DNA of 64,000 bases. Origin: Nitrosomonas sp. (GTDB lineage Bacteria > Pseudomonadota > Gammaproteobacteria > Burkholderiales > Nitrosomonadaceae). Numbering within the stretch: position 1 is the stretch's first letter; each line of letters begins with the position of its first letter. Below the pieces are notes generated by a model, which made no database searches, was not told the origin of the DNA, and saw nothing but the letters and a program-made list of their open reading frames with translations. The DNA lies in contig JAGNZK010000001.1 in assembly GCA_017984435.1 (NCBI GenBank), positions 1 through 64,000 of the forward strand. The letters are read 5' to 3'. Positions 1 to 64,000 of this stretch are shown here, piece by piece. The translations under genes and the position numbers were made by a program.

Positions 1-160
1 GTTCCACAATCTCTATATTGTAGTCATACCCTATCTTCCCAATAATGCCTTTTAACTCGCTTCTATATGGTTCCATAAATACTTTATGACGATACTTCGG
101 AATCCACACAAAGTGATACATCAACCTAAATACATGATGACTATTTCTCTGCAGTTCCAT
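1..160 (-). CDS. tnpA: IS200/IS605 family transposase TnpA, N-terminal 53 codons (partial)
   Basis: Read on the minus strand from the ATG at 158-160, the frame is open to the window edge and begins MELQRNSHHVFRLMYHFVWI, followed by PKYRHKVFMEPY. This is the characteristic start of Y1 (HUH) transposases of the IS200/IS605 family, which cut and rejoin single-stranded DNA using one tyrosine. The HUH motif and the catalytic tyrosine would lie further along the protein, outside the window, so activity cannot be judged. The start lies immediately inside the 162-208 hairpin. No accessory TnpB is visible here. Confidence 0.85.
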   Translation of the reverse strand, partial: MELQRNSHHVFRLMYHFVWIPKYRHKVFMEPYRSELKGIIGKIGYDYNIEIVE

Positions 161-161
161 A

Positions 162-208
162 AGCTGGATAGTCTACAATGGCCTATCGCCATTGTAGACT
201 ATCCAGCT
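162..208. repeat. Perfect 21-bp inverted repeat (IS left-end hairpin)
   Basis: Arms 162-182 and 188-208 are perfectly complementary around a 5-base loop (CTATC). The hairpin lies directly upstream of the tnpA start. In IS200/IS605 elements such hairpins are where TnpA binds, or they sequester the transposase start in read-through RNA. Which role applies here is inference. Confidence 0.85.
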
Positions 209-226
209 CGGGGGCAAGCCCCCGAG
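207..226. repeat. Perfect 9-bp GC-rich inverted repeat
   Basis: CTCGGGGGC at 207-215 pairs with GCCCCCGAG at 218-226 around a 2-base AA spacer. It abuts, and by two bases overlaps, the larger hairpin and sits toward the outer end of the IS element. It probably belongs to the left-end recognition structure. Confidence 0.75.
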
Positions 227-240
227 ATTTTCGCGATGCG

Positions 241-566
241 GTTAAAAAAGCAAGCTGCTCAGATTTATCCCAGTTTGAAAAATCACTTTTCTTGACTTGT
301 GATAACTGAGACAAATATTTGCTTAACTGACTGCGGTATGCAACAAACTCGTAGTAATCGACAACACTGGCTTTTCCCTGATTAATCATATAAACGTGTT
401 GGCGTAACAAACCATCCAAAATGGCATGATCGAACCGCGCGGCTGAAACCGTGTGCGAAATGAGCCACAGCAGCAGTATCAGCAACGAGTGCTTAAAGAT
501 AATCAAGGTTTCCGCAACATAATCTTTATTCACGTAAAAGAATATCTTAGTTTTTGTGATGTCCAT
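241..566 (-). pseudogene. DUF547 protein, 5' fragment interrupted by the IS element
   Basis: The frame starts at 566. It has a hydrophobic export segment (about residues 24-43, ending near HTVSA), then a stretch that reads like the start of a DUF547 domain: FDHAILDGLL, GKASVVDYYEF, LSKYLSQLSQV, and EQLAFL near residue 108. Family members continue after this last motif with an INAYNA-type signature. Here the frame instead runs into the IS hairpins and stops at 183. About half or less of a normal DUF547 protein (usually 250 residues or more) remains. The function of DUF547 is not established. The rest of the gene would be expected beyond the other IS end, outside the window. Confidence 0.7.
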
Positions 567-939
567 TTTTCTGCTCCGCTCAGTCGTTTATTTCCAGTAG
601 ATTCCTGATGAAATCACTGTACGCCGGTCAATATGAATCAAGACTGAATGAAGCGAGGAATGACTAAGATATTGTTTTTTCGGCGCCATCAGACTGAGTG
701 GCGCCCGGAACTAGGCAGGTTGTTCAATATGGGAGAAAAGCATTCCTTACTGAAGCAGCGATCGAGTTACCGCACACGAGCTCTGAGTCGCTTGGTTTGA
801 AAAATTGATTGCGTTTGCTGCGATCGGCAATTTCAAGCCTCGCGCAGTCATGGAATATTTCGGTATGCGGCAGCCGGCACCTGCAAAACCAATGTCGAAT
901 CGCCGTTCAATCGGAGCTGGTGCATGAAATCAATACGCT
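567..939. other. Intergenic region, possible gene relic
   Basis: No convincing gene is present. A hairpin with 7-bp arms (682-688 / 699-705) lies upstream of the DUF547 fragment; it lacks a T-run on the correct side for a terminator in either direction. Around 796-925 a short plus-strand frame without a good start encodes AIGNFKPRAVMEYFGMRQPA and then stops. Its composition looks coding, so it may be the tail of a decayed gene, but the family is not recognised. Confidence 0.3.
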
Positions 940-1803
940 TTACCCACACAAAGCTTCCGTTAACGATTTCACTTCATTTTCCGAATCCTTGAGAATAGCG
1001 CTAAGTGTTTCCTGATCAGCTAATACGTCAATGTTTCCGATGACGTCATCGCCAGTTTGGCTTGAAGACAGCGTAAAAGGGGATTTGACGGGTGTCAGTT
1101 GATCGGCAAATAACAGCGTATCCCCAAGGGTGTTGGGTGGAAAAGCCCAATAATCTTTCCACAGACAAATAATGCCTTCTTTCACAGGCTCCGGCACTGA
1201 AAGCGCATCAAGAATTGCAGTACCAATTTTAATCTCACATTCAAGCTCGCTGTCATTCTCAAAATCTTCGTCATCTATCCATGAATCGGCCATATTTCCA
1301 TCCAACAGCCCAGGATAATATTTTTCACGCGCTAACAAGTAAAACCAGCTAATTTCATGAATCATTCCCGCGAACATTGCCGTATCCGGATCCTGATGCG
1401 TGATTCGACGCGCGATGACCTGAGCCAATGCAGCCACATGTGCTGAATGTCTCCATAATTGGTCAACTAACGCTTTGTTCGATTGCGATCCTGAAAATTG
1501 CTGCACCACAACAGCTGTGGCCAAATTTCGCACTGTCCGCATGCCGAGCAGCGTAATCGCTAATTTTACATCGGTGACTCTTTTGCTTGAGTGATTAAAA
1601 ACAGCGGAATTTGCCACGGCCACAACCTTAGTCGACAAGAGCGGTTCGGCTTGAATGAGTCGAGTCACTGAATCGAGACTGCAATCAGGATCTTCCAACT
1701 TCCTTTTGATATTCATAGCCGCATTGGCTGAGGTAGGGAAAACTAACTTTCCTTGTTCGACTTCAGTAGCCAGCACGTTCAGTAGCGCGCTTCTTTCCAT
1801 CAT
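940..1803 (-). CDS. HDOD domain signalling protein
   Basis: This 287-residue soluble protein consists essentially of one HDOD domain, a non-catalytic relative of HD phosphohydrolases found in bacterial signalling proteins. Early features include VFPTSANAAMNIKRKLEDPD and a segment rich in LLSTKVVAVANSAVF. A later AHVAALAQVIARR helix is followed by MFAGMIHEISWFYLL, where the classic HD metal site would be but is replaced by H-E. It has no fused receiver, GGDEF or EAL domain, so it probably acts as a scaffold or partner of another regulator. The ATG at 1803 has AGGAGA just upstream. It stands alone, divergent from proA. Domain assignment is firm; role is open. Confidence 0.85.
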   Translation of the reverse strand: MMERSALLNVLATEVEQGKLVFPTSANAAMNIKRKLEDPDCSLDSVTRLIQAEPLLSTKVVAVANSAVFNHSSKRVTDVKLAITLLGMRTVRNLATAVVVQQFSGSQSNKALVDQLWRHSAHVAALAQVIARRITHQDPDTAMFAGMIHEISWFYLLAREKYYPGLLDGNMADSWIDDEDFENDSELECEIKIGTAILDALSVPEPVKEGIICLWKDYWAFPPNTLGDTLLFADQLTPVKSPFTLSSSQTGDDVIGNIDVLADQETLSAILKDSENEVKSLTEALCG

Positions 1804-2144
1804 TCTCTCCTTTTACCGCATTCGACTAAAACTTGGTCCATCATCCATCTTCATCAGGTTACGCTAAGACCATCAGTAATCATTTGGAAATAAGCGCACG
1901 TAATAGACGCTATTTCTTATTTTTCTCGCAATATTTTTATCCATGTGTCAGTGAGCAATCCTATGAATTAGGAGCAAAGGAACAGAGGATCGCTAAAATT
2001 CTGCGCATGTGGACGCATTACAAGTGATCGCACAACAAGACAAGATGTTTTGCAAATCGCCACACCTGATGCAACCTGCAATAAAACCTTCATCTTGTAC
2101 TATAATCCCGGACTACTCATTGCTTTTCTATTAGAACCCAATTT
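1804..2144. other. Intergenic region upstream of HDOD gene and proA
   Basis: This 340-base gap separates two divergent genes, so it should contain promoters in both directions. The only clear signal is the perfect TATAAT at 2101-2106 upstream of proA. The short open frames across it have no recognisable coding character. Confidence 0.5.
2101..2106 (+). promoter_or_regulatory. Candidate -10 element for proA
   Basis: A perfect TATAAT lies 38 bases before the proA start. No good TTGACA-like box occurs 16-18 bases upstream, so the promoter may be weak or activator-assisted. The assignment rests on the -10 match and position only. Confidence 0.4.
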
Positions 2145-3410
2145 ATGAACACCACAGACATCAAGAGTTACATGCAATCCGTTGGTCAAGCTGCGCGTGC
2201 GGCATCACGCCTGGTTGCAAAAGCGGATACGGTGGCCAAGAATCATGCGCTGACGGCTATGGCGAATGCTATCCGGCGCGATGAGTCATTATTATTAGCG
2301 GCCAATGCCAAAGATCTGGACAATGCGCGCACCAAAGGCTTGGAAACTGCGATGATTGACCGTTTGACATTGTCAGCCAAAGGCGTGGCTACGATGGCGG
2401 AAGGTTTGTTGCAGATTGCGGCGTTGGCGGATCCGGTGGGCGAAATCAGCGGATTGAATTATCGCCCGTCCGGCATTCAGGTAGGGAAAATGCGCGTACC
2501 GCTGGGCGTAATCGGCATTATTTATGAAGCGCGCCCAAATGTGACGGCGGACGCCGCGGGTCTGTGCCTGAAAGCAGGTAATGCCGCCATTTTGCGTGGC
2601 GGCTCGGAAGCCATTCACAGCAATCAGGCCATTGCGGCTTGCGTGAAAGAAGGATTGCGATTGGCCGGTTTGCCAGAAACGGCGGTACAGGTGATTGAAA
2701 CCACCGATCGGGCGGCGGTCGGTGAATTGATCACCATGAAGGATTTTGTCGATGTCATCGTGCCACGCGGCGGCAAGGGGTTGATTGAGCGCATTGCCAA
2801 TGAAGCGCGCATTCCGGTAATCAAGCATCTGGATGGTGTATGCCATGTGTACATTGACGATCAGGCGGATTTTGACAAAGCGATCCAAATTGCCGACAAC
2901 GCCAAAACCCAGCGTTACGGTACCTGCAACACGATGGAAACATTATTGATCCACGCAGGTATCGCACAACAAATACTGCCTGCGCTGAGCAAGATTTATT
3001 TCGACAAAGGCGTTGAATTACGTGGCGATACAGCAGCCTGCAACATTATTCCGCAGATGAATGCAGCCACTGAACAGGATTGGTACGAAGAATATCTGGC
3101 GCCGATTCTGAGCATCCGCATTGTCGACGGGCTGGATCAGGCGATTGATCACATTACACGGTATGGCTCGCAGCATACCGATGCGATCGTCACCGAAAAC
3201 TATACGCGCGCACGCCGTTTCCTGCGCGAAGTGGATTCCAGTTCGGTCATGGTCAATACCACCACACGTTTTGCGGATGGCTTTGAATATGGTTTGGGCG
3301 CTGAAATTGGCATTTCAACCGACAAAATTCATGCACGCGGCCCGGTCGGCTTGGAAGGATTGACCAGTCAAAAATTTATCGTGCTGGGTGACGGTCAGTT
3401 AAGGCAGTAA
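2145..3410 (+). CDS. proA: Gamma-glutamyl phosphate reductase
   Basis: This cytoplasmic enzyme makes glutamate-5-semialdehyde from gamma-glutamyl phosphate with NADPH, the second step of proline synthesis. The 421-residue length matches the family, which belongs to the aldehyde dehydrogenase superfamily. Visible hallmarks are [20 protein letters not shown], the [11 protein letters not shown] segment, the catalytic cysteine at about residue 261 in [13 protein letters not shown], and the C-terminal [20 protein letters not shown]. The Shine-Dalgarno before the ATG at 2145 is poor. proB is not adjacent; the next gene, lpdA, follows after about 58 bases. Confidence 0.97.
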
Positions 3411-3468
3411 GCTGTATATTATTCATAAAAAATGAGTGCTGGGCACTCTATCCGCCAGGAAGGCTGCT

Positions 3469-5226
3469 ATGACGCAAGTTGTTGAAATAAAAATTCCCGA
3501 TATCGGTGATTTCAAGGATATTCCTGTCATCGAAGTACTCGTTGCTCCCGGCGATGCGGTCGAAAAGGAAACATCGCTGATTACACTGGAAACTGACAAG
3601 GCTTCGATGGAAGTGCCCTCTCCACAGGCTGGGGTGATCAAAGAGATCAAAGTCAAAGTAGGTGATAAGGTATCCGAAGGTTCCGTCATTCTGACTTTGG
3701 CGCTAGCCGAGCAATCTGCTGTTTCGGCAAGCTTAAAAACGACAACCAGCGAAAAAATAGCCACCGCACCGGCTGTCACCCCAGCAGCATCAACGCCATC
3801 GCAACCTGTTTCTCCAGGTGATATCCACGCCGATGTGGTGGTACTCGGTGCAGGACCTGGGGGCTATACCGCAGCTTTTCGTGCGGCTGATCTGGGTAAA
3901 AAGGTGGTTTTAATCGAGCGCTACGCCACGCTCGGTGGCGTATGCCTGAATGTCGGTTGTATTCCATCCAAGGCTTTACTGCACGCGGCCAAAGTGATCA
4001 CGGAAGCACAAGCGGTTGAATCGCATGGCATTATTTTTGGCAAACCGCAGGTCAATATCAACAAACTGCGCACTTGGAAAGAGTCGGTCATCGGCAAGCT
4101 GACCAAGGGACTAAAAGCATTAGCCAAACAACGCAAAGTGGAAGTCATCCACGGTACCGGAAAATTTGCTACACCGCACATGATTCAGGTAGAGACCAAG
4201 GATGGGCAGAAAACAGTTTCTTTTGACCATTGCATCATCGCTGCCGGTTCCAGCGTCACCCGTATTCCCGGTTTTCCATATGATGATCCGCGCCTGATTG
4301 ATTCCACCGGTGCGCTTGAACTGACCGATGTCCCACAACGACTGTTGATTATCGGCGGCGGCATTATCGGCCTGGAAATGGCCACGGTCTACTCGGCGCT
4401 GGGCAGCAAAATCAGTGTAGTGGAATGGATGGATCAACTGATTCCAGGGGCCGATGTCGAGCTGGTCAAACCACTGCATCGCCGCATCAAAAAAAGCTAC
4501 GAAGCGATTTATCTGAAAACCAAGGTTACGCAGATTAAAACCGGCAAATCCGGGTTAACGGTAACCTTTGAGGGTGACAATGCACCGGAACCACAAACCT
4601 ATGATCGTATTTTGATGGCGGTTGGGCGCCGCCCGAATGGACGTATGATCGGGGCTGAGGAAGTTGGCATCCAAGTCAATGAACGTGGCTTTATTCCGGT
4701 GGATCAGCAAATGCGCACCAACCTGCCGCATATTTTTGCGATCGGCGATATCGTGGGTGAGCCGATGCTGGCGCATAAAGCCACGTATGAAGGCAAACTG
4801 GCCGCTGAGATCATTGCCGGGCATAAGTCCATCTTCGATGCGCGCACTATTCCTTCCGTCGCCTACACCGATCCTGAAATCGCATGGATGGGCTTAACTG
4901 AGAAAGAGGCCATCAAGCAAGGGATTGACTATGAGAAAGCCAGCTTTCCCTGGGCTGCCAGTGGCCGCGCCATCTCTATGGCACGTGAGGAAGGATTGAC
5001 GCAACTGTTGCTGGATAAGAATACGCGCCGCATACTGGGTGCCGGTATGGTGGGTATCAATGCCGGCGAGTTGATTGCCGCAACGGTACTGGCCCTGGAA
5101 ATGGGTGCGGATATGCAAGATATCAGCCTGACTATCCACCCACATCCGACACTTTCGGAAACTGTCTTGTTTGCTGCCGAAATGGCGGAAGGAACTATCA
5201 CCGATCTTTTTATACCAAAGAAATAG
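3469..5226 (+). CDS. lpdA: Dihydrolipoyl dehydrogenase with N-terminal lipoyl domain
   Basis: This is the E3 flavoprotein that reoxidises the dihydrolipoyl groups of 2-oxoacid dehydrogenase complexes, passing electrons to NAD. Residues 1-80 form a lipoyl domain with the carrier lysine in [11 protein letters not shown] (K44). A linker rich in Ala, Thr and Pro (about 81-117) follows, then the FAD/NAD enzyme: [10 protein letters not shown], the redox-active pair C159/C164 in [25 protein letters not shown] for [18 protein letters not shown], and the catalytic IHPHPTLSE. The start at 3469 is preferred over 3436 because AGGAAGG lies just before it and the lipoyl domain begins there. The protein has 585 residues. 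Lipoyl-E3 fusions usually serve pyruvate dehydrogenase, but aceE and aceF are not next to it. Confidence 0.95.
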
Positions 5227-5304
5227 CCATCGCTGACAAATCACGGATTAATTGCTGATGGCTGCAAACCAAAATAATTATTCTCTACTTTTTATAGACT
5301 CATT

Positions 5305-5709
5305 ATGGCTTCAAAAAAAACTTATATTCTTTTATTGGGATGGCTGATAACTGCAGGCGGCTTGATCGGCGATACGTTTGCCACGCATATTTCACAACCT
5401 GTTCTGATCGATCCTAAAACACAATACACTGTTGGAGACACCATTATTCTGCATGGCCGGGTAGACTATAATGCACAGCCGGCCCCTGATGTTTTGCTGA
5501 ATTTCAAGCTGACTCGCCCGGATGGCACCCTAGCGGTTGATCAATCTTATTCGAGCGATTCGGAAGGCCGCTTTGACTTCAAGTTTGATACCAAGAATGC
5601 AGTGCCCGGTGCTTACCAAATTACCATTACATCACATTGCCTGGAAATACACCGATATGCTTGCACCTACAAAAATCAAACGCTATCCATTCATTTGAAT
5701 AATCCATAA
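5305..5709 (+). CDS. Small secreted protein with a beta-sandwich (macroglobulin/Ig-like) domain
   Basis: The 134-residue protein has an N-terminal signal peptide (hydrophobic about residues 7-24, likely cleavage after FAT or HIS). The rest resembles a single beta-sandwich: YTVGDTIILHGRV, PDVLLNFKLTRPDG and GRFDFKFDTKNAVPGAYQIT, a pattern seen in MG2-like and carboxypeptidase-regulatory-like domains of exported proteins. Two cysteines near the C-terminus (SHCLEIHRYAC) could form a disulfide. It probably acts in the periplasm or at the surface. The specific function is not recognised. It precedes the three-gene protease/ligase cluster by about 140 bases but may be independent. Confidence 0.65.
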   Translation: MASKKTYILLLGWLITAGGLIGDTFATHISQPVLIDPKTQYTVGDTIILHGRVDYNAQPAPDVLLNFKLTRPDGTLAVDQSYSSDSEGRFDFKFDTKNAVPGAYQITITSHCLEIHRYACTYKNQTLSIHLNNP

Positions 5710-5851
5710 AACCGCTTTATTGGATGCAACGGCTAAATTACTTCAAGGTGTGAATGATACGCCGCACCAATACAGCAAATTAATGCACTGATAATATCCA
5801 TGCTTCATTCGTCAGTGATAGTATCTCTCAAAGAACTCACAATAAAAACTT

Positions 5852-6616
5852 ATGAGAATCACTCATTCATTTTTCACCAAAATTTTCTGCCGCCAGTTGA
5901 CCATTATTTCCGTACTGCTCATGCTATCCGCTTGCAATGCACGAGAAGATCAATTGTCAGAACGTGAAGCCCGTATCAACGCCAGAGAATCCGAGCTGGT
6001 TACCTTATTTGCGGAACTGGTCGAACAAAGAAAGTCATTGGGAAAAAATCAATCGAACCACCTCCCGGATACCAAAGAAAATTTAGAGGAAGATAAAAGC
6101 AAACCCTGTTCATGCGGCAAAAACAGTGGTGAAATATCCAAGAAAGAGCAATCGGCCAAAACTGAAACACAAACAACCATATTAGGCGGTCTGGAACATG
6201 TTTATCTTGATCCGCCCGGTATGGAATTCAGTGCGCGGATTGATACCGGTGCGCAAACATCATCGTTGAATGCGCTTGATATCGTTGAGTTTGAACGGGA
6301 TGGAAAACCGTTTGTAAGATTTAACGTAATCCACCCACAAACAGGAGAAAAGCTAGAACTGACCCGTCGCCTGCGCCGTTATGTACGCGTTAAAGAGCTT
6401 GGTAACAAAGAATCACAACGGCGCCCAGTGGTTAGAATGCGCGTTGTACTGGCCGATATTGATGAACAGATAAATTTTACACTGGAAAATCGTAGCCGAT
6501 TTAAGCATCAGGTACTGATAGGACGCAACTTATTACAAGATCTCGCCATCGTGGATGTCAGTAAAAAATATACAACGGTCAAAACGGACAGCTCAGAAAC
6601 GGGTGGTAAAAAATAA
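5852..6616 (+). CDS. Retropepsin-like (ATP-dependent zinc protease family) lipoprotein
   Basis: A lipoprotein signal (VLLMLSAC, acylated cysteine at residue 28) leads into a charged helical linker and a CSCG segment. The C-terminal half (about residues 105-245) is an aspartic-protease-like domain with the motif ARIDTGAQTSSL and the downstream strand KHQVLIGRNLL, as in the PF05618 family historically named ATP-dependent zinc protease (RimB-like). Its stop overlaps the ATG of the next gene by one base (TAATG), so the two are translationally coupled. Family members sit beside RimK-like ATP-grasp ligases and inactive transglutaminase/7TM proteins, exactly as here. The inferred role is peptide cleavage in an amino-acid-ligation pathway at the envelope. 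Confidence 0.88.
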   Translation: MRITHSFFTKIFCRQLTIISVLLMLSACNAREDQLSEREARINARESELVTLFAELVEQRKSLGKNQSNHLPDTKENLEEDKSKPCSCGKNSGEISKKEQSAKTETQTTILGGLEHVYLDPPGMEFSARIDTGAQTSSLNALDIVEFERDGKPFVRFNVIHPQTGEKLELTRRLRRYVRVKELGNKESQRRPVVRMRVVLADIDEQINFTLENRSRFKHQVLIGRNLLQDLAIVDVSKKYTTVKTDSSETGGKK

Positions 6617-8166
6617 TGTATGCCAAATTAAGGCTCTATATCCTCGTCATCCTGATTATGGGACTTGGCATAGGTTTGATTTTATACAAACACTTCGCTT
6701 TGGGATTTCCATTACTACCGGATGACAAGAAGTCGGTCTGGACCATTGAAGCCAAAATTGATTTTACCGCGCGTGGCGATCCCATTATCGTCTCCTTTGC
6801 ACTACCTCAGGAAACCCCGAGTACCGTTTTTATCGAGGAAGATTTCGCCTCACCCGATTACGGATTTAGTGAGTTAACTTCTCCGACAGGGCGGCGTGCA
6901 CAATGGAGTAAAAGAGCTGCATCCGGCTCACAGACCGCTTATTACCGACTGAGTGTTTATGAAATTGACCCAATAACCACCCCACCCATTGCAGCCGATC
7001 TTCCTCCAGAGCCGGTAAAACCTGAATTTGACGAAGTTCATAAAACTGCAGCCATTACCTTATTAGATCAAGTACGCAGCAAATCCGCCAATACTGAAAT
7101 CTTTACCCGTGAATTGATCACGACATTAAATTCCAGTGCGCCCAGTCAGAATCAAAGTCTGTTACTCAATGAAAAATCCAGTGAAGATTATAAAACCCAC
7201 TTGATTATTAACTTATTGGCCTTGGAAGGTATCAGTGCGCGTATCGTGCGTGGACTCTATCTGGAAGATGGCCGGCGCAGACAATCGCTGACCAATTTTG
7301 TGGAAGTCTATATCGGTAATCAATGGCTGTTATTCAACCAAAAATCCGGAGAGCGAGGAAAACCAGAGAACTTTCTCGTCTGGCAACGCGGAGATCAATC
7401 ATTACTCGATGTGATCGGCGGCAAAAACTCGCAGATCTCTTTCGCGATCATTAAGAATGTTCATTCAACCCGGAATCTGGTGGTGCGTGACAGTATGAAC
7501 AAACAAGCCGGTTTAGTGGATTTTTCTATTTACAGCTTACCGATCGAACAGCAGAATGCCTTCAAAATGATCTTGTTATTACCCATCGGCGCGTTGATTG
7601 TAGTCATTATGCGCTTGCTGATCGGCATCCGCACCTCCGGCACTTTTATGCCCATCCTGATTGCATTAGCGCTGATACAAACCACGTTGTTAACCGGAAT
7701 CATCATCTTTTTGACTGTCGTTGGCACAGGGTTATTAATCCGCTCTTACTTGTCGCGTCTTAACCTATTGTTTGTCGCGCGTATTTCAGCCGTCATCATC
7801 GTGGTGATCGCGATTATCGCGAGTATCAGTATCATCAGTAATAAACTGGGGTTCGACCAGGCCATGACGGTTACTTTCTTCCCGATGATCATTTTGTCCT
7901 GGACCATTGAACGTATGTCGGTGCTGTGGGAAGAAGACGGTCCCCGAGAAGTTTTTATCCAAGGCGGCGGTAGCTTGTTGACGGCAGTGATTGCTTATTT
8001 GTTTATGACCAACCGGACGATTGAATATTTGACGTTTAATTTTCCTGAATTAATGCTGGTGAATCTGGCCCTTATCCTGATCCTTGGGCAATATACCGGC
8101 TACCGGTTATCCGAGTTGTATCGCTTTCATTCGCTGGAAAGACGCAATGTTTCTGGCAAGCGTTAA
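6616..8166 (+). CDS. Inactive transglutaminase-like domain fused to a 7TM region
   Basis: The 516-residue inner-membrane protein has one N-terminal membrane segment (about 9-27), a periplasmic region containing a transglutaminase fold (about 150-280, including ALEGISARIVRGLYLEDG and LTNFVEVYIGNQW), and a C-terminal bundle of seven predicted membrane helices from about residue 315 onward. The architecture matches the 'inactive transglutaminase fused to 7TM' family: no proper Cys-His-Asp triad can be picked out. It lies between the protease and the ATP-grasp ligase with overlaps on both sides, which argues that the three act together. It is likely a membrane platform that binds peptide substrates. 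Confidence 0.88.
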   Translation: MYAKLRLYILVILIMGLGIGLILYKHFALGFPLLPDDKKSVWTIEAKIDFTARGDPIIVSFALPQETPSTVFIEEDFASPDYGFSELTSPTGRRAQWSKRAASGSQTAYYRLSVYEIDPITTPPIAADLPPEPVKPEFDEVHKTAAITLLDQVRSKSANTEIFTRELITTLNSSAPSQNQSLLLNEKSSEDYKTHLIINLLALEGISARIVRGLYLEDGRRRQSLTNFVEVYIGNQWLLFNQKSGERGKPENFLVWQRGDQSLLDVIGGKNSQISFAIIKNVHSTRNLVVRDSMNKQAGLVDFSIYSLPIEQQNAFKMILLLPIGALIVVIMRLLIGIRTSGTFMPILIALALIQTTLLTGIIIFLTVVGTGLLIRSYLSRLNLLFVARISAVIIVVIAIIASISIISNKLGFDQAMTVTFFPMIILSWTIERMSVLWEEDGPREVFIQGGGSLLTAVIAYLFMTNRTIEYLTFNFPELMLVNLALILILGQYTGYRLSELYRFHSLERRNVSGKR

Positions 8167-9148
8167 GAAACTCAGGAGCTTTGGTATCATCGGAATGAAT
8201 CAAAGAAATTTTGGTTTAATCTCCCGTTATAATCCTCGCCATTTATACCCGCTCGTTGATGACAAATTAAAAACCAAATTGCTGGCACAAAAAGCCGGCA
8301 TTACCGTACCCAAACTGCTTGGCACCGTGCAATACCAACATGACGTCAAGCTACTCCGGGAAATACTCCGCCCGTATGACCAGTTTGTCATCAAACCGGT
8401 TAAAGGCAGTGGCGGCAAAGGCATTTTGGTGATTACCGAACATGATCATAATCTGTACTTCAAACCCAGTGGCGATGCCATACAGCTAGCGGATATCGAG
8501 CGGCATGTCTCCAATATCCTGAGTGGTCTCCATAGCTTGGGCGGCAAACCGGATACAGTGATGATTGAGTCGCTGATACAACTTGACCCGGTTTTTTCCG
8601 ATTACAGTTATGAAGGCATTCCGGACATACGTATTATTGTACTGCAAGGATATCCGATCATGGCAATGCTACGGCTCACAACCCATGCTTCCGATGGCAA
8701 AGCAAATCTACATCAAGGTGCGGTGGGGGTTGGTATCGACATTGGAACGGGTAACGCGTTACATGCTGTGCAGTACGGTCAAACCGTTTCACACCACCCC
8801 GATACCCGCAAGACTTTCTCGGAATTAATCATCCCGCATTGGGACAAGCTATTACAATTGGCTGCTGCCTGTTATGAGATGACCGGTTTGGGATACCTGG
8901 GTGCGGATCTTGTGTTAGACAGAGATCAAGGACCCATGATTATTGAGCTTAACGCACGCCCCGGGCTTTCCATTCAAGTAGCCAACTATGCCGGCCTAGC
9001 CCCGCGCGTTGCCATTATAGAGGCGCTCAACACGATTGATCCTGATCCGCAATTACGCGCAGCTTTCAGTAAAAAACAATTCGCAGCAGATTCAGGAATT
9101 TATCCCCCTCGTCTGCTGCGCACCCGTAGTGGTGATCCTAAGCCGTAA
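8147..9148 (+). CDS. Alpha-L-glutamate ligase-like ATP-grasp enzyme (RimK-related)
   Basis: ATP-grasp ligases of this kind join an amino acid to a carboxyl group using ATP. Visible features are GMNQRNFGLISRYNPRHLYP, VDDKLKTK, the ATP-binding FVIKPVKGSGGKGILV, and the metal-binding GADLVLDRDQGPMIIELNARPG near the C-terminus. The family (TIGR02291-type) is about 320-330 residues. Starting at the ATG at 8147 gives 333 residues and a 20-base overlap with the previous gene; the further upstream start at 8084 would add non-conserved sequence. The substrate is unknown; by analogy with RimK it may add glutamate or a similar residue to a peptide or small molecule. Confidence 0.88.
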   Translation: MFLASVKKLRSFGIIGMNQRNFGLISRYNPRHLYPLVDDKLKTKLLAQKAGITVPKLLGTVQYQHDVKLLREILRPYDQFVIKPVKGSGGKGILVITEHDHNLYFKPSGDAIQLADIERHVSNILSGLHSLGGKPDTVMIESLIQLDPVFSDYSYEGIPDIRIIVLQGYPIMAMLRLTTHASDGKANLHQGAVGVGIDIGTGNALHAVQYGQTVSHHPDTRKTFSELIIPHWDKLLQLAAACYEMTGLGYLGADLVLDRDQGPMIIELNARPGLSIQVANYAGLAPRVAIIEALNTIDPDPQLRAAFSKKQFAADSGIYPPRLLRTRSGDPKP

Positions 9149-9174
9149 ATCCCCAATACAAACGACAAAGTACG

Positions 9175-10839
9175 TTAATCGTCTGTATTCACAACCACTT
9201 TGTTGCGTCCTCGCTGTTTGGCCTGATTCAGCGCTTTATCCGCAGCTTCACTTAAGCTGGCAGCATCTGCGAAATGCGCAAGATCCGCAATGCCACAACT
9301 AAAATTTGCCGAAAATTCTTCGTCATGGCTCAAATGCAATAAGCGGGAAAAAACATTACGTATTTCATCGATCACTTTTGCAGCCGAAGTCGCATCGGTG
9401 TCATTCATAATGACAGCAAACTCTTCTCCACCATAACGTCCGACAATATCTGTTTCCCGCAGACGTTGTTTGAGTAACCGCGCCAAGCTTTTAATGACAC
9501 GATCACCAGCGGCATGCCCGTAAGCGTCATTAACTTTCTTAAAGAAATCGACATCCACCAAAGCAAAAGACAGCGGTGAATTTAATCGGCTGGAACGCAC
9601 CACTTCACGCGCCAGTTCTTCTTTTATGGCGGTATGATTGAGCAAACCGGTCAATCCATCATGAATCATTAGAGAACGTAAAGAACGAGCCCGCGTCACC
9701 CGCGAGGTAATCGCTGAAACCAAATGTGCAGGATCGATGGGTTTCACCAGGAAATCATCGCCGCGTAAGCTCATCGCTTCATGCTGCGTATTGAAATCAT
9801 TCTCAGTAGAAAGATAAACGATGGGAATACTCAGAAAACCATCCATCTGCCGGATAACTCTCGCCAACTCAACCCCATTACACCCTGGCATATACAAATC
9901 CATCAGGATGAGATCCGGATTAAAATCACTCAATGTTTCCAATAATTTCATCGGCTCTGACACTGCCTTCACCAGCATTTCAGCTTGTTCCAATATCGCC
10001 GCATGATAAGCAAGTATCGTCGGACTATCATCCACGATCAATACACGAAAAGGCTCCTGAATTTGCGATGCGGTGATCAAATCAAGTTGATCAATTAATT
10101 CCGTGGAATTAATGGGCTTGGTGAAGTAGGCGACACTGCCGGCACGTACCGCACCCAGTCGATAAGCCATATCATCGTGGACTGAAATAAAAATCACTCG
10201 TGCTGGCTGGGTTAAATCCCGCTGAATCTCTTCCATGACACGAATACCACCCATCTTGTCTTCAGGAAATTCAACATCCATCAGAATAATTGCATTGGGA
10301 TTATTCTGAGCAGCGACACGAAATCTATCCAAATGATTAAACACTTCCACTTCATAACCGTAATAGCGCAACTGCAGTGCGAGTTCCTGTGCCGCTTCAG
10401 CATCATCTGCCACGACAAATATCAAGTTGGATGCATGAGGATTGGGTAAAAACGCATGTTCACCGGCAACTACCGAAACCGTATCTTTTGTCAGCACAGG
10501 CGCTTTCTCTACCGAGATTTTCTTCAATTCAAGAATCTGCTGCAAAATTCTAGCCGATTGCAACGTATCCACCGTGATTTCTCTCTGCATCAGGCTTTTG
10601 AGAATCTGTTCCAATGCAGATGCTTCGATACTCAATTCCGGATGACCAAATGTCTTACCATTACTGACCAGATTATGCACAGAGCGATGCAGCTCCTGTA
10701 GAACGCTCATCTCCCGTTCCAGCTGCAGCTTATTCCATATGGCCTCAATTTCATTAATTCTATCCGGTAGTTCCTGTGCAAATAAAGCCAACAACACGTG
10801 CATTCTTTCCTGAAATTCTTTGTGCTCTTTAGTATTCAT
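9175..10839 (-). CDS. Hpt-REC-REC-GGDEF response regulator (diguanylate cyclase)
   Basis: This 554-residue cytoplasmic protein combines phosphorelay and c-di-GMP parts. Residues about 15-100 look like an Hpt domain with the phosphohistidine in LHRSVHNLVSNGKTFG. Two receiver domains follow: about 137-255 (acceptor Asp in IILMDVEFPED, signature Lys in YFTKPIN) and about 262-385 (DD pair in VLIVDDSP, acceptor in LILMDLYMPGCNG, Lys in FLVKPID). The C-terminal GGDEF domain has RYGGEEFAVIMND, an intact active site. It is thus likely a phosphorylation-controlled diguanylate cyclase fed by a kinase encoded elsewhere. It is convergent with the ligase gene and not in an operon. Confidence 0.93.
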   Translation of the reverse strand: MNTKEHKEFQERMHVLLALFAQELPDRINEIEAIWNKLQLEREMSVLQELHRSVHNLVSNGKTFGHPELSIEASALEQILKSLMQREITVDTLQSARILQQILELKKISVEKAPVLTKDTVSVVAGEHAFLPNPHASNLIFVVADDAEAAQELALQLRYYGYEVEVFNHLDRFRVAAQNNPNAIILMDVEFPEDKMGGIRVMEEIQRDLTQPARVIFISVHDDMAYRLGAVRAGSVAYFTKPINSTELIDQLDLITASQIQEPFRVLIVDDSPTILAYHAAILEQAEMLVKAVSEPMKLLETLSDFNPDLILMDLYMPGCNGVELARVIRQMDGFLSIPIVYLSTENDFNTQHEAMSLRGDDFLVKPIDPAHLVSAITSRVTRARSLRSLMIHDGLTGLLNHTAIKEELAREVVRSSRLNSPLSFALVDVDFFKKVNDAYGHAAGDRVIKSLARLLKQRLRETDIVGRYGGEEFAVIMNDTDATSAAKVIDEIRNVFSRLLHLSHDEEFSANFSCGIADLAHFADAASLSEAADKALNQAKQRGRNKVVVNTDD

Positions 10840-11278
10840 AATAATGTGCCCAATTCTGTCTGATCTCAGTGGTTAGTTGCATGAAATCGCATGATTTTAA
10901 ATAACACCTGCTGCACCTTACTCTCTTGTGCGATTTCATCTGATTGTACTATGGCAGTCATAGCGAAAATATAAATAGTATGAAATACTTTTTCACAATT
11001 TTTCCTTTCGCACTCACTCACATTGTATAAAGAAAACAGCCATTCAATTTCACAATCTAACACCCAAAGATTGATCATTTAATCAATTCACTTTTGATTT
11101 TTTCTATCATTATCTACAGAATCGAGGCTGCGGCATAGAAAGTTATCAATGTATTGTAGTGTAAACTATAAAATTGCCAGAATATCTCATTGCCTCTAAA
11201 TCTGTCTGGTAAGTACAGCACTTCAATCCAATGATTTGTTTACAATCCTACCTTTTATATTCAAATCCATGAGCGGTC
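10840..11278. other. 439-base intergenic region between divergent genes
   Basis: AT-rich sequence between the GGDEF protein and the alpha/beta hydrolase. It should hold promoters for both, but no convincing -35/-10 pair, operator or RNA structure was picked out. A 70-codon minus-strand frame at 10866-11078 has no recognisable features and is not called. Confidence 0.4.
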
Positions 11279-12148
11279 ATGTTGCATAAAATAGCTATCC
11301 AGATCCTAATTTTCGGGATCGCAGTCACGCTCAGTATTTTCGCCATGGGTGTATTCTTGACCGCATCGGCCCCCACTGCGGTTGGTGTACTATCTGCGGA
11401 CTTTCCGGTTGAGTCGATACAAATCCCCACTGCAAACAAATCTACCGTTCACGGTTGGCTAACTTATGGGAAACCCGGTGGCGGGGTTGTATTACTGGTA
11501 CATTCGATGCGTAGCAACCGGCTTGAAATGCTGAGTCGGGCGCGGTTCTTGAAAGATCAAGGCTATAGCGCGCTGTTTATCGATTTACAAGCGCATGGTG
11601 AAACTGCCGGAGAGAAAATTACCTTTGGCTTGCGCGAATCCGAGAATGTGGAAGCATCCATCGCTTTTCTGCGACAAACGTTCCCTGCTGAGCGGATAGG
11701 TGCAATCGGCGCTTCTCTGGGTGCCGCAGCCATCGTACTTGCCAAACAGGATTTAAGGCTGGATGCGGTTATCCTGGAATCATTGCATGCAACCATCGAA
11801 GAAGCCGTTGATAATCGCTTAAAACTTCATTTTGGAGACTATGGATCGGTACTTTTATCGCTCATGCTGTCGCAATTATCCTTTCATCTGGATACTTCCC
11901 TGGATGAGTTGAGTCCAATCGCCCACATCAATAATCTTAATGCGCCGGTATTGTTTATTTCCGGAACACACGATGCACATACACGCCAATCAGAGACCGA
12001 GCGTCTCTATGCCGCCGCCAGAAACCCCAAGGAACTATGGATTGTCCCGGGAGGCGGACATTTCAATATGCATAGTTATGCCGGTAAAGAATATGAACAC
12101 CATATCACCGCTTTCTTATCCCAATATCTGCGCCAAATGGATGACTAA
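11279..12148 (+). CDS. Alpha/beta hydrolase, membrane-anchored or exported
   Basis: The N-terminus has a hydrophobic segment (about residues 8-30) that could be an uncleaved anchor or a signal peptide. The remaining fold is an alpha/beta hydrolase: VVLLVHSMRSNRLEM for the oxyanion region, the nucleophile elbow GASLGA with Ser at residue 146, the acid in FISGTHDAHT, and the catalytic His in VPGGGHFN. The pattern resembles the BEM46/YqkD-like group of small esterases or acyl hydrolases whose substrates are mostly unknown. It stands alone between the GGDEF gene and a universal stress gene. Confidence 0.88.
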   Translation: MLHKIAIQILIFGIAVTLSIFAMGVFLTASAPTAVGVLSADFPVESIQIPTANKSTVHGWLTYGKPGGGVVLLVHSMRSNRLEMLSRARFLKDQGYSALFIDLQAHGETAGEKITFGLRESENVEASIAFLRQTFPAERIGAIGASLGAAAIVLAKQDLRLDAVILESLHATIEEAVDNRLKLHFGDYGSVLLSLMLSQLSFHLDTSLDELSPIAHINNLNAPVLFISGTHDAHTRQSETERLYAAARNPKELWIVPGGGHFNMHSYAGKEYEHHITAFLSQYLRQMDD

Positions 12149-12288
12149 TAACGCTTGAGCTTGATATACCAATCGAGGATCATTGGCGATATAAGTAGCG
12201 AGGATGTGATAAAGTCACTGGTATTGTTTATGCTGGCTTAGCATTCATATTTCTGCCCGCATACTGATTCGACATGAAGGAATTCACC

Positions 12289-12732
12289 ATGAATAATTAT
12301 CAAAATATTCTACTCGCTATCGACTTCTCGGATGATGGTCATTACGTAGCTGAAAGAGCAAAACACCTGGCCAATCAATTTAATGCACACCTTCACATTA
12401 TTCATGTGTTAGATAACATTCCCATGCCTGACACGCCTTATGGCACAGTGATTTCATTGGACCAAGATTCATCCGACGATTTATTGGAAACAGAAAAAAA
12501 CAAACTAAAACAGATCAGTGATCAACTGGATATCACACCGGCACGCCGTTGGATGGTTTGGGGGGAGCCACAACAGGAAATTACTCAATTTGCTGCACAA
12601 AAACAGATCGATCTGATTGTTGTAGGCTCACACGGACGTCACGGATTTGCCATGTTAATGGGTTCAACCGCCAAAGGGATTTTGTATCACGCTGATTGCG
12701 ATGTATTGGCTATTCACTTAAAAGATCATTAG
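12289..12732 (+). CDS. Universal stress protein (UspA family)
   Basis: A 147-residue single Usp domain: YQNILLAIDFSDDG at the start, AHLHIIHVLDN in strand 2, and the nucleotide-binding signature VVGSHGRHGFAMLMGSTAKGI near the C-terminus, of the G-2x-G-9x-G(S/T) type seen in ATP-binding members. The ATG at 12289 is preferred over one 15 bases earlier because AAGGA lies 8 bases upstream and the conserved domain begins immediately. Usp proteins accumulate in stress or starvation; the precise action is unknown. Confidence 0.93.
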   Translation: MNNYQNILLAIDFSDDGHYVAERAKHLANQFNAHLHIIHVLDNIPMPDTPYGTVISLDQDSSDDLLETEKNKLKQISDQLDITPARRWMVWGEPQQEITQFAAQKQIDLIVVGSHGRHGFAMLMGSTAKGILYHADCDVLAIHLKDH

Positions 12733-12759
12733 AAAATGCTCAGCATCACTTTAAAGAGG

Positions 12760-13566
12760 TCAAGTCTTCCAGAATTCCCACCATGCCTTACCACCCACCT
12801 CCGGCAATTCTTTAAGGAAGTGACTATCAGGAAAATTGATGCGCATCACACGTTCCGCATCGTCGCGCAAATCATACATTTCCAGTGCTTCATAAGCCTG
12901 AATCATAATATATAAAGCTTCTTCAGTAGCAGGAGTGCGAGGATATTCTTTGACTGCATTCTGCGCTCGATTAGCGGCAGCGATATAAGCCTTACGCTTC
13001 ATATAGTAACGCGCGGTATGAATTTCACTCATAGCGACAGCATTAATCAAATAAGCCATACGTTGCCTCGCATCTGCTGCGTATTTGCTTTCCGGAAAAC
13101 GCGTCACCAACTCCTTAAAATTCTCAAATGATTCCTGAGATGCTTTTGAATCACGTTCGCTCATATCCTGTTTCAGCGGACCCTTCATCAAGAAACCCAT
13201 CATTCCCCAGCTGTCATTAAAATTTGACAATCCTCTGATATAGTAGGCGTAATCCACATTTACATGATTGGGATGCAACTTGATAAATCGATCGGCTGCT
13301 GCAATGGCAGAAGCCGGTTCATCATTTTTATAATGTGCATAAGCCGTTTCAAGCTGCGCCTGTTGTGCTATTCGACCATAGGGATAGCGCGCCTCCAGCG
13401 ATCCATACAATTTGATCGCCGCAGCAAAATTGCCATCATTCAACTTTTCTTTTGCCTCAGAATAAAACTTGTTTGCAGACCAATCCTGCTGGTCTTCTGT
13501 GCGATCCGGCAACAAGTTGCAAGCGGATAGCCATAACACCAAAATTAAAGCTAAACTACGTAACAT
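12760..13566 (-). CDS. bamD: Outer membrane assembly lipoprotein BamD
   Basis: BamD is an essential lipoprotein of the BAM complex that inserts beta-barrel proteins into the outer membrane. The protein has a lipobox LWLSAC with the acylated Cys at residue 16. It is followed by TPR-like helices: KFYSEAKEKLNDGNFAAAIKL, ARYPYGRIAQQAQLETAYAHY, ADRFIKLHPNHVNVDYAYYI and FPESKYAADARQRM. The start at 13566 is preferred over 13587 because it places the positively charged residue directly ahead of the signal helix. Its start codon shares CATG with the divergent rluD start. Confidence 0.95.
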   Translation of the reverse strand: MLRSLALILVLWLSACNLLPDRTEDQQDWSANKFYSEAKEKLNDGNFAAAIKLYGSLEARYPYGRIAQQAQLETAYAHYKNDEPASAIAAADRFIKLHPNHVNVDYAYYIRGLSNFNDSWGMMGFLMKGPLKQDMSERDSKASQESFENFKELVTRFPESKYAADARQRMAYLINAVAMSEIHTARYYMKRKAYIAAANRAQNAVKEYPRTPATEEALYIMIQAYEALEMYDLRDDAERVMRINFPDSHFLKELPEVGGKAWWEFWKT

Positions 13567-14581
13567 GACGAATCCCATAAAAAACAAAGATGCATTTCAG
13601 GATTATAACGTAAAGCCACCAGCGCTAGTGCATAGCACATCTGCACATACCCTTATTGACTTAACAATTCCCACCGATTGTGCGGGCTTACGCCTTGATC
13701 AAGCTTTAGCAAAACTCTTACCCAACTGGTCACGTAGCCGCCTGCAAACGTGGATTGCTGAAAATCGGATTATGCTGGATGGTCAGACCACCACTGTAAA
13801 ACAGAAAGTATGGGGCAATGAGCATGTTCAGATATCACCCCAGAATACTGCCGCCGAATCAATGCACACGGCTGAAGACATCAGCTTGAATGTCATTGAT
13901 GAAGATGATGTGCTCATCATTATCAACAAACCTGCCGGCCTGGTTACGCACCCAGGTAATGGCAACTGGCAGGGTACACTGCTCAATGCTTTACTACACC
14001 ATGCGCCGCAGTTGGGAAATGTGCCTCGCGCCGGCATAGTCCACCGTCTGGATAAAAACACCAGTGGTTTACTGGTCGTCGCAAAAACCATAGAAGCACA
14101 AACAAGCCTCGTGCGCCAATTACAGCAACACACTGTAAAACGCGACTATATGGCATTAGTCTTGGGAGAAATTACGCAGCCTGGGAGTATTGATGCACCC
14201 ATAGGACGGCACCCCATCCATCGCACGAAAATGGCTGTTACTGCAACAGGTAAGCCAGCACGTACCCACTATCAGGTCATCGAAAACTTTGAAGGTTGCA
14301 CGCTACTGCAATGCAGCCTTGAAACAGGCCGCACGCATCAAATACGCGTACATATGAGTTCCATCGGATATCCGTTAGTAGGGGATCCTGTTTACGGCGG
14401 CAAACCCAAAAATACCCAGCAAATCATTGGCCAGCTACTAATAAATTTCCCCAGGCAGGTCTTACATGCTGAAAAACTTGCACTCACTCACCCACAAACG
14501 CAACAAATCCTGACATGGCAAGCTGTCGTGCCGGATGACATAAGCGATTTATTGCGGACATTGCGGCAACACAGCAGATAA
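13565..14581 (+). CDS. rluD: 23S rRNA pseudouridine synthase RluD
   Basis: This enzyme converts uridines 1911, 1915 and 1917 of 23S rRNA (helix 69) to pseudouridine. An S4-like RNA-binding domain comes first (AGLRLDQALAKLLPNWSRSR), then the catalytic domain with HRLDKNTSGLLVVAKT, where the active Asp is about residue 163, and RTHQIRVHMSSIGYPLVGDP. The start is uncertain: the ATG at 13565 gives 338 residues with a non-conserved leader of about 30, while a GTG at 13628 would also fit the family. It is divergent from bamD, a common arrangement in Betaproteobacteria. Confidence 0.95.
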   Translation: MTNPIKNKDAFQDYNVKPPALVHSTSAHTLIDLTIPTDCAGLRLDQALAKLLPNWSRSRLQTWIAENRIMLDGQTTTVKQKVWGNEHVQISPQNTAAESMHTAEDISLNVIDEDDVLIIINKPAGLVTHPGNGNWQGTLLNALLHHAPQLGNVPRAGIVHRLDKNTSGLLVVAKTIEAQTSLVRQLQQHTVKRDYMALVLGEITQPGSIDAPIGRHPIHRTKMAVTATGKPARTHYQVIENFEGCTLLQCSLETGRTHQIRVHMSSIGYPLVGDPVYGGKPKNTQQIIGQLLINFPRQVLHAEKLALTHPQTQQILTWQAVVPDDISDLLRTLRQHSR

Positions 14582-14598
14582 ACCAGATGCAGAATAAA

Positions 14599-14622
14599 AA
14601 AATGCGCCCGTAGGCGCATTTT
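14599..14622. terminator. Bidirectional Rho-independent terminator
   Basis: AAAATGCGCC at 14599-14608 pairs perfectly with GGCGCATTTT at 14613-14622 around a CGTA loop. It has A-tracts on the left and T-tracts on the right, so it can terminate both rluD (plus) and the porin gene (minus) that converge here. Confidence 0.9.
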
Positions 14623-14666
14623 CTCTTCGTATTTCATCAATAAATTCATCATTCAGATCACTAAAC

Positions 14667-16046
14667 TCAGAAAGGAAGAACAGCATCCAGTGAGAATAAA
14701 ATTTGATCCTTATTACCGCCAAATGGTCTGTAAGCAGCCGCATGAAGCGCATCAGCTCTATCGTAACGAATATTCGGACGAACATTCAGATTCTTCAATC
14801 CTCTCCAGTCGAGTTTTAGTGTCCTGGCCGCCTTCCAGTTTGCACCGATGGTCACTGCATAATAGTCTGCTGGCGTGCTGGAAGCGAGCTGAGTTGCGCC
14901 ACCCAACGCATAACTACTTCCAAGATGATTCGTTGAAGCGGCTACACGACCCGGCGAGAAAACACGAAAACCATCCCGATCACGGAACCATTCACCACGA
15001 ACACCCACTGATAGATCAGGCGTCAGATCATAATACACATGCGTGTTGATACCGTACCATTCTGCATTTTGCACCACACCGCCATATTTAAGGTTAGCCA
15101 ATAATACGTTATCAGCAAAACCATGATCATGTTGTATCACAAGATGAGTTTTGTTGTCGGCAAACAGATGTTTAAAGACAGCGCTATACATACCCCAGAA
15201 ACTGCTGTTACGCGTGGAGGCTGTGCTACCGGTACCACTGATATTGAACGAGGTTTTCGTGTCATCACTCGTCCAAGTAACGCCACCGATTCCACCCCAA
15301 TTCCCCATTTGCCTGTCAAAATTACCATCCCAACCACCTGTTCCGCTACCACCGATTGCACCAGCCATGGCGGTAAAATTCTTACTAATCGTATAATTAG
15401 CTAATACACCGGTATGGGTAAATGGCTCCCCGTACTGCATCGTGTAAGCATGGGTATAGAAGAAATTGTTAGGCGCAGGAACCGTTTCATAGCCAATCGG
15501 CGTATAAAAATGGCCCGCTTTAATATTCAATCCATTACCAATCGGCGCATAAACCTCTGCAAAAGCCTGTGGAAATGCGATACCGTAAGTACGACTGGAA
15601 TTACAACACACATCAAGGTCCCAGTTCCCGCGATCACTCAAGGCTCTGCCACTGTTGACATCAAACGCGGGATTACCGTAGGCTTGGGTAAAAATCGCAT
15701 CGGTACCGAACATGAAATCGGCACGGAAACCGACATCCCAGCCTTTGCCTTCTGTTCTCACTGCACGTTCTATAAAGAAATTCAACTGATTCATTTGAAC
15801 TCTATTTGCCTGATCTCCAAAAGTCACCGGACCGTTGAAACCATCAGTTTGACTCGGATTGAATGTCGCGCCGCCATTAATCCAACCGCCTATATTAAGA
15901 CCTCTTTCCTTCAGCGCCTTTGTAAAAGCGTTGTCGGTACTCATGACAGTACCTGCAACAACATTCGATGCATTCATACCGATCAATAGCAATCCGCCGG
16001 CTACGGCATGAACTACCTGGTTCTTACAAATTGATTTATATTCCAT
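14667..16046 (-). CDS. Outer membrane beta-barrel porin (BBP2 / OmpL-like family)
   Basis: The 459-residue protein has a signal peptide (hydrophobic about 12-31, ending near VVAG). The body is dominated by alternating aromatic and polar strands, such as GGWINGGATFN, FFIERAVR, VGFRADFMFG, NGLNIKAGHFYTPIGYE and TGVLANYTI, and it ends in the outer-membrane signature LFSLDAVLPF with a terminal Phe. The pattern, especially the AGHFYTPIGYE region, matches the BBP2 (PF07642) porin family. A strong Shine-Dalgarno (GGGGAG) precedes the ATG at 16046. The two adjacent cysteines near residue 150 (DVCCNSS) are unusual for a porin. The substrate is unknown. Confidence 0.85.
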   Translation of the reverse strand: MEYKSICKNQVVHAVAGGLLLIGMNASNVVAGTVMSTDNAFTKALKERGLNIGGWINGGATFNPSQTDGFNGPVTFGDQANRVQMNQLNFFIERAVRTEGKGWDVGFRADFMFGTDAIFTQAYGNPAFDVNSGRALSDRGNWDLDVCCNSSRTYGIAFPQAFAEVYAPIGNGLNIKAGHFYTPIGYETVPAPNNFFYTHAYTMQYGEPFTHTGVLANYTISKNFTAMAGAIGGSGTGGWDGNFDRQMGNWGGIGGVTWTSDDTKTSFNISGTGSTASTRNSSFWGMYSAVFKHLFADNKTHLVIQHDHGFADNVLLANLKYGGVVQNAEWYGINTHVYYDLTPDLSVGVRGEWFRDRDGFRVFSPGRVAASTNHLGSSYALGGATQLASSTPADYYAVTIGANWKAARTLKLDWRGLKNLNVRPNIRYDRADALHAAAYRPFGGNKDQILFSLDAVLPF

Positions 16047-16341
16047 TACTCCCCTCCCCTTCTCTAAAAAAAGACTATGAAAAAGATATAAATACCAAAA
16101 ACCCTAACATCCACATGGACGAAACTCTAACACCGAATAGCCAGAAGGGTCAACGCAAACAGACAGGCAAGTCCACTTATCACAAAAAATACAACACAAA
16201 TATTACAAATAATGCCATCAATGGATGCTAAGCGTCTGCTACTGAGGCATTTCGACCAATCTATCGTGTAATAACCTATGTTCAGGAGCAAAATTGATGG
16301 AGTTCATCATCTGGATAATAATCGACAAATCAAAATCGCCC

Positions 16342-17007
16342 TCACCAGAAACCCCAATTACCCGTCGATACTATCCATATACCTAAAATGCCATTGGTTA
16401 TCGCATGCGCCAGAATGGGTGACCAAAGCGTACCGCTACGCATGTATAAAAGGTTATAAACCACTCCGGCAAATAATCCGGCTAACCACAGACTGTGTGC
16501 GACAGCAAAAAGTATGGCGGTGATGCAAAATGCTTTGAGTCCTATTTGTGCCGGGCTAACGGTTAGAAAATCCGGATGTGTAATCCAGCGCATCAGAAAT
16601 GACCGCCAGAAAAGTTCTTCCATGACTGGCACTATCAGCACTGCGCCAACCAGCCTCATTGCAACCAGCAACCAGTCAATTTCATCATGATCACGCGGAT
16701 CAAAGCCAACGGATTCTCCCATCACCATCCAATCTGCCGTCAGGTTAATCCAAGCAATGAACACCACGACACCTGCAGTTATCGCAATCATCCAAGTACG
16801 AAAATTTTCTCCAGTAGGCCAACGCAATTCACTGTAGGCATTCCGCATCAACCACAGCAAAGCCACAACGACAGTAATTTTTGCTGCGTAAAGTAAGCGC
16901 AAATCATTGGCTTCCCAGCCAAACTTCAACAGCACATCCTCTAACAGCATAAAAAAAACATAAGCGCCAAAAGGTGCGATGCGGTACAAATTATCACGAT
17001 CAAACAT
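16342..17007 (-). CDS. CPBP-family intramembrane protease (CAAX-protease-related)
   Basis: This 221-residue inner-membrane protein has about six to eight hydrophobic helices. It contains the three conserved motifs of the CPBP/ABI family: EELFWRSFLMRW (EExxxR), FAVAHSLWLAGLFAGVVYNL (the FxxxH type), and HAITN near the C-terminus. This resembles the CAAX prenyl protease-related proteins that co-occur with PEP-CTERM/exosortase systems, although no exosortase or PEP-CTERM protein is seen in the window. AGAGAG lies upstream of the ATG at 17007. Proteolysis is likely; the substrate is unknown. Confidence 0.85.
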   Translation of the reverse strand: MFDRDNLYRIAPFGAYVFFMLLEDVLLKFGWEANDLRLLYAAKITVVVALLWLMRNAYSELRWPTGENFRTWMIAITAGVVVFIAWINLTADWMVMGESVGFDPRDHDEIDWLLVAMRLVGAVLIVPVMEELFWRSFLMRWITHPDFLTVSPAQIGLKAFCITAILFAVAHSLWLAGLFAGVVYNLLYMRSGTLWSPILAHAITNGILGIWIVSTGNWGFW

Positions 17008-17161
17008 AATAATTGCTCTCTCTTAAATTATTTTCTTCAGACTAAGATATATTGTTAAATACTCATATCGTTTACCGAATAAGAAATGATCTATCAGTCT
17101 CGTAACCAAGCGCTTTTTGCGGTACATCCGTTCTTGTACGCTAACAAGTTTAAAGAGAAAG

Positions 17162-17440
17162 ATGACAAATGAAGACAAGAAAAGAATGAGTTGGACGGTC
17201 TATATCTTGAGATGCGCGGATGGCAGTCTCTATACTGGGATCACCAAAGATTTGGCACATCGAATCAAAACCCATGAAACCGGTAAAGGTGCGCGATATA
17301 CCCATGGCCGCGGACCATTCCGGCTTGTACATCAAGAGTTTTGTCAAAACAGAGCAGAAGCTTCCAGAAGGGAAATGGCGATAAAATCCTTATCTCGTAC
17401 TCAAAAACTGGAATTAATTTTGGCCAACTCAAAATTGTGA
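17162..17440 (+). CDS. GIY-YIG nuclease superfamily protein (UPF0213/YhbQ-like)
   Basis: The single small domain starts with WTVYILRCADGSLYTGITKD, the GIY-YIG core in its V-Y-I...Y-T-G form. It continues with HETGKGARYTHGRGP and the helix RAEASRREMAIKSLSR, which contains the conserved Arg and Glu of this nuclease family. The length of 92 residues from 17162 fits UPF0213; an alternative start at 17186 would also keep the whole domain. The role in the cell is poorly defined, possibly DNA repair or processing. Confidence 0.88.
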   Translation: MTNEDKKRMSWTVYILRCADGSLYTGITKDLAHRIKTHETGKGARYTHGRGPFRLVHQEFCQNRAEASRREMAIKSLSRTQKLELILANSKL

Positions 17441-17510
17441 ACACAACATGACTCACTCGCAAGTAAGATTTATCTTCACCTTCACTTAATTGAAAACACC
17501 CTCTTGCAAC

Positions 17511-17909
17511 ATGATAGATACGAAAACAATGCGCTGCCCATGTGGCGACAATAGGCAATACATCAACTGCTGCGGCCGTTATTTGGATGATGGTGAAATT
17601 GCCGCCACGGCGGAAATACTCATGCGCTCACGCTACATGGCTTATACACTGAATCGTGAAGACTATCTTTTGGCCACTTGGCATCGCAGCACGCGCCCAA
17701 TCTTACTTGGATTGGCAAACCGGCCACACAATCAGTGGTTGAAACTTACCATAAAGTGTCACAAGCAATCGGCACCAGGTCATGCGACCGTTGAATTTAT
17801 CGCGCGTTACAAGATAAATGGACGCGCTCACCGTTTGCATGAAATTAGCCGGTTTGTGCGCGAGGAAGGGTCATGGTTTTATGTCGATGGCGATATCCTG
17901 CAAAGTTAA
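17511..17909 (+). CDS. YchJ-family protein with SEC-C metal-binding motif
   Basis: The protein begins with a zinc-binding SEC-C motif (CPCGDNRQYINCCGRYL) followed by the YchJ core: AEILMRSRYMAYTLNREDYLLATWH, GHATVEFIARYKINGRAHRLHEISRF and EEGSWFYVDGD, an NTF2-like fold. The ATG at 17511 gives 132 residues; the frame could also begin at a TTG at 17490. Function is unknown for the family. It follows the GIY-YIG gene by about 70 bases in the same direction. Confidence 0.9.
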   Translation: MIDTKTMRCPCGDNRQYINCCGRYLDDGEIAATAEILMRSRYMAYTLNREDYLLATWHRSTRPILLGLANRPHNQWLKLTIKCHKQSAPGHATVEFIARYKINGRAHRLHEISRFVREEGSWFYVDGDILQS

Positions 17910-17959
17910 AAAAGACAAGGAATGTTCAACATCTTGTCACATGGTAACCAAATACAATC

Positions 17960-18508
17960 TCATAGCGCTTCATAGCGAATTTCCACCACGTCCAGTTCTT
18001 CCACGCCACCCGGCGTGTGTAATCGTACCGTATCGCCCTCACGCGCTTTGAGTAATGCTTTGGCCAACGGAGAAACCCAGCTAATACGGCCGCGGCCGGG
18101 ATCCACTTCGTCCAGACCGACGATACTATAGGTATGTTCTTTGCCTTGGGTATTACAGACGGTCACCGTGGCACCGAAAAACACCTGATCGCAATCACCG
18201 CGCTGCGCTGGATCGACCACTTCGGCATTTTCCAGCCGTTTGGACAAGAAACGCAGGCGGCGGTCGATTTCGCGCAGACGCCTTTTACCGTAAATATAAT
18301 CGCCATTTTCCGAACGATCGCCATTCGAAGCCGCCCAGGTAATGGTTTTAACTAACTCGGGACGTTCCATTTTCCACAATTGATCAAACTCTGCCTTCAA
18401 TCGCTGATGCCCAGCCGGGGTGATGTAGTTCTTCACACCTTGCGGTAATTTCGGCGTGCTGTCGGGATCGTCTTCCTCTTCGCTTTCCTTGGTGAATGCT
18501 TTATTCAT
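17960..18508 (-). CDS. greB: Transcription elongation factor GreB
   Basis: GreB enters the secondary channel of RNA polymerase and stimulates cleavage of backtracked RNA. The N-terminal coiled coil is visible (YITPAGHQRLKAEFDQLW, then SENGDYIYGKRRLREIDRRLRFLSKRLENAEVVDP), with the acidic tip residues in NGDRSENGDY. It is followed by the FKBP-like domain (FFGATVTVCN to VVEIRYEAL). The motif YGKRRLREIDRR marks it as GreB rather than GreA. The start at 18508 (MNKAFTKES) is the conserved one. Length is 182 residues with a slightly extended acidic N-terminus. Confidence 0.96.
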   Translation of the reverse strand: MNKAFTKESEEEDDPDSTPKLPQGVKNYITPAGHQRLKAEFDQLWKMERPELVKTITWAASNGDRSENGDYIYGKRRLREIDRRLRFLSKRLENAEVVDPAQRGDCDQVFFGATVTVCNTQGKEHTYSIVGLDEVDPGRGRISWVSPLAKALLKAREGDTVRLHTPGGVEELDVVEIRYEAL

Positions 18509-18520
18509 ACGCATCAATCG

Positions 18521-18853
18521 CTAATGTGCAACAGTCCGGGAGAAAACATTGATGACAAAAACCCCCGCAACAATCAAAGACAAGCCGATCACAGCGGGCA
18601 TATCCAACGACTGTCCGAGGAAAAGCCAGCCACTCAGCGCAATCAATACCACCCCCACACCCGACCAGATCGCATAAGCGACACCGACCGGAATGGTTTT
18701 GAGCGTCAAAGAAAGAAAATAAAAAGCCAGCAGGTACCCAATGATAACCACCAGCGATGGCCATAACCGCGTAAATCCTTCAGCTGCTTTGAGACATGAA
18801 GTGGCAATCACTTCGCTGACAATTGCAATAGCAAGAAGAATCCATTGTTGCAT
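18521..18853 (-). CDS. Small multidrug resistance (SMR) transporter
   Basis: A 110-residue protein with four membrane helices, typical of SMR proton antiporters that export quaternary ammonium and other cations as dimers. The essential membrane glutamate is present as E14 ([14 protein letters not shown]), along with the signature [15 protein letters not shown]. The sequence is closer to EmrE/QacE than to the guanidinium exporters. The start at 18853 (MQQWILL) matches the family; a start at 18880 would add ten unrelated residues. It lies 12 bases upstream of greB on the same strand. Confidence 0.92.
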
Positions 18854-18895
18854 TGAGATAACTCCAATGTGGGTAATCACGGTAATAGTAATATT

Positions 18896-19864
18896 CTAAT
18901 GACCCAGTGCATCGGTAATCTGATTAAAGGGCTTATGCTGAAAAAAGTTTTCAACATTGCCTGCCAATTGATCCAGCAAACGCTGCCTGGATTCTCTGCT
19001 AGCCCAGGCGATATGTGGTGTGATAATCAGATTTTCCGATCGCTGTCGCAATAGCAGATTATCTTCGCCCGGCGGCTCTCCCTGCAAAACGTCGATGGCC
19101 GCACCGGCAATGCGATTCGTGGATAAGCACTGCAACAAATCCATTTCATTCACCAATTCACCGCGTGCCGTATTAATCAGATACGCGGAAGGTTTCATCA
19201 ATTCAAACTCCCTGCGGCTGATCAGATGATGTGTTTCCGGCGAGAAAGGACAATGCAGCGTAATAAAATCCGCCTCACGAATCACCTCGTCAAACGCTGT
19301 TCTGCCTGGACGTGGCGGTTTATCTTTGTGTTCCGCAATCAGTAATTGCATGCCGAATGCTCGCGCAATTTCCGCCACCGCTTTTCCCAGATCACCAAAC
19401 CCAATGATCCCGAGCGTTTTTCCTGACAGCTCTTGTATGCCGAAATCCAGCGGACAGAAAAAAGTGCTGGCCTGCCAGCCCCCTTTTTTCACCAGTGCCT
19501 GATATTCCACGAAACGGCGCGCCAAATTCAACATCAGCATAAAAACATGTTGTACCACGGAAGGTGTGGCGTAACCCCGTACATTACAGACCGGAATGTT
19601 ACGTTCAGCCGCGGCTTTCAGATCGACATTGTTGTACCCGGTAGCCGCCACGCAAATTAATTTCAGATCCGTCGCCGCAGCGATCGCCGCATGGTTAAGA
19701 AACACCTTATTACTGACAACCACTTCAGCTTCCCGGATTCGCTCCGGAACCGCCTGTTCGGAGGAATCTTCGTAGTAATGCCACGGTGATATCGCCCGTT
19801 CCAGTGCCGCACAATCCATATCACCACGCGTCACGGAACCGAAATCAAGAAAAACAGCGCGCAT
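18896..19864 (-). CDS. D-2-hydroxyacid dehydrogenase (glycerate dehydrogenase-like)
   Basis: This NAD(P)-dependent dehydrogenase of about 322 residues has the family order: an N-terminal substrate domain, then a Rossmann fold with GIIGFGDLGKAVAEIARAFG, the catalytic Arg in NTARGELV, the Glu in IDVLQGEPPG, and the His in ITPHIAWASRE. The ATYGYNNVDL-like region is AATGYNNVDLKAAAERNIPV. The closest functional groups are glycerate/hydroxypyruvate reductases, but phosphoglycerate or other 2-keto acids cannot be excluded. The start at 19864 (MRAVFLDFG) begins the conserved domain. It is the first gene of a likely run with the SMR and greB genes. Confidence 0.92.
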   Translation of the reverse strand: MRAVFLDFGSVTRGDMDCAALERAISPWHYYEDSSEQAVPERIREAEVVVSNKVFLNHAAIAAATDLKLICVAATGYNNVDLKAAAERNIPVCNVRGYATPSVVQHVFMLMLNLARRFVEYQALVKKGGWQASTFFCPLDFGIQELSGKTLGIIGFGDLGKAVAEIARAFGMQLLIAEHKDKPPRPGRTAFDEVIREADFITLHCPFSPETHHLISRREFELMKPSAYLINTARGELVNEMDLLQCLSTNRIAGAAIDVLQGEPPGEDNLLLRQRSENLIITPHIAWASRESRQRLLDQLAGNVENFFQHKPFNQITDALGH

Positions 19865-20059
19865 CTGATGGCCCTCGTTGTATTTCAAGTTTCTTGAAAA
19901 TTATGCAAGCGATACGCCAGAAACTGCATATTGAGAAATCTCAATAAACCTCGGCGCGTTTTCCATACGTTCACAAAAACGACTTGAAGAATGCCTGTCA
20001 TTTACCAGTTTCGACATCAACAGCATACCGCACCTTATTTTGCTGCTACGCAGATCACG

Positions 20060-20347
20060 TTACTTGAATCGATCCGTTGCATCTTTGATCGATGCTGTCA
20101 CCCGGCTCCAGGCGGATTCCATGCCATCACGGATATCTTCCCATGCCTCTTCACTGGCACGTTCAAGTTCTACAAGTCTCTTCTTCATCTCATCACGCTG
20201 CGCCTCAAGCTCCTCAACGCTTTTATTCAGCTTGATTCTGGCGTCTGCGTCAGCCGCTGACAATTTAGCTTTCATTTTATCAAGATCAGCATTCCATTCA
20301 TCCAGCTTTGCATGGGCTTTCTTTACATAAGCATCTTTATTAGTCAT
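20060..20347 (-). CDS. Small coiled-coil protein
   Basis: The 95-residue protein is almost entirely charged alpha-helix with heptad patterns (KAHAKLDEWNADLDKMKAKL, then VEELEAQRDEMKKRLVELE) and a Trp-rich C-terminal amphipathic helix (EEAWEDIRDGMESAWSRV). Such proteins occur widely in aquatic bacteria and cyanobacteria and are sometimes called sll1863-like stress proteins. No enzyme motif is present. A good Shine-Dalgarno (GAGGTAG) sits before the ATG. Function is unknown. Confidence 0.75.
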   Translation of the reverse strand: MTNKDAYVKKAHAKLDEWNADLDKMKAKLSAADADARIKLNKSVEELEAQRDEMKKRLVELERASEEAWEDIRDGMESAWSRVTASIKDATDRFK

Positions 20348-20394
20348 TCTCTTCTACCTCATCGTTAGTTGTTGAAAAGACGTATATTACAAAA

Positions 20395-22734
20395 TCAGCG
20401 ATTCTCAAGGCGATTATAATCCAACATGCCATACTCAATGGGCATGGATTGCTGGAAGATCTCATGCAAGCGATCACTGAACTGCCAGAATCCATTATGT
20501 GAACGCCGTATCCCATATAGGTGCATCAATTCACGATAATCGTGTTCGCTATTCAGATTGCTCAATTTCGTGACAAAATCACCCAGAGAAGCCACTTTAA
20601 CTTGCCAGAATGCAGCAGGATAGGCACCGACAAAACCCGGCATTACCGTTATGTAGTCTTCCTCAGGCATGCGATTCGACTGTTCCTGTAACAAGCTGGC
20701 AATATGACTGTGTGCGCTGTTACGTACGACAGTATAAACCCGATCACCAAGATCTTTATCAAGCACCATTAACAATCCCATTTCTGGCAGTAAACTGGCG
20801 GTCTCCCCCCGAACTTCATGTAATGATGTTAATAATCGCCGGTGTTGCTCCGGCACAGCAGGCTGTTCTAAACGATAACGCCCAGATAAAACCTTGGACA
20901 ATTTCTGCTGCAATTGCTTAAATAAGAATTCCTTAGCCGGTTCACCCTTGGGATACACAATATCCGGCTCAACCTGCAGGTACGCATGCCCATACACATA
21001 GTCCTTAACCGAGTCGCTCGCTCCCCGATACCAATGTTCACGTAGAACGACGCGTGTTTCTTCAGGCAATAAGGTAAGAAAATTAAACTCACTTTCCATA
21101 CGTAGAAAATCCATATAGAGACGTGTTGATAATTGATGCCCCACATTGCCATAGACATCAAAACCCGCAACCAGCAAGTAATGTATGCGTTCCAGAATCG
21201 GATAATCGATTAACCATGCCGTTTTTGGCGACTGACCAACCAAACCCTCCACCACCGTGGCACTGTCAAAATGTCTAAATACCGTTAATGCTGCATTCTG
21301 ATTATGCCCATCGCCTTGCCAAACCCAGTCCAGATCCAAGTCAGCAGTACCTCCGAATAACTTATTCAAGACCTCGCCTTTTTCTTTCAAATAAGCGGCC
21401 TGCAATGCAGAGTATTCTGTCCAGTAGTTTAAAACACCGGCATTACTTTCCCGCTCAGGCGGCATACTCAGCCGATCACTTTGATCACTTAAGAAGTGAT
21501 CAATTTCCGCCAATGCTTCCTGGTCCGGATTAACAAAAAATACCCAGAAATGATCATTGATGACATTCAATGCCACCTGTCCACGACAAACCGCACCTTT
21601 AATAAATCCGTTTATCGTGAATTGCGCATGCTCCAGCATAAAGCGATAACGTGCATGTGCCGGTATCGCTGCAAACGTTTTAAAAGGATTGGATGCCAGC
21701 TCAGGAATATATTCAGGAAGTTCTTTTACTTCATAGGGTGTTTCAAGAAACAAAGCTTTGAAGCGTTGCAAGCGCTTACTGTTCAACACATAGGGCAAAT
21801 GGTTCTTAGCGACGATACTATACTGCACACGTTGCAATCGATAATAAACCCTCTCAACTTGCGGATCGTCATAAGGCCTGCGGGTGCTGATAATGCTAAT
21901 GGGTTGTCCGGGCTTGGTGCGAGAACGCACAATTTTAAAATAGCTTTTTGCAGCATTGTTACCCTCTAACTCTCCAAAGTACACATGCCCCAGAAACAAA
22001 TGCTCATAAATATAGCGGGAAACCAAACGCTGCTTTACAGAATCACCGTTCAGAAACTCTTCCCAGACACGGATCTGGTCTTGATACCTCACATCTAGTG
22101 CAGGTAACTCCGCGAGAGGCGCACCAGCTTCCAGCCAGCGCTCCAGAAGTTCGGAATCAACTGGCGCGATACCAGGCAAACCATAAGGCATTCCCCAGTA
22201 CGGTTTTGACCCCGCATACTTTTGGAATTGTTCGATATCCGGGCAACTGTCCGTGGCATTCAATGCAAACTCAAATAACCCATCCGGAATAATCTCATTG
22301 TGCTTAACCGCATTTTCGAGTGGATTATGCTGTTTGAGTTCTAGCATCCTATACATCAAACTACCCTGTAATGGCTGCGTATCCTGTTTCTCGGCCAATA
22401 TGGGAAAGAATCCTTTTGCTCTCCACTCACCAACCGTATGCGCATCTTCAAATAGCCTTGTCAACGGATCAGCAGTCAACCGTTTGCCATTATAAATGGC
22501 TTGAGGATTAGCACCTCGATCAATGCCCTGCGCGGATGCCAGATTCAGTTGACAAGGGGCATCATAGCAACCATGGCAAACGATGCAACGTTTGTCCAGC
22601 AATGGCTGAATCTGTTGCCGATATAACTGGCCACGGTCCGATCCGGAGGCGACATATCGATCCACAACGGGTTGTTGCTCTGTGCCACATGCGGTTAACA
22701 AGCAAGAAATCAATACCATTACATATTTGTTCAA
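20395..22734 (-). CDS. cti: Fatty acid cis/trans isomerase (haem-containing, periplasmic lipoprotein-like)
   Basis: Cti converts cis-unsaturated fatty acids of membrane phospholipids to trans forms, stiffening the membrane under solvent or heat stress. The N-terminus carries a lipoprotein-type signal (MVLISCLLTACG), followed by the haem-binding motif KRCIVCHGCYDAPCQL (CxxCH). The body has family features such as EWRAKGFFPI, PYGLPGIAPVDSELLERWLEAGAP and YSIVAKNHLPYVL. The best start is probably a TTG at 22732-22734: GAGG lies at 22740-22743 on the minus strand and translation then begins MNKYVMVL, giving 779 residues. Starts upstream would bury the signal peptide; the ATG at 22719 would leave it without a charged residue. 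Confidence 0.92.
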   Translation of the reverse strand: MNKYVMVLISCLLTACGTEQQPVVDRYVASGSDRGQLYRQQIQPLLDKRCIVCHGCYDAPCQLNLASAQGIDRGANPQAIYNGKRLTADPLTRLFEDAHTVGEWRAKGFFPILAEKQDTQPLQGSLMYRMLELKQHNPLENAVKHNEIIPDGLFEFALNATDSCPDIEQFQKYAGSKPYWGMPYGLPGIAPVDSELLERWLEAGAPLAELPALDVRYQDQIRVWEEFLNGDSVKQRLVSRYIYEHLFLGHVYFGELEGNNAAKSYFKIVRSRTKPGQPISIISTRRPYDDPQVERVYYRLQRVQYSIVAKNHLPYVLNSKRLQRFKALFLETPYEVKELPEYIPELASNPFKTFAAIPAHARYRFMLEHAQFTINGFIKGAVCRGQVALNVINDHFWVFFVNPDQEALAEIDHFLSDQSDRLSMPPERESNAGVLNYWTEYSALQAAYLKEKGEVLNKLFGGTADLDLDWVWQGDGHNQNAALTVFRHFDSATVVEGLVGQSPKTAWLIDYPILERIHYLLVAGFDVYGNVGHQLSTRLYMDFLRMESEFNFLTLLPEETRVVLREHWYRGASDSVKDYVYGHAYLQVEPDIVYPKGEPAKEFLFKQLQQKLSKVLSGRYRLEQPAVPEQHRRLLTSLHEVRGETASLLPEMGLLMVLDKDLGDRVYTVVRNSAHSHIASLLQEQSNRMPEEDYITVMPGFVGAYPAAFWQVKVASLGDFVTKLSNLNSEHDYRELMHLYGIRRSHNGFWQFSDRLHEIFQQSMPIEYGMLDYNRLENR

Positions 22735-22899
22735 AATTGCCTCGTAAATTCTTAAAAGTAAATTTCCTACCTCTTCTGTCACAAAATCCGCGGCATATTC
22801 CCGGGGGCTCATTCCAATCGTTCAATCCGACTCACCCGGCAGTATAGTCGTTTTATATCAACGATCACCCATCTGTGTATCCGTCATTTCAACGAAAAA

Positions 22900-24105
22900 C
22901 TACTTGGCAATCGTAATACTCGGCACGCCGACACGTGGAATATCCGTGACGGTCATTTGAAACAGTAGAAACAGTAATTGGAAGGCATCGCGATTCCAGC
23001 GAGCATGCGGCCCCTTGGTATTAACCGCATAATACTGGCCATTCCAGCGGATGGAGAAATCAACTTCCGCAGGTGTTGTATTTGCAACCACAAATTCCAT
23101 GGTGAGATCGGGATTCTCGTTTCTAAGAATGGGCGGAGTTCTTAAATCTTTCTCAACGTGATACCCCAGCTCATCGCCGAGTGCTTTACCGAGAAAACTG
23201 AGGATGGAATGAAAACTTCTGAGCCGGAAAAAACCACTCATCGGCCATTCCCCACCGTAATGGCCAGAACGGATATCGAAGGCAATATCGCTAATATCCC
23301 AATCTTCCGCTCTATCATGCCACTTCTCACGTTCTTCGTCAGAAAGCGTACTAGGATCATAATTAGTAATCAACGTTGGCCCCGGGGTGTGTTTACGCAA
23401 TGTATAGTTATTATCTTTTGAATTGTAGGACACCACAAATTCCTTTTGCAACGCTTGAAAGCCTTCGGCTGCAACTGAACTGGCAGGAATGGTCCAAGTA
23501 TGTACGAGCGGCAATGGCTCTGCATACAATTTATTTTGATCCTGTATCGCTGAGAGATGCAATACCACCCGGCGGAACATTTCATAACCTGTTATATCCG
23601 ATGGACTATTGCGATAGACAGCTTGTTGCGCAGAATGCAGCAAACGCACTTCCTGCGTCATCATGCGTAATAATAGATCGACATCAAAGTGCTGACGCAG
23701 CAACAAAGTTAATTTGCTTTGCGGAAATGGTGTCAGCAGCCGCTTGGTAAAATCCTCTCCTTCAATCGGCACAATGCTAATGGTGGGGCTTTCCGAGACG
23801 CTGCCACCGAAAACCGGCAATAGGGATGTCCCGGCAAGCCCACCAAGCGCGGGCATCGCTCCTGCATTCGCTTGAAAGTTGAAGGTAGCGGCAATATTTG
23901 AAACCCCGGTGAAATGAATGGGTTGACGATGATGAGCACGCACAATGTTAATCAATAGTTGTTGCGATATGGCATCGGTGACCGCGTCATCATACGCAAT
24001 GACAGCGCGATTGAGCGCCATCGGCGATACACAGCCCGTAAGAATACCTAAAATGACGATACACAGTAGCAGCCGCAGCGAACACGGACAATGAGTCACA
24101 TTCAT
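22900..24105 (-). CDS. Lipoprotein of unknown function
   Basis: A lipobox lies at LGILTGC (Cys 25 when starting at the ATG at 24105), so the protein is probably membrane-anchored outside the cytoplasm. The next region is distinctive: NRAVIAYDDAVTDAISQQLL followed by RAHHRQPIHFTGVSNIAATF, a pattern seen in uncharacterised proteobacterial lipoproteins. There are alternating hydrophobic strands in the C-terminal half (EFVVANTTPAEVDFSIRWNG). No enzyme motif was seen. It lies about 165 bases upstream of cti on the same strand and could be co-expressed, but no functional link is established. Confidence 0.75.
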   Translation of the reverse strand: MNVTHCPCSLRLLLCIVILGILTGCVSPMALNRAVIAYDDAVTDAISQQLLINIVRAHHRQPIHFTGVSNIAATFNFQANAGAMPALGGLAGTSLLPVFGGSVSESPTISIVPIEGEDFTKRLLTPFPQSKLTLLLRQHFDVDLLLRMMTQEVRLLHSAQQAVYRNSPSDITGYEMFRRVVLHLSAIQDQNKLYAEPLPLVHTWTIPASSVAAEGFQALQKEFVVSYNSKDNNYTLRKHTPGPTLITNYDPSTLSDEEREKWHDRAEDWDISDIAFDIRSGHYGGEWPMSGFFRLRSFHSILSFLGKALGDELGYHVEKDLRTPPILRNENPDLTMEFVVANTTPAEVDFSIRWNGQYYAVNTKGPHARWNRDAFQLLFLLFQMTVTDIPRVGVPSITIAK

Positions 24106-24177
24106 AAATTTTTTCTCAGCTTGGATAAATTCAGCCCTGTCGAGATAGGCACTATCGTGCAATGCTGCCTCATTCTG

Positions 24178-27078
24178 CTATTGAATAATCAATTTTTCGA
24201 ATTCTTCGACCGGCACAGGCGGAGAATAAAAAAAGCCTTGCACATAATCACAGCCAAATCCAATCAGTAAATCTTGTTGTTCCTTTGTTTCCACACCTTC
24301 AGCAATCGTTTTGATATCCAATTTGTGCGCCATCACAATAATGGCTTCCACCAACGCACGATCAATTGAATTGTTATTCAGATTGCTGATAAAAGAACGA
24401 TCTATCTTGATATAGTCGATATCGAATTCCTTAAGATAAGACAGTGAAGAAAAACCGGTACCAAAGTCATCAATGGAAACCTCGATGCCTTTGTTGCGAA
24501 ACTCCAGTAAGAAGTTTTGAGCTGTAAAAGAGCTTCTTAACAATAAGCCTTCAGTAATTTCCACATTAATGCAATTGCCGGGTAAACCATTCTGTACCAG
24601 TTTCTCATACCAATTCGGTTTATTGTCTGATTCTTGAAACTGAATCGGTGATTTGTTGACACTCACTTGAATAATGTAACCAAATCGATTAAGCCATTGG
24701 TGAATAAGCGAAATAGATTGTTCAAACACCCATTCCCCAATTTCCACAATGAGTCCGCTCTCTTCTGCCAATGGAATAAATGTATGTGGACTGATCATGC
24801 CACGGTGCGGATGCTTCCAACGTAATAAAGCTTCAGCCTTAATAATACGCCCTCGAGTTAAATCCAAAATCGGCTGATAGTAAATATGCAACTCATTACG
24901 TCCCAACGCTTTTCTGAGATCATTGGTAAGAATCATTTTTTCATTGGCTTTTTGCTGCAGTGAGGGAGTGAAGTAACAAAAACGATCACGTCCCCCTTGT
25001 TTTGCCGCATACATGGCCTGATCGGCATGCTTCATCAGGCTTTCGATATCATTGCCATCTTCCGGATAGAACACGATACCGATACTGGTAGAAATATGAT
25101 AATCAACTTGGTCTGACAGAAAATTAAATGGTGTACTCAACTCCTGAATAATATGCCGGGCAATCTTCTCGACACATCGTCCAAGACCAATGTTCGGCAA
25201 AATGACAGCGAATTCATCTCCGCCAAGACGAGCAACGGTATCGGTATCGCGCACACATGATTTGATACGTTGTCCGACTTCTTTGAGTAATTGATCCCCC
25301 GCCGCATGGCCCAGTGTGTCATTAATATCTTTAAAGTGATCCAGATCGAGAAATATTACTGAAAGTAACTGTTCATTGCGATGCGCTTTTCTGGTTTCTT
25401 GATCCAATCGGTCTTTGAATAACAGACGATTGGGCAACATCGTCAATTGATCGAAATTCGCTTGAAATAAGATAAGCTCTTCTTTCTGCTTTTTCTCAGT
25501 GATATCCGAGAACTGCGCAACATAACCATATACACAACCATTTGGACGATGAATCGCACTGATGCTCAGCCATCGGGTATAAATCGTGCCGTCTCTATGC
25601 CGATCCCAAATTTCACCCTGCCAATGCTTTTTGTTCTTAATTTTGTGCCATATTTTTTGGTAGAAAATCTTGTCATGATACCCACAGCTAAAAATTTGAG
25701 GATTCTTACCGGCCACCTCCGACAAGTCGTACCCCGTTAACCGGGTAAAAGCGGGATTCACTTGTTTTACCAGTTTATTTTCATCGATTACCATGATGGC
25801 TTCACCACTGGCTTGGTAAATCGCATTGGCTAATAACATGGAATCATCTATTTGCTTGAGACTGGTCACATCCCAGTTGGTGCCAGTCATGTATATAGGC
25901 CGTCCGCAAGCATCGAATAGAACAGTCGCAATGGCATAGATGTGACAGATAGTGTCATCCGGCCTGCAAACACGGAATCCGATGTTTAAATCTTTTTCCC
26001 CGCGCAGCGCCATCTGAATTTCTTTCTCTACTTGCTGCAAGTCTTTCGGATGAATGCTTGTACGCCAAGTCTTGTAATCCCCCTCAAAGCCGTCCTGAGA
26101 AACCCCATACAAAACAAACATCGGCTCATCCCAGATCAGTTTGCCCTCAACGATATCCCACTCCCAAGTACCTATCCCTGCAGTGCGCGTTACCGGGGAT
26201 AAGCGCTGCGGAACAAGCTGCAACATGCTTTCTATTGGTTTGTGCGCGGAGATACTGATAAGCGCTAAAGCCCAGGTCTCTCCATAGCGAGGGTGATTAA
26301 AAGAGGAAATCGTTGCATAACACCAGCAAATTGTTCCATCCTTTTTGACGCTATGGACTTCTCCCATCCATACGCCGGCTCGCTCAAGCTCGGCCATAAT
26401 CGAGTTTGCTATTACCAAGGGCCCTTCTGCGGTGAAAATATTGATTACGCTAATCGGCTGCCCTAGAAGTTCATCCGAACGCTGACCAAACTTACACTCA
26501 AACTGCTGATTGGCATAAATAATTTTCTCATCATCGACACGAATAAGGCATATCCCTATGGGCAAACTCTGTAATATATTGCTATGGAGATGCCACATGT
26601 CCTCCGTCAGTTTGCGTTCGGTAATGTCGATGGAGATTCCTAGCTCACCGATGATCTGACCTTGATCATCGGTCATAGGCCTTTTGACGGTCCAGAAAAC
26701 CAGCGCCTCATCCGATGATTTGATGATATTTCTTTCTTCCCGCTTCACTGTCTGTCCCAGCTCAATCACACGGCTATCATCAAACACCAAGTCATTGGAC
26801 AACATGAGATCAAAGAATTGCTTGTCTTCATGACCGACAACATTCTCAACCGATGCGCCAAACAGTGTTAAAACATTCTGATTGGCGTAAGTATAACGCC
26901 CCGTCCTATCCTTCGTATAAATATAGGCATCCACATGATTAAGAATTTCTTCCAACTGATTAATTTTGTTTTCCAGTGAACGGATGATGAAATTCTGTAC
27001 CGAATCCAGCTGATGCTCGGTTGAGGATATACCGTGTGTTTTTTTACAATCTGCTTTGGTTTTATCTTTTGATGGCAT
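24178..27078 (-). CDS. Sensor protein PAS(x4)-GGDEF-EAL
   Basis: A 966-residue cytoplasmic c-di-GMP enzyme. Four PAS domains lie at about 40-150, 165-280, 295-410 and 420-535, several followed by the DITERK/DVTSLK PAC signature. Next comes a GGDEF domain with an intact RLGGDEFAVIL (about 545-705), then an EAL domain (about 715-960) with EALLRW, the metal-site DDFGTGFSSLSYL, and IKIDRSFISN. Both catalytic domains look intact, so the protein could make or break c-di-GMP depending on input. No membrane helices are seen. It shares its last PAS, GGDEF and EAL domains closely with the protein at 27990-31307. Confidence 0.95.
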   Translation of the reverse strand: MPSKDKTKADCKKTHGISSTEHQLDSVQNFIIRSLENKINQLEEILNHVDAYIYTKDRTGRYTYANQNVLTLFGASVENVVGHEDKQFFDLMLSNDLVFDDSRVIELGQTVKREERNIIKSSDEALVFWTVKRPMTDDQGQIIGELGISIDITERKLTEDMWHLHSNILQSLPIGICLIRVDDEKIIYANQQFECKFGQRSDELLGQPISVINIFTAEGPLVIANSIMAELERAGVWMGEVHSVKKDGTICWCYATISSFNHPRYGETWALALISISAHKPIESMLQLVPQRLSPVTRTAGIGTWEWDIVEGKLIWDEPMFVLYGVSQDGFEGDYKTWRTSIHPKDLQQVEKEIQMALRGEKDLNIGFRVCRPDDTICHIYAIATVLFDACGRPIYMTGTNWDVTSLKQIDDSMLLANAIYQASGEAIMVIDENKLVKQVNPAFTRLTGYDLSEVAGKNPQIFSCGYHDKIFYQKIWHKIKNKKHWQGEIWDRHRDGTIYTRWLSISAIHRPNGCVYGYVAQFSDITEKKQKEELILFQANFDQLTMLPNRLLFKDRLDQETRKAHRNEQLLSVIFLDLDHFKDINDTLGHAAGDQLLKEVGQRIKSCVRDTDTVARLGGDEFAVILPNIGLGRCVEKIARHIIQELSTPFNFLSDQVDYHISTSIGIVFYPEDGNDIESLMKHADQAMYAAKQGGRDRFCYFTPSLQQKANEKMILTNDLRKALGRNELHIYYQPILDLTRGRIIKAEALLRWKHPHRGMISPHTFIPLAEESGLIVEIGEWVFEQSISLIHQWLNRFGYIIQVSVNKSPIQFQESDNKPNWYEKLVQNGLPGNCINVEITEGLLLRSSFTAQNFLLEFRNKGIEVSIDDFGTGFSSLSYLKEFDIDYIKIDRSFISNLNNNSIDRALVEAIIVMAHKLDIKTIAEGVETKEQQDLLIGFGCDYVQGFFYSPPVPVEEFEKLIIQ

Positions 27079-27286
27079 AATTTGTGTTCACTTTCTCTTG
27101 GCTAGTACTTTTACACACAAATGCTCATATATGGCAATACCTTGCACATGACTATTTGCAGCTTTAAGCAATATGTTACAAAAAAGCGACATGTGCTATC
27201 TATCACCCGGTTCAAATAACATAAAAATCTATTATTACGTCGCTTGATAGGCAAATGTTCTGAATCACACACAAGTGAAACCTGAA

Positions 27287-27964
27287 ATGAAAAAAGAATA
27301 TTGGTTGGATCGATGGGAACGGCAAGATATCGGTTTTCATCAGAGTACGATTAATCCCTACTTGCGTGAATACTGGCAAAGGTTACATCTCGCTCGGGAT
27401 AGCGAAGTATTCGTGCCACTGTGCGGAAAAAGTCGCGATATGCTGTGGCTTCGCGCACAAGAGCATCGCGTGTTGGGGATTGAATTAAGCTACCTTGCCG
27501 CACAGGCATTTTTTACGGAAAACGGCTACACACCGCAATGCACCACCAGTAATACATTCACGCACTTAACAGCGGACGACATGCACATTTTATGCGGTGA
27601 TCTTTTCGACCTGGGTAAACGTGATCTGGCAAATATTAGTGCAGTATACGATCGGGCGGCACTCATCGCGTTGCCGCCGGAAATACGCGAGCGTTACGTA
27701 CATCATCTATTGCACATTCTGCCGCCGGATGTGCAAATCTTACTCATCACCCTGGATTACCCCGCGTCTGAAATGTCCGGCCCTCCCTTTCCAGTTTCCA
27801 CAGAGGAAGTGATGACACGCTACCAGTTACACGCTGATATCCAACTGTTGGCACAGCAGGATGTACTCGCACAGAATCCACGCTTCCAGGAACGCGGCTT
27901 GAGTCGATTGCAGGAGCATGTATTTTTACTGAAACCGTACCGCAACACGGCACCGGATAAGTGA
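27287..27964 (+). CDS. tpm: Thiopurine S-methyltransferase
   Basis: This SAM-dependent methyltransferase in bacteria methylates thiopurines and also selenium and tellurium species. The 225-residue protein has the family opening MKKEYWLDRWERQDIGFHQS, the SAM motif FVPLCGKSRDMLWL, GIELSYLAAQAFF, then YDRAALIALPPEIRERY and ITLDYPASEMSGPPFPVS. The ATG at 27287 is preferred over the GTG at 27275 because it begins the conserved sequence. It sits between two PAS-GGDEF-EAL genes on the opposite strand, with no evident functional link. Confidence 0.95.
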   Translation: MKKEYWLDRWERQDIGFHQSTINPYLREYWQRLHLARDSEVFVPLCGKSRDMLWLRAQEHRVLGIELSYLAAQAFFTENGYTPQCTTSNTFTHLTADDMHILCGDLFDLGKRDLANISAVYDRAALIALPPEIRERYVHHLLHILPPDVQILLITLDYPASEMSGPPFPVSTEEVMTRYQLHADIQLLAQQDVLAQNPRFQERGLSRLQEHVFLLKPYRNTAPDK

Positions 27965-27989
27965 TCAGCAATTCTGCAGCGTTTTATTG

Positions 27990-30900
27990 TTACGTCCAAT
28001 AGGACCAATCAACAAGCAGCTTCTCAAATGCTTTCTCCTTAATAGGCTTGGAATAAAGAAAGCCTTGCACATAATCACAGCCAAAATGCGTCAATAAATC
28101 CTGCTGCTCCTTCGTTTCCACCCCTTCAGCAATGGTTTTGATATCCAGTTTATGTGCCATGACGATAATCGCTTCTACCAGTGTGCGATCCGTCGCACTG
28201 TCGATCAATTGATTGATAAAGGAGTGATCGATTTTGAGATAGTCAATATCAAACTTCTTAAGGTAGGAAAGCGAAGAGAAACCAGTGCCAAAATCATCAA
28301 TCGATACTTCGATGCCGTTGTTACGAAACTCCAGCAAATATTCCTGAACAATAGCAGAATCCTTTAACAATACGCCTTCGGTAATTTCCACGTTGATGCA
28401 GTTTCCGGGTAATCCAAACTGGGCCAGATTGTCCAGCCAACTAAATTTATTCATAAATTTAAACTGGATAGGCGACATATTGACACTGATCTGAATAATA
28501 TAACCCAGGCGCTTTTGCCATTGATTAATTAAGGCAATTGATTGTTTAAATACCATTTCGCCGATTTCCAAGATCAAACCGCTTTCCTCTGCCAATGGGA
28601 TAAAAGTAGCCGGACTGATCATACCCCGCCGTGGATGTTTCCAGCGCACCAATGCTTCGGCTTTGATAGGACGCCCCGTCGACAATTCCAGTATCGGTTG
28701 ATAATACACTTGCAGTTCATTCTTTGCGATTGCCCGTCTAAGATCATGAATAAGAACCATTTTTTCATGCGCCTCTCGCTGCATGGAGGGCGTGAAGTTG
28801 CAAAAACGATTACGTCCTTCCAATTTTGCGGCATACATCGCCTGATCGGCGTGCTTCATCAGGCTTTTCATGTCAGTCCCATCTTGTGGATAGAACACAA
28901 TACCGATACTCGTGGAAATATAATAATTTGTTCGATTCTGATTAAAATTAAACGGCTTATTCAAACTCTGAATAATATGTAGTGCCATTTCTTCAACTTG
29001 CTGATTATCTATGGAATCTGACAAGATAACTGCAAATTCATCCCCACCCAGACGCGCGACAGTGTCCGTTTCGTTTAAACAGGATTTAACGCGTAACGCG
29101 ACTTCCCGCAACAGATCATCGCCTTTATCATGTCCCAATGTGTCATTGATGTCCTTGAAATGATCCAAATCCAAAAACAGCATGGAGAGCGGTGTTCCGC
29201 TCCGGCGCGATTTCTTGATTTTCATTTCCAGCCGGTCTTTGAACAAATTGCGATTGGGTAAACCGGTTAATTGGTCATAATTGGCCTGAGACAAAATGAG
29301 TTCATCTTTCTTCTTCTTCTCGGTGATGTCGGTAAATTGCGAGACATGATAGTGAACACAGCCATCCGGATATCGAATGACACTGACATTGAGCCATTTG
29401 GCATGGATAGTGCCATCTTTACGCAAGTCCCAAATTTCACCTTGCCAGTGATCCTCATTTGACAGCCTGCGCCGTATCTCCTGATAAAAAACCGGATCAT
29501 GGTGCCCTGATCGAAACATTTCCGGGGTCTTACCCATCACATCCGCCATTTCATAACCCGTCATACGCGTAAAAGCCGGATTAATTTGTATAATCAGATC
29601 ATTCTCATCCGTTACCATGATGGCTTCATTACTCGACTGATAAATGGTTGCTGCCAAACGCATCGATTCATAAATGCGCTTTTGTTTAGTAATATCCTGA
29701 TAGATCCCCAATACACCGATGATTTCATTATGGCCGTTACGCAAGGGCACTTTGGAAGTGCGCAGCCAGTTAATTTTCCCATCCGGCATCGTCTGCGGTT
29801 CTTCATAGGCAAGCTTTGGCATACCTGAATTGATGACCGTTTGGTCATCCTTGCGATAATCCTCCGCTTGCGCTTTCCAACTCCATTGATAATCATCGCT
29901 GCCGATCATATCCTGTGCAGATTGCGCCCCGGCATCTTGGGCAAAAATGGAATTACAACCCAGATAGCGTGAGTTCCTGTCTTTCCAGAAAATGCGCACA
30001 GGCGCCGTGTCAATAATAGTCCCGAGTAAATTGCGTGACTCGGCCAGTGCGGCTTCCTTCATTTTTCGATCGGTAATGTCGGTAATGGTACCCACATAAC
30101 CCATCACATCGCCATTCTGATCGCGCTCCGCCTGCGCATGGCCGAGAATCCACGTAATAACTTGTTCTTTGGTTTGGAAACGATACTCGGACATGAATTG
30201 CCGCTGGTACTGCACCGCCCTGTTCCATTCATTCATCACCCGTTCGCGGTCATCGGAATGAATCGCAGAAATCCAGCCATAGCCCGCGGCTGCTTCGGCA
30301 TTCATACCAGCCGTGTTGCACCAGCGCTCATTGACATAGAGGCATCTACCGGTTGCATCCGTACGGAAGATACCGACCGGCGCCACTTCAGTGAGACTAC
30401 GGAAAAGCTGCTCATTATCACGCAGCGCCATCTCCATTCGTTTTTGCACGGTGATATCAACCAATACCCCTTGCCAATGCGTACTGCCATCTGCTTTCCG
30501 ATGCGGTATGGAATAGCCGCGCAACCACTTTTCACCCATTGGCGTTCGCACGGGATATTCATGCAACCACGGTAGCAGCTTTATCATCGAATCAAGAATA
30601 GATGCGTCCAGATCTGGCAGTGCATCCGGGTGAATCTGTTGAAACAAAATTTCAACATCAGCCATACATTCGGCGGGGGAATGCCCAATTAAATCAGTAA
30701 TCCCTTCACTCATAAAGGGAAGCGAACGGCGACCCTGGACATCAATGCAAAATTCAAACACCGCACCCGGTATGCTGGCGAGAAGATCACGAAAACGTTT
30801 TTCACTCGTTCGCAGTTCTTTGGTGCGCTGAATCATGGCATATTCAAGATCTTCTTTAAGCACCATAATTTCTGTTTCTACCGCCTTACGCGCAGTGATA

Positions 30901-31307
30901 TTGCGAAATATACCGCGCGTAGCGATGGGCACATCATTTATCGAATAAAGACTTACGTTGCCTTCCATCACAATGACCTGACCAGCTTTTGTCAGAAATG
31001 GCACTTCAATAAGCCCGACATTTTCACCTGCCATAATTCGCTGCATAAATCTCTGGCAATGCGCATGATGATCGGGGTGGATGATGCTAAAGATATTCAG
31101 CGTTGCCACTTCTTCCGTCGTATAGCCAAGCACTTCACGCCAGGCCCGATTGACAAAGAGAAAATGTCCATCCGGCGCAACACTCTGAATCAAATCTCTG
31201 ATACCGTCGAACAATTCACTCAATTGCCGATCGCTCAGGATGTTGGCAACCGGCATCGTGACATTCATATCAGAAAAATGCTTTGGCGCTATATCATCGT
31301 TACTCAT
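27990..31307 (-). CDS. Sensor protein PAS(x5)-GGDEF-EAL
   Basis: This 1105-residue soluble protein has about five PAS domains (roughly 20-135, 165-285, 290-415, 420-540 and 545-665) with PAC-type endings NITARKAVE, DITVQKRME, DITDRKMKE and DITKQKRIY. The GGDEF domain carries RLGGDEFAVIL (about 670-840) and the EAL domain carries EALVRW and DDFGTGFSSLSYL (about 845-1100). Both catalytic sites appear complete. From the last PAS domain to the C-terminus it closely matches the 966-residue protein on the other side of tpm. It is divergent from sdaA. Confidence 0.95.
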   Translation of the reverse strand: MSNDDIAPKHFSDMNVTMPVANILSDRQLSELFDGIRDLIQSVAPDGHFLFVNRAWREVLGYTTEEVATLNIFSIIHPDHHAHCQRFMQRIMAGENVGLIEVPFLTKAGQVIVMEGNVSLYSINDVPIATRGIFRNITARKAVETEIMVLKEDLEYAMIQRTKELRTSEKRFRDLLASIPGAVFEFCIDVQGRRSLPFMSEGITDLIGHSPAECMADVEILFQQIHPDALPDLDASILDSMIKLLPWLHEYPVRTPMGEKWLRGYSIPHRKADGSTHWQGVLVDITVQKRMEMALRDNEQLFRSLTEVAPVGIFRTDATGRCLYVNERWCNTAGMNAEAAAGYGWISAIHSDDRERVMNEWNRAVQYQRQFMSEYRFQTKEQVITWILGHAQAERDQNGDVMGYVGTITDITDRKMKEAALAESRNLLGTIIDTAPVRIFWKDRNSRYLGCNSIFAQDAGAQSAQDMIGSDDYQWSWKAQAEDYRKDDQTVINSGMPKLAYEEPQTMPDGKINWLRTSKVPLRNGHNEIIGVLGIYQDITKQKRIYESMRLAATIYQSSNEAIMVTDENDLIIQINPAFTRMTGYEMADVMGKTPEMFRSGHHDPVFYQEIRRRLSNEDHWQGEIWDLRKDGTIHAKWLNVSVIRYPDGCVHYHVSQFTDITEKKKKDELILSQANYDQLTGLPNRNLFKDRLEMKIKKSRRSGTPLSMLFLDLDHFKDINDTLGHDKGDDLLREVALRVKSCLNETDTVARLGGDEFAVILSDSIDNQQVEEMALHIIQSLNKPFNFNQNRTNYYISTSIGIVFYPQDGTDMKSLMKHADQAMYAAKLEGRNRFCNFTPSMQREAHEKMVLIHDLRRAIAKNELQVYYQPILELSTGRPIKAEALVRWKHPRRGMISPATFIPLAEESGLILEIGEMVFKQSIALINQWQKRLGYIIQISVNMSPIQFKFMNKFSWLDNLAQFGLPGNCINVEITEGVLLKDSAIVQEYLLEFRNNGIEVSIDDFGTGFSSLSYLKKFDIDYLKIDHSFINQLIDSATDRTLVEAIIVMAHKLDIKTIAEGVETKEQQDLLTHFGCDYVQGFLYSKPIKEKAFEKLLVDWSYWT

Positions 31308-31609
31308 GCAGTGGATCTGGAAATAATAACCGTGGATCGGAACAAGGTATGCTTCAGTTTTGGTAATGCAACACAGGGAGCATGATTTTAATCTAAAGTA
31401 CAGCAGCCTATAAAATTATATGCATACAAAGAATATCCAAGCAAAAATGATTATCAGTCGACCTCATCAGTCTGTATAGTTATCCACAAAAACTTGTTGA
31501 GTCAGTGCAAGACATATAGCATACTAGTCGCGCTTTAATTTTCAGCACAGGTTTCCACAAAATATCATGCTGACTCTCGATAGAATGTCGCATTCTTACA
31601 GGCAATTTA
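31308..31609. other. Divergent intergenic region upstream of sdaA
   Basis: About 300 bases between two divergent genes. It must hold the promoters of both sdaA and the PAS-GGDEF-EAL gene, but no clear consensus box, operator or RNA element was identified. A short minus-strand frame over its right part continues into sdaA antisense and is not called. Confidence 0.4.
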
Positions 31610-32989
31610 ATGTTCATCAGCGTTCTTGATCTCTTCAAAATAGGTATTGGCCCATCCAGTTCGCATACCATGGGGCCCATGGTTGCAGCCAAGGATTTTC
31701 GCGATCGCATTCAGGCTTTTGTCTCCAGTCATCCCGTTCCCTCTTTTCTGCAGGTTCGTTGCACTCTGCGCGGATCACTGGCATTCACCGGCAAAGGACA
31801 CGCCACCGACCGTGCAGTAACTTTGGGGATGCATCAATATACACCACAAGGATTAGCCAAACTGAATGTCAATGAATTATTTGAGAAACTTTGGCAACAA
31901 AAAACTATTCAGCTCAACGAATCGGTATTGATCCATTTCAATCCGCCTGAGAATATTATTTTCGATCGCGGAGAACCTTTGCCGGAACATCCGAACGGCA
32001 TGATTTTTCAATTATTGGATGAAACTGGCAAGACTTTATTAACCGAAACTTACTTTTCGATTGGCGGTGGTTTTATCACCACATTGCCTGAAATTGGGCA
32101 AATTGTTGCACCCATTAAAATGGAAGCAACCAGTTCCTGCGGTTTTCCTTTTGATTGCGCTAATCAAATGATGAAAATGTCTGCTGATAGCGGTTTATCA
32201 ATCGCTGCAATGAAGCGCAGCAATGAACTGGAACGCATCGGCGAAACAGCGCTGAATGCCGGGTTGGATGCCGTCTGGGATGCGATGCGCACTTGCCTTG
32301 AAAACGGCCTAGTGGCTGAGGGGCGATTACCCGGCGGACTGAACATTAAACGCCGCGCGCACTCGTTATATCAGCAATTACAGAATAACCCGCAGAAGGC
32401 CAACTTAAATGACTGGTTGTGTGCTTACGCCATGGCGGTGAATGAGGAAAACGCAGCAGGGCACATGGTCGTCACCGCACCGACCAATGGCGCAGCAGGC
32501 GTTATACCGGCGGTGATTTATTATGCGGTAAAACATGAAAACGCAACACTGGAACAAGTGCGTGATTTCCTGCTGGTAGCCGGTGCAATTGGTGGATTGA
32601 TCAAACATAACAGTTCGATTTCCGGCGCTGAAGTAGGCTGTCAAGGCGAAGTCGGTTCCGCATCCGCCATGGCGGCGGCAGGTTTATGCGCGATCCAAGG
32701 CGGTACGACCGAACAAATTGAAAATGCGGCGGAAATCGCTTTAGAACATCACTTGGGTATGACCTGCGATCCGGTGGGCAGTCTAGTACAAGTACCGTGT
32801 ATTGAACGCAACGGATTCGGCGCCATCAAGGCTTATACCGCCGCATCACTGGCCATTCGCGGCGATGGCCAGCACTTTATGTCACTGGATAATTGCATCG
32901 CCGCGATGAAACAAACCGGGTTGGAAATGTCGGTGAAATACAAGGAAACTTCGCTGGGCGGGCTGGCGGTCAGTATCACTGAATGCTAG
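31610..32989 (+). CDS. sdaA: L-serine ammonia-lyase (iron-sulfur, single-chain)
   Basis: This cytoplasmic [4Fe-4S] enzyme converts L-serine to pyruvate and ammonia. The 459-residue chain fuses beta and alpha parts in the usual order: an N-terminal [21 protein letters not shown], then the alpha part with [20 protein letters not shown]-like sequence and [21 protein letters not shown]. The cluster cysteines appear in [18 protein letters not shown] and VPCIERN. It stands alone, with its stop only a few bases from the convergent DUF3422 gene. Confidence 0.96.
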
Positions 32990-32992
32990 TCA

Positions 32993-34348
32993 CTATTTAT
33001 CCCGATGCAACTTGCCAATCACATGGCGCACGCCCCTGACAACAAAGAAAACGCCCAGTACCACGATAGGAATGGCAATACCGGTGAGCAGTTCGACATT
33101 AATATCTTGTCCTGCTGCCTTGAGTGCTTTAAGTCCATAACCCACCATACCTAGCAGATAATAACTCAGCACGACCACGGATAACCCTTCCACCGTTTCC
33201 TGCATGCGCAATTGCACATGGGCACGGTGATCCATCGATTTCAGCAAATCCCGGATCTGCGCTTCCATGGATAAATCAACCCGTGTGCGCAATAACGCCG
33301 ATGCGCGCCCCAAACGCATCGACAAGGTTTCAAGTTTGGTATGCACCAGTTCGCAGGTTCCCATCGCCGATGACAATCGCTGAATCATGAATTCCTGCAG
33401 CATTTGCAGTCCCTCGATACGTTCTTCGCGTAATTCGGTGATGCGTAATTTCACGATATCGTAATACGCTCTGGATGCATTAAAACGATGACTGGTTTGC
33501 GCAGATAAACGTTCGGTCTCCGCTGCCAATTTGGTTAACTCGTCCAGCAATCGCTGTTCATCTTCGATACAAGTGAGCTCCACATTATTGGCAATCAATG
33601 CTGCCAGACGCTGATCGGCACGTGCCAATTGCGGAATGATCTCGCGTGTGATCGGTAATGGCAACATCGCCAACATGCGGTAAGTTTCGATCTCCAGCAG
33701 ACGCTGCACCAACCGCCCAACTTGCCGACTACGCAAGTTTTCATCATGTATCAATATGCGGCCAAAATTATCACGATGGATCTGATTATCGCTCCATACA
33801 CTGGCGGCCCCCCCTGCCACTTTTGAGCCGATCACTGTTCCGGAAGCAAATAAGGTTGCCAGTTCATGCAAACTGCGCTTGGGTCGTGAGCGATCTTCCA
33901 AGGCGATATGTGTCGCCACCAGCAATTCACCGGGTAATCGGGCCAACCATTCCTGCGGTACATATTCAATTGCTGTATGCTCAAAGGGTATCTCAAACAG
34001 CTTCGCCCGATAAATGGTATACGTCGAGTATTCAGTATGCCGTTCCCAGCGCAAACGAAACTCGCCGAAATTCGCGCTGAAATCATTCTCGTACATATTG
34101 GGCGGACTAATCCCGTAACGGTCGCATAACTCGCTCATCAGCGCACGCTCCTGATCCACCCAGTGGCGTTCGGACATCAATACCAAATGAGAGAGCTGCA
34201 CAGGTGGTGCCAACAATTCATACGCCACCGCATTCAGCTCGGTATGTAATTCCAACCTTGCCGAGTATTCCGGAATATTCAGCAATCTATCTTTAGGTTC
34301 AGCGGTCAATGAAGATAATTCAGTCAAGGAATCCATAAAATAACTCAT
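32993..34348 (-). CDS. DUF3422 family membrane protein
   Basis: The 451-residue protein begins with a conserved soluble region (SARLELHTELNAVAYELLAPPV, SHLVLMSERHW, RWERHTEYSTYTI) and continues through a long helical section with coiled-coil character (DELTKLAAETERLSAQTSHRF). It ends in two close membrane helices (SVVVLSYYLLGMVGYGLKAL and LTGIAIPIVVLGVFFVVRGV). This matches DUF3422, a family of unknown function. The architecture, a large cytoplasmic helical domain anchored at the C-terminus, resembles proteins that organise membranes, but that is speculation. Confidence 0.9.
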   Translation of the reverse strand: MSYFMDSLTELSSLTAEPKDRLLNIPEYSARLELHTELNAVAYELLAPPVQLSHLVLMSERHWVDQERALMSELCDRYGISPPNMYENDFSANFGEFRLRWERHTEYSTYTIYRAKLFEIPFEHTAIEYVPQEWLARLPGELLVATHIALEDRSRPKRSLHELATLFASGTVIGSKVAGGAASVWSDNQIHRDNFGRILIHDENLRSRQVGRLVQRLLEIETYRMLAMLPLPITREIIPQLARADQRLAALIANNVELTCIEDEQRLLDELTKLAAETERLSAQTSHRFNASRAYYDIVKLRITELREERIEGLQMLQEFMIQRLSSAMGTCELVHTKLETLSMRLGRASALLRTRVDLSMEAQIRDLLKSMDHRAHVQLRMQETVEGLSVVVLSYYLLGMVGYGLKALKAAGQDINVELLTGIAIPIVVLGVFFVVRGVRHVIGKLHRDK

Positions 34349-34727
34349 CCGATTAAATCAATTTGTAGCATACCGAATTTTTATTACCAAGGGATGAATC
34401 TTTTATAGCATGACACATTCCGTGAGATTAAAGCTGAGAAAAACTGAGCCTTGAAAAACAATGATTAGTAAAAGAGGTCTTAAGTACTTCTATTTGCTCA
34501 ATACATCCTACTACAGCTTTTTATAATAATATGGCTTGACGCTTGATGCAGTCATGGAATCTTCCGAAGACTCATCACCCATCCAGCGGCATAAAGAATT
34601 TCATTGCTCAACAGAATCTATCTGAAGCCTCTGATTATTAACTTAATCGATACTTTCTTAACGGGTCCAGCCATGTAAACATCTGAATCATGACTGGTTG
34701 ATCAGAAACTCATCGGGAAACAATACA
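34349..34727. other. 379-base intergenic region upstream of the multicopper oxidase
   Basis: AT-rich sequence between divergent genes. Apart from the Shine-Dalgarno-like GGGAAA before the oxidase start, no clear promoter or operator was identified. No small gene is supported. Confidence 0.4.
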
Positions 34728-36668
34728 ATGAAAAAAAACAACCATCGACTCCATATTATACAATTCATATATTTTGCTATTCTTGTCGCAATGATTGCAC
34801 TAACCAATGTGCCGACTCACGCAGCACCATTGCAAATGCCTGTATCAGCCAGTTCTGGCTCCACTAAAGCGTTAAGCGTTCATTTGGATGTTCAATCCGC
34901 CACTTACACGTTGCTGGGTCCTTCGCCGACTGCCCAGAGCGGACCCAGTGAAAATCCGGCAGTAACAGCGCGTGGCGTAAAACTTACCCATAGCAAGCCA
35001 GCTGCAACTTCACCATCGGCTGAACATTTACTCGTTGGCCCAACGTTACGCATTCGCCCTGGGGATAAACTGGATATTCTTTTCAGAAATAGCCTCAGCT
35101 ATGAAGAACCGGCCGGCGATGGCAGTCATAGCACCACCAATCCGCACGGATTTGATGTGCTTAATCTGCATACCCATGGTTTGCATGTTTCACCCAAGAG
35201 CCCAAGCGACAATGTCTTATTGAATATCTTTCCGAAAAAAACACTTCAAAAACCATTAAAGGAATGCTTTTCTGAATTCGGCAAAGAAAATTGCGTGACG
35301 GAGAAATACGCTTACGCTTATAAAATTCCCGCCAATCATCCTTCGGGAACCTACTGGTATCATGCGCACAAACACGGTGCTGTCGCGATGCATTTAGCCG
35401 ATGGCATTGCCGGTGCCCTGATCATTGAAGATCCGGTGAATGGTCTGGAAAGTTTGCCAGCCGTCCAAGCAGCACACGAGCAAATTATCCTGTTGCAGGA
35501 AATCGCCTATGGCGGCAAATATCCGGACGGCACCGGTTCAGGTACTCCGAAAGATCCCTATCGCATTGACTGCATGAGCGTATACGGCAATCCAAAGGGT
35601 TGCGCATTTGGCGGAAAAACACCGGCTGCGCCTGGCGTCACCAATAACGCTTTATCCGTCAATGGCCAGTTCCAACCATCGATCACGATGTCAACCGATG
35701 AAGCCCAGCTTTGGCGGGTCATTAATGGCAGTATCGGCAATGTCGTACCAATGTGTCTGGTGCCTGTCAGCAGTCAAAATAATACAGCGGCAACCGCAAC
35801 CCCAGCTGTTTATGTTCTGGCGGCAGATGGCATTCCCATACAAAACCCTAACGCCGGGAAAAATGATCCGCCGATACTTCTGGCTAACCCGGTGGTCAGT
35901 CCCACCGATGGCACCGGTCTCCTGAACAATGAACTGCTATTCCTGGCCGCAGGGCAACGATTGGATTTAATGGTACAAGCACCGTCTACGCCGGGCATTT
36001 ACGCTTTATATGATAGCGTTGACCAGTCCGGCAATGCTATTCCCACGAATCAATTATGCCAGGCAACAACTTACGCGCAGCAAACCCCGATTCTGACCAT
36101 ATCCGTTCAAGCCAGCGCGAATGAAATCGCCTACAATACCGCAATACCGACGCAACAAGCGCTGAACCAATTAACAACGCCAACAACCATCACCGCGGCT
36201 GAAAGCCCGGAACTGCCCACCCAAGGCGCTGTTTTTGGTTTCACCAATCATGAATTCGCCCCGATCGATGGTGGCGCATCGGTCATCAATGCCAGAGTTT
36301 TCAATCCCATCCGCAGCCAACGCGACCTTGCGTTGAAGCAAGTCGATTTATGGTCAGCACAAAGCGCCGTGGGCACGCACATGTTCCATATCCATATCAA
36401 TTCATTCCAATTGGTCTCGCGCGGACCAGTGAACTACCCGTTCCCGATCTGGCGCGACACCTTGCTGGTAGAAACGCAATCCGATAAAGAGGGTAATGCA
36501 AAAATCGGTGAAATCGTGCAATTCCTGCAAAAACCGCTGGACTACACCGGCGCACTGGTCATGCACTGTCATAATGTCGCGCACGAAGATAATGGCATGA
36601 TGGAATTGGTCAATATTCTATCGACTTCCAGTAGTCATAAACCTGCGCACAAGAAACATACGCAATAG
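34728..36668 (+). CDS. Multicopper oxidase, exported
   Basis: The protein has 646 residues from the ATG at 34728, which follows GGGAAA. A signal peptide is visible (hydrophobic about 11-32, likely cleavage after THA). Copper-binding motifs appear in order: LHTHGLHV (HxH), YWYHAHKHG (HxH), HMFHIHINSF, and the C-terminal MHCHNVAHEDNGMMELV, which supplies type 1 and trinuclear ligands including the Cys and the axial Met. It is a three-domain laccase/CueO-like enzyme acting in the periplasm. The substrate (metal ions, phenolics or other) cannot be read from the sequence. A long hairpin follows the stop. Confidence 0.93.
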   Translation: MKKNNHRLHIIQFIYFAILVAMIALTNVPTHAAPLQMPVSASSGSTKALSVHLDVQSATYTLLGPSPTAQSGPSENPAVTARGVKLTHSKPAATSPSAEHLLVGPTLRIRPGDKLDILFRNSLSYEEPAGDGSHSTTNPHGFDVLNLHTHGLHVSPKSPSDNVLLNIFPKKTLQKPLKECFSEFGKENCVTEKYAYAYKIPANHPSGTYWYHAHKHGAVAMHLADGIAGALIIEDPVNGLESLPAVQAAHEQIILLQEIAYGGKYPDGTGSGTPKDPYRIDCMSVYGNPKGCAFGGKTPAAPGVTNNALSVNGQFQPSITMSTDEAQLWRVINGSIGNVVPMCLVPVSSQNNTAATATPAVYVLAADGIPIQNPNAGKNDPPILLANPVVSPTDGTGLLNNELLFLAAGQRLDLMVQAPSTPGIYALYDSVDQSGNAIPTNQLCQATTYAQQTPILTISVQASANEIAYNTAIPTQQALNQLTTPTTITAAESPELPTQGAVFGFTNHEFAPIDGGASVINARVFNPIRSQRDLALKQVDLWSAQSAVGTHMFHIHINSFQLVSRGPVNYPFPIWRDTLLVETQSDKEGNAKIGEIVQFLQKPLDYTGALVMHCHNVAHEDNGMMELVNILSTSSSHKPAHKKHTQ

Positions 36669-36687
36669 TACTTTGCGGTTACTGCTG

Positions 36688-36731
36688 GAAAGCGGCTCAG
36701 GTTCGTAGGAAAAAGAATCTGAGCCACTTTC
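36688..36731 (+). terminator. Long hairpin downstream of the multicopper oxidase
   Basis: GAAAG plus GGCTCAGGTTC (36688-36704) pairs with GAATCTGAGCC plus CTTTC (36715-36731), with one G-T wobble and one mismatch, around a 10-base loop. A pure U-tract is missing, so termination may be partial. The hairpin separates the oxidase from the convergent hicA gene. Confidence 0.6.
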
Positions 36732-36763
36732 TATTCAGGAAGGAAACACCGATCCATATTCAA

Positions 36764-37006
36764 TTACTTTTTCAAAGCAGCGTAAAACTCTTTTTTGCTG
36801 ACACCGGCTTGTTTATGCATCGAACTGATCAAATCTGGACTAAAAGGCGACTTTGGGCAATCCACAGTAACTTTGAATAACCTCCCGTTTTCCTTCTTCA
36901 CCCATTGTTCGTGGGAGGTTGATGTTCTGGGCCGCGGTTCAAATCCCAATGTTTTGAGGATTTGTTTGACTTCCTTGCAGGTTAGTTGCGGATATATCCC
37001 GCTCAT
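36764..37006 (-). CDS. hicA: HicA-family toxin
   Basis: The 80-residue basic protein has the HicA fold pattern: LTCKEVKQILKTLGFEPRPR, then TSHEQWVKKENGRLFKVTVDC with the conserved His expected for mRNA cleavage, and a C-terminal ISSMHKQAGVSKKEFYAALKK. HicA toxins are double-stranded-RNA-binding-domain ribonucleases that act on mRNA. Its ATG overlaps the stop of the upstream hicB-like gene (37003-37006), so it is translationally coupled to it. It is the last gene of the six-gene minus-strand block. Confidence 0.85.
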   Translation of the reverse strand: MSGIYPQLTCKEVKQILKTLGFEPRPRTSTSHEQWVKKENGRLFKVTVDCPKSPFSPDLISSMHKQAGVSKKEFYAALKK

Positions 37007-37341
37007 TCGTGTATGTAATTTTGTGGAACCAAAGCTTGTGGAATTTTAAACAGCTTATGGAATTCGTTTTTGAATGCACCAACCCGGTATAACAAAACAT
37101 AGCAATAATAAGTCGCGATTTGCTTGAAAGGCGCTTTGCGCTGCAATAATTGCTCAGCATACTCCTTGTCTTCACCGACAAGTGCGTCGTAAAGATATTC
37201 CTGAATCATATCAGACAGTTTTGCTTTGACTTCCTCATAACTTTCCCCTTGCGCCGCGAGACCGAAGTCAATACAGAATGCCTGCCATTGATCGCCGTAT
37301 TTGTTGGCATAACACCGCAATAACAATTCTCTTGGTTTCAT
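37003..37341 (-). CDS. hicB: HicB-like antitoxin
   Basis: The protein is 112 residues when started at the ATG at 37341, which has AAGGA 7-8 bases upstream. The frame extends up to 37434 but without a better ribosome site. The N-terminal half resembles the partial RNase H fold of HicB (LLLRCYANKYGDQWQAFCID then FGLAAQGESYEEVKAKL). The C-terminal half, YYCYVLLYRVGAFKNEFHKL onward, is not a recognisable ribbon-helix-helix or HTH domain, so how it binds DNA, if it does, is unclear. The order (antitoxin before toxin, 4-base overlap) is the reverse of the classic hicAB order but common in some subgroups. Confidence 0.75.
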   Translation of the reverse strand: MKPRELLLRCYANKYGDQWQAFCIDFGLAAQGESYEEVKAKLSDMIQEYLYDALVGEDKEYAEQLLQRKAPFKQIATYYCYVLLYRVGAFKNEFHKLFKIPQALVPQNYIHE

Positions 37342-37434
37342 GAGTTTTTCCTTATGCTTATTTATTTCTTTTTTGCTGTAATAAATTTCTTTTGATATAT
37401 CAGGTTTATGAGTGACTGGTGTAATTACCGGCAT

Positions 37435-37887
37435 TCATAATAATGATATTGAGTTTACTCCATACCGTCTGGTTACATGATCGGAGACTGATAATGCAGA
37501 GAAAATTTTTTCTATCACCTCCTCAAGCGATTGCTTTATCTCGTGTTCCCATATCCGTATGACGCGCCAACCATTTTGTTCAAGTAATACATTTACTTCG
37601 TGATCACGCTCAACATTTCTTGCAATCTTGTTTTTCCAGAATAACTTGTTTGTTTCCGGCAGTGAACCATGTTCGGGGCAACTATGCCAAAAACATCCAT
37701 CGACAAAAATTACAATCTTGTAACAAGACAAAACGATATCCGGCTTTCCAGGCAGCTCTGATTTCAGCCGGTATCGCAATCCTTTATGCCAAAGCGCTTT
37801 TCTAAGTAGCAACTCCGGTTTTGTATTACTACCACGAACTGAAGACATGCATCTTCGTCTTTGTTCAGGCGTAAGGACATCGGGCAT
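37435..37887 (-). CDS. vsr: Vsr-family very-short-patch DNA endonuclease
   Basis: The 150-residue protein has all Vsr landmarks: TPEQRRRCMSSVRGSNTKPE at the start, KGLRYRLKSELPGKPDIV with the catalytic Asp, VIFVDGCFWHSCPEHG with the zinc and catalytic His residues, and GWRVIRIWEHEI. Classical Vsr nicks next to T:G mismatches that arise when 5-methylcytosine deaminates, protecting the sites of the partner methyltransferase. It sits three genes downstream of a C5 methyltransferase. In loci with a GHKL ATPase, Vsr-like proteins have also been proposed as the restriction nuclease. Length and motifs look intact. Confidence 0.93.
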   Translation of the reverse strand: MPDVLTPEQRRRCMSSVRGSNTKPELLLRKALWHKGLRYRLKSELPGKPDIVLSCYKIVIFVDGCFWHSCPEHGSLPETNKLFWKNKIARNVERDHEVNVLLEQNGWRVIRIWEHEIKQSLEEVIEKIFSALSVSDHVTRRYGVNSISLL

Positions 37888-37896
37888 CGCGACAAC

Positions 37897-39579
37897 CTAT
37901 TTCTTGGTGTCCAGACGCCTTAACCATTCGGATTCCGTTAGCCCGACGCGCGATAACTCTCTTGCATATCTTTCAACGGCTCGCTGTGCATGCGATGTTT
38001 TCAATTGATCAAGCCAAAGATACCTGCGATTGTTTGTATCGAAGAAAACTCCCTGATTGTTATCCGATAGTTTTGGTAGTACTACTTGCTTTTTATTAGA
38101 TTCCGGCAGGAATTCAGAAACATAGCATTTAAATGATTTTGGCTGATACAAAAGCTCTTTTGGTTTATTTTCTGATAAAAGAAGAACATGTGATGCTTTA
38201 TTTTTTCCATCCTGCTGCATCTCATCCAACTCAACAAATAAGAATTTCCGTGGACCTTCTAATCTGACACTATCGCATACCGGCTGAAGACAAAGTAAAT
38301 ATACTGAATTTTCTAAACATACTATTGTTCCCAACTTTAAATCTCTTTGATGTTTACCGTAAAAGGTTCTACTGCTCATTAGACGTGAAAATTCATGGTT
38401 AGAAATGGAGTCTTCATTTGTTAACAGAATGCTTGATATCTCGCGTATCTTTTTACGATCTTCATTCCATTCCCCTTTCTTAATTGCTTGAGTAATTAAG
38501 CTCACACTATGATCATTTCCCATTCCCTTCCCTTTTAAGCAGAAATCAATGGCGATTTTGACTTGTTGATCAGCATTCTTTCCGAGTAATCCCGGAATAT
38601 GCGGGCCGGACTCCCACTCATTCTTACACCAATCTTTAATTAGCGCATCGCTTATTAAAGGCTTTGGTAAACTATCCTCCAATACCGCTTCGATTTCTGA
38701 TATTAGAAGAGGCACCAGATGATTAACTGCATCTTCATCCGGTAAAGACATAGCTCTGTGTGTGAGAAAAGCGGGATCCAGTGAAGAATTGAATTTTGAC
38801 AAAATCTTGCGGCTATTTTTTTTGATTTCAGCTAATCCCAGCAACGTCGCAGCATGAAGTAACCCAGAAGCTAATTTTGTAAACTCCTCAATCGCCTTAT
38901 CAGCCAATTCTTCTTCTACTACTTCATATTTCTTATATTGATCTGGTCTTTTTCCATTCTCCTTTCCCAAAATAGAAACCCTGCTGTTTAATGTATGGAA
39001 TGCAAGACCATCATTTTCCACCGATAAATTTCTTTCTCCGAGGTTTTTACATATTTTCTCGTAAAGCTGCTCTCCTATACCACGAAGATCGACTTGATCT
39101 GTGTACACAAGTATCAAACGCAATTGTTCCGGAGTATCAGTTACAGCCCGTTGTATTAACTCGCCAACAAGTTCTAATGCTTTTGTTCCAGCATCTCCAT
39201 ATAAATCCCAATCCACTATCACTATATCTGCTGCCATACAAAGTGAGAAAACACCTGATCTTTCAGAAAACTCTGCTCTCTTCTCTGGCTGATAAAGCGA
39301 GCAAATTATCTGTTTCTTTGCAAAACTGGTAGCAATCTTGCGGGGTGAGTATTCTTCTGAATCGCTTTCTTCAATGCTTCCATCAACTTCGTTAGAAATC
39401 TTCTGATCTGCGCTTTTTAAAGCTTTTGGACGCCCCTTGGGCATGGATGCTTGCTTAGGTTCCGAGATCGATCCACTTTTCCGATCATAGATTCGATCAT
39501 CAATAAAAACCGCTGTTTGCAAAAACTCCTGTGCGGCGTATTTTGAAAATTCGGATACGGTATTAGGAATTGTCATCAT
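37897..39579 (-). CDS. Receiver-like domain protein of a methyltransferase/GHKL ATPase locus
   Basis: The 560-residue protein begins with what reads as a response-regulator receiver fold split by an insertion of about 60 charged residues. AVFIDDRI supplies the acidic pair (D27/D28), ADIVIVDWDLYGDAG supplies the likely phospho-acceptor D123, and LRLILVYTDQ supplies the switch Thr region. The rest (about 240-560) is helical then beta-rich, with no recognised nuclease or DNA-binding motif; it may be an effector of a new type. It overlaps the upstream ATPase gene by 17 bases and is separated from vsr by only 9 bases. The receiver call is from motif order and is moderately sure. Confidence 0.7.
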   Translation of the reverse strand: MMTIPNTVSEFSKYAAQEFLQTAVFIDDRIYDRKSGSISEPKQASMPKGRPKALKSADQKISNEVDGSIEESDSEEYSPRKIATSFAKKQIICSLYQPEKRAEFSERSGVFSLCMAADIVIVDWDLYGDAGTKALELVGELIQRAVTDTPEQLRLILVYTDQVDLRGIGEQLYEKICKNLGERNLSVENDGLAFHTLNSRVSILGKENGKRPDQYKKYEVVEEELADKAIEEFTKLASGLLHAATLLGLAEIKKNSRKILSKFNSSLDPAFLTHRAMSLPDEDAVNHLVPLLISEIEAVLEDSLPKPLISDALIKDWCKNEWESGPHIPGLLGKNADQQVKIAIDFCLKGKGMGNDHSVSLITQAIKKGEWNEDRKKIREISSILLTNEDSISNHEFSRLMSSRTFYGKHQRDLKLGTIVCLENSVYLLCLQPVCDSVRLEGPRKFLFVELDEMQQDGKNKASHVLLLSENKPKELLYQPKSFKCYVSEFLPESNKKQVVLPKLSDNNQGVFFDTNNRRYLWLDQLKTSHAQRAVERYARELSRVGLTESEWLRRLDTKK

Positions 39580-42532
39580 GATCAGGCCATTTAATCCTCA
39601 ATGTAGTGCCATTTTTATCTTCGGTAGGAACAACGGTAATATCCATTCCTTCCTTATTGAGTGCTTTCCTGGAAATATAGAGACCAAGACCGCGTCCGCC
39701 GGGTTTCCGGGTAAATCCCTGTTCGAAAATCGCTTCATAATCGCGCCTATGAATCGCCGGTCCATTATTCGAAATGAGAAATGCTCCTGCATCAGCATCC
39801 AAGTTGATTATTTTTTCACCCTCTTTATCCTTAAGCCAGAAAATAGCGTTATCCAGGATATTGACAAATACCGGGTAGACGGTTGAAGGAAAGCCTGTGA
39901 TCTCAGAATTAATAAAGCTCTCGCTTACATTTAATTGGATATCGTGCCTTTTTAATCGCACTTCAAAGAGGGTGCGGACATAATGGTTGATGTCGGAACC
40001 TTTTATCGGGATGGCTTTCCGATATAAGCGCCTTTGCAGCGGTGTAAACAGGTTTAAGTGCCCGTCAAGATGATCAAAATTGTTCCTGATTTCCTGATAG
40101 AGAACGGCAAGGCCATCATTCGAACTGGCCCATGGCCGAAGCTCCCGCAAGGATCTCCGAACACCTTTTATTGCAGCCTCGAATTCGTGATTGATCACGG
40201 CAACCGCCAATCCCAGTTGAACCAATTCGGCATCCGCGTCCGTTTGTTCCCTCAACCCTTGTAGTTCCTGATCCATCGCTTCAACCATGTCCGATTGCGC
40301 GATATCCACACCCTGTTCAAGATTTGACGATATCGCGGTAAGCATATCGCGCACCTTGCTTAATGTTTCGGTATTCTTTTTTCCCACGGACTCAATCCGA
40401 CCTTCAAAACTATTACGGATATGTTCAATTTCATCTTCCGAAAGCCCGGCCAAATCCTTTTGCGCAAATTCCACTTCCACATTGGATATCGTATCCTGCA
40501 ATTCATGAATTGCATCCCTAGCGAACCGCAATGCGGCTGACCGTGTATCATTTGCTGAATCTCTGAGCTGCCCGGCTTCCTGGTTAACGGATTTTTTCTC
40601 CGCATCCGCCTGTTGCTTGATCAATTCGCTCAAACGTTTCCGCTGATCAACATATAGTTTTGCTTCTTTGGCGACGGCGCCGAGTGACCTTGCAACCTCT
40701 TGACTGAACGGAACAAAAAATTCTTTTTCCAGTTTTTCCTGTTCGGCTAAATAGGCGTCCCAATCACGCTGCAATGTTCGGGATAAACCCACTCCTCGAG
40801 GTTTCACCAGACGGTAATTCTCACGTATTTCGGATAATCTGCGATTGGCTTCTTTCTCCGCATCAAGCAATGCCGTGGAAGCTTCATCAGGGTTCTTCAT
40901 TCTCGCTGCGGAATCCATCCGCTGCTTGATCATGCTACGCAAAGCCGCTAATTCCGTTTCCGGCAGACCATTCCCTGTTCGTTGGAAAAATCCTTCCAGT
41001 GAAGTTGCGATATTTCTTCGTTTTGTGGAAACCTGCTTCTCCCGTCTTCTGCGAGCCAGCTCCAGTCTTTCTAACTCCGCTCTACGGGAACTGAAGTATT
41101 CCGAATAATCGCCGCTCTCCCGGAAGAAATCCGCTGCCAATTGCAGGAATAAGTTTTCAAGAATATCTTTTAACTGCCTATATGCATTATCCTGCTGAAA
41201 GCCCTCCCGACCGGCTTTCTCTTTTAGGAATCTATTCTGCTCGCGTGTCAGTTTTACGGCTCCAAACATTCTTCGATGAGAAAAGAAATAATATGATGCG
41301 GACTTTGTTCGTCTTTCTTCTATGTTTAGCCAATCCACATCCGAATTACCATAGGGCAGTATACGTATGCGATCCCGGTACACATATACTCCTCCGATGC
41401 GATCAAGCTTGTCGGTGATGCGTTTCCATTCATCTGGCGGCAATCTGCTTTCACGCTGATTCCCTGCGATATAGCCGAACTCTATTTCAAAAGATCCGCA
41501 ATCAGTCGGTTTCCCGCCCCCGTTCTTCCATGAAATAACATGATTCTTAATTTCCTCCTCATAGATACGAACATTCCCTTGAAATTGACCGAATGCATCA
41601 ATCTGTCCATCGACCCTGTGGTCAACTGTATCCAGTTCATCGTGCGTAAAAAACTCCCTTTCACCGATTAAATCCTCTCCAGAAGCATCGGTCGGCCAAT
41701 ACCGGAAAGCGGTTTCTATTGGCGGCGGCGGAGATTCGCCAAACAGCGTATTTGAGAAACCGAGGAGAAACTTGGTAAAGTCTTTTGAGCCTGTTTGGCG
41801 CTCATTTTCTATTTCAGGCGCAATACCTTCATTGGCGGGAGCAATATAAAAATGGGTGCCGCAGCCATGATGTCGTAAACTTATTCCGTCCAGAAATTCA
41901 TCCATAGCCTGCGGATCCAGTTGAAAATCATCCAGATCACCCAGAATCTCGCGAAAAACCTGCTCTCCGTATTTTGAAGACAAACTGACAACGTTTTCCC
42001 TTAGTTTGCCTATCAATTCCTCGACATCTTCAGCGGTTGGCAGTCGGTCGCCTTGGATCAGCTTCATGGGTATTTCAATTTCATCCAGATTGAGCCCGGA
42101 TATTTCAAAAAGCTGCCAGTTAATAAAACACATGACCAATTCATGCATTTCCCCATGACGTTCGGCACGGGTAAGCACCAACACCTGACGGCCCAGCAAT
42201 GCAATAGCCAGACGACCGATACCTTTCTCGCCCATAATCGCACGTGCCGGTTTGCCGACAGGTTTATAGGTTTCAGCTTTCTTTCCCTGCGCAACATATT
42301 TACTTTCGGTACCCAGCACAAGCCATCGGTTTTCGAATTCATCCGGTGTCATGCCCACACCGTTATCTCTTATTACGAGTAAGTTGTCGGTTTTGAAATA
42401 ATCAACTTCGGCATGATCCGCGTATGCATCATGAGCATTTTTAAACAATTCGCTGATTGCGGTCGAGACATTGGCAATCTGCTGGCGACCCAACATATCC
42501 ACCGTTCTTGCTCTTGTCTTGAATTTGGCCAT
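39563..42532 (-). CDS. Large GHKL (MORC/MutL/Hsp90-like) ATPase with a C-terminal histidine-kinase-like module
   Basis: The 989-residue protein has two GHKL regions. The first, at the N-terminus, resembles MORC/MutL/Hsp90 ATPases: ISELFKNAHDAYADH (E28, N32), VIRDNGVGMTPDEF (D56), and GEKGIGRLAIALLG. A long charged coiled coil (about 480-760) follows. The C-terminal 210 residues look like a histidine kinase: VAVINHEFEAAIKGVRRSL with a candidate phospho-His near residue 782, VFVNILDNAIFWLKD (N box), ISNNGPAI in place of the usual DxGxG, and GGRGLGLYISRKAL (G2 box). The Asp-to-Asn change in the G1 box may weaken ATP binding. It starts 3 bases after the methyltransferase stop and overlaps the receiver-like gene. 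Confidence 0.85.
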   Translation of the reverse strand: MAKFKTRARTVDMLGRQQIANVSTAISELFKNAHDAYADHAEVDYFKTDNLLVIRDNGVGMTPDEFENRWLVLGTESKYVAQGKKAETYKPVGKPARAIMGEKGIGRLAIALLGRQVLVLTRAERHGEMHELVMCFINWQLFEISGLNLDEIEIPMKLIQGDRLPTAEDVEELIGKLRENVVSLSSKYGEQVFREILGDLDDFQLDPQAMDEFLDGISLRHHGCGTHFYIAPANEGIAPEIENERQTGSKDFTKFLLGFSNTLFGESPPPPIETAFRYWPTDASGEDLIGEREFFTHDELDTVDHRVDGQIDAFGQFQGNVRIYEEEIKNHVISWKNGGGKPTDCGSFEIEFGYIAGNQRESRLPPDEWKRITDKLDRIGGVYVYRDRIRILPYGNSDVDWLNIEERRTKSASYYFFSHRRMFGAVKLTREQNRFLKEKAGREGFQQDNAYRQLKDILENLFLQLAADFFRESGDYSEYFSSRRAELERLELARRRREKQVSTKRRNIATSLEGFFQRTGNGLPETELAALRSMIKQRMDSAARMKNPDEASTALLDAEKEANRRLSEIRENYRLVKPRGVGLSRTLQRDWDAYLAEQEKLEKEFFVPFSQEVARSLGAVAKEAKLYVDQRKRLSELIKQQADAEKKSVNQEAGQLRDSANDTRSAALRFARDAIHELQDTISNVEVEFAQKDLAGLSEDEIEHIRNSFEGRIESVGKKNTETLSKVRDMLTAISSNLEQGVDIAQSDMVEAMDQELQGLREQTDADAELVQLGLAVAVINHEFEAAIKGVRRSLRELRPWASSNDGLAVLYQEIRNNFDHLDGHLNLFTPLQRRLYRKAIPIKGSDINHYVRTLFEVRLKRHDIQLNVSESFINSEITGFPSTVYPVFVNILDNAIFWLKDKEGEKIINLDADAGAFLISNNGPAIHRRDYEAIFEQGFTRKPGGRGLGLYISRKALNKEGMDITVVPTEDKNGTTLRIKWPDHDDNS

Positions 42533-42535
42533 GTC

Positions 42536-43591
42536 TTATCGTTGATGCCGCTTCATGTGTTCCAAGATATGCCGCCCGAATACTTCCGCCAGTAAAACCG
42601 GTACTGCATTTCCTATTTGGCGGGCCTGCGAATTTAACGAGCCGTGGAAAATAAAATCATCTGGAAATGTTTGCAATGCAGCCGCTTCCCGCACACTGAT
42701 CGCCCGATGTTGCTCGGGGTGACCGAATCTTCCATTCGACAAACTGACACAGCGGGTAGTCAATCCTGTAGCCGGTTCATCCCATTTCATGCGACCATAT
42801 ACATCCGTGTGTCCGGTATAGCCGGTCCTGGTATGACATGCCAATCTCAATTCCGCTGGCCAATCGGCTCGTGAGCCTTCCGGTGGAGTGGTTATGATTC
42901 TCTGCAAATTAAGGGATGATAATCTTGCAGCACGATGATTGGGTACGGCTTTATGAATTTCACCAGCCTCTATCGCCGGCAAATGACTGATCCGGTTTCG
43001 TACCGTTTCATATGGAATTTCAGTACCCGGTCCATGAGTAGGTGCAGGCAAATCGATGTCCGCGTTTTTTGATGCCAGAAATACGAGTCTGCGGCGGCGC
43101 TGCGGCACACCGTAATTTTGAGATTCAACAATATCAATTACAGTTTTATACCCTAAATCCTCAAGATGCTTTCTAAAGCGAACCAAAATGCCATGTCCGG
43201 TGATACTTTGTATGCCTGGAACATTTTCCACAAATACATAATCAGGGGAAAATTTTTCTATAAGTTCACCAAATCTGGAGAGTAGCGTTCTTCTCGAATC
43301 GTTTTCCGAGTCCGGTTTTCTCGTGTTTTGCCGGGTAAATGGTTGACATGGTGCACATCCACAAAACAAAGTGGCATTTTGCTTTTTCTCATTGAATATC
43401 AGATTAAGCTCATTCTCATCAAACTTTGTTATATCGGAGTAACTGAAATAAACATCCGGGAAGTTTTTTTTGAATGTAGCGGCTGCATCAGGATCATGAT
43501 CTAGTGCAAATACCGGCCTGAGACCAGCATTTAGAAATCCTCTGCTGGTTCCACCACATCCTGAGAAAAAATCAAATACTTTTAATGACAT
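42536..43591 (-). CDS. DNA (cytosine-5) methyltransferase
   Basis: This 351-residue enzyme methylates cytosine at position 5 in a specific DNA sequence. Motif I is FDFFSGCGGTSRGFLNAG, motif IV is GCAPCQPFT with the catalytic Cys at residue 82, motif VI is FVENVPG (Glu 122), motif VIII is YGVPQRRRRLVFLAS, and motif X near the end is QIGNAVPVLLAEVFG. The target recognition region lies between about 190 and 290. The target sequence cannot be read from the protein. It is the first gene of the minus-strand block with GHKL ATPase, receiver-like protein, Vsr and HicBA. Confidence 0.96.
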   Translation of the reverse strand: MSLKVFDFFSGCGGTSRGFLNAGLRPVFALDHDPDAAATFKKNFPDVYFSYSDITKFDENELNLIFNEKKQNATLFCGCAPCQPFTRQNTRKPDSENDSRRTLLSRFGELIEKFSPDYVFVENVPGIQSITGHGILVRFRKHLEDLGYKTVIDIVESQNYGVPQRRRRLVFLASKNADIDLPAPTHGPGTEIPYETVRNRISHLPAIEAGEIHKAVPNHRAARLSSLNLQRIITTPPEGSRADWPAELRLACHTRTGYTGHTDVYGRMKWDEPATGLTTRCVSLSNGRFGHPEQHRAISVREAAALQTFPDDFIFHGSLNSQARQIGNAVPVLLAEVFGRHILEHMKRHQR

Positions 43592-43774
43592 CGATATATC
43601 TAACTGACATTAGAGCAAATCCATTTATTAAAGTTGAAGATTTCCAACCTGAATTAAATAGCTGCTTAGTTAATTATCCTTGTAATATGCTGTATTAATA
43701 TGTCCCTATTTTTTAATCTTCTTTCTAATTTAGAATATTTCACTTTATTCCGTTCCTGTTTCAGAAACTGCGAC

Positions 43775-44161
43775 CTAGTCATCAGTATTACTAGCATGCC
43801 TGGAAACATAAACATACCCGCCAATCGCGCCCATAATCACGCCTACCGGCGCGGCGATAAAAAGCCCGATCGTCAGTCCCTGGCTGGTGTCTTTGGCGAA
43901 AACCATAGGGCCTAGAAAACCAATGGTAAAACATAATCCACCCAGGATTAATGCACCACCGATAACTGCAACAGCCACATTTGTTTTCTCGCCGGCAACC
44001 AGTTTCCAGGTGAACCAAGCGGCCAGCAATGCACAAGCAAGTGAAAAAGCCGTGCTAAGCCATACAGGAAAACTGGTCGTGATCGTCAAAATAGTGCTGA
44101 TAAAAAACAATACCGTCAGAAACATTAACAGAGATACAATCGGTTTCAATACTTGAATCAT
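43775..44161 (-). CDS. Small membrane protein of unknown function
   Basis: The 128-residue protein has about four hydrophobic helices (around 8-28, 32-53, 62-85 and 98-120) with short polar loops and a polar C-terminus (RHASNTDD). The glycine-rich helices (AVIGGALILGGL, GVIMGAIGGYVYV) suggest close packing. No transporter signature is recognised. It stands alone between the methyltransferase and the PhoX-like gene. Confidence 0.65.
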   Translation of the reverse strand: MIQVLKPIVSLLMFLTVLFFISTILTITTSFPVWLSTAFSLACALLAAWFTWKLVAGEKTNVAVAVIGGALILGGLCFTIGFLGPMVFAKDTSQGLTIGLFIAAPVGVIMGAIGGYVYVSRHASNTDD

Positions 44162-44273
44162 TGTGAGGCGCTTCCATCAAATAGTGATTAAACAGCGCAA
44201 CATTGTAAACTATCTCTATCCGTAAAACCGTGAATCCATCGCATCGTTTTACTACATAAGGTCTATATTCAGA

Positions 44274-45440
44274 ATGAAGGTTGTTGACTTACGGCGGCGA
44301 AAATTATTGCAATACAGCTTCATAGGCATGGGTATTTTTTTTGGTAACACGTTGTTACCAAGTCCCATTAAGGCCGCATCCTTACCGCTAGCATCATTGG
44401 GCGAGCTGCTACCACCCGATCAGAACGGTGTGCGTTTGCCCGCGGGCTTTACTTCGCGCATCGTAGCGCGTTCAGGCCAAACGCTTTTTGGTTATCACTG
44501 GCATGCGGCGCCTGACGGCGGAGCAACCTTTGCTACACCTGACGGTGGCTGGATTTATGTTTCCAACAGTGAACTGAAAGACCGTGCAGGGGGTGTAGGT
44601 GCATTACGCTTCAATGCTCAGGGAGAAATTGTGGATGCCTATTCCATCTTAAAGCATACCAACCGTAATTGTGCCGGCGGACACACGCCCTGGCAGACGT
44701 GGTTATCGTGTGAGGAAATTGACAAAGGTCAGGTATGGGAATGCGATCCGTTTGGTCAGAAAACGGCACGTGTCAGAAATTCCCTGGGGTTATTCAGGCA
44801 CGAAGCGGTCGCCGTGGACACCGGCAACCAGCAGCTTTATCTGACCGAAGATGAGTCGGATGGCTGTTTGTATCGCTATACTGCCCGCACCTTCGATGCC
44901 TTAGGAAATCCCGACCTCGAGGACGGTTTTCTGGAGGTGGCCGAGGTCGTTGAAGGCCGTATTGGCACAGTGCGCTGGCATACCCTGCCCGATCCGCTGG
45001 CAACCAAGATATCGACGCGCAAACAGGTCATCAACAGCACCCAGTTTGATGGCGGGGAAGGCATTTGGTTTCACCAAGGCATCGTCTACTTCACAACCAA
45101 AGGCGATAACCGCGTGTGGGCGTATGATGTGCAGCAACATCGTCTTACCATTGTCTATAACGTCGCCTTATACCAACGACCTGTGTTAACCGGTGTCGAC
45201 AATATCATCGTCAATGCAGCGGGTGAATTGCTGATCGCTGAGGATGGTGGTGATATGCAGATCGTTGTACTGATCGCAGGTAAGGCTTTACCTTTGTTAC
45301 AAGTGATCGATCATGATCACTCGGAAATCACTGGTCCGGCTTTTAGTCCTGACGGCTCGCGTCTGTATTTCAGCTCGCAACGCGGCAAAACCGGAAACCC
45401 CGAAGATGGCGCAACTTTTGAAATAACCGGGCCATTCTGA
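44274..45440 (+). CDS. PhoX-family (DUF839) protein, Tat-exported
   Basis: The N-terminus has a twin-arginine-type signal (LRRRKLLQYSFIGMGIFFGN). The mature part belongs to the PhoX/DUF839 beta-propeller family: LPAGFTSRIVARSG, WIYVSNSELKDRAGGVGALRF, NCAGGHTPWQTWLSCEE, LFRHEAVAVD, LYLTEDESDGCLYRYT, and C-terminal LLIAEDGGDMQIVVL and GPAFSPDGSRLYFSSQRG. PhoX enzymes are calcium/iron phosphatases active without zinc. At 388 residues this is shorter than PhoX of Pseudomonas, so phosphatase activity is a likely rather than certain function. A MITE-like element follows the stop immediately. Confidence 0.87.
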   Translation: MKVVDLRRRKLLQYSFIGMGIFFGNTLLPSPIKAASLPLASLGELLPPDQNGVRLPAGFTSRIVARSGQTLFGYHWHAAPDGGATFATPDGGWIYVSNSELKDRAGGVGALRFNAQGEIVDAYSILKHTNRNCAGGHTPWQTWLSCEEIDKGQVWECDPFGQKTARVRNSLGLFRHEAVAVDTGNQQLYLTEDESDGCLYRYTARTFDALGNPDLEDGFLEVAEVVEGRIGTVRWHTLPDPLATKISTRKQVINSTQFDGGEGIWFHQGIVYFTTKGDNRVWAYDVQQHRLTIVYNVALYQRPVLTGVDNIIVNAAGELLIAEDGGDMQIVVLIAGKALPLLQVIDHDHSEITGPAFSPDGSRLYFSSQRGKTGNPEDGATFEITGPF

Positions 45441-45442
45441 CA

Positions 45443-45585
45443 AACAGGTCGTTGAAAAACGTTTTCAGGGAAGCCGATGCAAGGCAAAAACAGGCGAAAA
45501 AAACCAGTTTATACATGATAAATAAGCATTTTGAGCCTGTTCTTAACACCGTAGCGGCAATACAGATAGTTTTCAACGACCTGTT
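45443..45585. mobile_element. 143-bp MITE-like element with perfect 16-bp terminal inverted repeats
   Basis: AACAGGTCGTTGAAAA at 45443-45458 is the exact reverse complement of the sequence at 45570-45585. The interior has no gene. A 9-base direct repeat, ATTCTGACA, occurs flush with the left end (45434-45442) and again six bases beyond the right end (45592-45600). It may be a target duplication with an imprecise boundary. The left copy contains the phoX-like stop codon. The size, terminal repeats and lack of coding capacity are those of a non-autonomous transposon remnant. Confidence 0.75.
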
Positions 45586-45735
45586 AAAGCGATTCTGACA
45601 CTTGATAAATCCGTTCGGTGAACCCATTTAACCTGAGAACCGCAGCAGATTTTATGCGCGTTGAAACTTCACTATTTGAGTCAAAGCGGCAATAATGTGG
45701 ACGGCGTAACAGCGTGACACACAGGGAGAACTGAT

Positions 45736-46683
45736 TTGGAATTCAAGGATTACTATAAAACACTGGGCGTTTCACGCGATGCGACGGCGGAAGAAATCAA
45801 AAAAGCCTTTCGGCGTCTGGCACGCAAATATCATCCGGATGTTTCCAAAGAAACCGATGCCGAACACAAAATGAAAGAAGTCAATGAAGCCAACGCGGTA
45901 CTTTCCGATCCGGAAAAGCGCGCAGCTTATGATCAATTGGGACAGGGGCGAGGATTTCAGGCTGGCAGTGATTTTCAGCCGCCGCCCGGCTGGGATGCGG
46001 GTTTTGAATTCAGCGGACGGGGATCTAGCGGCGCACAGGCTGCAGATTTCAGTGATTTCTTTGCAGAATTATTCGGCAAACAAATGGGCGGCGGTTCCCG
46101 TCAAACTCACCACCGCATGCGCGGCGAAGATCATCATGCGAAAATCATGCTCGACCTGGAAGATACCTACCACGGTGCGACTCGCAGCCTGACACTGCGC
46201 ATGCCCAAACTCGACAGCCAAGGACACACTGTGCTTGCCGAACATACCCTGAATGTCCGTATTCCCAAAGGCGTGCATGCCGGACAGATCATCCGGCTGG
46301 CCGGACAGGGCGGGTCAGGCCATGCCGGAGAGGCTGCCGGAGATTTGTTCCTGGAAGTACATTTCAAGTCGCACAGCCGTTACCGGATTGAGAATAAGGA
46401 TGTCTATGCCGCATTACCGATCGCACCTTGGGAAGCCGCTTTGGGTGCAACGATTAAAATACCGGTGCCGGATGGTGTAGTTGAAGTACGAGTGCCGGAA
46501 AACTCTCAGTCAGGCCGCAAATTGCGCTTGAAAGGGCGCGGCATTCCTGCCGCCACACCCGGCGACCTGTATCTGGTGCTGGAGGTTGTACTGCCGCCCG
46601 CCGCCACGCCCAAACAGCGCGAATTCTACCAAACCATGGCGCAGGAATTAGCGTTTAATCCACGTCAACATCTTGGAGTCTAG
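45736..46683 (+). CDS. cbpA: DnaJ-like co-chaperone CbpA
   Basis: This 315-residue J-domain protein stimulates DnaK. The J domain is residues 1-68 (KDYYKTLGVSRDATAEEIKK, with HPD in ARKYHPDVSKE), then a Gly/Phe-rich linker and two C-terminal substrate-binding domains (DLEDTYHGATRSLTLRM, VRIPKGVHAGQIIRLAGQG). It lacks the Cys-rich zinc fingers of DnaJ. The start is a TTG at 45736, preceded by AGGGAGAA; no ATG is available in a better position. It begins a run with cbpM, trxC and an S1C protease. Confidence 0.95.
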   Translation: MEFKDYYKTLGVSRDATAEEIKKAFRRLARKYHPDVSKETDAEHKMKEVNEANAVLSDPEKRAAYDQLGQGRGFQAGSDFQPPPGWDAGFEFSGRGSSGAQAADFSDFFAELFGKQMGGGSRQTHHRMRGEDHHAKIMLDLEDTYHGATRSLTLRMPKLDSQGHTVLAEHTLNVRIPKGVHAGQIIRLAGQGGSGHAGEAAGDLFLEVHFKSHSRYRIENKDVYAALPIAPWEAALGATIKIPVPDGVVEVRVPENSQSGRKLRLKGRGIPAATPGDLYLVLEVVLPPAATPKQREFYQTMAQELAFNPRQHLGV

Positions 46684-46686
46684 ACC

Positions 46687-47004
46687 ATGCCGCATGAAAT
46701 CGATGCCATTTTGCTTGAAGATACCCTGCTCAATCTGGACGAATTGACAAGAAGCTGCCAGGTTAGCCGTGAATGGGTGATTGAACGCGTTCAATGGGGT
46801 TTGTTGCTGGATGAGGATTCAAGCCATACCGATCCTGCTGCATGGCTATTCGACAGCCGCAGTTTCGTGCGTATCAAAAGAATCGTCGCGGTTGAAAGAG
46901 ATTTCGAATGCAATCCGGAATTGGCCGGTCTGGTTGCCGATATGATTGAAGAAATTGAATTACTACGCACTCGCTTAAAAGCAGCCAAGCTGGATGAAAA
47001 CTAA
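46687..47004 (+). CDS. cbpM: Chaperone modulator CbpM
   Basis: CbpM binds the J domain of CbpA and inhibits it. The 105-residue protein has a MerR-like helix pattern (LLNLDELTRSCQVSREWVIERVQWGLL) and a C-terminal helix for dimer contact (LAGLVADMIEEIELLRTRLK). It starts 3 bases after the cbpA stop, which supports co-translation and the classic cbpA-cbpM pairing. Confidence 0.93.
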   Translation: MPHEIDAILLEDTLLNLDELTRSCQVSREWVIERVQWGLLLDEDSSHTDPAAWLFDSRSFVRIKRIVAVERDFECNPELAGLVADMIEEIELLRTRLKAAKLDEN

Positions 47005-47047
47005 GAAGATATCTGCTAGACAAATAAATTAACAAGGAAAACCGCTC

Positions 47048-47479
47048 ATGTCTTTACATATCGTATGCCCGCACTGCCACGCCACCAATCGAGTACCCGC
47101 GGATCGCCTGACTGCATCACCCAAATGCGGCGCTTGCCATCAAGCATTGTTTACCGCACACCCGGTCGAACTGACTGAAAGCAACTTCAACCGGCATATT
47201 TCTCATAATGATATTCCGCTACTAGTCGATTTCTGGGCACCGTGGTGCGGCCCTTGCCGCATGATGGCGCCTGCATTTGCCAAAGCAGCCACAGTTCTGG
47301 AACCTGGGATGCGTCTGGTTAAAGTTAATACGGAAGAAGAACAGGGATTGGGCGCCCGTTACAATATTCGCAGTATTCCGACTTTGGTGCTGTTTAAAGG
47401 TGGTCGGGAAATTGCCAGGCAATCAGGCGCCATGAGTGAGCAAGATCTGGTGCAATGGGCACAAACAATCAACAAATAA
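47048..47479 (+). CDS. trxC: Thioredoxin 2
   Basis: This 143-residue cytoplasmic disulfide reductase carries an N-terminal zinc ribbon (CPHCHATN and CGACHQAL) and the thioredoxin fold with FWAPWCGPCRMMAP, active cysteines about 67 and 70, and SIPTLVLFKGG. The zinc module distinguishes TrxC from TrxA. A Shine-Dalgarno (AAGGA) lies before the ATG. It follows cbpM by about 40 bases and probably shares its transcript. Confidence 0.96.
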   Translation: MSLHIVCPHCHATNRVPADRLTASPKCGACHQALFTAHPVELTESNFNRHISHNDIPLLVDFWAPWCGPCRMMAPAFAKAATVLEPGMRLVKVNTEEEQGLGARYNIRSIPTLVLFKGGREIARQSGAMSEQDLVQWAQTINK

Positions 47480-47505
47480 TAATGAATATCAAGGAGTAAA
47501 CACGC

Positions 47506-48663
47506 ATGTCCAATAGCGGATTTCTATCCCGTTTCATCTGGATTTCACTGGGAATCGTGTTACTGGTGCTGTTCTTTCACAGTTTCCTGTATCACTACTT
47601 CCCGGATGTGCTCCATCCGGATTATTTTAGCGGCAAAGCCAAACAGGAAAACGCTGAACCGCGGGTCGTGCAAGCACGTGGCAATCTGGCTGAAGACGAA
47701 AAAAGCACCATCGAATTATTTGAAAATTCGCGTGATTCGGTAGTATTTATCACCACCCGTCAACGCGTGATGGATGCGTGGACGCGCAATATTTTTTCTG
47801 TTCCCAGCGGTAACGGTTCAGGCTTTATCTGGGACGATAACGGTCATATCATTACCAATTTCCATGTCATCAAAGGCGCCAGCGAAGCGATCGTACGCCT
47901 GGCTGATGGACGCGATTACAAAGCTTCCCTGGTCGGCGCCAGCCCGGCACATGATATTGCGGTACTGAGAATAAGCGTTGGCTTCCAACGACCTGCCCCT
48001 GTTCCGCTGGGCACCAGTCATGATCTTAAGGTCGGGCAAAAAGTATTTGCCATCGGCAATCCTTTTGGTCTGGATTGGACACTGACCACCGGTATTGTCT
48101 CAGCGCTGGATAGAGCACTCCCCAGCGGTGACGGACGCACCATTGACAATCTGATTCAAACCGATGCCGCCATCAATCCCGGCAATTCCGGCGGGCCGTT
48201 ATTGGATTCCGCAGGCCGCTTGATCGGCATCAATACCGCCATTTATAGCCCCAGTGGCGCCAGCGCCGGCATCGGCTTTTCCGTACCCGTCGATACGGTC
48301 AATCGTGTCGTACCGCAAATCATCAGCCGCGGTAAATATATTCGTCCGGCGATGGGCATTACCGTCGATGGAAAACTCAATAACCGTCTGACAGAACGCC
48401 TAAAAATAACCGGCGTCGTGATACTGAGCATCAGTCCCGGATCAGCAGCAGACTCAGCCGGCCTCAAAGGCGCGACGATCACACCGGAAGGCAACATCAT
48501 CGCTAATGACATTATTATTGCAGTTGATGGAAAAACCATTGATTCCGTAGATAAATTACTCGCGCGCATCGACGGCTACAAAGTGGGCGATACCATCAAG
48601 ATCACCGTATCGCGGAAAGGTGAAACCATGGAAGTACCGGTTACGTTGCAACCCGGTGAATAA
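47506..48663 (+). CDS. S1C (DegP/DegS-like) serine protease with one PDZ domain
   Basis: The 385-residue protein has an N-terminal membrane anchor (about 10-30), a periplasmic trypsin-like domain with the triad H120 (TNFHVIKG), D150 (AHDIAVLR) and S228 (GNSGGPL), and one PDZ domain (about 285-380). One PDZ plus an uncleaved anchor resembles DegS more than DegP. It follows trxC by 26 bases with AAGGAG upstream of its start. The cluster with co-chaperone and thioredoxin suggests a protein-quality-control unit. Confidence 0.93.
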   Translation: MSNSGFLSRFIWISLGIVLLVLFFHSFLYHYFPDVLHPDYFSGKAKQENAEPRVVQARGNLAEDEKSTIELFENSRDSVVFITTRQRVMDAWTRNIFSVPSGNGSGFIWDDNGHIITNFHVIKGASEAIVRLADGRDYKASLVGASPAHDIAVLRISVGFQRPAPVPLGTSHDLKVGQKVFAIGNPFGLDWTLTTGIVSALDRALPSGDGRTIDNLIQTDAAINPGNSGGPLLDSAGRLIGINTAIYSPSGASAGIGFSVPVDTVNRVVPQIISRGKYIRPAMGITVDGKLNNRLTERLKITGVVILSISPGSAADSAGLKGATITPEGNIIANDIIIAVDGKTIDSVDKLLARIDGYKVGDTIKITVSRKGETMEVPVTLQPGE

Positions 48664-48670
48664 ATGAACC

Positions 48671-50230
48671 TCAGATCTCAGATATGTTCACTTCTTTGCT
48701 TCCCGCGCCATCGAGAATGCGCATAACCAGATCCGATGTCGAAATACCAGGTGTGTACGTCAGCTCATGAATCATTTCGGTTGGCAGCGACTCGCAGAGT
48801 TTGTATTTATCCAAGCGCTCCTGTTCCGATGCGCATGCAAAGGTATAAATGTCGAAACTATGTTGTTGCATAAATTCCGCAGAAACATTCGCCGGGGTTT
48901 CGATCATGACGGCATCCACATATTTGCAGGCAGCAACCACAGCAGCACGCTCCGCCTGCGTCATCACCGGCAGCTTGCCTTTATTTTCCACCACGCGCTC
49001 GTCGGAAACCACGCACACCGTCAAGTGTGTGCCCAATGCCTGCGCTGCTCGTAAAAAATTGATGTGGCCTTCATGAAACAGATCAGCCACCATGCGGGTA
49101 TACACACGGCGTTGCGTCTGATTTTTGGGCCACACGGGCATTTCCCGCTTTAAACGTGTGATAGCGCGTTCCATCCATTGACGACTGCGTAATGCCCATA
49201 CATCATCCGGATCTTTCAAAGCGATCTGATGCGCATAACACCAAGCCTTAGCCAAATCACCCAATAACCAGCGCTGCACCAGCCTGTGATAGGCATAACA
49301 GCGCACCAGTAAGGTAAAACTCTCCAGATTGCGCGCGGATATCACGGTATCCCAATTGGGATTCGGTGTGCGCCAATCTCCGTAAAATGCCGTCAGGATT
49401 TTTTCCGGTTGCCGTGGAAACCAGACTGGGCCGTATTCAGTACTACGTTGTATCAGATCAAACTGAGGGAAAACCGACACGCGCTGATACTCAGCCGGAT
49501 GATCAGGCAATGAAAAACCGCCTACAATTCGTTGCCCTTGTTTTTGCAAGCCACAGACATCGATGGTAATTCCCAATTCCGGATGCACATAATCACGATA
49601 ATTCGCATATTCGATCCGCATCGGCGCTCTGACCCAACCGGCTTCTTCCAACGCAGCACAACACGCCTCCCAGGATTCCATCCATACCGCAATATCCAGG
49701 TCCTTGTCGAAATCCAGCAAACTTCCGTTACGAACCAAGCCCAGTAAAGTTCCCGCATAGGGAAATGCCGGAATCCCCAATTTGGCTAATTCTGCACAAG
49801 TCGTCCACAATAGTTTTTCGGCTTCGCCGGAAACAAATATATTTTCACCGGGCTGTTGTATTTTCTTTTTTTCTCGATGTGGCGGAATGCTTCCTGCTTT
49901 CGCCAGCGTCATCAGGTGATTCAAGGCACCAGTGAAATGAGTATGTGCGGTGGTCAAATCCAACAAAATGAAACTTGCTGTTCCCAATACATGCGCCCAA
50001 TACGCCTTATGGAAATCGCCTTGTACATCAGCATAAATCCTTTCTGCATAAGTGGGCACATCAATGGTGCGATCGGTCTGCATTGCCAGTGAGCACCACA
50101 ATCTTGCAACATCTTGCGACAGTGGATATTCATCTTTTAAAGGATTCAGAATTTCATCCGCATCATTCAGCTTCCCTGTGGCGATTAAATCCCTCGCTTT
50201 CAGCAATAATTCATCAAGTTTCTTGGTCAT
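48671..50230 (-). CDS. Fusion of LicD-like nucleotidyltransferase and cytidylyltransferase
   Basis: The 519-residue protein joins three parts. Residues about 1-110 are helical and TPR-like. About 125-330 resemble LicD/fukutin-type phosphotransferases, with PYAGTLLGLVRNG and the metal site LLDFDKDLDIAVW. About 395-510 form a cytidylyltransferase-like domain: VYTRMVADLFHEGHINFLRA (HxGH), VVSDERVV, AERAAVVAACKYVD, and YTPGISTSDLV. Known relatives separately make CDP-alcohols and transfer phosphocholine or similar groups to surface glycans. Having both in one chain suggests a self-contained pathway for decorating a surface polymer. The substrate is not known. No other glycan gene is adjacent. Confidence 0.85.
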   Translation of the reverse strand: MTKKLDELLLKARDLIATGKLNDADEILNPLKDEYPLSQDVARLWCSLAMQTDRTIDVPTYAERIYADVQGDFHKAYWAHVLGTASFILLDLTTAHTHFTGALNHLMTLAKAGSIPPHREKKKIQQPGENIFVSGEAEKLLWTTCAELAKLGIPAFPYAGTLLGLVRNGSLLDFDKDLDIAVWMESWEACCAALEEAGWVRAPMRIEYANYRDYVHPELGITIDVCGLQKQGQRIVGGFSLPDHPAEYQRVSVFPQFDLIQRSTEYGPVWFPRQPEKILTAFYGDWRTPNPNWDTVISARNLESFTLLVRCYAYHRLVQRWLLGDLAKAWCYAHQIALKDPDDVWALRSRQWMERAITRLKREMPVWPKNQTQRRVYTRMVADLFHEGHINFLRAAQALGTHLTVCVVSDERVVENKGKLPVMTQAERAAVVAACKYVDAVMIETPANVSAEFMQQHSFDIYTFACASEQERLDKYKLCESLPTEMIHELTYTPGISTSDLVMRILDGAGSKEVNISEI

Positions 50231-50336
50231 GCTTTATAGCCAATCAATTTATATTATTCACTACAGCAACGTATGCAATATATAGATATCGTGTACGTCT
50301 GCTAACGCGCATTGCATTTTAACGATTATTCAATAT

Positions 50337-50355
50337 AATAGGAATAATTCTCATT
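50337..50355. promoter_or_regulatory. Candidate Fur box between the LicD-like fusion and the RTX gene
   Basis: Read on the minus strand, AATGAGAATTATTCCTATT closely follows the common Fur-box form AATGAGAATnATTnTCATT. It lies about 170 bases upstream of the RTX gene and about 107 bases upstream of the divergent fusion gene. The RTX gene is the more likely target, given the iron genes downstream. The match is by eye. Confidence 0.55.
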
Positions 50356-50525
50356 AATGGATTTTTACCGTTTAATGAGTTGGCAAATCTTTGTAATTGC
50401 ATGACATCAGAAAGCATCTCTGAATTTCGAAGCTTCAATCCAGATGGACACGACAAAATAGTGCTTTCTCAGTAATACCTTAAACGCATCAATTACCTTA
50501 ACACAATTAATCAGGAGACTACATT

Positions 50526-51185
50526 ATGACAATATTATCTCAAGCCACTCGCACGAGTCTGGGTTCAGGGGCCATCAAATTCATTGATGGTGTTCAATTT
50601 GAAGGAATTGGGTCTGCTGGATTCAGAACTGGTATTGATTTACTCTATCTCTGTGATGATGCAGATGACGTCATCATTGCTGGCGACGGCAATGATGAGA
50701 TAGAAGCCGCAGGTGGCAATGATACTCTGAGAGAAGGTCTCGGTAATGGCATATTAAGTGGCGGAGAAGGCAATGATGATCTGGATGGAGGCCCAGGAAC
50801 CGAGAGATTGTTTGGTGGAAACGGTGATGATATTCTGCGGGCAGGCGGTAGCGTACCAGTTGATTTCGTAAACGGTAAAGGAGATTTTGATAGGCTCAAT
50901 GGCGGCGCTGGTAACGACACGTTTGGTTTTTATGGCCTAGGGAATTTTGAGATTGCTGATTTTACATTGGGTGAAGATCGTTTGTTTTTTGATTCAGAAA
51001 TTCTTGGGGTCCAAGACGTCCCAACATTGCTTTCATTTATCACAAAAATTACCGTTAATCCTCCGGCTGGTGCTAGTAACAGCTTTACCGCTGAGTTCTT
51101 GGGTGGTGCTGCATACATTGAGGTCATTGGCGTTGGAGTCACCCCAGAATCAATCACAGCCGACATGATTGTATTTAACCTCTAG
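50526..51185 (+). CDS. Small RTX (calcium-binding repeat) protein
   Basis: The 219-residue acidic protein has no N-terminal signal peptide. Its middle (about 50-135) contains nonapeptide RTX repeats of the GGxGxDxUx type: AGDGNDEIEAAGGNDTLREG, LSGGEGNDDLDGGPGTERLF, GGNGDDILRAG and NGGAGNDTFGFYG. RTX proteins normally leave the cell by type I secretion and fold on binding calcium outside. The C-terminus (about 140-219) is beta-rich and ends in an aliphatic-hydroxyl stretch (ITADMIVFNL), typical of type I secretion signals. GGAGA lies upstream of the ATG. No ABC exporter gene is adjacent. The upstream Fur-box-like site suggests iron-controlled expression. Confidence 0.85.
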   Translation: MTILSQATRTSLGSGAIKFIDGVQFEGIGSAGFRTGIDLLYLCDDADDVIIAGDGNDEIEAAGGNDTLREGLGNGILSGGEGNDDLDGGPGTERLFGGNGDDILRAGGSVPVDFVNGKGDFDRLNGGAGNDTFGFYGLGNFEIADFTLGEDRLFFDSEILGVQDVPTLLSFITKITVNPPAGASNSFTAEFLGGAAYIEVIGVGVTPESITADMIVFNL

Positions 51186-51227
51186 GCACTCCTCAAAAAC
51201 TAGTCTACCCTTATAGTTTCTCCGATT

Positions 51228-51252
51228 TACTCCTAGCCCCTAGCTGGGAGTA
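51228..51252 (+). terminator. Hairpin after the RTX gene
   Basis: TACTCCTAGC at 51228-51237 pairs with GCTGGGAGTA at 51243-51252 with one G-T wobble around a CCCTA loop, about 40 bases after the RTX stop. The following sequence is only weakly T-rich, so termination may be partial. Confidence 0.5.
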
Positions 51253-51343
51253 ATAATCCATACTTCAAAGCATTTCTTCATATAACCATTGCCTGAACTG
51301 TTCTGTTCCTTTCCTATCATTGGCACACAAGTATCAAAACAAC

Positions 51344-51378
51344 TGTGCCTTACCATAAGAAATTTACGGTAAGGCACA
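51344..51378. terminator. Bidirectional terminator between the RTX gene and the duplicated protein gene
   Basis: TGTGCCTTACC at 51344-51354 pairs perfectly with GGTAAGGCACA at 51368-51378. On the minus strand it is followed by CAGTTGTTTTG, and on the plus strand by ATCAGTTTTCT, so it can stop transcription from both converging genes. Confidence 0.75.
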
Positions 51379-51412
51379 ATCAGTTTTCTAACCAGTTACT
51401 ACTTCAGATTTT

Positions 51413-53671
51413 CTAGATCAATTCATTCTCGTACGCTGAAATTATTTCGATAATCGTTGATCCTGCAACTGACGCCTTGGAAGAGTCATCCGTCCGAATT
51501 GCTTCTTTAAGATCTTGCAGCGCATTTTGCATTTCTACACGTTGTAGTGAACCTAAACGTAACTCCAAGTCGGGCAGGAAGATATTCACATACAGAGATA
51601 CTCTCTCTGTAGCGAGAGTAGCCTGACCCTTGTCAACACCAAACGTTGATTCAATCTGACTGATATTTCTTCTTACTTGACCAATAACACCTTTGCTTAT
51701 TTCAATAACGATTTCATTAGCAACCACATTAACCAAATCACCCGTTAATTGCGCTTTGATTACACCATTGCCAGCTGGATTATCTTGGGCAATAAATATT
51801 TCAACAGTGCGATAAAGAAGTTCGGCTTCTTTCTGTTCAACAGTGGCCTCATCAACATCACTATTTCTATTGTTTATTAATCCCCCAACTTCACCCAGTG
51901 TGCCTTTTAGAAAACCACTAACTATCGAAACAATAATGTTTTCCCGTGCTATCGCAACATTGGTTCGATCATCCGCATTTACTTTATTTAAGGCATCCCT
52001 GCCATTCATAAGTGCTAATGTAACTTGATCATCCAGATCGGGATTGGTGCCATCCTTGAACTTTAGTTTATCCTCTGTCAGAATCTTGTAAGTTCCGCTT
52101 GTAACACCGATCAGTGCTTGATAGGCTGAATGTGCCCTATCCCATTCCAACGCCAATTCATTCGTTGCCATGCTGTCGAAATTATCAAGTACCAGTGTTG
52201 TGCGGTCATAAACACCAAGTGCAAAAATCTGCTGCAACGATCTATTGACCGTTTGTGCATCCAGTGCCACTTGATTTCCACCTTTGATGGATTCAATAGC
52301 TGCCAGAATATCCTGATCACTGGTCAATCCGTATTTTTGACCAATGAATTTCGTCACTTGCTGCAATTCACCACCATACGCAGCAACAATGGCATTCACA
52401 TCTATAGGATCTTTTGCGAGCGCATCCGCAATCTCTTGATAGCTCGCAACAGCATTGTCAACCAGCGCTGTATCGCTGGTTGGACTATATGCCGCCAAAT
52501 TGAGCTGTTGCTCATAATCGTTAAAAATCGTCGTTATAATAGCTTGTACTTCTGTAGATTTAGCAGCATCATCGGCTTTAACAGCACTATTCAGATCATT
52601 CAGTGCTGCTAACAAATTTCCACGCACAGTAGCGCCCATGCGTAACTCAAGATCAGGCATGAATATCTCGGCAAATTCCTTTGTTCCCGAAGCTTCCGCC
52701 ATTCTGCCTTCACGATTCTCAGCTGTAGCAATGTTCGCCATTTCACCTCTTGAACGACCAAGCATGCCTAAGTTCAGATTACTCACAATTTCATCTGCTA
52801 CAAGATCCGAACCATCGCCTGTCAACCGGGCTTTAATGAGCAAACTACCGACGGGATTATCGCGTGCAATATTCGATTCGATAATGCGATAAAAAATTTC
52901 CCCTTCTTTTAGTTCCTTGCGCATCTCTTCTACATCTGTATTTCTACTTTCCATAGCACCCGCCACTTCGCGCAAAACAGCGTTGTAATAAGCCCGGGTC
53001 AATGATGATATTCTTGTAACGTAACGCTCAACAGCGAGGACACCAGCATCTTCTGCCGGATCGTTTTTATCTAGTGCCGTTCTGATTCGTGCAACTGAAT
53101 CATTAAATGATACATCTGCCGCCGGATTGCTACCTTCCACAATAGTTAGCTTATCTGTACTGAGCACCTCATTGGTTCTTGCGACATTTGCAGAAAGCGG
53201 TTGATAGGCTGCTACCATTTCATCCAGCATCGGGACCAATTCTGCAGTTGTGAGATTCGGAAATTGACTGCGCATAGACGACATACGGTTAAAAACAATC
53301 TGATAAAAAACACGCTGCAAAGTCTTGTCGACTACCTGAGCTGCCAATGCCGGCTCATTATCGCTTTTGATTTCGTCAATCGCAGCCAGAACATCGCTAT
53401 CCAGCTTTTGAGTATTGGCTGTATCAACTTCCTGCGTTAGTGTTTGCAGCGCACCTACATAAGCACTTGCAATCGCATCTCCGTTAATTGGCGTTTCTCT
53501 TCGCAACGTACCAATTGTCTGATACGCAGTAGCCGCATCCTGAATTGCTTGGACATTAGCAAGTTGAGCAAACGCACTTGTACCCGCCCCCCCCAATCCA
53601 AGAATAATAAGAATTAATCCCATAGTCGACGACTTATTCATCGAAGCCATGAGTTTTTTAAATAAAAACAT
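51413..53671 (-). CDS. Exported protein of unknown function with an internal duplication
   Basis: The 752-residue protein has a signal peptide (hydrophobic about 16-35, cleavage after AFA). The mature part consists of two copies of a roughly 350-residue helical unit, about 40-400 and 402-752. Matching pairs include LAAIDEIKS/LAAIESIKG, IARDNPVGSLLIKARLTGD/IAQDNPAGNGVIKAQLTGD, VADEIV/VANEIV and FMPDLELRMG/FLPDLELRLG. The family is not recognised. AAGGAG lies 7 bases before the ATG and a Fur-box-like site lies upstream at 53740-53758. It follows the siderophore receptor on the same strand, so a role in iron handling is inferred. Confidence 0.8.
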   Translation of the reverse strand: MFLFKKLMASMNKSSTMGLILIILGLGGAGTSAFAQLANVQAIQDAATAYQTIGTLRRETPINGDAIASAYVGALQTLTQEVDTANTQKLDSDVLAAIDEIKSDNEPALAAQVVDKTLQRVFYQIVFNRMSSMRSQFPNLTTAELVPMLDEMVAAYQPLSANVARTNEVLSTDKLTIVEGSNPAADVSFNDSVARIRTALDKNDPAEDAGVLAVERYVTRISSLTRAYYNAVLREVAGAMESRNTDVEEMRKELKEGEIFYRIIESNIARDNPVGSLLIKARLTGDGSDLVADEIVSNLNLGMLGRSRGEMANIATAENREGRMAEASGTKEFAEIFMPDLELRMGATVRGNLLAALNDLNSAVKADDAAKSTEVQAIITTIFNDYEQQLNLAAYSPTSDTALVDNAVASYQEIADALAKDPIDVNAIVAAYGGELQQVTKFIGQKYGLTSDQDILAAIESIKGGNQVALDAQTVNRSLQQIFALGVYDRTTLVLDNFDSMATNELALEWDRAHSAYQALIGVTSGTYKILTEDKLKFKDGTNPDLDDQVTLALMNGRDALNKVNADDRTNVAIARENIIVSIVSGFLKGTLGEVGGLINNRNSDVDEATVEQKEAELLYRTVEIFIAQDNPAGNGVIKAQLTGDLVNVVANEIVIEISKGVIGQVRRNISQIESTFGVDKGQATLATERVSLYVNIFLPDLELRLGSLQRVEMQNALQDLKEAIRTDDSSKASVAGSTIIEIISAYENELI

Positions 53672-53739
53672 TTAGGGAGCTCCTTTAAAATTAACTAAAA
53701 TTAACACATACAAATTATTATTATTTTTGTAATAGTAAT

Positions 53740-53758
53740 TATAATGATAATAATTACT
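53740..53758. promoter_or_regulatory. Fur box upstream of the duplicated exported protein
   Basis: TATAATGATAATAATTACT matches the 19-base consensus GATAATGATAATCATTATC at 15 positions. It sits about 70 bases before the start at 53671, in a very AT-rich gap, where a promoter would be expected. This predicts induction under iron limitation. Confidence 0.7.
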
Positions 53759-53803
53759 ATTTACCAAACTAATTAACATCCTATCAATAAATTTTTAGGT
53801 ATC

Positions 53804-56197
53804 CTAAAAATTGGCAATCAGAGTAGCGCGGATTGCAATGGGTGATCCAGGCGTAATATTGTTATTGTTGTGCACTGATGCAAAGTAATTGGTATCAAAC
53901 AAATTCTCAATGTTTAACTGACCACGGAAGCTTTTTGTAAACTGCGCAAATAGTGCAGCATCCACCCGGGTAAAATCGGGTATTCTTATCGTGTTATCCG
54001 CGGAAGCAAACATACTACCGCGATAAATCACACCAAATGCCGCACCTATTCGAGGTGTAAAATCATACCGGTTCCATACCGAGAAGGTATGACGAGGCAA
54101 CTCTCCTACCGTAGCACCTTTTTCTGCGACTCCTTGTATAGCGCTGGTAAATTCCCCAAGTTGGTAAGCATATCCCCCCATTACGCTCCAATCCGGGGTC
54201 AGTCGACCGTTAAGACTTACTTCAACACCTTTGGTACGCTGACCTTTGGACAAAAAAGTTCGCGATGGATCGTTCGGATCAGCCGTGATCGCATTGGTTC
54301 GATCCAGTTGATATACAGCGCCTGTTAATGCCAAATCCGGGCGAATATCCCATTTTACCCCAGTCTCGAGCGTAGTAAATTTTTCTGGCTTCAATACTGC
54401 TGTCGTTACTGTTATACCCGTTAGCTGATCACCCGCGCGTGGCACATAAGCTTGACTATAACTGGCATAAAATGAAACGGCTTCGATAGGCTTATAGATA
54501 ATGCCAAAACGTGGGGCAATCAGGTCATCTCTTGTTTTCAGCTGTGTTTTTCCTGCATTTTTTTGCTGAAAATCCACTTCGAATAAATCGTAGCGAACTC
54601 CCGCGATCAATTGAAGTTGCGGTAGCAACTCTATTTGATCTTGAATATACAATGATGTCACATTGACCACGCTGCGATTATGCGCATCGGTATCTCTAGT
54701 CAAATAATCAACCGGTGCATTGGTAACCGGATTACTAAGAGGCACACGTAAGTTGACCTGTGCTTCATCGTTATTAAAAAAACCGTTTCGCCGCCTGTTA
54801 AAGGTTTCCTGACGTCCCACCTCGACACCCGCCATCAATGTATGTGAAATGGATCCGGTATTGAACGAATAAAGCAAATTTGTCTGATTAAAAACATTCT
54901 CACGGGTTGTTGCATTGTTATACGCACCCAGTGACAGCAAATTCACGCCAGGAATAACCTGACCATTCGCAAATATGTTTTGATAGAACTTATCGTAGGT
55001 CGCATAATTTGTCCGGTTTTGCAGTGTAACTCCGGAATCGAACTTATGCTCAATCATCGAATTGAATGACAGTACGTCAATATTTGCATGACTACGCCTC
55101 GGATCACCAAAAAACTGCGACTCATGAACATTGACAGGCCGCCCCAACAATGAAGGAATACCCCGATCAGCCGTGCGATCATCATGGAAACGCTCCATAC
55201 TGGCTACTATCTTGGTACGATGCGTCGGCTTGATCGTGACAGTTGGAGATACGCCAAGTCGCTCCATACTGACGCCATCACGAAAACTGCCAGCATCCTC
55301 ATACACGGCGTTCAAACGCACCGCCGCCACATCATTAATCACATAACCGACATCCGCCGTCATTCTTTTTTGATTGAATGAACCGCCTTGAAACGTAAAT
55401 TCCCGCACAGGATCCCAATTGGCCTGCTTCGATACACGATTAACAACACCACCCGAACCACCACGACCAAAAATCATGCCATTGGCACCTTTCAACACTT
55501 CAACACGTTCAATGTTATAAAGATCACGGTAGAATTCCGCATCATCGCGAATACCATCAATAAAAAAATCCCCTGTTGAACGGTTACCACGAAACACTAG
55601 CGCATCCCGATTACCTTCACCCTGTGATACGCCGACACCAGGAACATAACGAACAGCATCGCCCAAACTTCGGATGGATTGATCTTTAATTAATTCATTG
55701 GTTATCACCGAAATGGCCTGCGGCACATCGCGTAGCAGGGTATTGGTTTTTGTCGCCGTACTGGTACTCACCGCCGCATATCGATTGGTATTGCTGGCAG
55801 TAATTTGTACTGTAGGCAACGTTGTGACGGCAGGACTGACTGCGGATGCAGGTACTTCCGTAATTGCATAGCTATCACCGCGCTGCACAATCTGCAAACC
55901 AGAACCAGCAAGCAACTGCTCAATGGCTGATTTCATTTCAAAATCACCTGTTAATCCTTGCGTCACTTTTCCCTGTAACATCGTAGCATCAATGGTAAGC
56001 TTAATTTCCGCTTGTTGCGAAAACTGAGTCAAGGCATCATGCAATGAACCAGCGGGAATATTATAGGTGCGTACCACAGGTGCGATAGTGTTTAATGGTT
56101 CAGCAATACCTAGTTTGGGCAGAAAAATTGCCGCCAAGCTCAGGTTAATTAATACTGCGTAAAAACAAACACTTTTAGAAAAACTACGGATAATCAT
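53804..56197 (-). CDS. TonB-dependent siderophore receptor with STN domain
   Basis: The 797-residue outer-membrane receptor has a signal peptide (about 10-31) and an STN domain (about 45-115: YNIPAGSLHDALTQFSQQAE) that can signal to a FecR-like partner. Next are the plug domain (about 150-270: LLRDVPQAISVITNELIKDQ, FFIDGIRDDAEFYRDLYNIE) and a 22-strand-type barrel ending in IAIRATLIANF. The layout matches ferric-siderophore receptors of the FhuE/FiuA/FecA type. No fecI/fecR genes are seen in the window, so the STN domain's partner is elsewhere or absent. Siderophore specificity cannot be read. Confidence 0.95.
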   Translation of the reverse strand: MIIRSFSKSVCFYAVLINLSLAAIFLPKLGIAEPLNTIAPVVRTYNIPAGSLHDALTQFSQQAEIKLTIDATMLQGKVTQGLTGDFEMKSAIEQLLAGSGLQIVQRGDSYAITEVPASAVSPAVTTLPTVQITASNTNRYAAVSTSTATKTNTLLRDVPQAISVITNELIKDQSIRSLGDAVRYVPGVGVSQGEGNRDALVFRGNRSTGDFFIDGIRDDAEFYRDLYNIERVEVLKGANGMIFGRGGSGGVVNRVSKQANWDPVREFTFQGGSFNQKRMTADVGYVINDVAAVRLNAVYEDAGSFRDGVSMERLGVSPTVTIKPTHRTKIVASMERFHDDRTADRGIPSLLGRPVNVHESQFFGDPRRSHANIDVLSFNSMIEHKFDSGVTLQNRTNYATYDKFYQNIFANGQVIPGVNLLSLGAYNNATTRENVFNQTNLLYSFNTGSISHTLMAGVEVGRQETFNRRRNGFFNNDEAQVNLRVPLSNPVTNAPVDYLTRDTDAHNRSVVNVTSLYIQDQIELLPQLQLIAGVRYDLFEVDFQQKNAGKTQLKTRDDLIAPRFGIIYKPIEAVSFYASYSQAYVPRAGDQLTGITVTTAVLKPEKFTTLETGVKWDIRPDLALTGAVYQLDRTNAITADPNDPSRTFLSKGQRTKGVEVSLNGRLTPDWSVMGGYAYQLGEFTSAIQGVAEKGATVGELPRHTFSVWNRYDFTPRIGAAFGVIYRGSMFASADNTIRIPDFTRVDAALFAQFTKSFRGQLNIENLFDTNYFASVHNNNNITPGSPIAIRATLIANF

Positions 56198-56504
56198 AAT
56201 GTATTAGAGCAAAATTATTTTTGCAAGCCCTGGAGCAGGCAATTATTTTCCAAACGCAACAAATCAAGCAGAAAAAACAATCCGCTGATGTGCACAAGCA
56301 TAATAAAAGTGGAACAGGGAATATAGATCCGCTGACTGATTACACCGGACTCTGATCTTGATTAGGCAAGATAGCTTGACACCAAAGGGAATATTATATT
56401 TGGAAATCTTTAATAAGATACAAAACCTTTTGCTGCCCAATAAAGCATCATTGCTGTAACCGACACTTGTTAATTAAGAGCCAAACTCATTTTGCTTTTT
56501 CTTC
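56198..56504. other. 307-base intergenic region upstream of the receptor gene
   Basis: No gene is supported. It should hold the receptor promoter. No strong Fur box was identified in it, although the receptor's first codons (around 56187-56200) contain a partial Fur-like palindrome that may be chance. Confidence 0.4.
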
Positions 56505-56735
56505 TTAGGCCGCCGTTCCACACATACAAGCAGACTGAGAAATAAAATCCTGTTCCTGTAATTGCGATTTTTGCGACAGAGTTTCATCCAAAACCTGTTT
56601 GGCATGACACGCACAAAGACCACACTGCTCCGTAACTCCCAGGCAAGCTTTTAAATCTCTCATTCGATCGGCGCCTTGATAGACTGCCTCACGCAATGCG
56701 TTTTCTGTTACTCCCTTGCAGATGCATACATACAT
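56505..56735 (-). CDS. bfd: Bacterioferritin-associated ferredoxin
   Basis: Bfd is a small [2Fe-2S] protein that reduces bacterioferritin iron so that it can be released. The 76-residue sequence opens MYVCICKGVTENALREAV with C4 and C6, followed by the second pair in GVTEQCGLCACHAKQVL, the CxC...CxxC spacing of the family. The C-terminal tail has extra cysteines (SACMCGTAA) that are not in the core. A Fur-like site lies about 70 bases upstream, fitting induction during iron starvation. No bfr gene is adjacent. Confidence 0.92.
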   Translation of the reverse strand: MYVCICKGVTENALREAVYQGADRMRDLKACLGVTEQCGLCACHAKQVLDETLSQKSQLQEQDFISQSACMCGTAA

Positions 56736-57124
56736 ATTGAATACCTTAAGATCGCTATGCTCAATAAATTTAGTGCTTCCAATGCAAAGACCAAAGAATT
56801 ATTAATAATGAGAATGATTCCTAATTATACCAACCTATTTACAAAATGCAACTATCTCATCATCCTTTCCAACTGAATTTACAAAACCTGAAGCACCATC
56901 ACTATGCCAAGGTATAGCCAGGCAAAAAAGCATATATCCATTACAGAGCTATGTTTTATTCAAACAACAATGGGTCAGAAATTACGCAAGAAAATTACAG
57001 AAATTAAATGACTCGAACGAATGTAATTGTTCGACAAAAAATAAAGCTATCATCGAATCATAAACCAGCAGATTTTAGTACTAACGTGGAATATTTCGCC
57101 AAAAACAAACAATTTTGGTTGTTC
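56736..57124. other. 389-base intergenic region between exbD and bfd
   Basis: It contains the Fur-like site at 56804-56822 serving bfd and the sequence downstream of exbD. Short plus-strand frames here lack coding character. No terminator hairpin was clearly seen. Confidence 0.4.
56804..56822. promoter_or_regulatory. Candidate Fur box upstream of bfd
   Basis: AATAATGAGAATGATTCCT matches the GATAATGATAATCATTATC consensus at about 13 of 19 positions and contains the strong GAGAATGATTC core. It lies about 70 bases before the bfd start. Fur control of bfd is known in other Proteobacteria. Confidence 0.55.
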
Positions 57125-57544
57125 TTACTGTTCCGAAGGATCTGTTATAAAACCAATTCTTGCCATACCAGCTTTTGCCGCAATGCTCATAACCCGTGCC
57201 ACATGTTCGTAATGCGCCAGTTTATCCGCACGAATATGTAACTCTGTTTCAGGTGCCTGAGCTACTGTTGCACTAAAACGAGAATCCAATTGTTGCAGTA
57301 ACACAGGTTCACCGTTCCAGAAAAGACTGCCATCAGTACGAATGGCCAATTCAACATGCTGAGGTCGGGTAATGTTAGCAATGCTTTCTGCTTTCGGCAG
57401 ATCAATTTTTACTGAATGCGTCAGCAGCGGCGCTGTAATAATAAAAATGATTAACAAAACCAACATAACATCCACCAATGGCACCACATTGATTTCTGCC
57501 ATTGGCACTTGCCGTCCGCTGCTTTGCATGCTGCCAAATCCCAT
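57125..57544 (-). CDS. exbD: Biopolymer transport protein ExbD
   Basis: ExbD is the single-pass partner of ExbB and part of the motor that energises TonB. The 139-residue protein has the single N-terminal helix with the proton-channel Asp in INVVPLVDVMLVLLIIFIIT and a periplasmic domain (LAIRTDGSLFWNGEPVLL, LHIRADKLAHYEHVARVMS). It starts at the last base of the exbB stop (TAATG), so the two are translationally coupled. Confidence 0.95.
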   Translation of the reverse strand: MGFGSMQSSGRQVPMAEINVVPLVDVMLVLLIIFIITAPLLTHSVKIDLPKAESIANITRPQHVELAIRTDGSLFWNGEPVLLQQLDSRFSATVAQAPETELHIRADKLAHYEHVARVMSIAAKAGMARIGFITDPSEQ

Positions 57545-58311
57545 TATCGTCCCCTCTCAATAGCAACATCATTATCGACTTCATTAGCAGTCGGTTGCGA
57601 TGATTGCTGCGAGGCGGCTGGCGCATGATGGTGATGATCATCACCGACAGTAATCAATGTGAACAAATCATGCGCAAAAGCTTCAAGGCGTGCAAGCCAG
57701 ATACGATTACGGCGCACAAAAGCATTATAGGCAAGCACCGCAGGAATGGCCACCGCTAGTCCCAATGCAGTCATGATCAGCGCTTCCCCTACAGGACCCG
57801 CCACTTTATCCAAAGTACCCTGTCCTGAAAGCCCGATCTGTATCAGTGCATGATAAATACCCCATACCGTTCCGAACAAGCCGATATAAGGTGCAGCCGA
57901 TCCTGCTGAAGCAATTAGGGTGAGACCATTTTCAACACGTGCGGCCTCCTGATCTATTCCGTTACGCAGCGTACGTGTCAGAAAATCACTGGTACCACCT
58001 GCCGCAGCCAATTTATATGAACTATGCGTCTTAGAATCAATCGCTGCATCAATACCTAACTTGGCGAGCTCTGCAAACGCATTATTGGGTACTGTGGTCT
58101 TGAATTCAGCGTTGACCGCCTGCAAGGAATCAACATTCCAGAAGTGTTTTAGAAAAGCTTCAGCACGTCGTGTCGCAATAAAATTTGCGATACTTTTTGT
58201 AATAATCAGATACCAGCTCGCTACTGAAAGTGATAATAGAAGTATCAATACACTGATACCAACACTATCGATTTGCGCGAGAAAATGAGAAAAACCGAGT
58301 CCTTGTTCCAT
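57544..58311 (-). CDS. exbB: MotA/TolQ/ExbB proton channel protein ExbB
   Basis: This 255-residue inner-membrane protein has three helices: about 13-33, 130-155 and 170-195. Family landmarks are GLTLIASAGSAAPYIGLFGTVWG and IMTALGLAVAIPAVLAYNAFVRR. A His-rich tail (GDDHHHHAPAAS) follows the third helix. With TonB and ExbD it couples the proton motive force to outer membrane receptors. Its start is 3 bases after the tonB stop. Confidence 0.95.
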   Translation of the reverse strand: MEQGLGFSHFLAQIDSVGISVLILLLSLSVASWYLIITKSIANFIATRRAEAFLKHFWNVDSLQAVNAEFKTTVPNNAFAELAKLGIDAAIDSKTHSSYKLAAAGGTSDFLTRTLRNGIDQEAARVENGLTLIASAGSAAPYIGLFGTVWGIYHALIQIGLSGQGTLDKVAGPVGEALIMTALGLAVAIPAVLAYNAFVRRNRIWLARLEAFAHDLFTLITVGDDHHHHAPAASQQSSQPTANEVDNDVAIERGR

Positions 58312-58314
58312 GGA

Positions 58315-59022
58315 TTAATTTCCTTGCAATACAAAATTAAAGGGTTGTAAGGCAACTGCTCTAATTGGCTGGCCATTACGCCGCGACGGATTACACTGCC
58401 AGCTCTTCACTGCGGTTAACGCAGCCGTGTCAAGACGTTCATAGCCACTGCTATTAATAACTTTTGCATCATCAATACGTCCATTTTCATCCAACTCCAC
58501 GCGTAGCACCAACTTGCCTTCTTCACCCATGCGACGGGAAATGGCAGGATAACTAGGTGCATTTAATTTAGGGCAGGAAACGGATAATTCAGAAGACAAT
58601 GTCACCGGCCCCGCCGGCATTTGCGCAGGCAGCGCTCCGGCCATAGACGTGGATTCATCAACTTGATCCCCTGCCGGCTCCGGAGATAAATCAGGCACCG
58701 GTTCGACATATTCCTGTTTAGGCGTTACTGGCGACTTTACTACAAGACGCTCTTGTTTGGGCTTAATCACAGGTTTTTTCGCCGGCTGAAGTTTGACAGG
58801 CACAGGCTCCAACACTGCTTTGGGCGTAACATCTGACGCCGGCGCTGTAATCAGCTCAGCAAATAATGTAACCATCTGTTCAGGCGGTGGAATCAAACGC
58901 TGATTCCATAGAAAATAAAATAATACTGTATGCGCCATGAGCACAAACAATAAACCGGGCAATGAGATAAGGCGCTGCCGCGACCCCAAGTATTCAGTAT
59001 TTTTCCGAGATAATGATTGCAT
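58315..59022 (-). CDS. tonB: TonB energy transducer
   Basis: The 235-residue protein has one N-terminal membrane helix (about 22-40: LLFVLMAHTVLFYFLW), a Pro/Lys-rich spacer (about 60-115: KPVIKPKQERLVVKSPVTPK), and the C-terminal TonB domain (CPKLNAPSYPAISRRMGEEGKLVLRV region, then VINSSGYERLDTAALTAVKSW). The order tonB-exbB-exbD, one Fur box upstream, and a siderophore receptor nearby make this the likely energy supply for that receptor. Confidence 0.94.
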   Translation of the reverse strand: MQSLSRKNTEYLGSRQRLISLPGLLFVLMAHTVLFYFLWNQRLIPPPEQMVTLFAELITAPASDVTPKAVLEPVPVKLQPAKKPVIKPKQERLVVKSPVTPKQEYVEPVPDLSPEPAGDQVDESTSMAGALPAQMPAGPVTLSSELSVSCPKLNAPSYPAISRRMGEEGKLVLRVELDENGRIDDAKVINSSGYERLDTAALTAVKSWQCNPSRRNGQPIRAVALQPFNFVLQGN

Positions 59023-59199
59023 TGCAGAGTACGAATCCAGAAAAACTTCTTTTTTAATCTAAAAAGACCAACACGGATGACTTTGCTTTTGGGTTTTATG
59101 GGTGCTAAATTACGATTCAATTACCATATACAACATTTGCCTTACATATCATGCAAACCCGGGAGGACAAAGCTAGCCACACCAGTATAATAGCGAAAA

Positions 59200-59214
59200 C
59201 GATAATAATTATCA
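59200..59214. promoter_or_regulatory. Fur box upstream of tonB-exbB-exbD
   Basis: On the minus strand TGATAATTATTATCG matches the 7-1-7 Fur motif TGATAATnATTATCA at all but one position. It lies about 180 bases before the tonB start and about 108 bases before the divergent RDD gene. The tonB operon is the expected target. Confidence 0.75.
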
Positions 59215-59321
59215 ATCACCAGGCTTATAATTTTCAGCAGATGATACTGATTAATTCTTTAGTGATTCATATTTAACTATCATGCTGACAACCTCATCAT
59301 TCTGATCAATCTAAATTAAAC

Positions 59322-59807
59322 ATGACATACTCAACACCCGGATTCTGGCGACGAATAGTCTGCCTGATTTATGAATTTCTTCTTTTACTGGCTGTTTTAT
59401 TTATTGCCAGTTTTATTTTTCATCTTATTTTCAGTGATACTCAAGCTGCTTATTTCAAACCGCTATTTCAATTTTATCTGCTTGCCATTATGGGATGCTA
59501 CTTTATCTGGTTTTGGACACACGGCGGACAAACGCTAGCTATGCAAACCTGGAAAATGCGCCTTGTAACTGCAGATGGAGGCGGCTTAACGAAAAAGCAG
59601 GCGATTACACGTTACTTATTCACACTTATGGGTATATTATTTTTTGTTATTATAGATCAATTAATTCCATTCAAATTTATTACATACTATCAGTTGGTAT
59701 TCATCAGCATTCTCCTTTTCGGCTCAGGATTCATCTGGGCAGTGTTTGATCGTGATCATCAGTTCCTGCATGATCGGTTAGCAGGAACCCGTATTATTCA
59801 AATGTAA
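59322..59807 (+). CDS. RDD family membrane protein
   Basis: The 161-residue protein has an RDD domain: the first-helix arginine pattern in GFWRRIVCLIYEFLLLLAVL, then WTHGGQTLAMQTWKMRLV, and the closing WAVFDRDHQFLHDRLAGTRI. Three to four membrane helices are apparent. RDD proteins are poorly characterised; some transport small molecules or ions. It is divergent from tonB and shares the intergenic region holding a Fur box, but iron control of this gene is not established. Confidence 0.88.
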   Translation: MTYSTPGFWRRIVCLIYEFLLLLAVLFIASFIFHLIFSDTQAAYFKPLFQFYLLAIMGCYFIWFWTHGGQTLAMQTWKMRLVTADGGGLTKKQAITRYLFTLMGILFFVIIDQLIPFKFITYYQLVFISILLFGSGFIWAVFDRDHQFLHDRLAGTRIIQM

Positions 59808-59985
59808 AATCAAAATCTGTTCACGATCAACACATAAAATTTCAAACCTTATATCTAACAGAAATGTATAATAAACGGCTTGTTATAATTTTATCTACGC
59901 ACTATTTGCCTATAAAAATCGGCTTTAAAAATCCGTGAAATGTAAACTATAAACCACACTTCTTATATAGAGTCTCAAAAAACAG

Positions 59986-60915
59986 ATGCGTAGCCAAATT
60001 CTCTCAGCAACATCTAATCTGAAGCTCCTATTCAGAGAATGTACAATCCAAGCTAACAGTTTAATTATATTAGCCGCAACGCTCTTTATCTTCATTACTG
60101 ATTTACATTTGCCACTGGGTGTTGCCGCAGGTGTCCCTTACGCATTAGTCATATTTGCCAGCTTATGGGTTAGTGGTACTCAATTTACCTATTTAGTCGC
60201 CACCTTGGGATTTCTATTCACATTGACGGGTTTCTATTTGTCGCCTGGCATTGTAGTGCCAATGGATATTATTATTAATCGAGGACTCACTCTATTATTA
60301 ATCATTTGCACGACAATTATGGTTACCAGGATCAAAAAAGCGAACATTGATATGTCCGCTTTGATGACGCAAACATTGATTGATCCGATCACCGGATATA
60401 AAAATAAACATGCTTTTGAGACCGAACTGGATACCGAAATACTGCGATGCAAGCGATATCATCGAAACTTATCAGTTGCTATTATTGATATTGATCACTT
60501 TAAAATATTCAGCGATAGCCATGACCATAGATACACAAATGATGTCATAAAAAAAATCTCCACAGATATCAGAGCAAATATCAGAACATCAGATCTTTTC
60601 TATCATATCGATACGGACGTATTCGCTATTTTATTCCCTGAAACAGAGTTGTCTGAAGCGAAAGAAGTATGCGAAGCTATCCGCAAAAAAGTTTCAACCA
60701 AGATGGACAAAAGCACAGAAAACAAAATCACGACCAGTATCGGCATTGCTATGCTTGAAAACGCAGACAGTAAAATAGACGTATGTAAACGTGCAGAAGA
60801 CGCACTATTTATCTCAAAAAATAACGGCAGAAACCTGGTTTCAACCTTGCCACAAGTTATCAATAAAGATAAAAACCATGTCGCTGCCATTTTATCGCGA
60901 TCACGATCTGATTGA
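59986..60915 (+). CDS. Membrane GGDEF-domain protein with degenerate active site
   Basis: The 309-residue protein has an N-terminal membrane region of about four helices (about 25-120), then a GGDEF-type domain: TLIDPITGYKNKHAFETELD, VAIIDIDHFKIFSDSHDHR, and C-terminal ITTSIGIAML with NNGRNLV. At the catalytic signature, where RxGGDEF is expected, the sequence is YHIDTDVFAILFP. The glycines and the acidic pair are changed, so cyclase activity is unlikely. It may bind nucleotide or act as a receptor. The N-terminal membrane part does not match a named sensor. Confidence 0.85.
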   Translation: MRSQILSATSNLKLLFRECTIQANSLIILAATLFIFITDLHLPLGVAAGVPYALVIFASLWVSGTQFTYLVATLGFLFTLTGFYLSPGIVVPMDIIINRGLTLLLIICTTIMVTRIKKANIDMSALMTQTLIDPITGYKNKHAFETELDTEILRCKRYHRNLSVAIIDIDHFKIFSDSHDHRYTNDVIKKISTDIRANIRTSDLFYHIDTDVFAILFPETELSEAKEVCEAIRKKVSTKMDKSTENKITTSIGIAMLENADSKIDVCKRAEDALFISKNNGRNLVSTLPQVINKDKNHVAAILSRSRSD

Positions 60916-61107
60916 CTTGATCTCTAGTTTTTTCTCAGAAAAACTTCTGTTGCTAATTCAAAGCCGATACAAATCCAGCATGGATGATTAGTCACATCCC
61001 GCTACAGTAATAAAATGCATTTCCAATGCATTGAAGAAATTGCCTCGGATTCTCTTATATAATTCAATGTATCAGGCCAGACAAAATAATCAGTTTCCGA
61101 GATACCC

Positions 61108-63405
61108 ATGAGCTTAATGAATAAACCAATGGCCAAAAAATCAAGTGGCCAATCATTCTCACCCAGAGTAGCCCGGCTACTGCGTGAATCTGTCTGCCTA
61201 ATCTTGACTGGGGCCGCACTTTATCTGATATTGATATTTTTTAGCTATGACCGTGACGATGCCGGATGGTCGCATAGCGGGGATCTTAATCCGATTCGGA
61301 ATGCGGGCGGGCATGCCGGTGCTTGGTTAGCAGATTTACTCCTGTTCTTATTCGGAGCATCTGCCTGGTGGTGGGTCGCATTCTTTCTTTCCGCAGTGGC
61401 CTGGAGTTACCGGCGCATTGACATTGCCGGAATTTTTGATCGACATTCCCTGCTACTAACAGCAGGAGGTTTTTTATTACTACTGTCAGCCAGCAGCGGT
61501 CTTGAATCACTGCGGTTTCATACCATCAATATCTCCCTGCCATTGATGCCGGGCGGCATGCTGGGAGATGCAATCAGCTACCATTTGTCGAAGATACTGG
61601 GTTTTACCGGCGCAACACTGACACTATTAATATTCATCGCCATAGGATTCAGTCAATTCACAGGGCTATCATGGGTGCGTTTTGTTGAAAAAATCGGTGA
61701 AAATATTGAGACCTTCCTACTTTTCATAAAAGAGACATGGGAAACACGGCAAGATAAATTCGCAGGGATTATCGCATCACGTGTACGTGAAGAAATCGTC
61801 GAAAGCGAGAAAAAACGCATTGAGGAAACGCCTCAACTGCATATCGAGCTGCCAACCACGACTATCGTTAAATCCCAGCGCATCATCAAAGAAAAACAAA
61901 CACCCTTATTCTCTGACCTGCCCGATTCGCCCTTACCGCCTTTACACCTACTGGATGAACCGGAAAAAGATTTTGAAGTATTATCCAAAGAAACGCTTGA
62001 ATTCACATCACGCCTGATCGAACGAAAACTCAAGGAATTTGGTGTCGATGTCAAAGTAGTCGCCGCTTTTCCCGGCCCTGTGATTACACGCTATGAAATT
62101 GAACCGGCAGTGGGTGTCAAAGGCAATCAGGTGATCAACCTAATTAAAGACCTCGCGCGCGCGTTATCGGTTGCCAGTATCCGAGTGGTCGAAACCATTC
62201 CGGGGAAAACCAGCATGGGGCTTGAGTTGCCCAATCCCAAACGGCAAGTCGTCCGCTTACAGGAAATCCTCAGTTCACAAGCCTACGCCGACTCCGCTTC
62301 CCCGCTCACTATTGCGCTGGGTAAAGATATCAGCGGCCGCCCGATTGTATCCGATCTGGCAAAAATGCCCCACGCACTGGTTGCTGGAACAACTGGCTCA
62401 GGAAAATCTGTGGCGATTAATGCAGTCATTTTGAGCTTCATTTATAAAACCACCCCGGAACAAACGCGACTGATCCTGATCGACCCCAAAATGCTGGAAT
62501 TATCCGTTTACGAAGGCATTCCGCATCTGCTCACGCCGGTTGTCACCGATATGCGCGAAGCCGCCAGTGCGTTACGCTGGTGTGTCGCCGAAATGGAGCG
62601 TCGTTACAAACTGATGTCAGCGCTCGGTGTACGCAATCTCGGCGGATACAATCAAAAAATTCAGGAAGCGACTAAAAAAGAAGAGCCTGCAGTGAATCCA
62701 TTCAGCCCGCCTGAAGCACCGGAATACCTGGAAGAATTACCGCTCATCGTCGTGGTGATTGATGAATTAGCCGATTTGATGATGGTCGCCGGCAAAAAAG
62801 TTGAACATCTGATTGCGCGGTTGGCGCAAAAAGCACGCGCATCCGGTATTCATTTGCTATTGGCAACACAACGCCCTTCAGTAGATGTGATTACCGGCCT
62901 GATTAAAGCGAATATTCCAACCCGCATCGCTTTTCAAGTATCCAGCAAAATTGATTCGCGTACCATTCTTGACCAAATGGGCGCCGAAGCCTTGCTCGGC
63001 CAAGGCGACATGCTGTATTTGCCGCCAGGCAGCGGCTACCCGCAACGCATTCATGGCGCTTTTGTAGCGGATCACGAAGTTCACAAGGTGGTTGAATATC
63101 TCAAAGAACATGGCGAGCCATGCTATATCGAAGACATTCTGAAAATTGATGATGAAGAAAGTGATGCCGGCAGCACGCTGGAAATAAAAAAATCGGCGGA
63201 AGGTGAAGCCGATCCGCTCTACGATGAAGCCGTCGCCATCGTCGTCAAAACTCGCCGCGCTTCGATCTCTTTGGTGCAAAGAAATTTACGTATCGGCTAT
63301 AATCGCGCAGCACGGCTGATCGAAGAAATGGAACGGGCCGGTTTGGTTTCATCCATGCAAAGTAACGGCAACCGGGAAGTATTGGCGCCGTCACGTAGCG
63401 AATAA
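61108..63405 (+). CDS. ftsK: DNA translocase FtsK
   Basis: FtsK moves chromosomal DNA at the division septum and activates XerCD recombination. The 765-residue protein has four N-terminal membrane helices (about 30-195), a short linker, the alpha/beta motor with Walker [13 protein letters not shown] and Walker [17 protein letters not shown], and a C-terminal gamma winged helix ([36 protein letters not shown]) that reads KOPS-type sequences. The linker is much shorter than in E. coli. The start could also be the ATG at 61129. lolA follows. Confidence 0.96.
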
Positions 63406-63461
63406 TCAGATCCTAGGCTCTTGCCATGAGCACATCACGACAACTTCATTACAGGAACATT

Positions 63462-64000
63462 ATGGTTCGTTCAAGCTGTGCCATTCTTTTGTTATGCCTC
63501 GGCAGCCTGATAGCACCAGGGGCTGAAGCAGCTGCCATCGACAGCCTCAAAGCCTTTATCCAGGAAACCCGCACGGTACGTGCCAACTTTTCACAAACGC
63601 TGTACGACAAGAGTGCCCGTACCCTGCAAGAATCAAACGGCACCATGCAATTCGAGCGTCCGGAGAAATTCCGCTGGACTTATGAAAAACCCTATGAGCA
63701 ACTGATCGTCGGCGATGGTACGCAAGTCTGGTTCTATGATCGTGACCTCAATCAGGTCACCATCCGTCAATTCAATATCGCTATTGGTAGCAGCCCGGCT
63801 GCACTACTCGCCGGTAGCAGCACCATCGAAGACAATTTCATGCTGACGGAACTGGGTCTACAGAACGAAATCGAGTGGCTGGAAGCCATCCCCAAAAGTA
63901 AAGAAAGCACCTTCGAGTTCATTCAAATGGGATTCTCGCCGCAAGGTACGCTCAAATTCATGGCCCTGCGCGATAGTTTCGGCCAAACCACCGTATTGTC
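63462..64000 (+). CDS. lolA: Outer membrane lipoprotein carrier protein LolA (partial, runs off window)
   Basis: LolA carries lipoproteins across the periplasm from LolCDE to LolB. The frame from the ATG at 63462 (AGGA at 63452-63455) is open to the window end, about 179 codons. A signal peptide is clear (CAILLLCLGSLIAPGAEA), followed by LKAFIQETRTVRANFSQTLY, NGTMQFERPEKFRWTYEKPY and QLIVGDGTQVWFYDRDLNQV, all typical LolA. About 25-30 residues are missing at the C-terminus. The ftsK-lolA order is conserved in many Proteobacteria. Confidence 0.95.
   Translation, partial: MVRSSCAILLLCLGSLIAPGAEAAAIDSLKAFIQETRTVRANFSQTLYDKSARTLQESNGTMQFERPEKFRWTYEKPYEQLIVGDGTQVWFYDRDLNQVTIRQFNIAIGSSPAALLAGSSTIEDNFMLTELGLQNEIEWLEAIPKSKESTFEFIQMGFSPQGTLKFMALRDSFGQTTVL

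Follow-up and report, generated by a model that had tools for sequence, protein, structure and literature searches.

A DNA methyltransferase, MORC-like ATPase-kinase, and receiver gene block in Nitrosomonas as a candidate methylation-linked two-component module

Six open reading frames on the minus strand of a Nitrosomonas sp. contig (positions 36764-43591 of the window, i.e., the 64,000-nucleotide stretch of JAGNZK010000001.1 that was analyzed here) raise the question of which of them form a functional unit and what that unit would do for its host. The preliminary description took all six as one defense-like operon closed by a toxin-antitoxin pair. Its account of the layout up to vsr was exact, with a 3-base gap, a 17-base overlap, and a 9-base gap between successive genes, and its domain calls were recovered as Pfam families (DNA_methylase; HATPase_c_3, HEF_HK, and HATPase_c; Response_reg_2; Vsr; and HicA_toxin). 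The genes and the borders of their chromosomal site are as follows.

42536-43591, minus strand: C5 cytosine DNA methyltransferase (MTase), first core gene; 351 aa; PF00145 DNA_methylase, 198.5 bits
39563-42532, minus strand: predicted MORC-like GHKL ATPase with coiled coil and HEF_HK histidine kinase; 989 aa
37897-39579, minus strand: Response_reg_2 receiver protein; 560 aa; receiver at residues ~19-239, C-terminal part at residues ~240-560 without annotation
37435-37887, minus strand: Vsr-type very-short-patch repair endonuclease; 150 aa; PF03852, 99.3 bits; TIGR00632, 154.5 bits
37003-37341, minus strand, from the inner ATG (open reading frame 37003-37434): HicB-like partner gene, separate module; 112 aa
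36764-37006, minus strand: HicA-type toxin gene, separate module; 80 aa; PF07927 HicA_toxin, 32.0 bits (cut-off, 27)
34698-36668: multicopper oxidase gene, one hotspot border
43775-45440: small membrane protein (128 aa) and PhoX-like gene, other hotspot border

Gene content and domain architecture

Judged from its sequence, the unit at 37435-43591 is a four-gene core of C5 MTase, MORC-like ATPase/histidine kinase, receiver protein, and Vsr, with a GC content of 37-48%, below that of most flanking kilobases. The MTase also exceeds the cut-off of the NCBIfam model TIGR00675 (dcm), and the Vsr protein exceeds both of its curated cut-offs and matches the Vsr structure 1cw0 (E 6.7e-20). For the HicB-like gene, the inner ATG at 37341 is the probable start, in line with the start of its 90% identical relative in the Nitrosomonas genome G391; this start places it 93 bases from the end of vsr and gives a 4-base overlap with hicA, in agreement with the roughly 95 bases and the overlap initially reported.

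The 989-aa protein carries HATPase_c_3, HEF_HK, and HATPase_c, each above its Pfam cut-off, and its N-terminal GHKL ATPase motifs are intact and accompanied by a second alpha-beta domain. In the predicted model, which has MORC and histidine-kinase folds, the ATPase is followed by a long coiled coil (~449 to 770) and then by the kinase module. On these sequence and model grounds the ATPase is classed as MORC-like, either MORC proper or a paraMORC family, which bears out the MORC/MutL-like ATPase with a histidine-kinase module that had been proposed from the letters alone. The 560-aa protein, first called receiver-like, has a true receiver domain (PF19192 Response_reg_2, 129.8 bits; receiver fold predicted) with the acid pair D27/D28, phospho-Asp D123, T160, and K206 present. 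Conservation across the aligned loci covers both ATP sites, the histidine of the kinase, and the phospho-aspartate of the receiver; H782 of the kinase is found in 73/73 sequences, and the following E783 in 72/73, with D in the remaining one. The first ~115 residues of the ATPase-kinase weakly resemble BbrUII/HgiDII-type restriction enzymes (NCBIfam, 62 bits against a cut-off of 550; PADLOC, 35 bits), which is consistent with a shared GHKL domain. Residues 383-981 are spanned by PHROG 8137, a family of unknown function.

This gene set is not new. Although the pairing of kinase and receiver was initially presented as novel, the same gene set had been published by Bellieny-Rabelo, Pretorius, and Moleleki (2021; PMC8011034), who, in the available portion of their paper, predicted two-component-like HEF_HK/Response_reg_2 pairs with C5 methylases; the claim of novelty therefore fails. 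According to that portion, function is speculative, a phosphorelay is predicted, the commonest kinase architecture (174/222; group 1) is HATPase_c_3, HEF_HK, and HATPase_c, as in the window, and Vsr occurs in 20 genera, mostly directly downstream of the receiver gene. The window copy resembles the systems described there in its three kinase domains, the adjacent receiver of the same family, the C5 methylase upstream, the core His followed by Glu/Asp, and the receiver acid pair, phospho-Asp, Thr, and Lys, and differs from that description in its location in Nitrosomonas, beside hicBA, and in a hotspot. Added here to that text are fold predictions, counts of conserved residues and of chained genes, and the separation of hicBA from the unit.

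The ATPase has an earlier lineage of its own. Iyer, Abhiman, and Aravind (2008; PMC2292703), in the part of the paper at hand, tied MORC/paraMORC ATPases to restriction-modification (R-M) neighborhoods with cytosine methylases and Vsr. The window shares with those systems an N-terminal MORC-type GHKL ATPase adjoining a DNA cytosine methylase and Vsr; unlike them, its ATPase is joined to a histidine-kinase module by a coiled coil, and its family has neither an SFII helicase nor an RE-fold nuclease as a constant partner. Among the open PMC articles searched, HEF_HK turns up in two, the second being PMC10663231, and PF19192 in one. A term look-up in the available text of PMC9519451, PMC10853773, and PMC12839542 returned nothing on the HEF_HK/Response_reg_2 family. 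HATPase and REC appear among the figure abbreviations for predicted systems in PMC13092281 (2026), the accessible text of which does not tie them to this system. Among the open PMC articles listed by our searches, we found no experimental test of the family.

Conservation and distribution of the core

To place the core among its relatives, we assembled 105 loci (the window, L018, and L020-L122), in which genes were called by HMMs grown from the window proteins. A kinase-alignment search of bacterial and archaeal genomes contributed the best 80 of at least 476 relatives among 589 matched stretches, and 9 further loci on viral contigs were added by kinase similarity; since 89/105 loci were thus fetched through the kinase, the sample favors like copies. 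The preliminary description had proposed conserved co-occurrence of ATPase, 560-aa protein, C5 MTase, and Vsr as a check, and in this sample the kinase (105) is accompanied by the receiver in 101 loci, the MTase in 98, and Vsr in 59. Where more than 5 kb is available on each of the two sides of the kinase, the MTase is found in 52/52 loci and Vsr in 33/52, and in five of the seven MTase-less loci (L018, L042, L049, L050, and L079) the kinase lies at a contig end. Loci reached through the receiver family instead (L019-L033) contain the MTase in 14/15 cases, the exception (L023) having a receiver match under the curated cut-off.

The spacing of these genes is equally regular. Kinase and receiver genes are separated by a median of -4 bases (n = 98), with 95/98 falling within -300 to +50, and MTase and kinase genes by a median of -1 base (n = 91), with 82/91 at 100 bases or less. 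The gene arrangement is beyond chance, and the MTase, MORC-kinase, and receiver genes are a conserved block with operon-like spacing. Mantel correlations of distances (rho), in which the relatedness of the sequences overstates co-evolution, were 0.74 for kinase-receiver (87 loci), 0.55 for kinase-MTase (90), and 0.33 for kinase-Vsr (50), the order expected if the kinase-receiver pair is the heart of the system, with more frequent exchange of MTase and Vsr.

The distribution of the Response_reg_2 receiver is rare and patchy: it was found in 5/369 genomes of the class sample, 2/126 of the family, and 11/398 of the phylum sample, the window's own genome being counted each time. The nearest kinase among the relatives kept is that of Nitrosomonas sp. 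GRE_AOB_3 (93% identical). In this genome's 88% identical copy of the core (L034:12954-14891), the receiver gene is split over three frames and Vsr is shortened, while the MTase and kinase frames are full length; the damage is either natural decay or an assembly error. Kinase relatives also occur on nine IMG/VR viral contigs (L114-L122; L121 cut, L122 weak), seven of which have a receiver gene, so that prophage-like elements may carry the module; a search for relatives of the receiver protein gave one plasmid match and no phage match. Four copies lie on metagenome-assembled contigs titled Methanosarcinaceae, Methanoperedens, Methanosarcina, and Euryarchaeota (L047, L057, L059, and L076), and by these titles the two-component module may extend beyond bacteria.

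Candidate effectors and possible function

As initially noted, no standard restriction enzyme was recognized beside the core genes, and within the three-gene core of MTase, kinase, and receiver we recognized no nuclease or cognate restriction endonuclease. To see what else accompanies the core, we defined a chained gene as codirectional with a gap of at most 150 bases and judged 98 loci, 21 of which were excluded as too short (<600 bases on a side). Among the 77 loci with room, 36 have no chained gene besides Vsr (21 with Vsr in the locus, 15 with none), 26 have a downstream one (the window with hicBA included), and 15 have upstream ones only. A scan of 31 chained downstream genes, for which 25 of the 38 families were listed, gave HNH_2 (3), NOV_C (2), PDDEXK_7 (1), Mrr_cat (1), AAA_15/AAA_21 ATPases (3), and unrelated metabolic genes. 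An outside nuclease may therefore serve some copies, but no nuclease is a constant partner of the core. In three Bacteroidetes metagenome-assembled genomes (L101, L107, and L110), codirectional genes of 594-602 aa lie between the receiver gene and Vsr and are a possible lineage-specific extra effector.

Vsr, the receiver protein, and HicA had each been suggested as the effector, and of these the first and last do not hold as a general effector. Vsr is absent from 46/105 loci, some of them cut short, and from 19/52 of the roomier loci, and was rejected as an obligatory effector; in the 98 loci judged, it lies downstream in 20, upstream in 17, on the other strand in 12, and between core genes in 6, and is absent from 43. 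HicA is missing from 103/105 loci. A nuclease inside the ATPase-kinase was also considered and rejected, inspection of the predicted model by eye giving no nuclease-like stretch. With Vsr missing from so many roomy loci and no constant nuclease, the C-terminal part of the receiver protein would be the best candidate for output or effector, a guess made from sequence. Several of its polar residues are conserved: D268, C430, and C435 in 77/77 loci, D436 in 74/77, R439 in 76/77, and E551 in 73/77. Whole-protein searches gave no recurring family for this part (at best 2/77 members), and whole-protein model searches, dominated by the receiver, gave no convincing solved-structure match and no known fold. 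Residues 430-439, which lie in the beta domain of this putative output part, form a CxxxxCDxxR patch, with both cysteines invariant and D436 and R439 near-invariant.

In our preferred reading, to which we give about even odds, the genes at 37435-43591 make up a two-component module that is linked to DNA methylation, moves horizontally, and most likely defends the cell against foreign DNA. The GC content below that of most flanks and the kinase relatives on IMG/VR contigs were counted in its favor, as were the defense-type genes that relatives carry at the window's site (an AAA-TIR gene in G391 and a GmrSD_N-HNH gene in G422). We infer the sensing of methylation state, the direction of signaling, the identity of the effector, and the defense function, the sensing of unmethylated DNA from gene order and MORC biology. 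In such a scheme, (i) the MTase would mark the cell's own DNA; (ii) the MORC-like ATPase would form an ATP-dependent dimer that clamps or scans DNA with the help of the long coiled coil; (iii) DNA lacking the mark would alter the state or cycle of the ATPase and lead to autophosphorylation at H782; (iv) the phosphate would pass from H782 to D123 of the receiver protein; and (v) phosphorylation of D123 would free the C-terminal helical and beta domain, which would likely act as the effector or recruit one. Vsr would be an accessory that repairs T:G mismatches arising from deamination of methylated cytosines. A more specific form, which we put forward tentatively and consider doubtful, is a nuclease-free immune relay that discriminates by methylation, in which a MORC-type clamp reads unmethylated foreign DNA and His-Asp transfer engages a new effector domain (residues ~240-560) that silences or destroys the invader.

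Known systems share parts of this logic. Detocs is a two-component phage defense with kinase-to-receiver logic, in which a receiver buffers phosphate and the effector is a known enzyme; it has, to our knowledge, no methyltransferase and no MORC domain, and the kinase input differs from that of the window unit. The E. coli Dcm-Vsr arrangement, a C5 methylase adjoining the Vsr repair endonuclease, matches the window in these two neighbors, but we know of neither an ATPase-kinase nor a receiver in it. The Shedu protein VcSduA, experimentally tested in phage defense (PMC12137116), has a GHKL ATPase domain as the window protein does, but there a PD-(D/E)XK nuclease is fused to it, and the available text of that paper mentions neither a kinase module nor a receiver or methyltransferase as partner.

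The module could also be regulatory rather than defensive, the kinase-receiver pair acting as a transcriptional or activity switch of the MTase (epigenetic control or phase switching). Controlling genes is the usual role of receiver proteins. The MTase is the constant partner of the pair in all 52 loci with more than 5 kb on each of the two sides, and many loci lack a further chained gene, as would suit such a switch; control of R-M systems was raised as a speculation in the accessible part of PMC8011034. We nevertheless consider this explanation unlikely: the C-terminal part of the receiver protein shows no match to a recurring family of DNA-binding or any other type, defense-type genes occupy the variable position of the Nitrosomonas hotspot, and a MORC ATPase with a long coiled coil seems too elaborate for a simple switch.

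Similarly improbable, in our judgment, is an unusual Type II R-M system in which the C-terminal part of the receiver protein hides a nuclease that phosphorylation activates after recognition by the MORC-kinase. Such an enzyme would explain a core that often stands alone (36/77 loci) and the strictly conserved polar residues of this part (D268, C430, C435, D436, R439, and E551), but the whole-protein searches gave no nuclease family or fold, and the C..CD..R patch is unlike the PD-(D/E)XK, HNH, or GIY-YIG motifs.

The hicBA pair and the exchange hotspot

The HicB-like protein has no Pfam match at 0.001 and no HicB family match in Pfam, NCBIfam, or PADLOC, its sole match being PHROG 12841, of unknown function; its gene is paired and overlapping with hicA in the window, G391, G380, and G442. 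HMMs built from the single window HicA and HicB sequences matched the window alone among the 105 loci. As these may have been too narrow, a broad HicA HMM was built from three Nitrosomonas HicA seeds (recovering 17/20 Pfam HicA loci, and 19/20 after a rebuild). Applied to reading frames of at least 50 aa inside the fetched stretches, some of which are truncated at contig ends, it had two matches among the 105 loci: one of 87 bits in the window and one of 31 bits in L075, the latter on the opposite strand and upstream of the core. HicA occurs in 5/61 Nitrosomonas genomes, the window's own included, and the receiver in 2/126 genomes of the family, namely the window's own and G438; the other four HicA-bearing genomes therefore have no receiver match. 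Since Pfam HicA is frequent in host genomes at large (30/40), its mere presence in a genome means little.

At the chromosomal site, we compared the region corresponding to window positions 36700-43800 in L128, L192, L193, and L194. G391 aligns to 36708-37347 (hicBA, 86%) and resumes at 43807, with the AAA-TIR gene between, and other genes take the place of its oxidase side. Conversely, L034/G438 aligns to 37526-43603 (the core, 88%), with differing flanks and no hicBA found. At the same site, G422 has the GmrSD_N-HNH gene, G393 a 131-base stretch 70% like the end of hicA together with an unrelated small gene, and G409 one small frame. With these differing cassettes, the site between the multicopper oxidase gene and the membrane protein/PhoX-like genes is an exchange hotspot in Nitrosomonas, and the aligned DNA shows that the core and hicBA move apart.

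That all six genes form one unit, with HicA killing the cell upon failure of defense, is thus highly improbable: hicB does begin 93 bases past vsr on the same strand, and a pattern scan gave no minus-strand promoter-like site in the vsr-hicB gap (a scan that carries no weight, since it returned fewer promoter and terminator sites than shuffled sequences), but a HicA match lies close to the core in just two of the 105 loci (the window and L075), four HicA-bearing Nitrosomonas genomes of the 61 searched lack a receiver match, homology in G391, which has hicBA without the core, stops just upstream of hicB, and no hicBA was found with the 88% identical core of L034/G438. From the sequences compared, hicBA is an independent neighbor outside the core. 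The initial view that hicBA closes the unit is thereby withdrawn, and its proposed membership in the conserved block is already contradicted by the 103/105 loci without HicA and the aligned sites.

For the HEF_HK/Response_reg_2 family, this means that hicBA should not be counted within the system, and that the remaining interest lies in a putative phosphorelay driven by a MORC-like ATPase, tied to DNA methylation, and ending in an output domain that matches no recognized family. In Nitrosomonas, the hotspot between the multicopper oxidase and PhoX-like genes is a place to mine for further defense cassettes. The module bears on two matters, the action of MORC-type ATPases on DNA and the working of R-M-like systems with no visible nuclease. 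It offers a predicted soluble test system, with E28, H782, and D123 as mutable residues, that may couple a phosphorelay and ATP-driven clamping to the methylation state of DNA. If the tentative immune relay were true, bacteria would have their own version of the silencing of unwanted DNA by MORC proteins, placed under a two-component switch.
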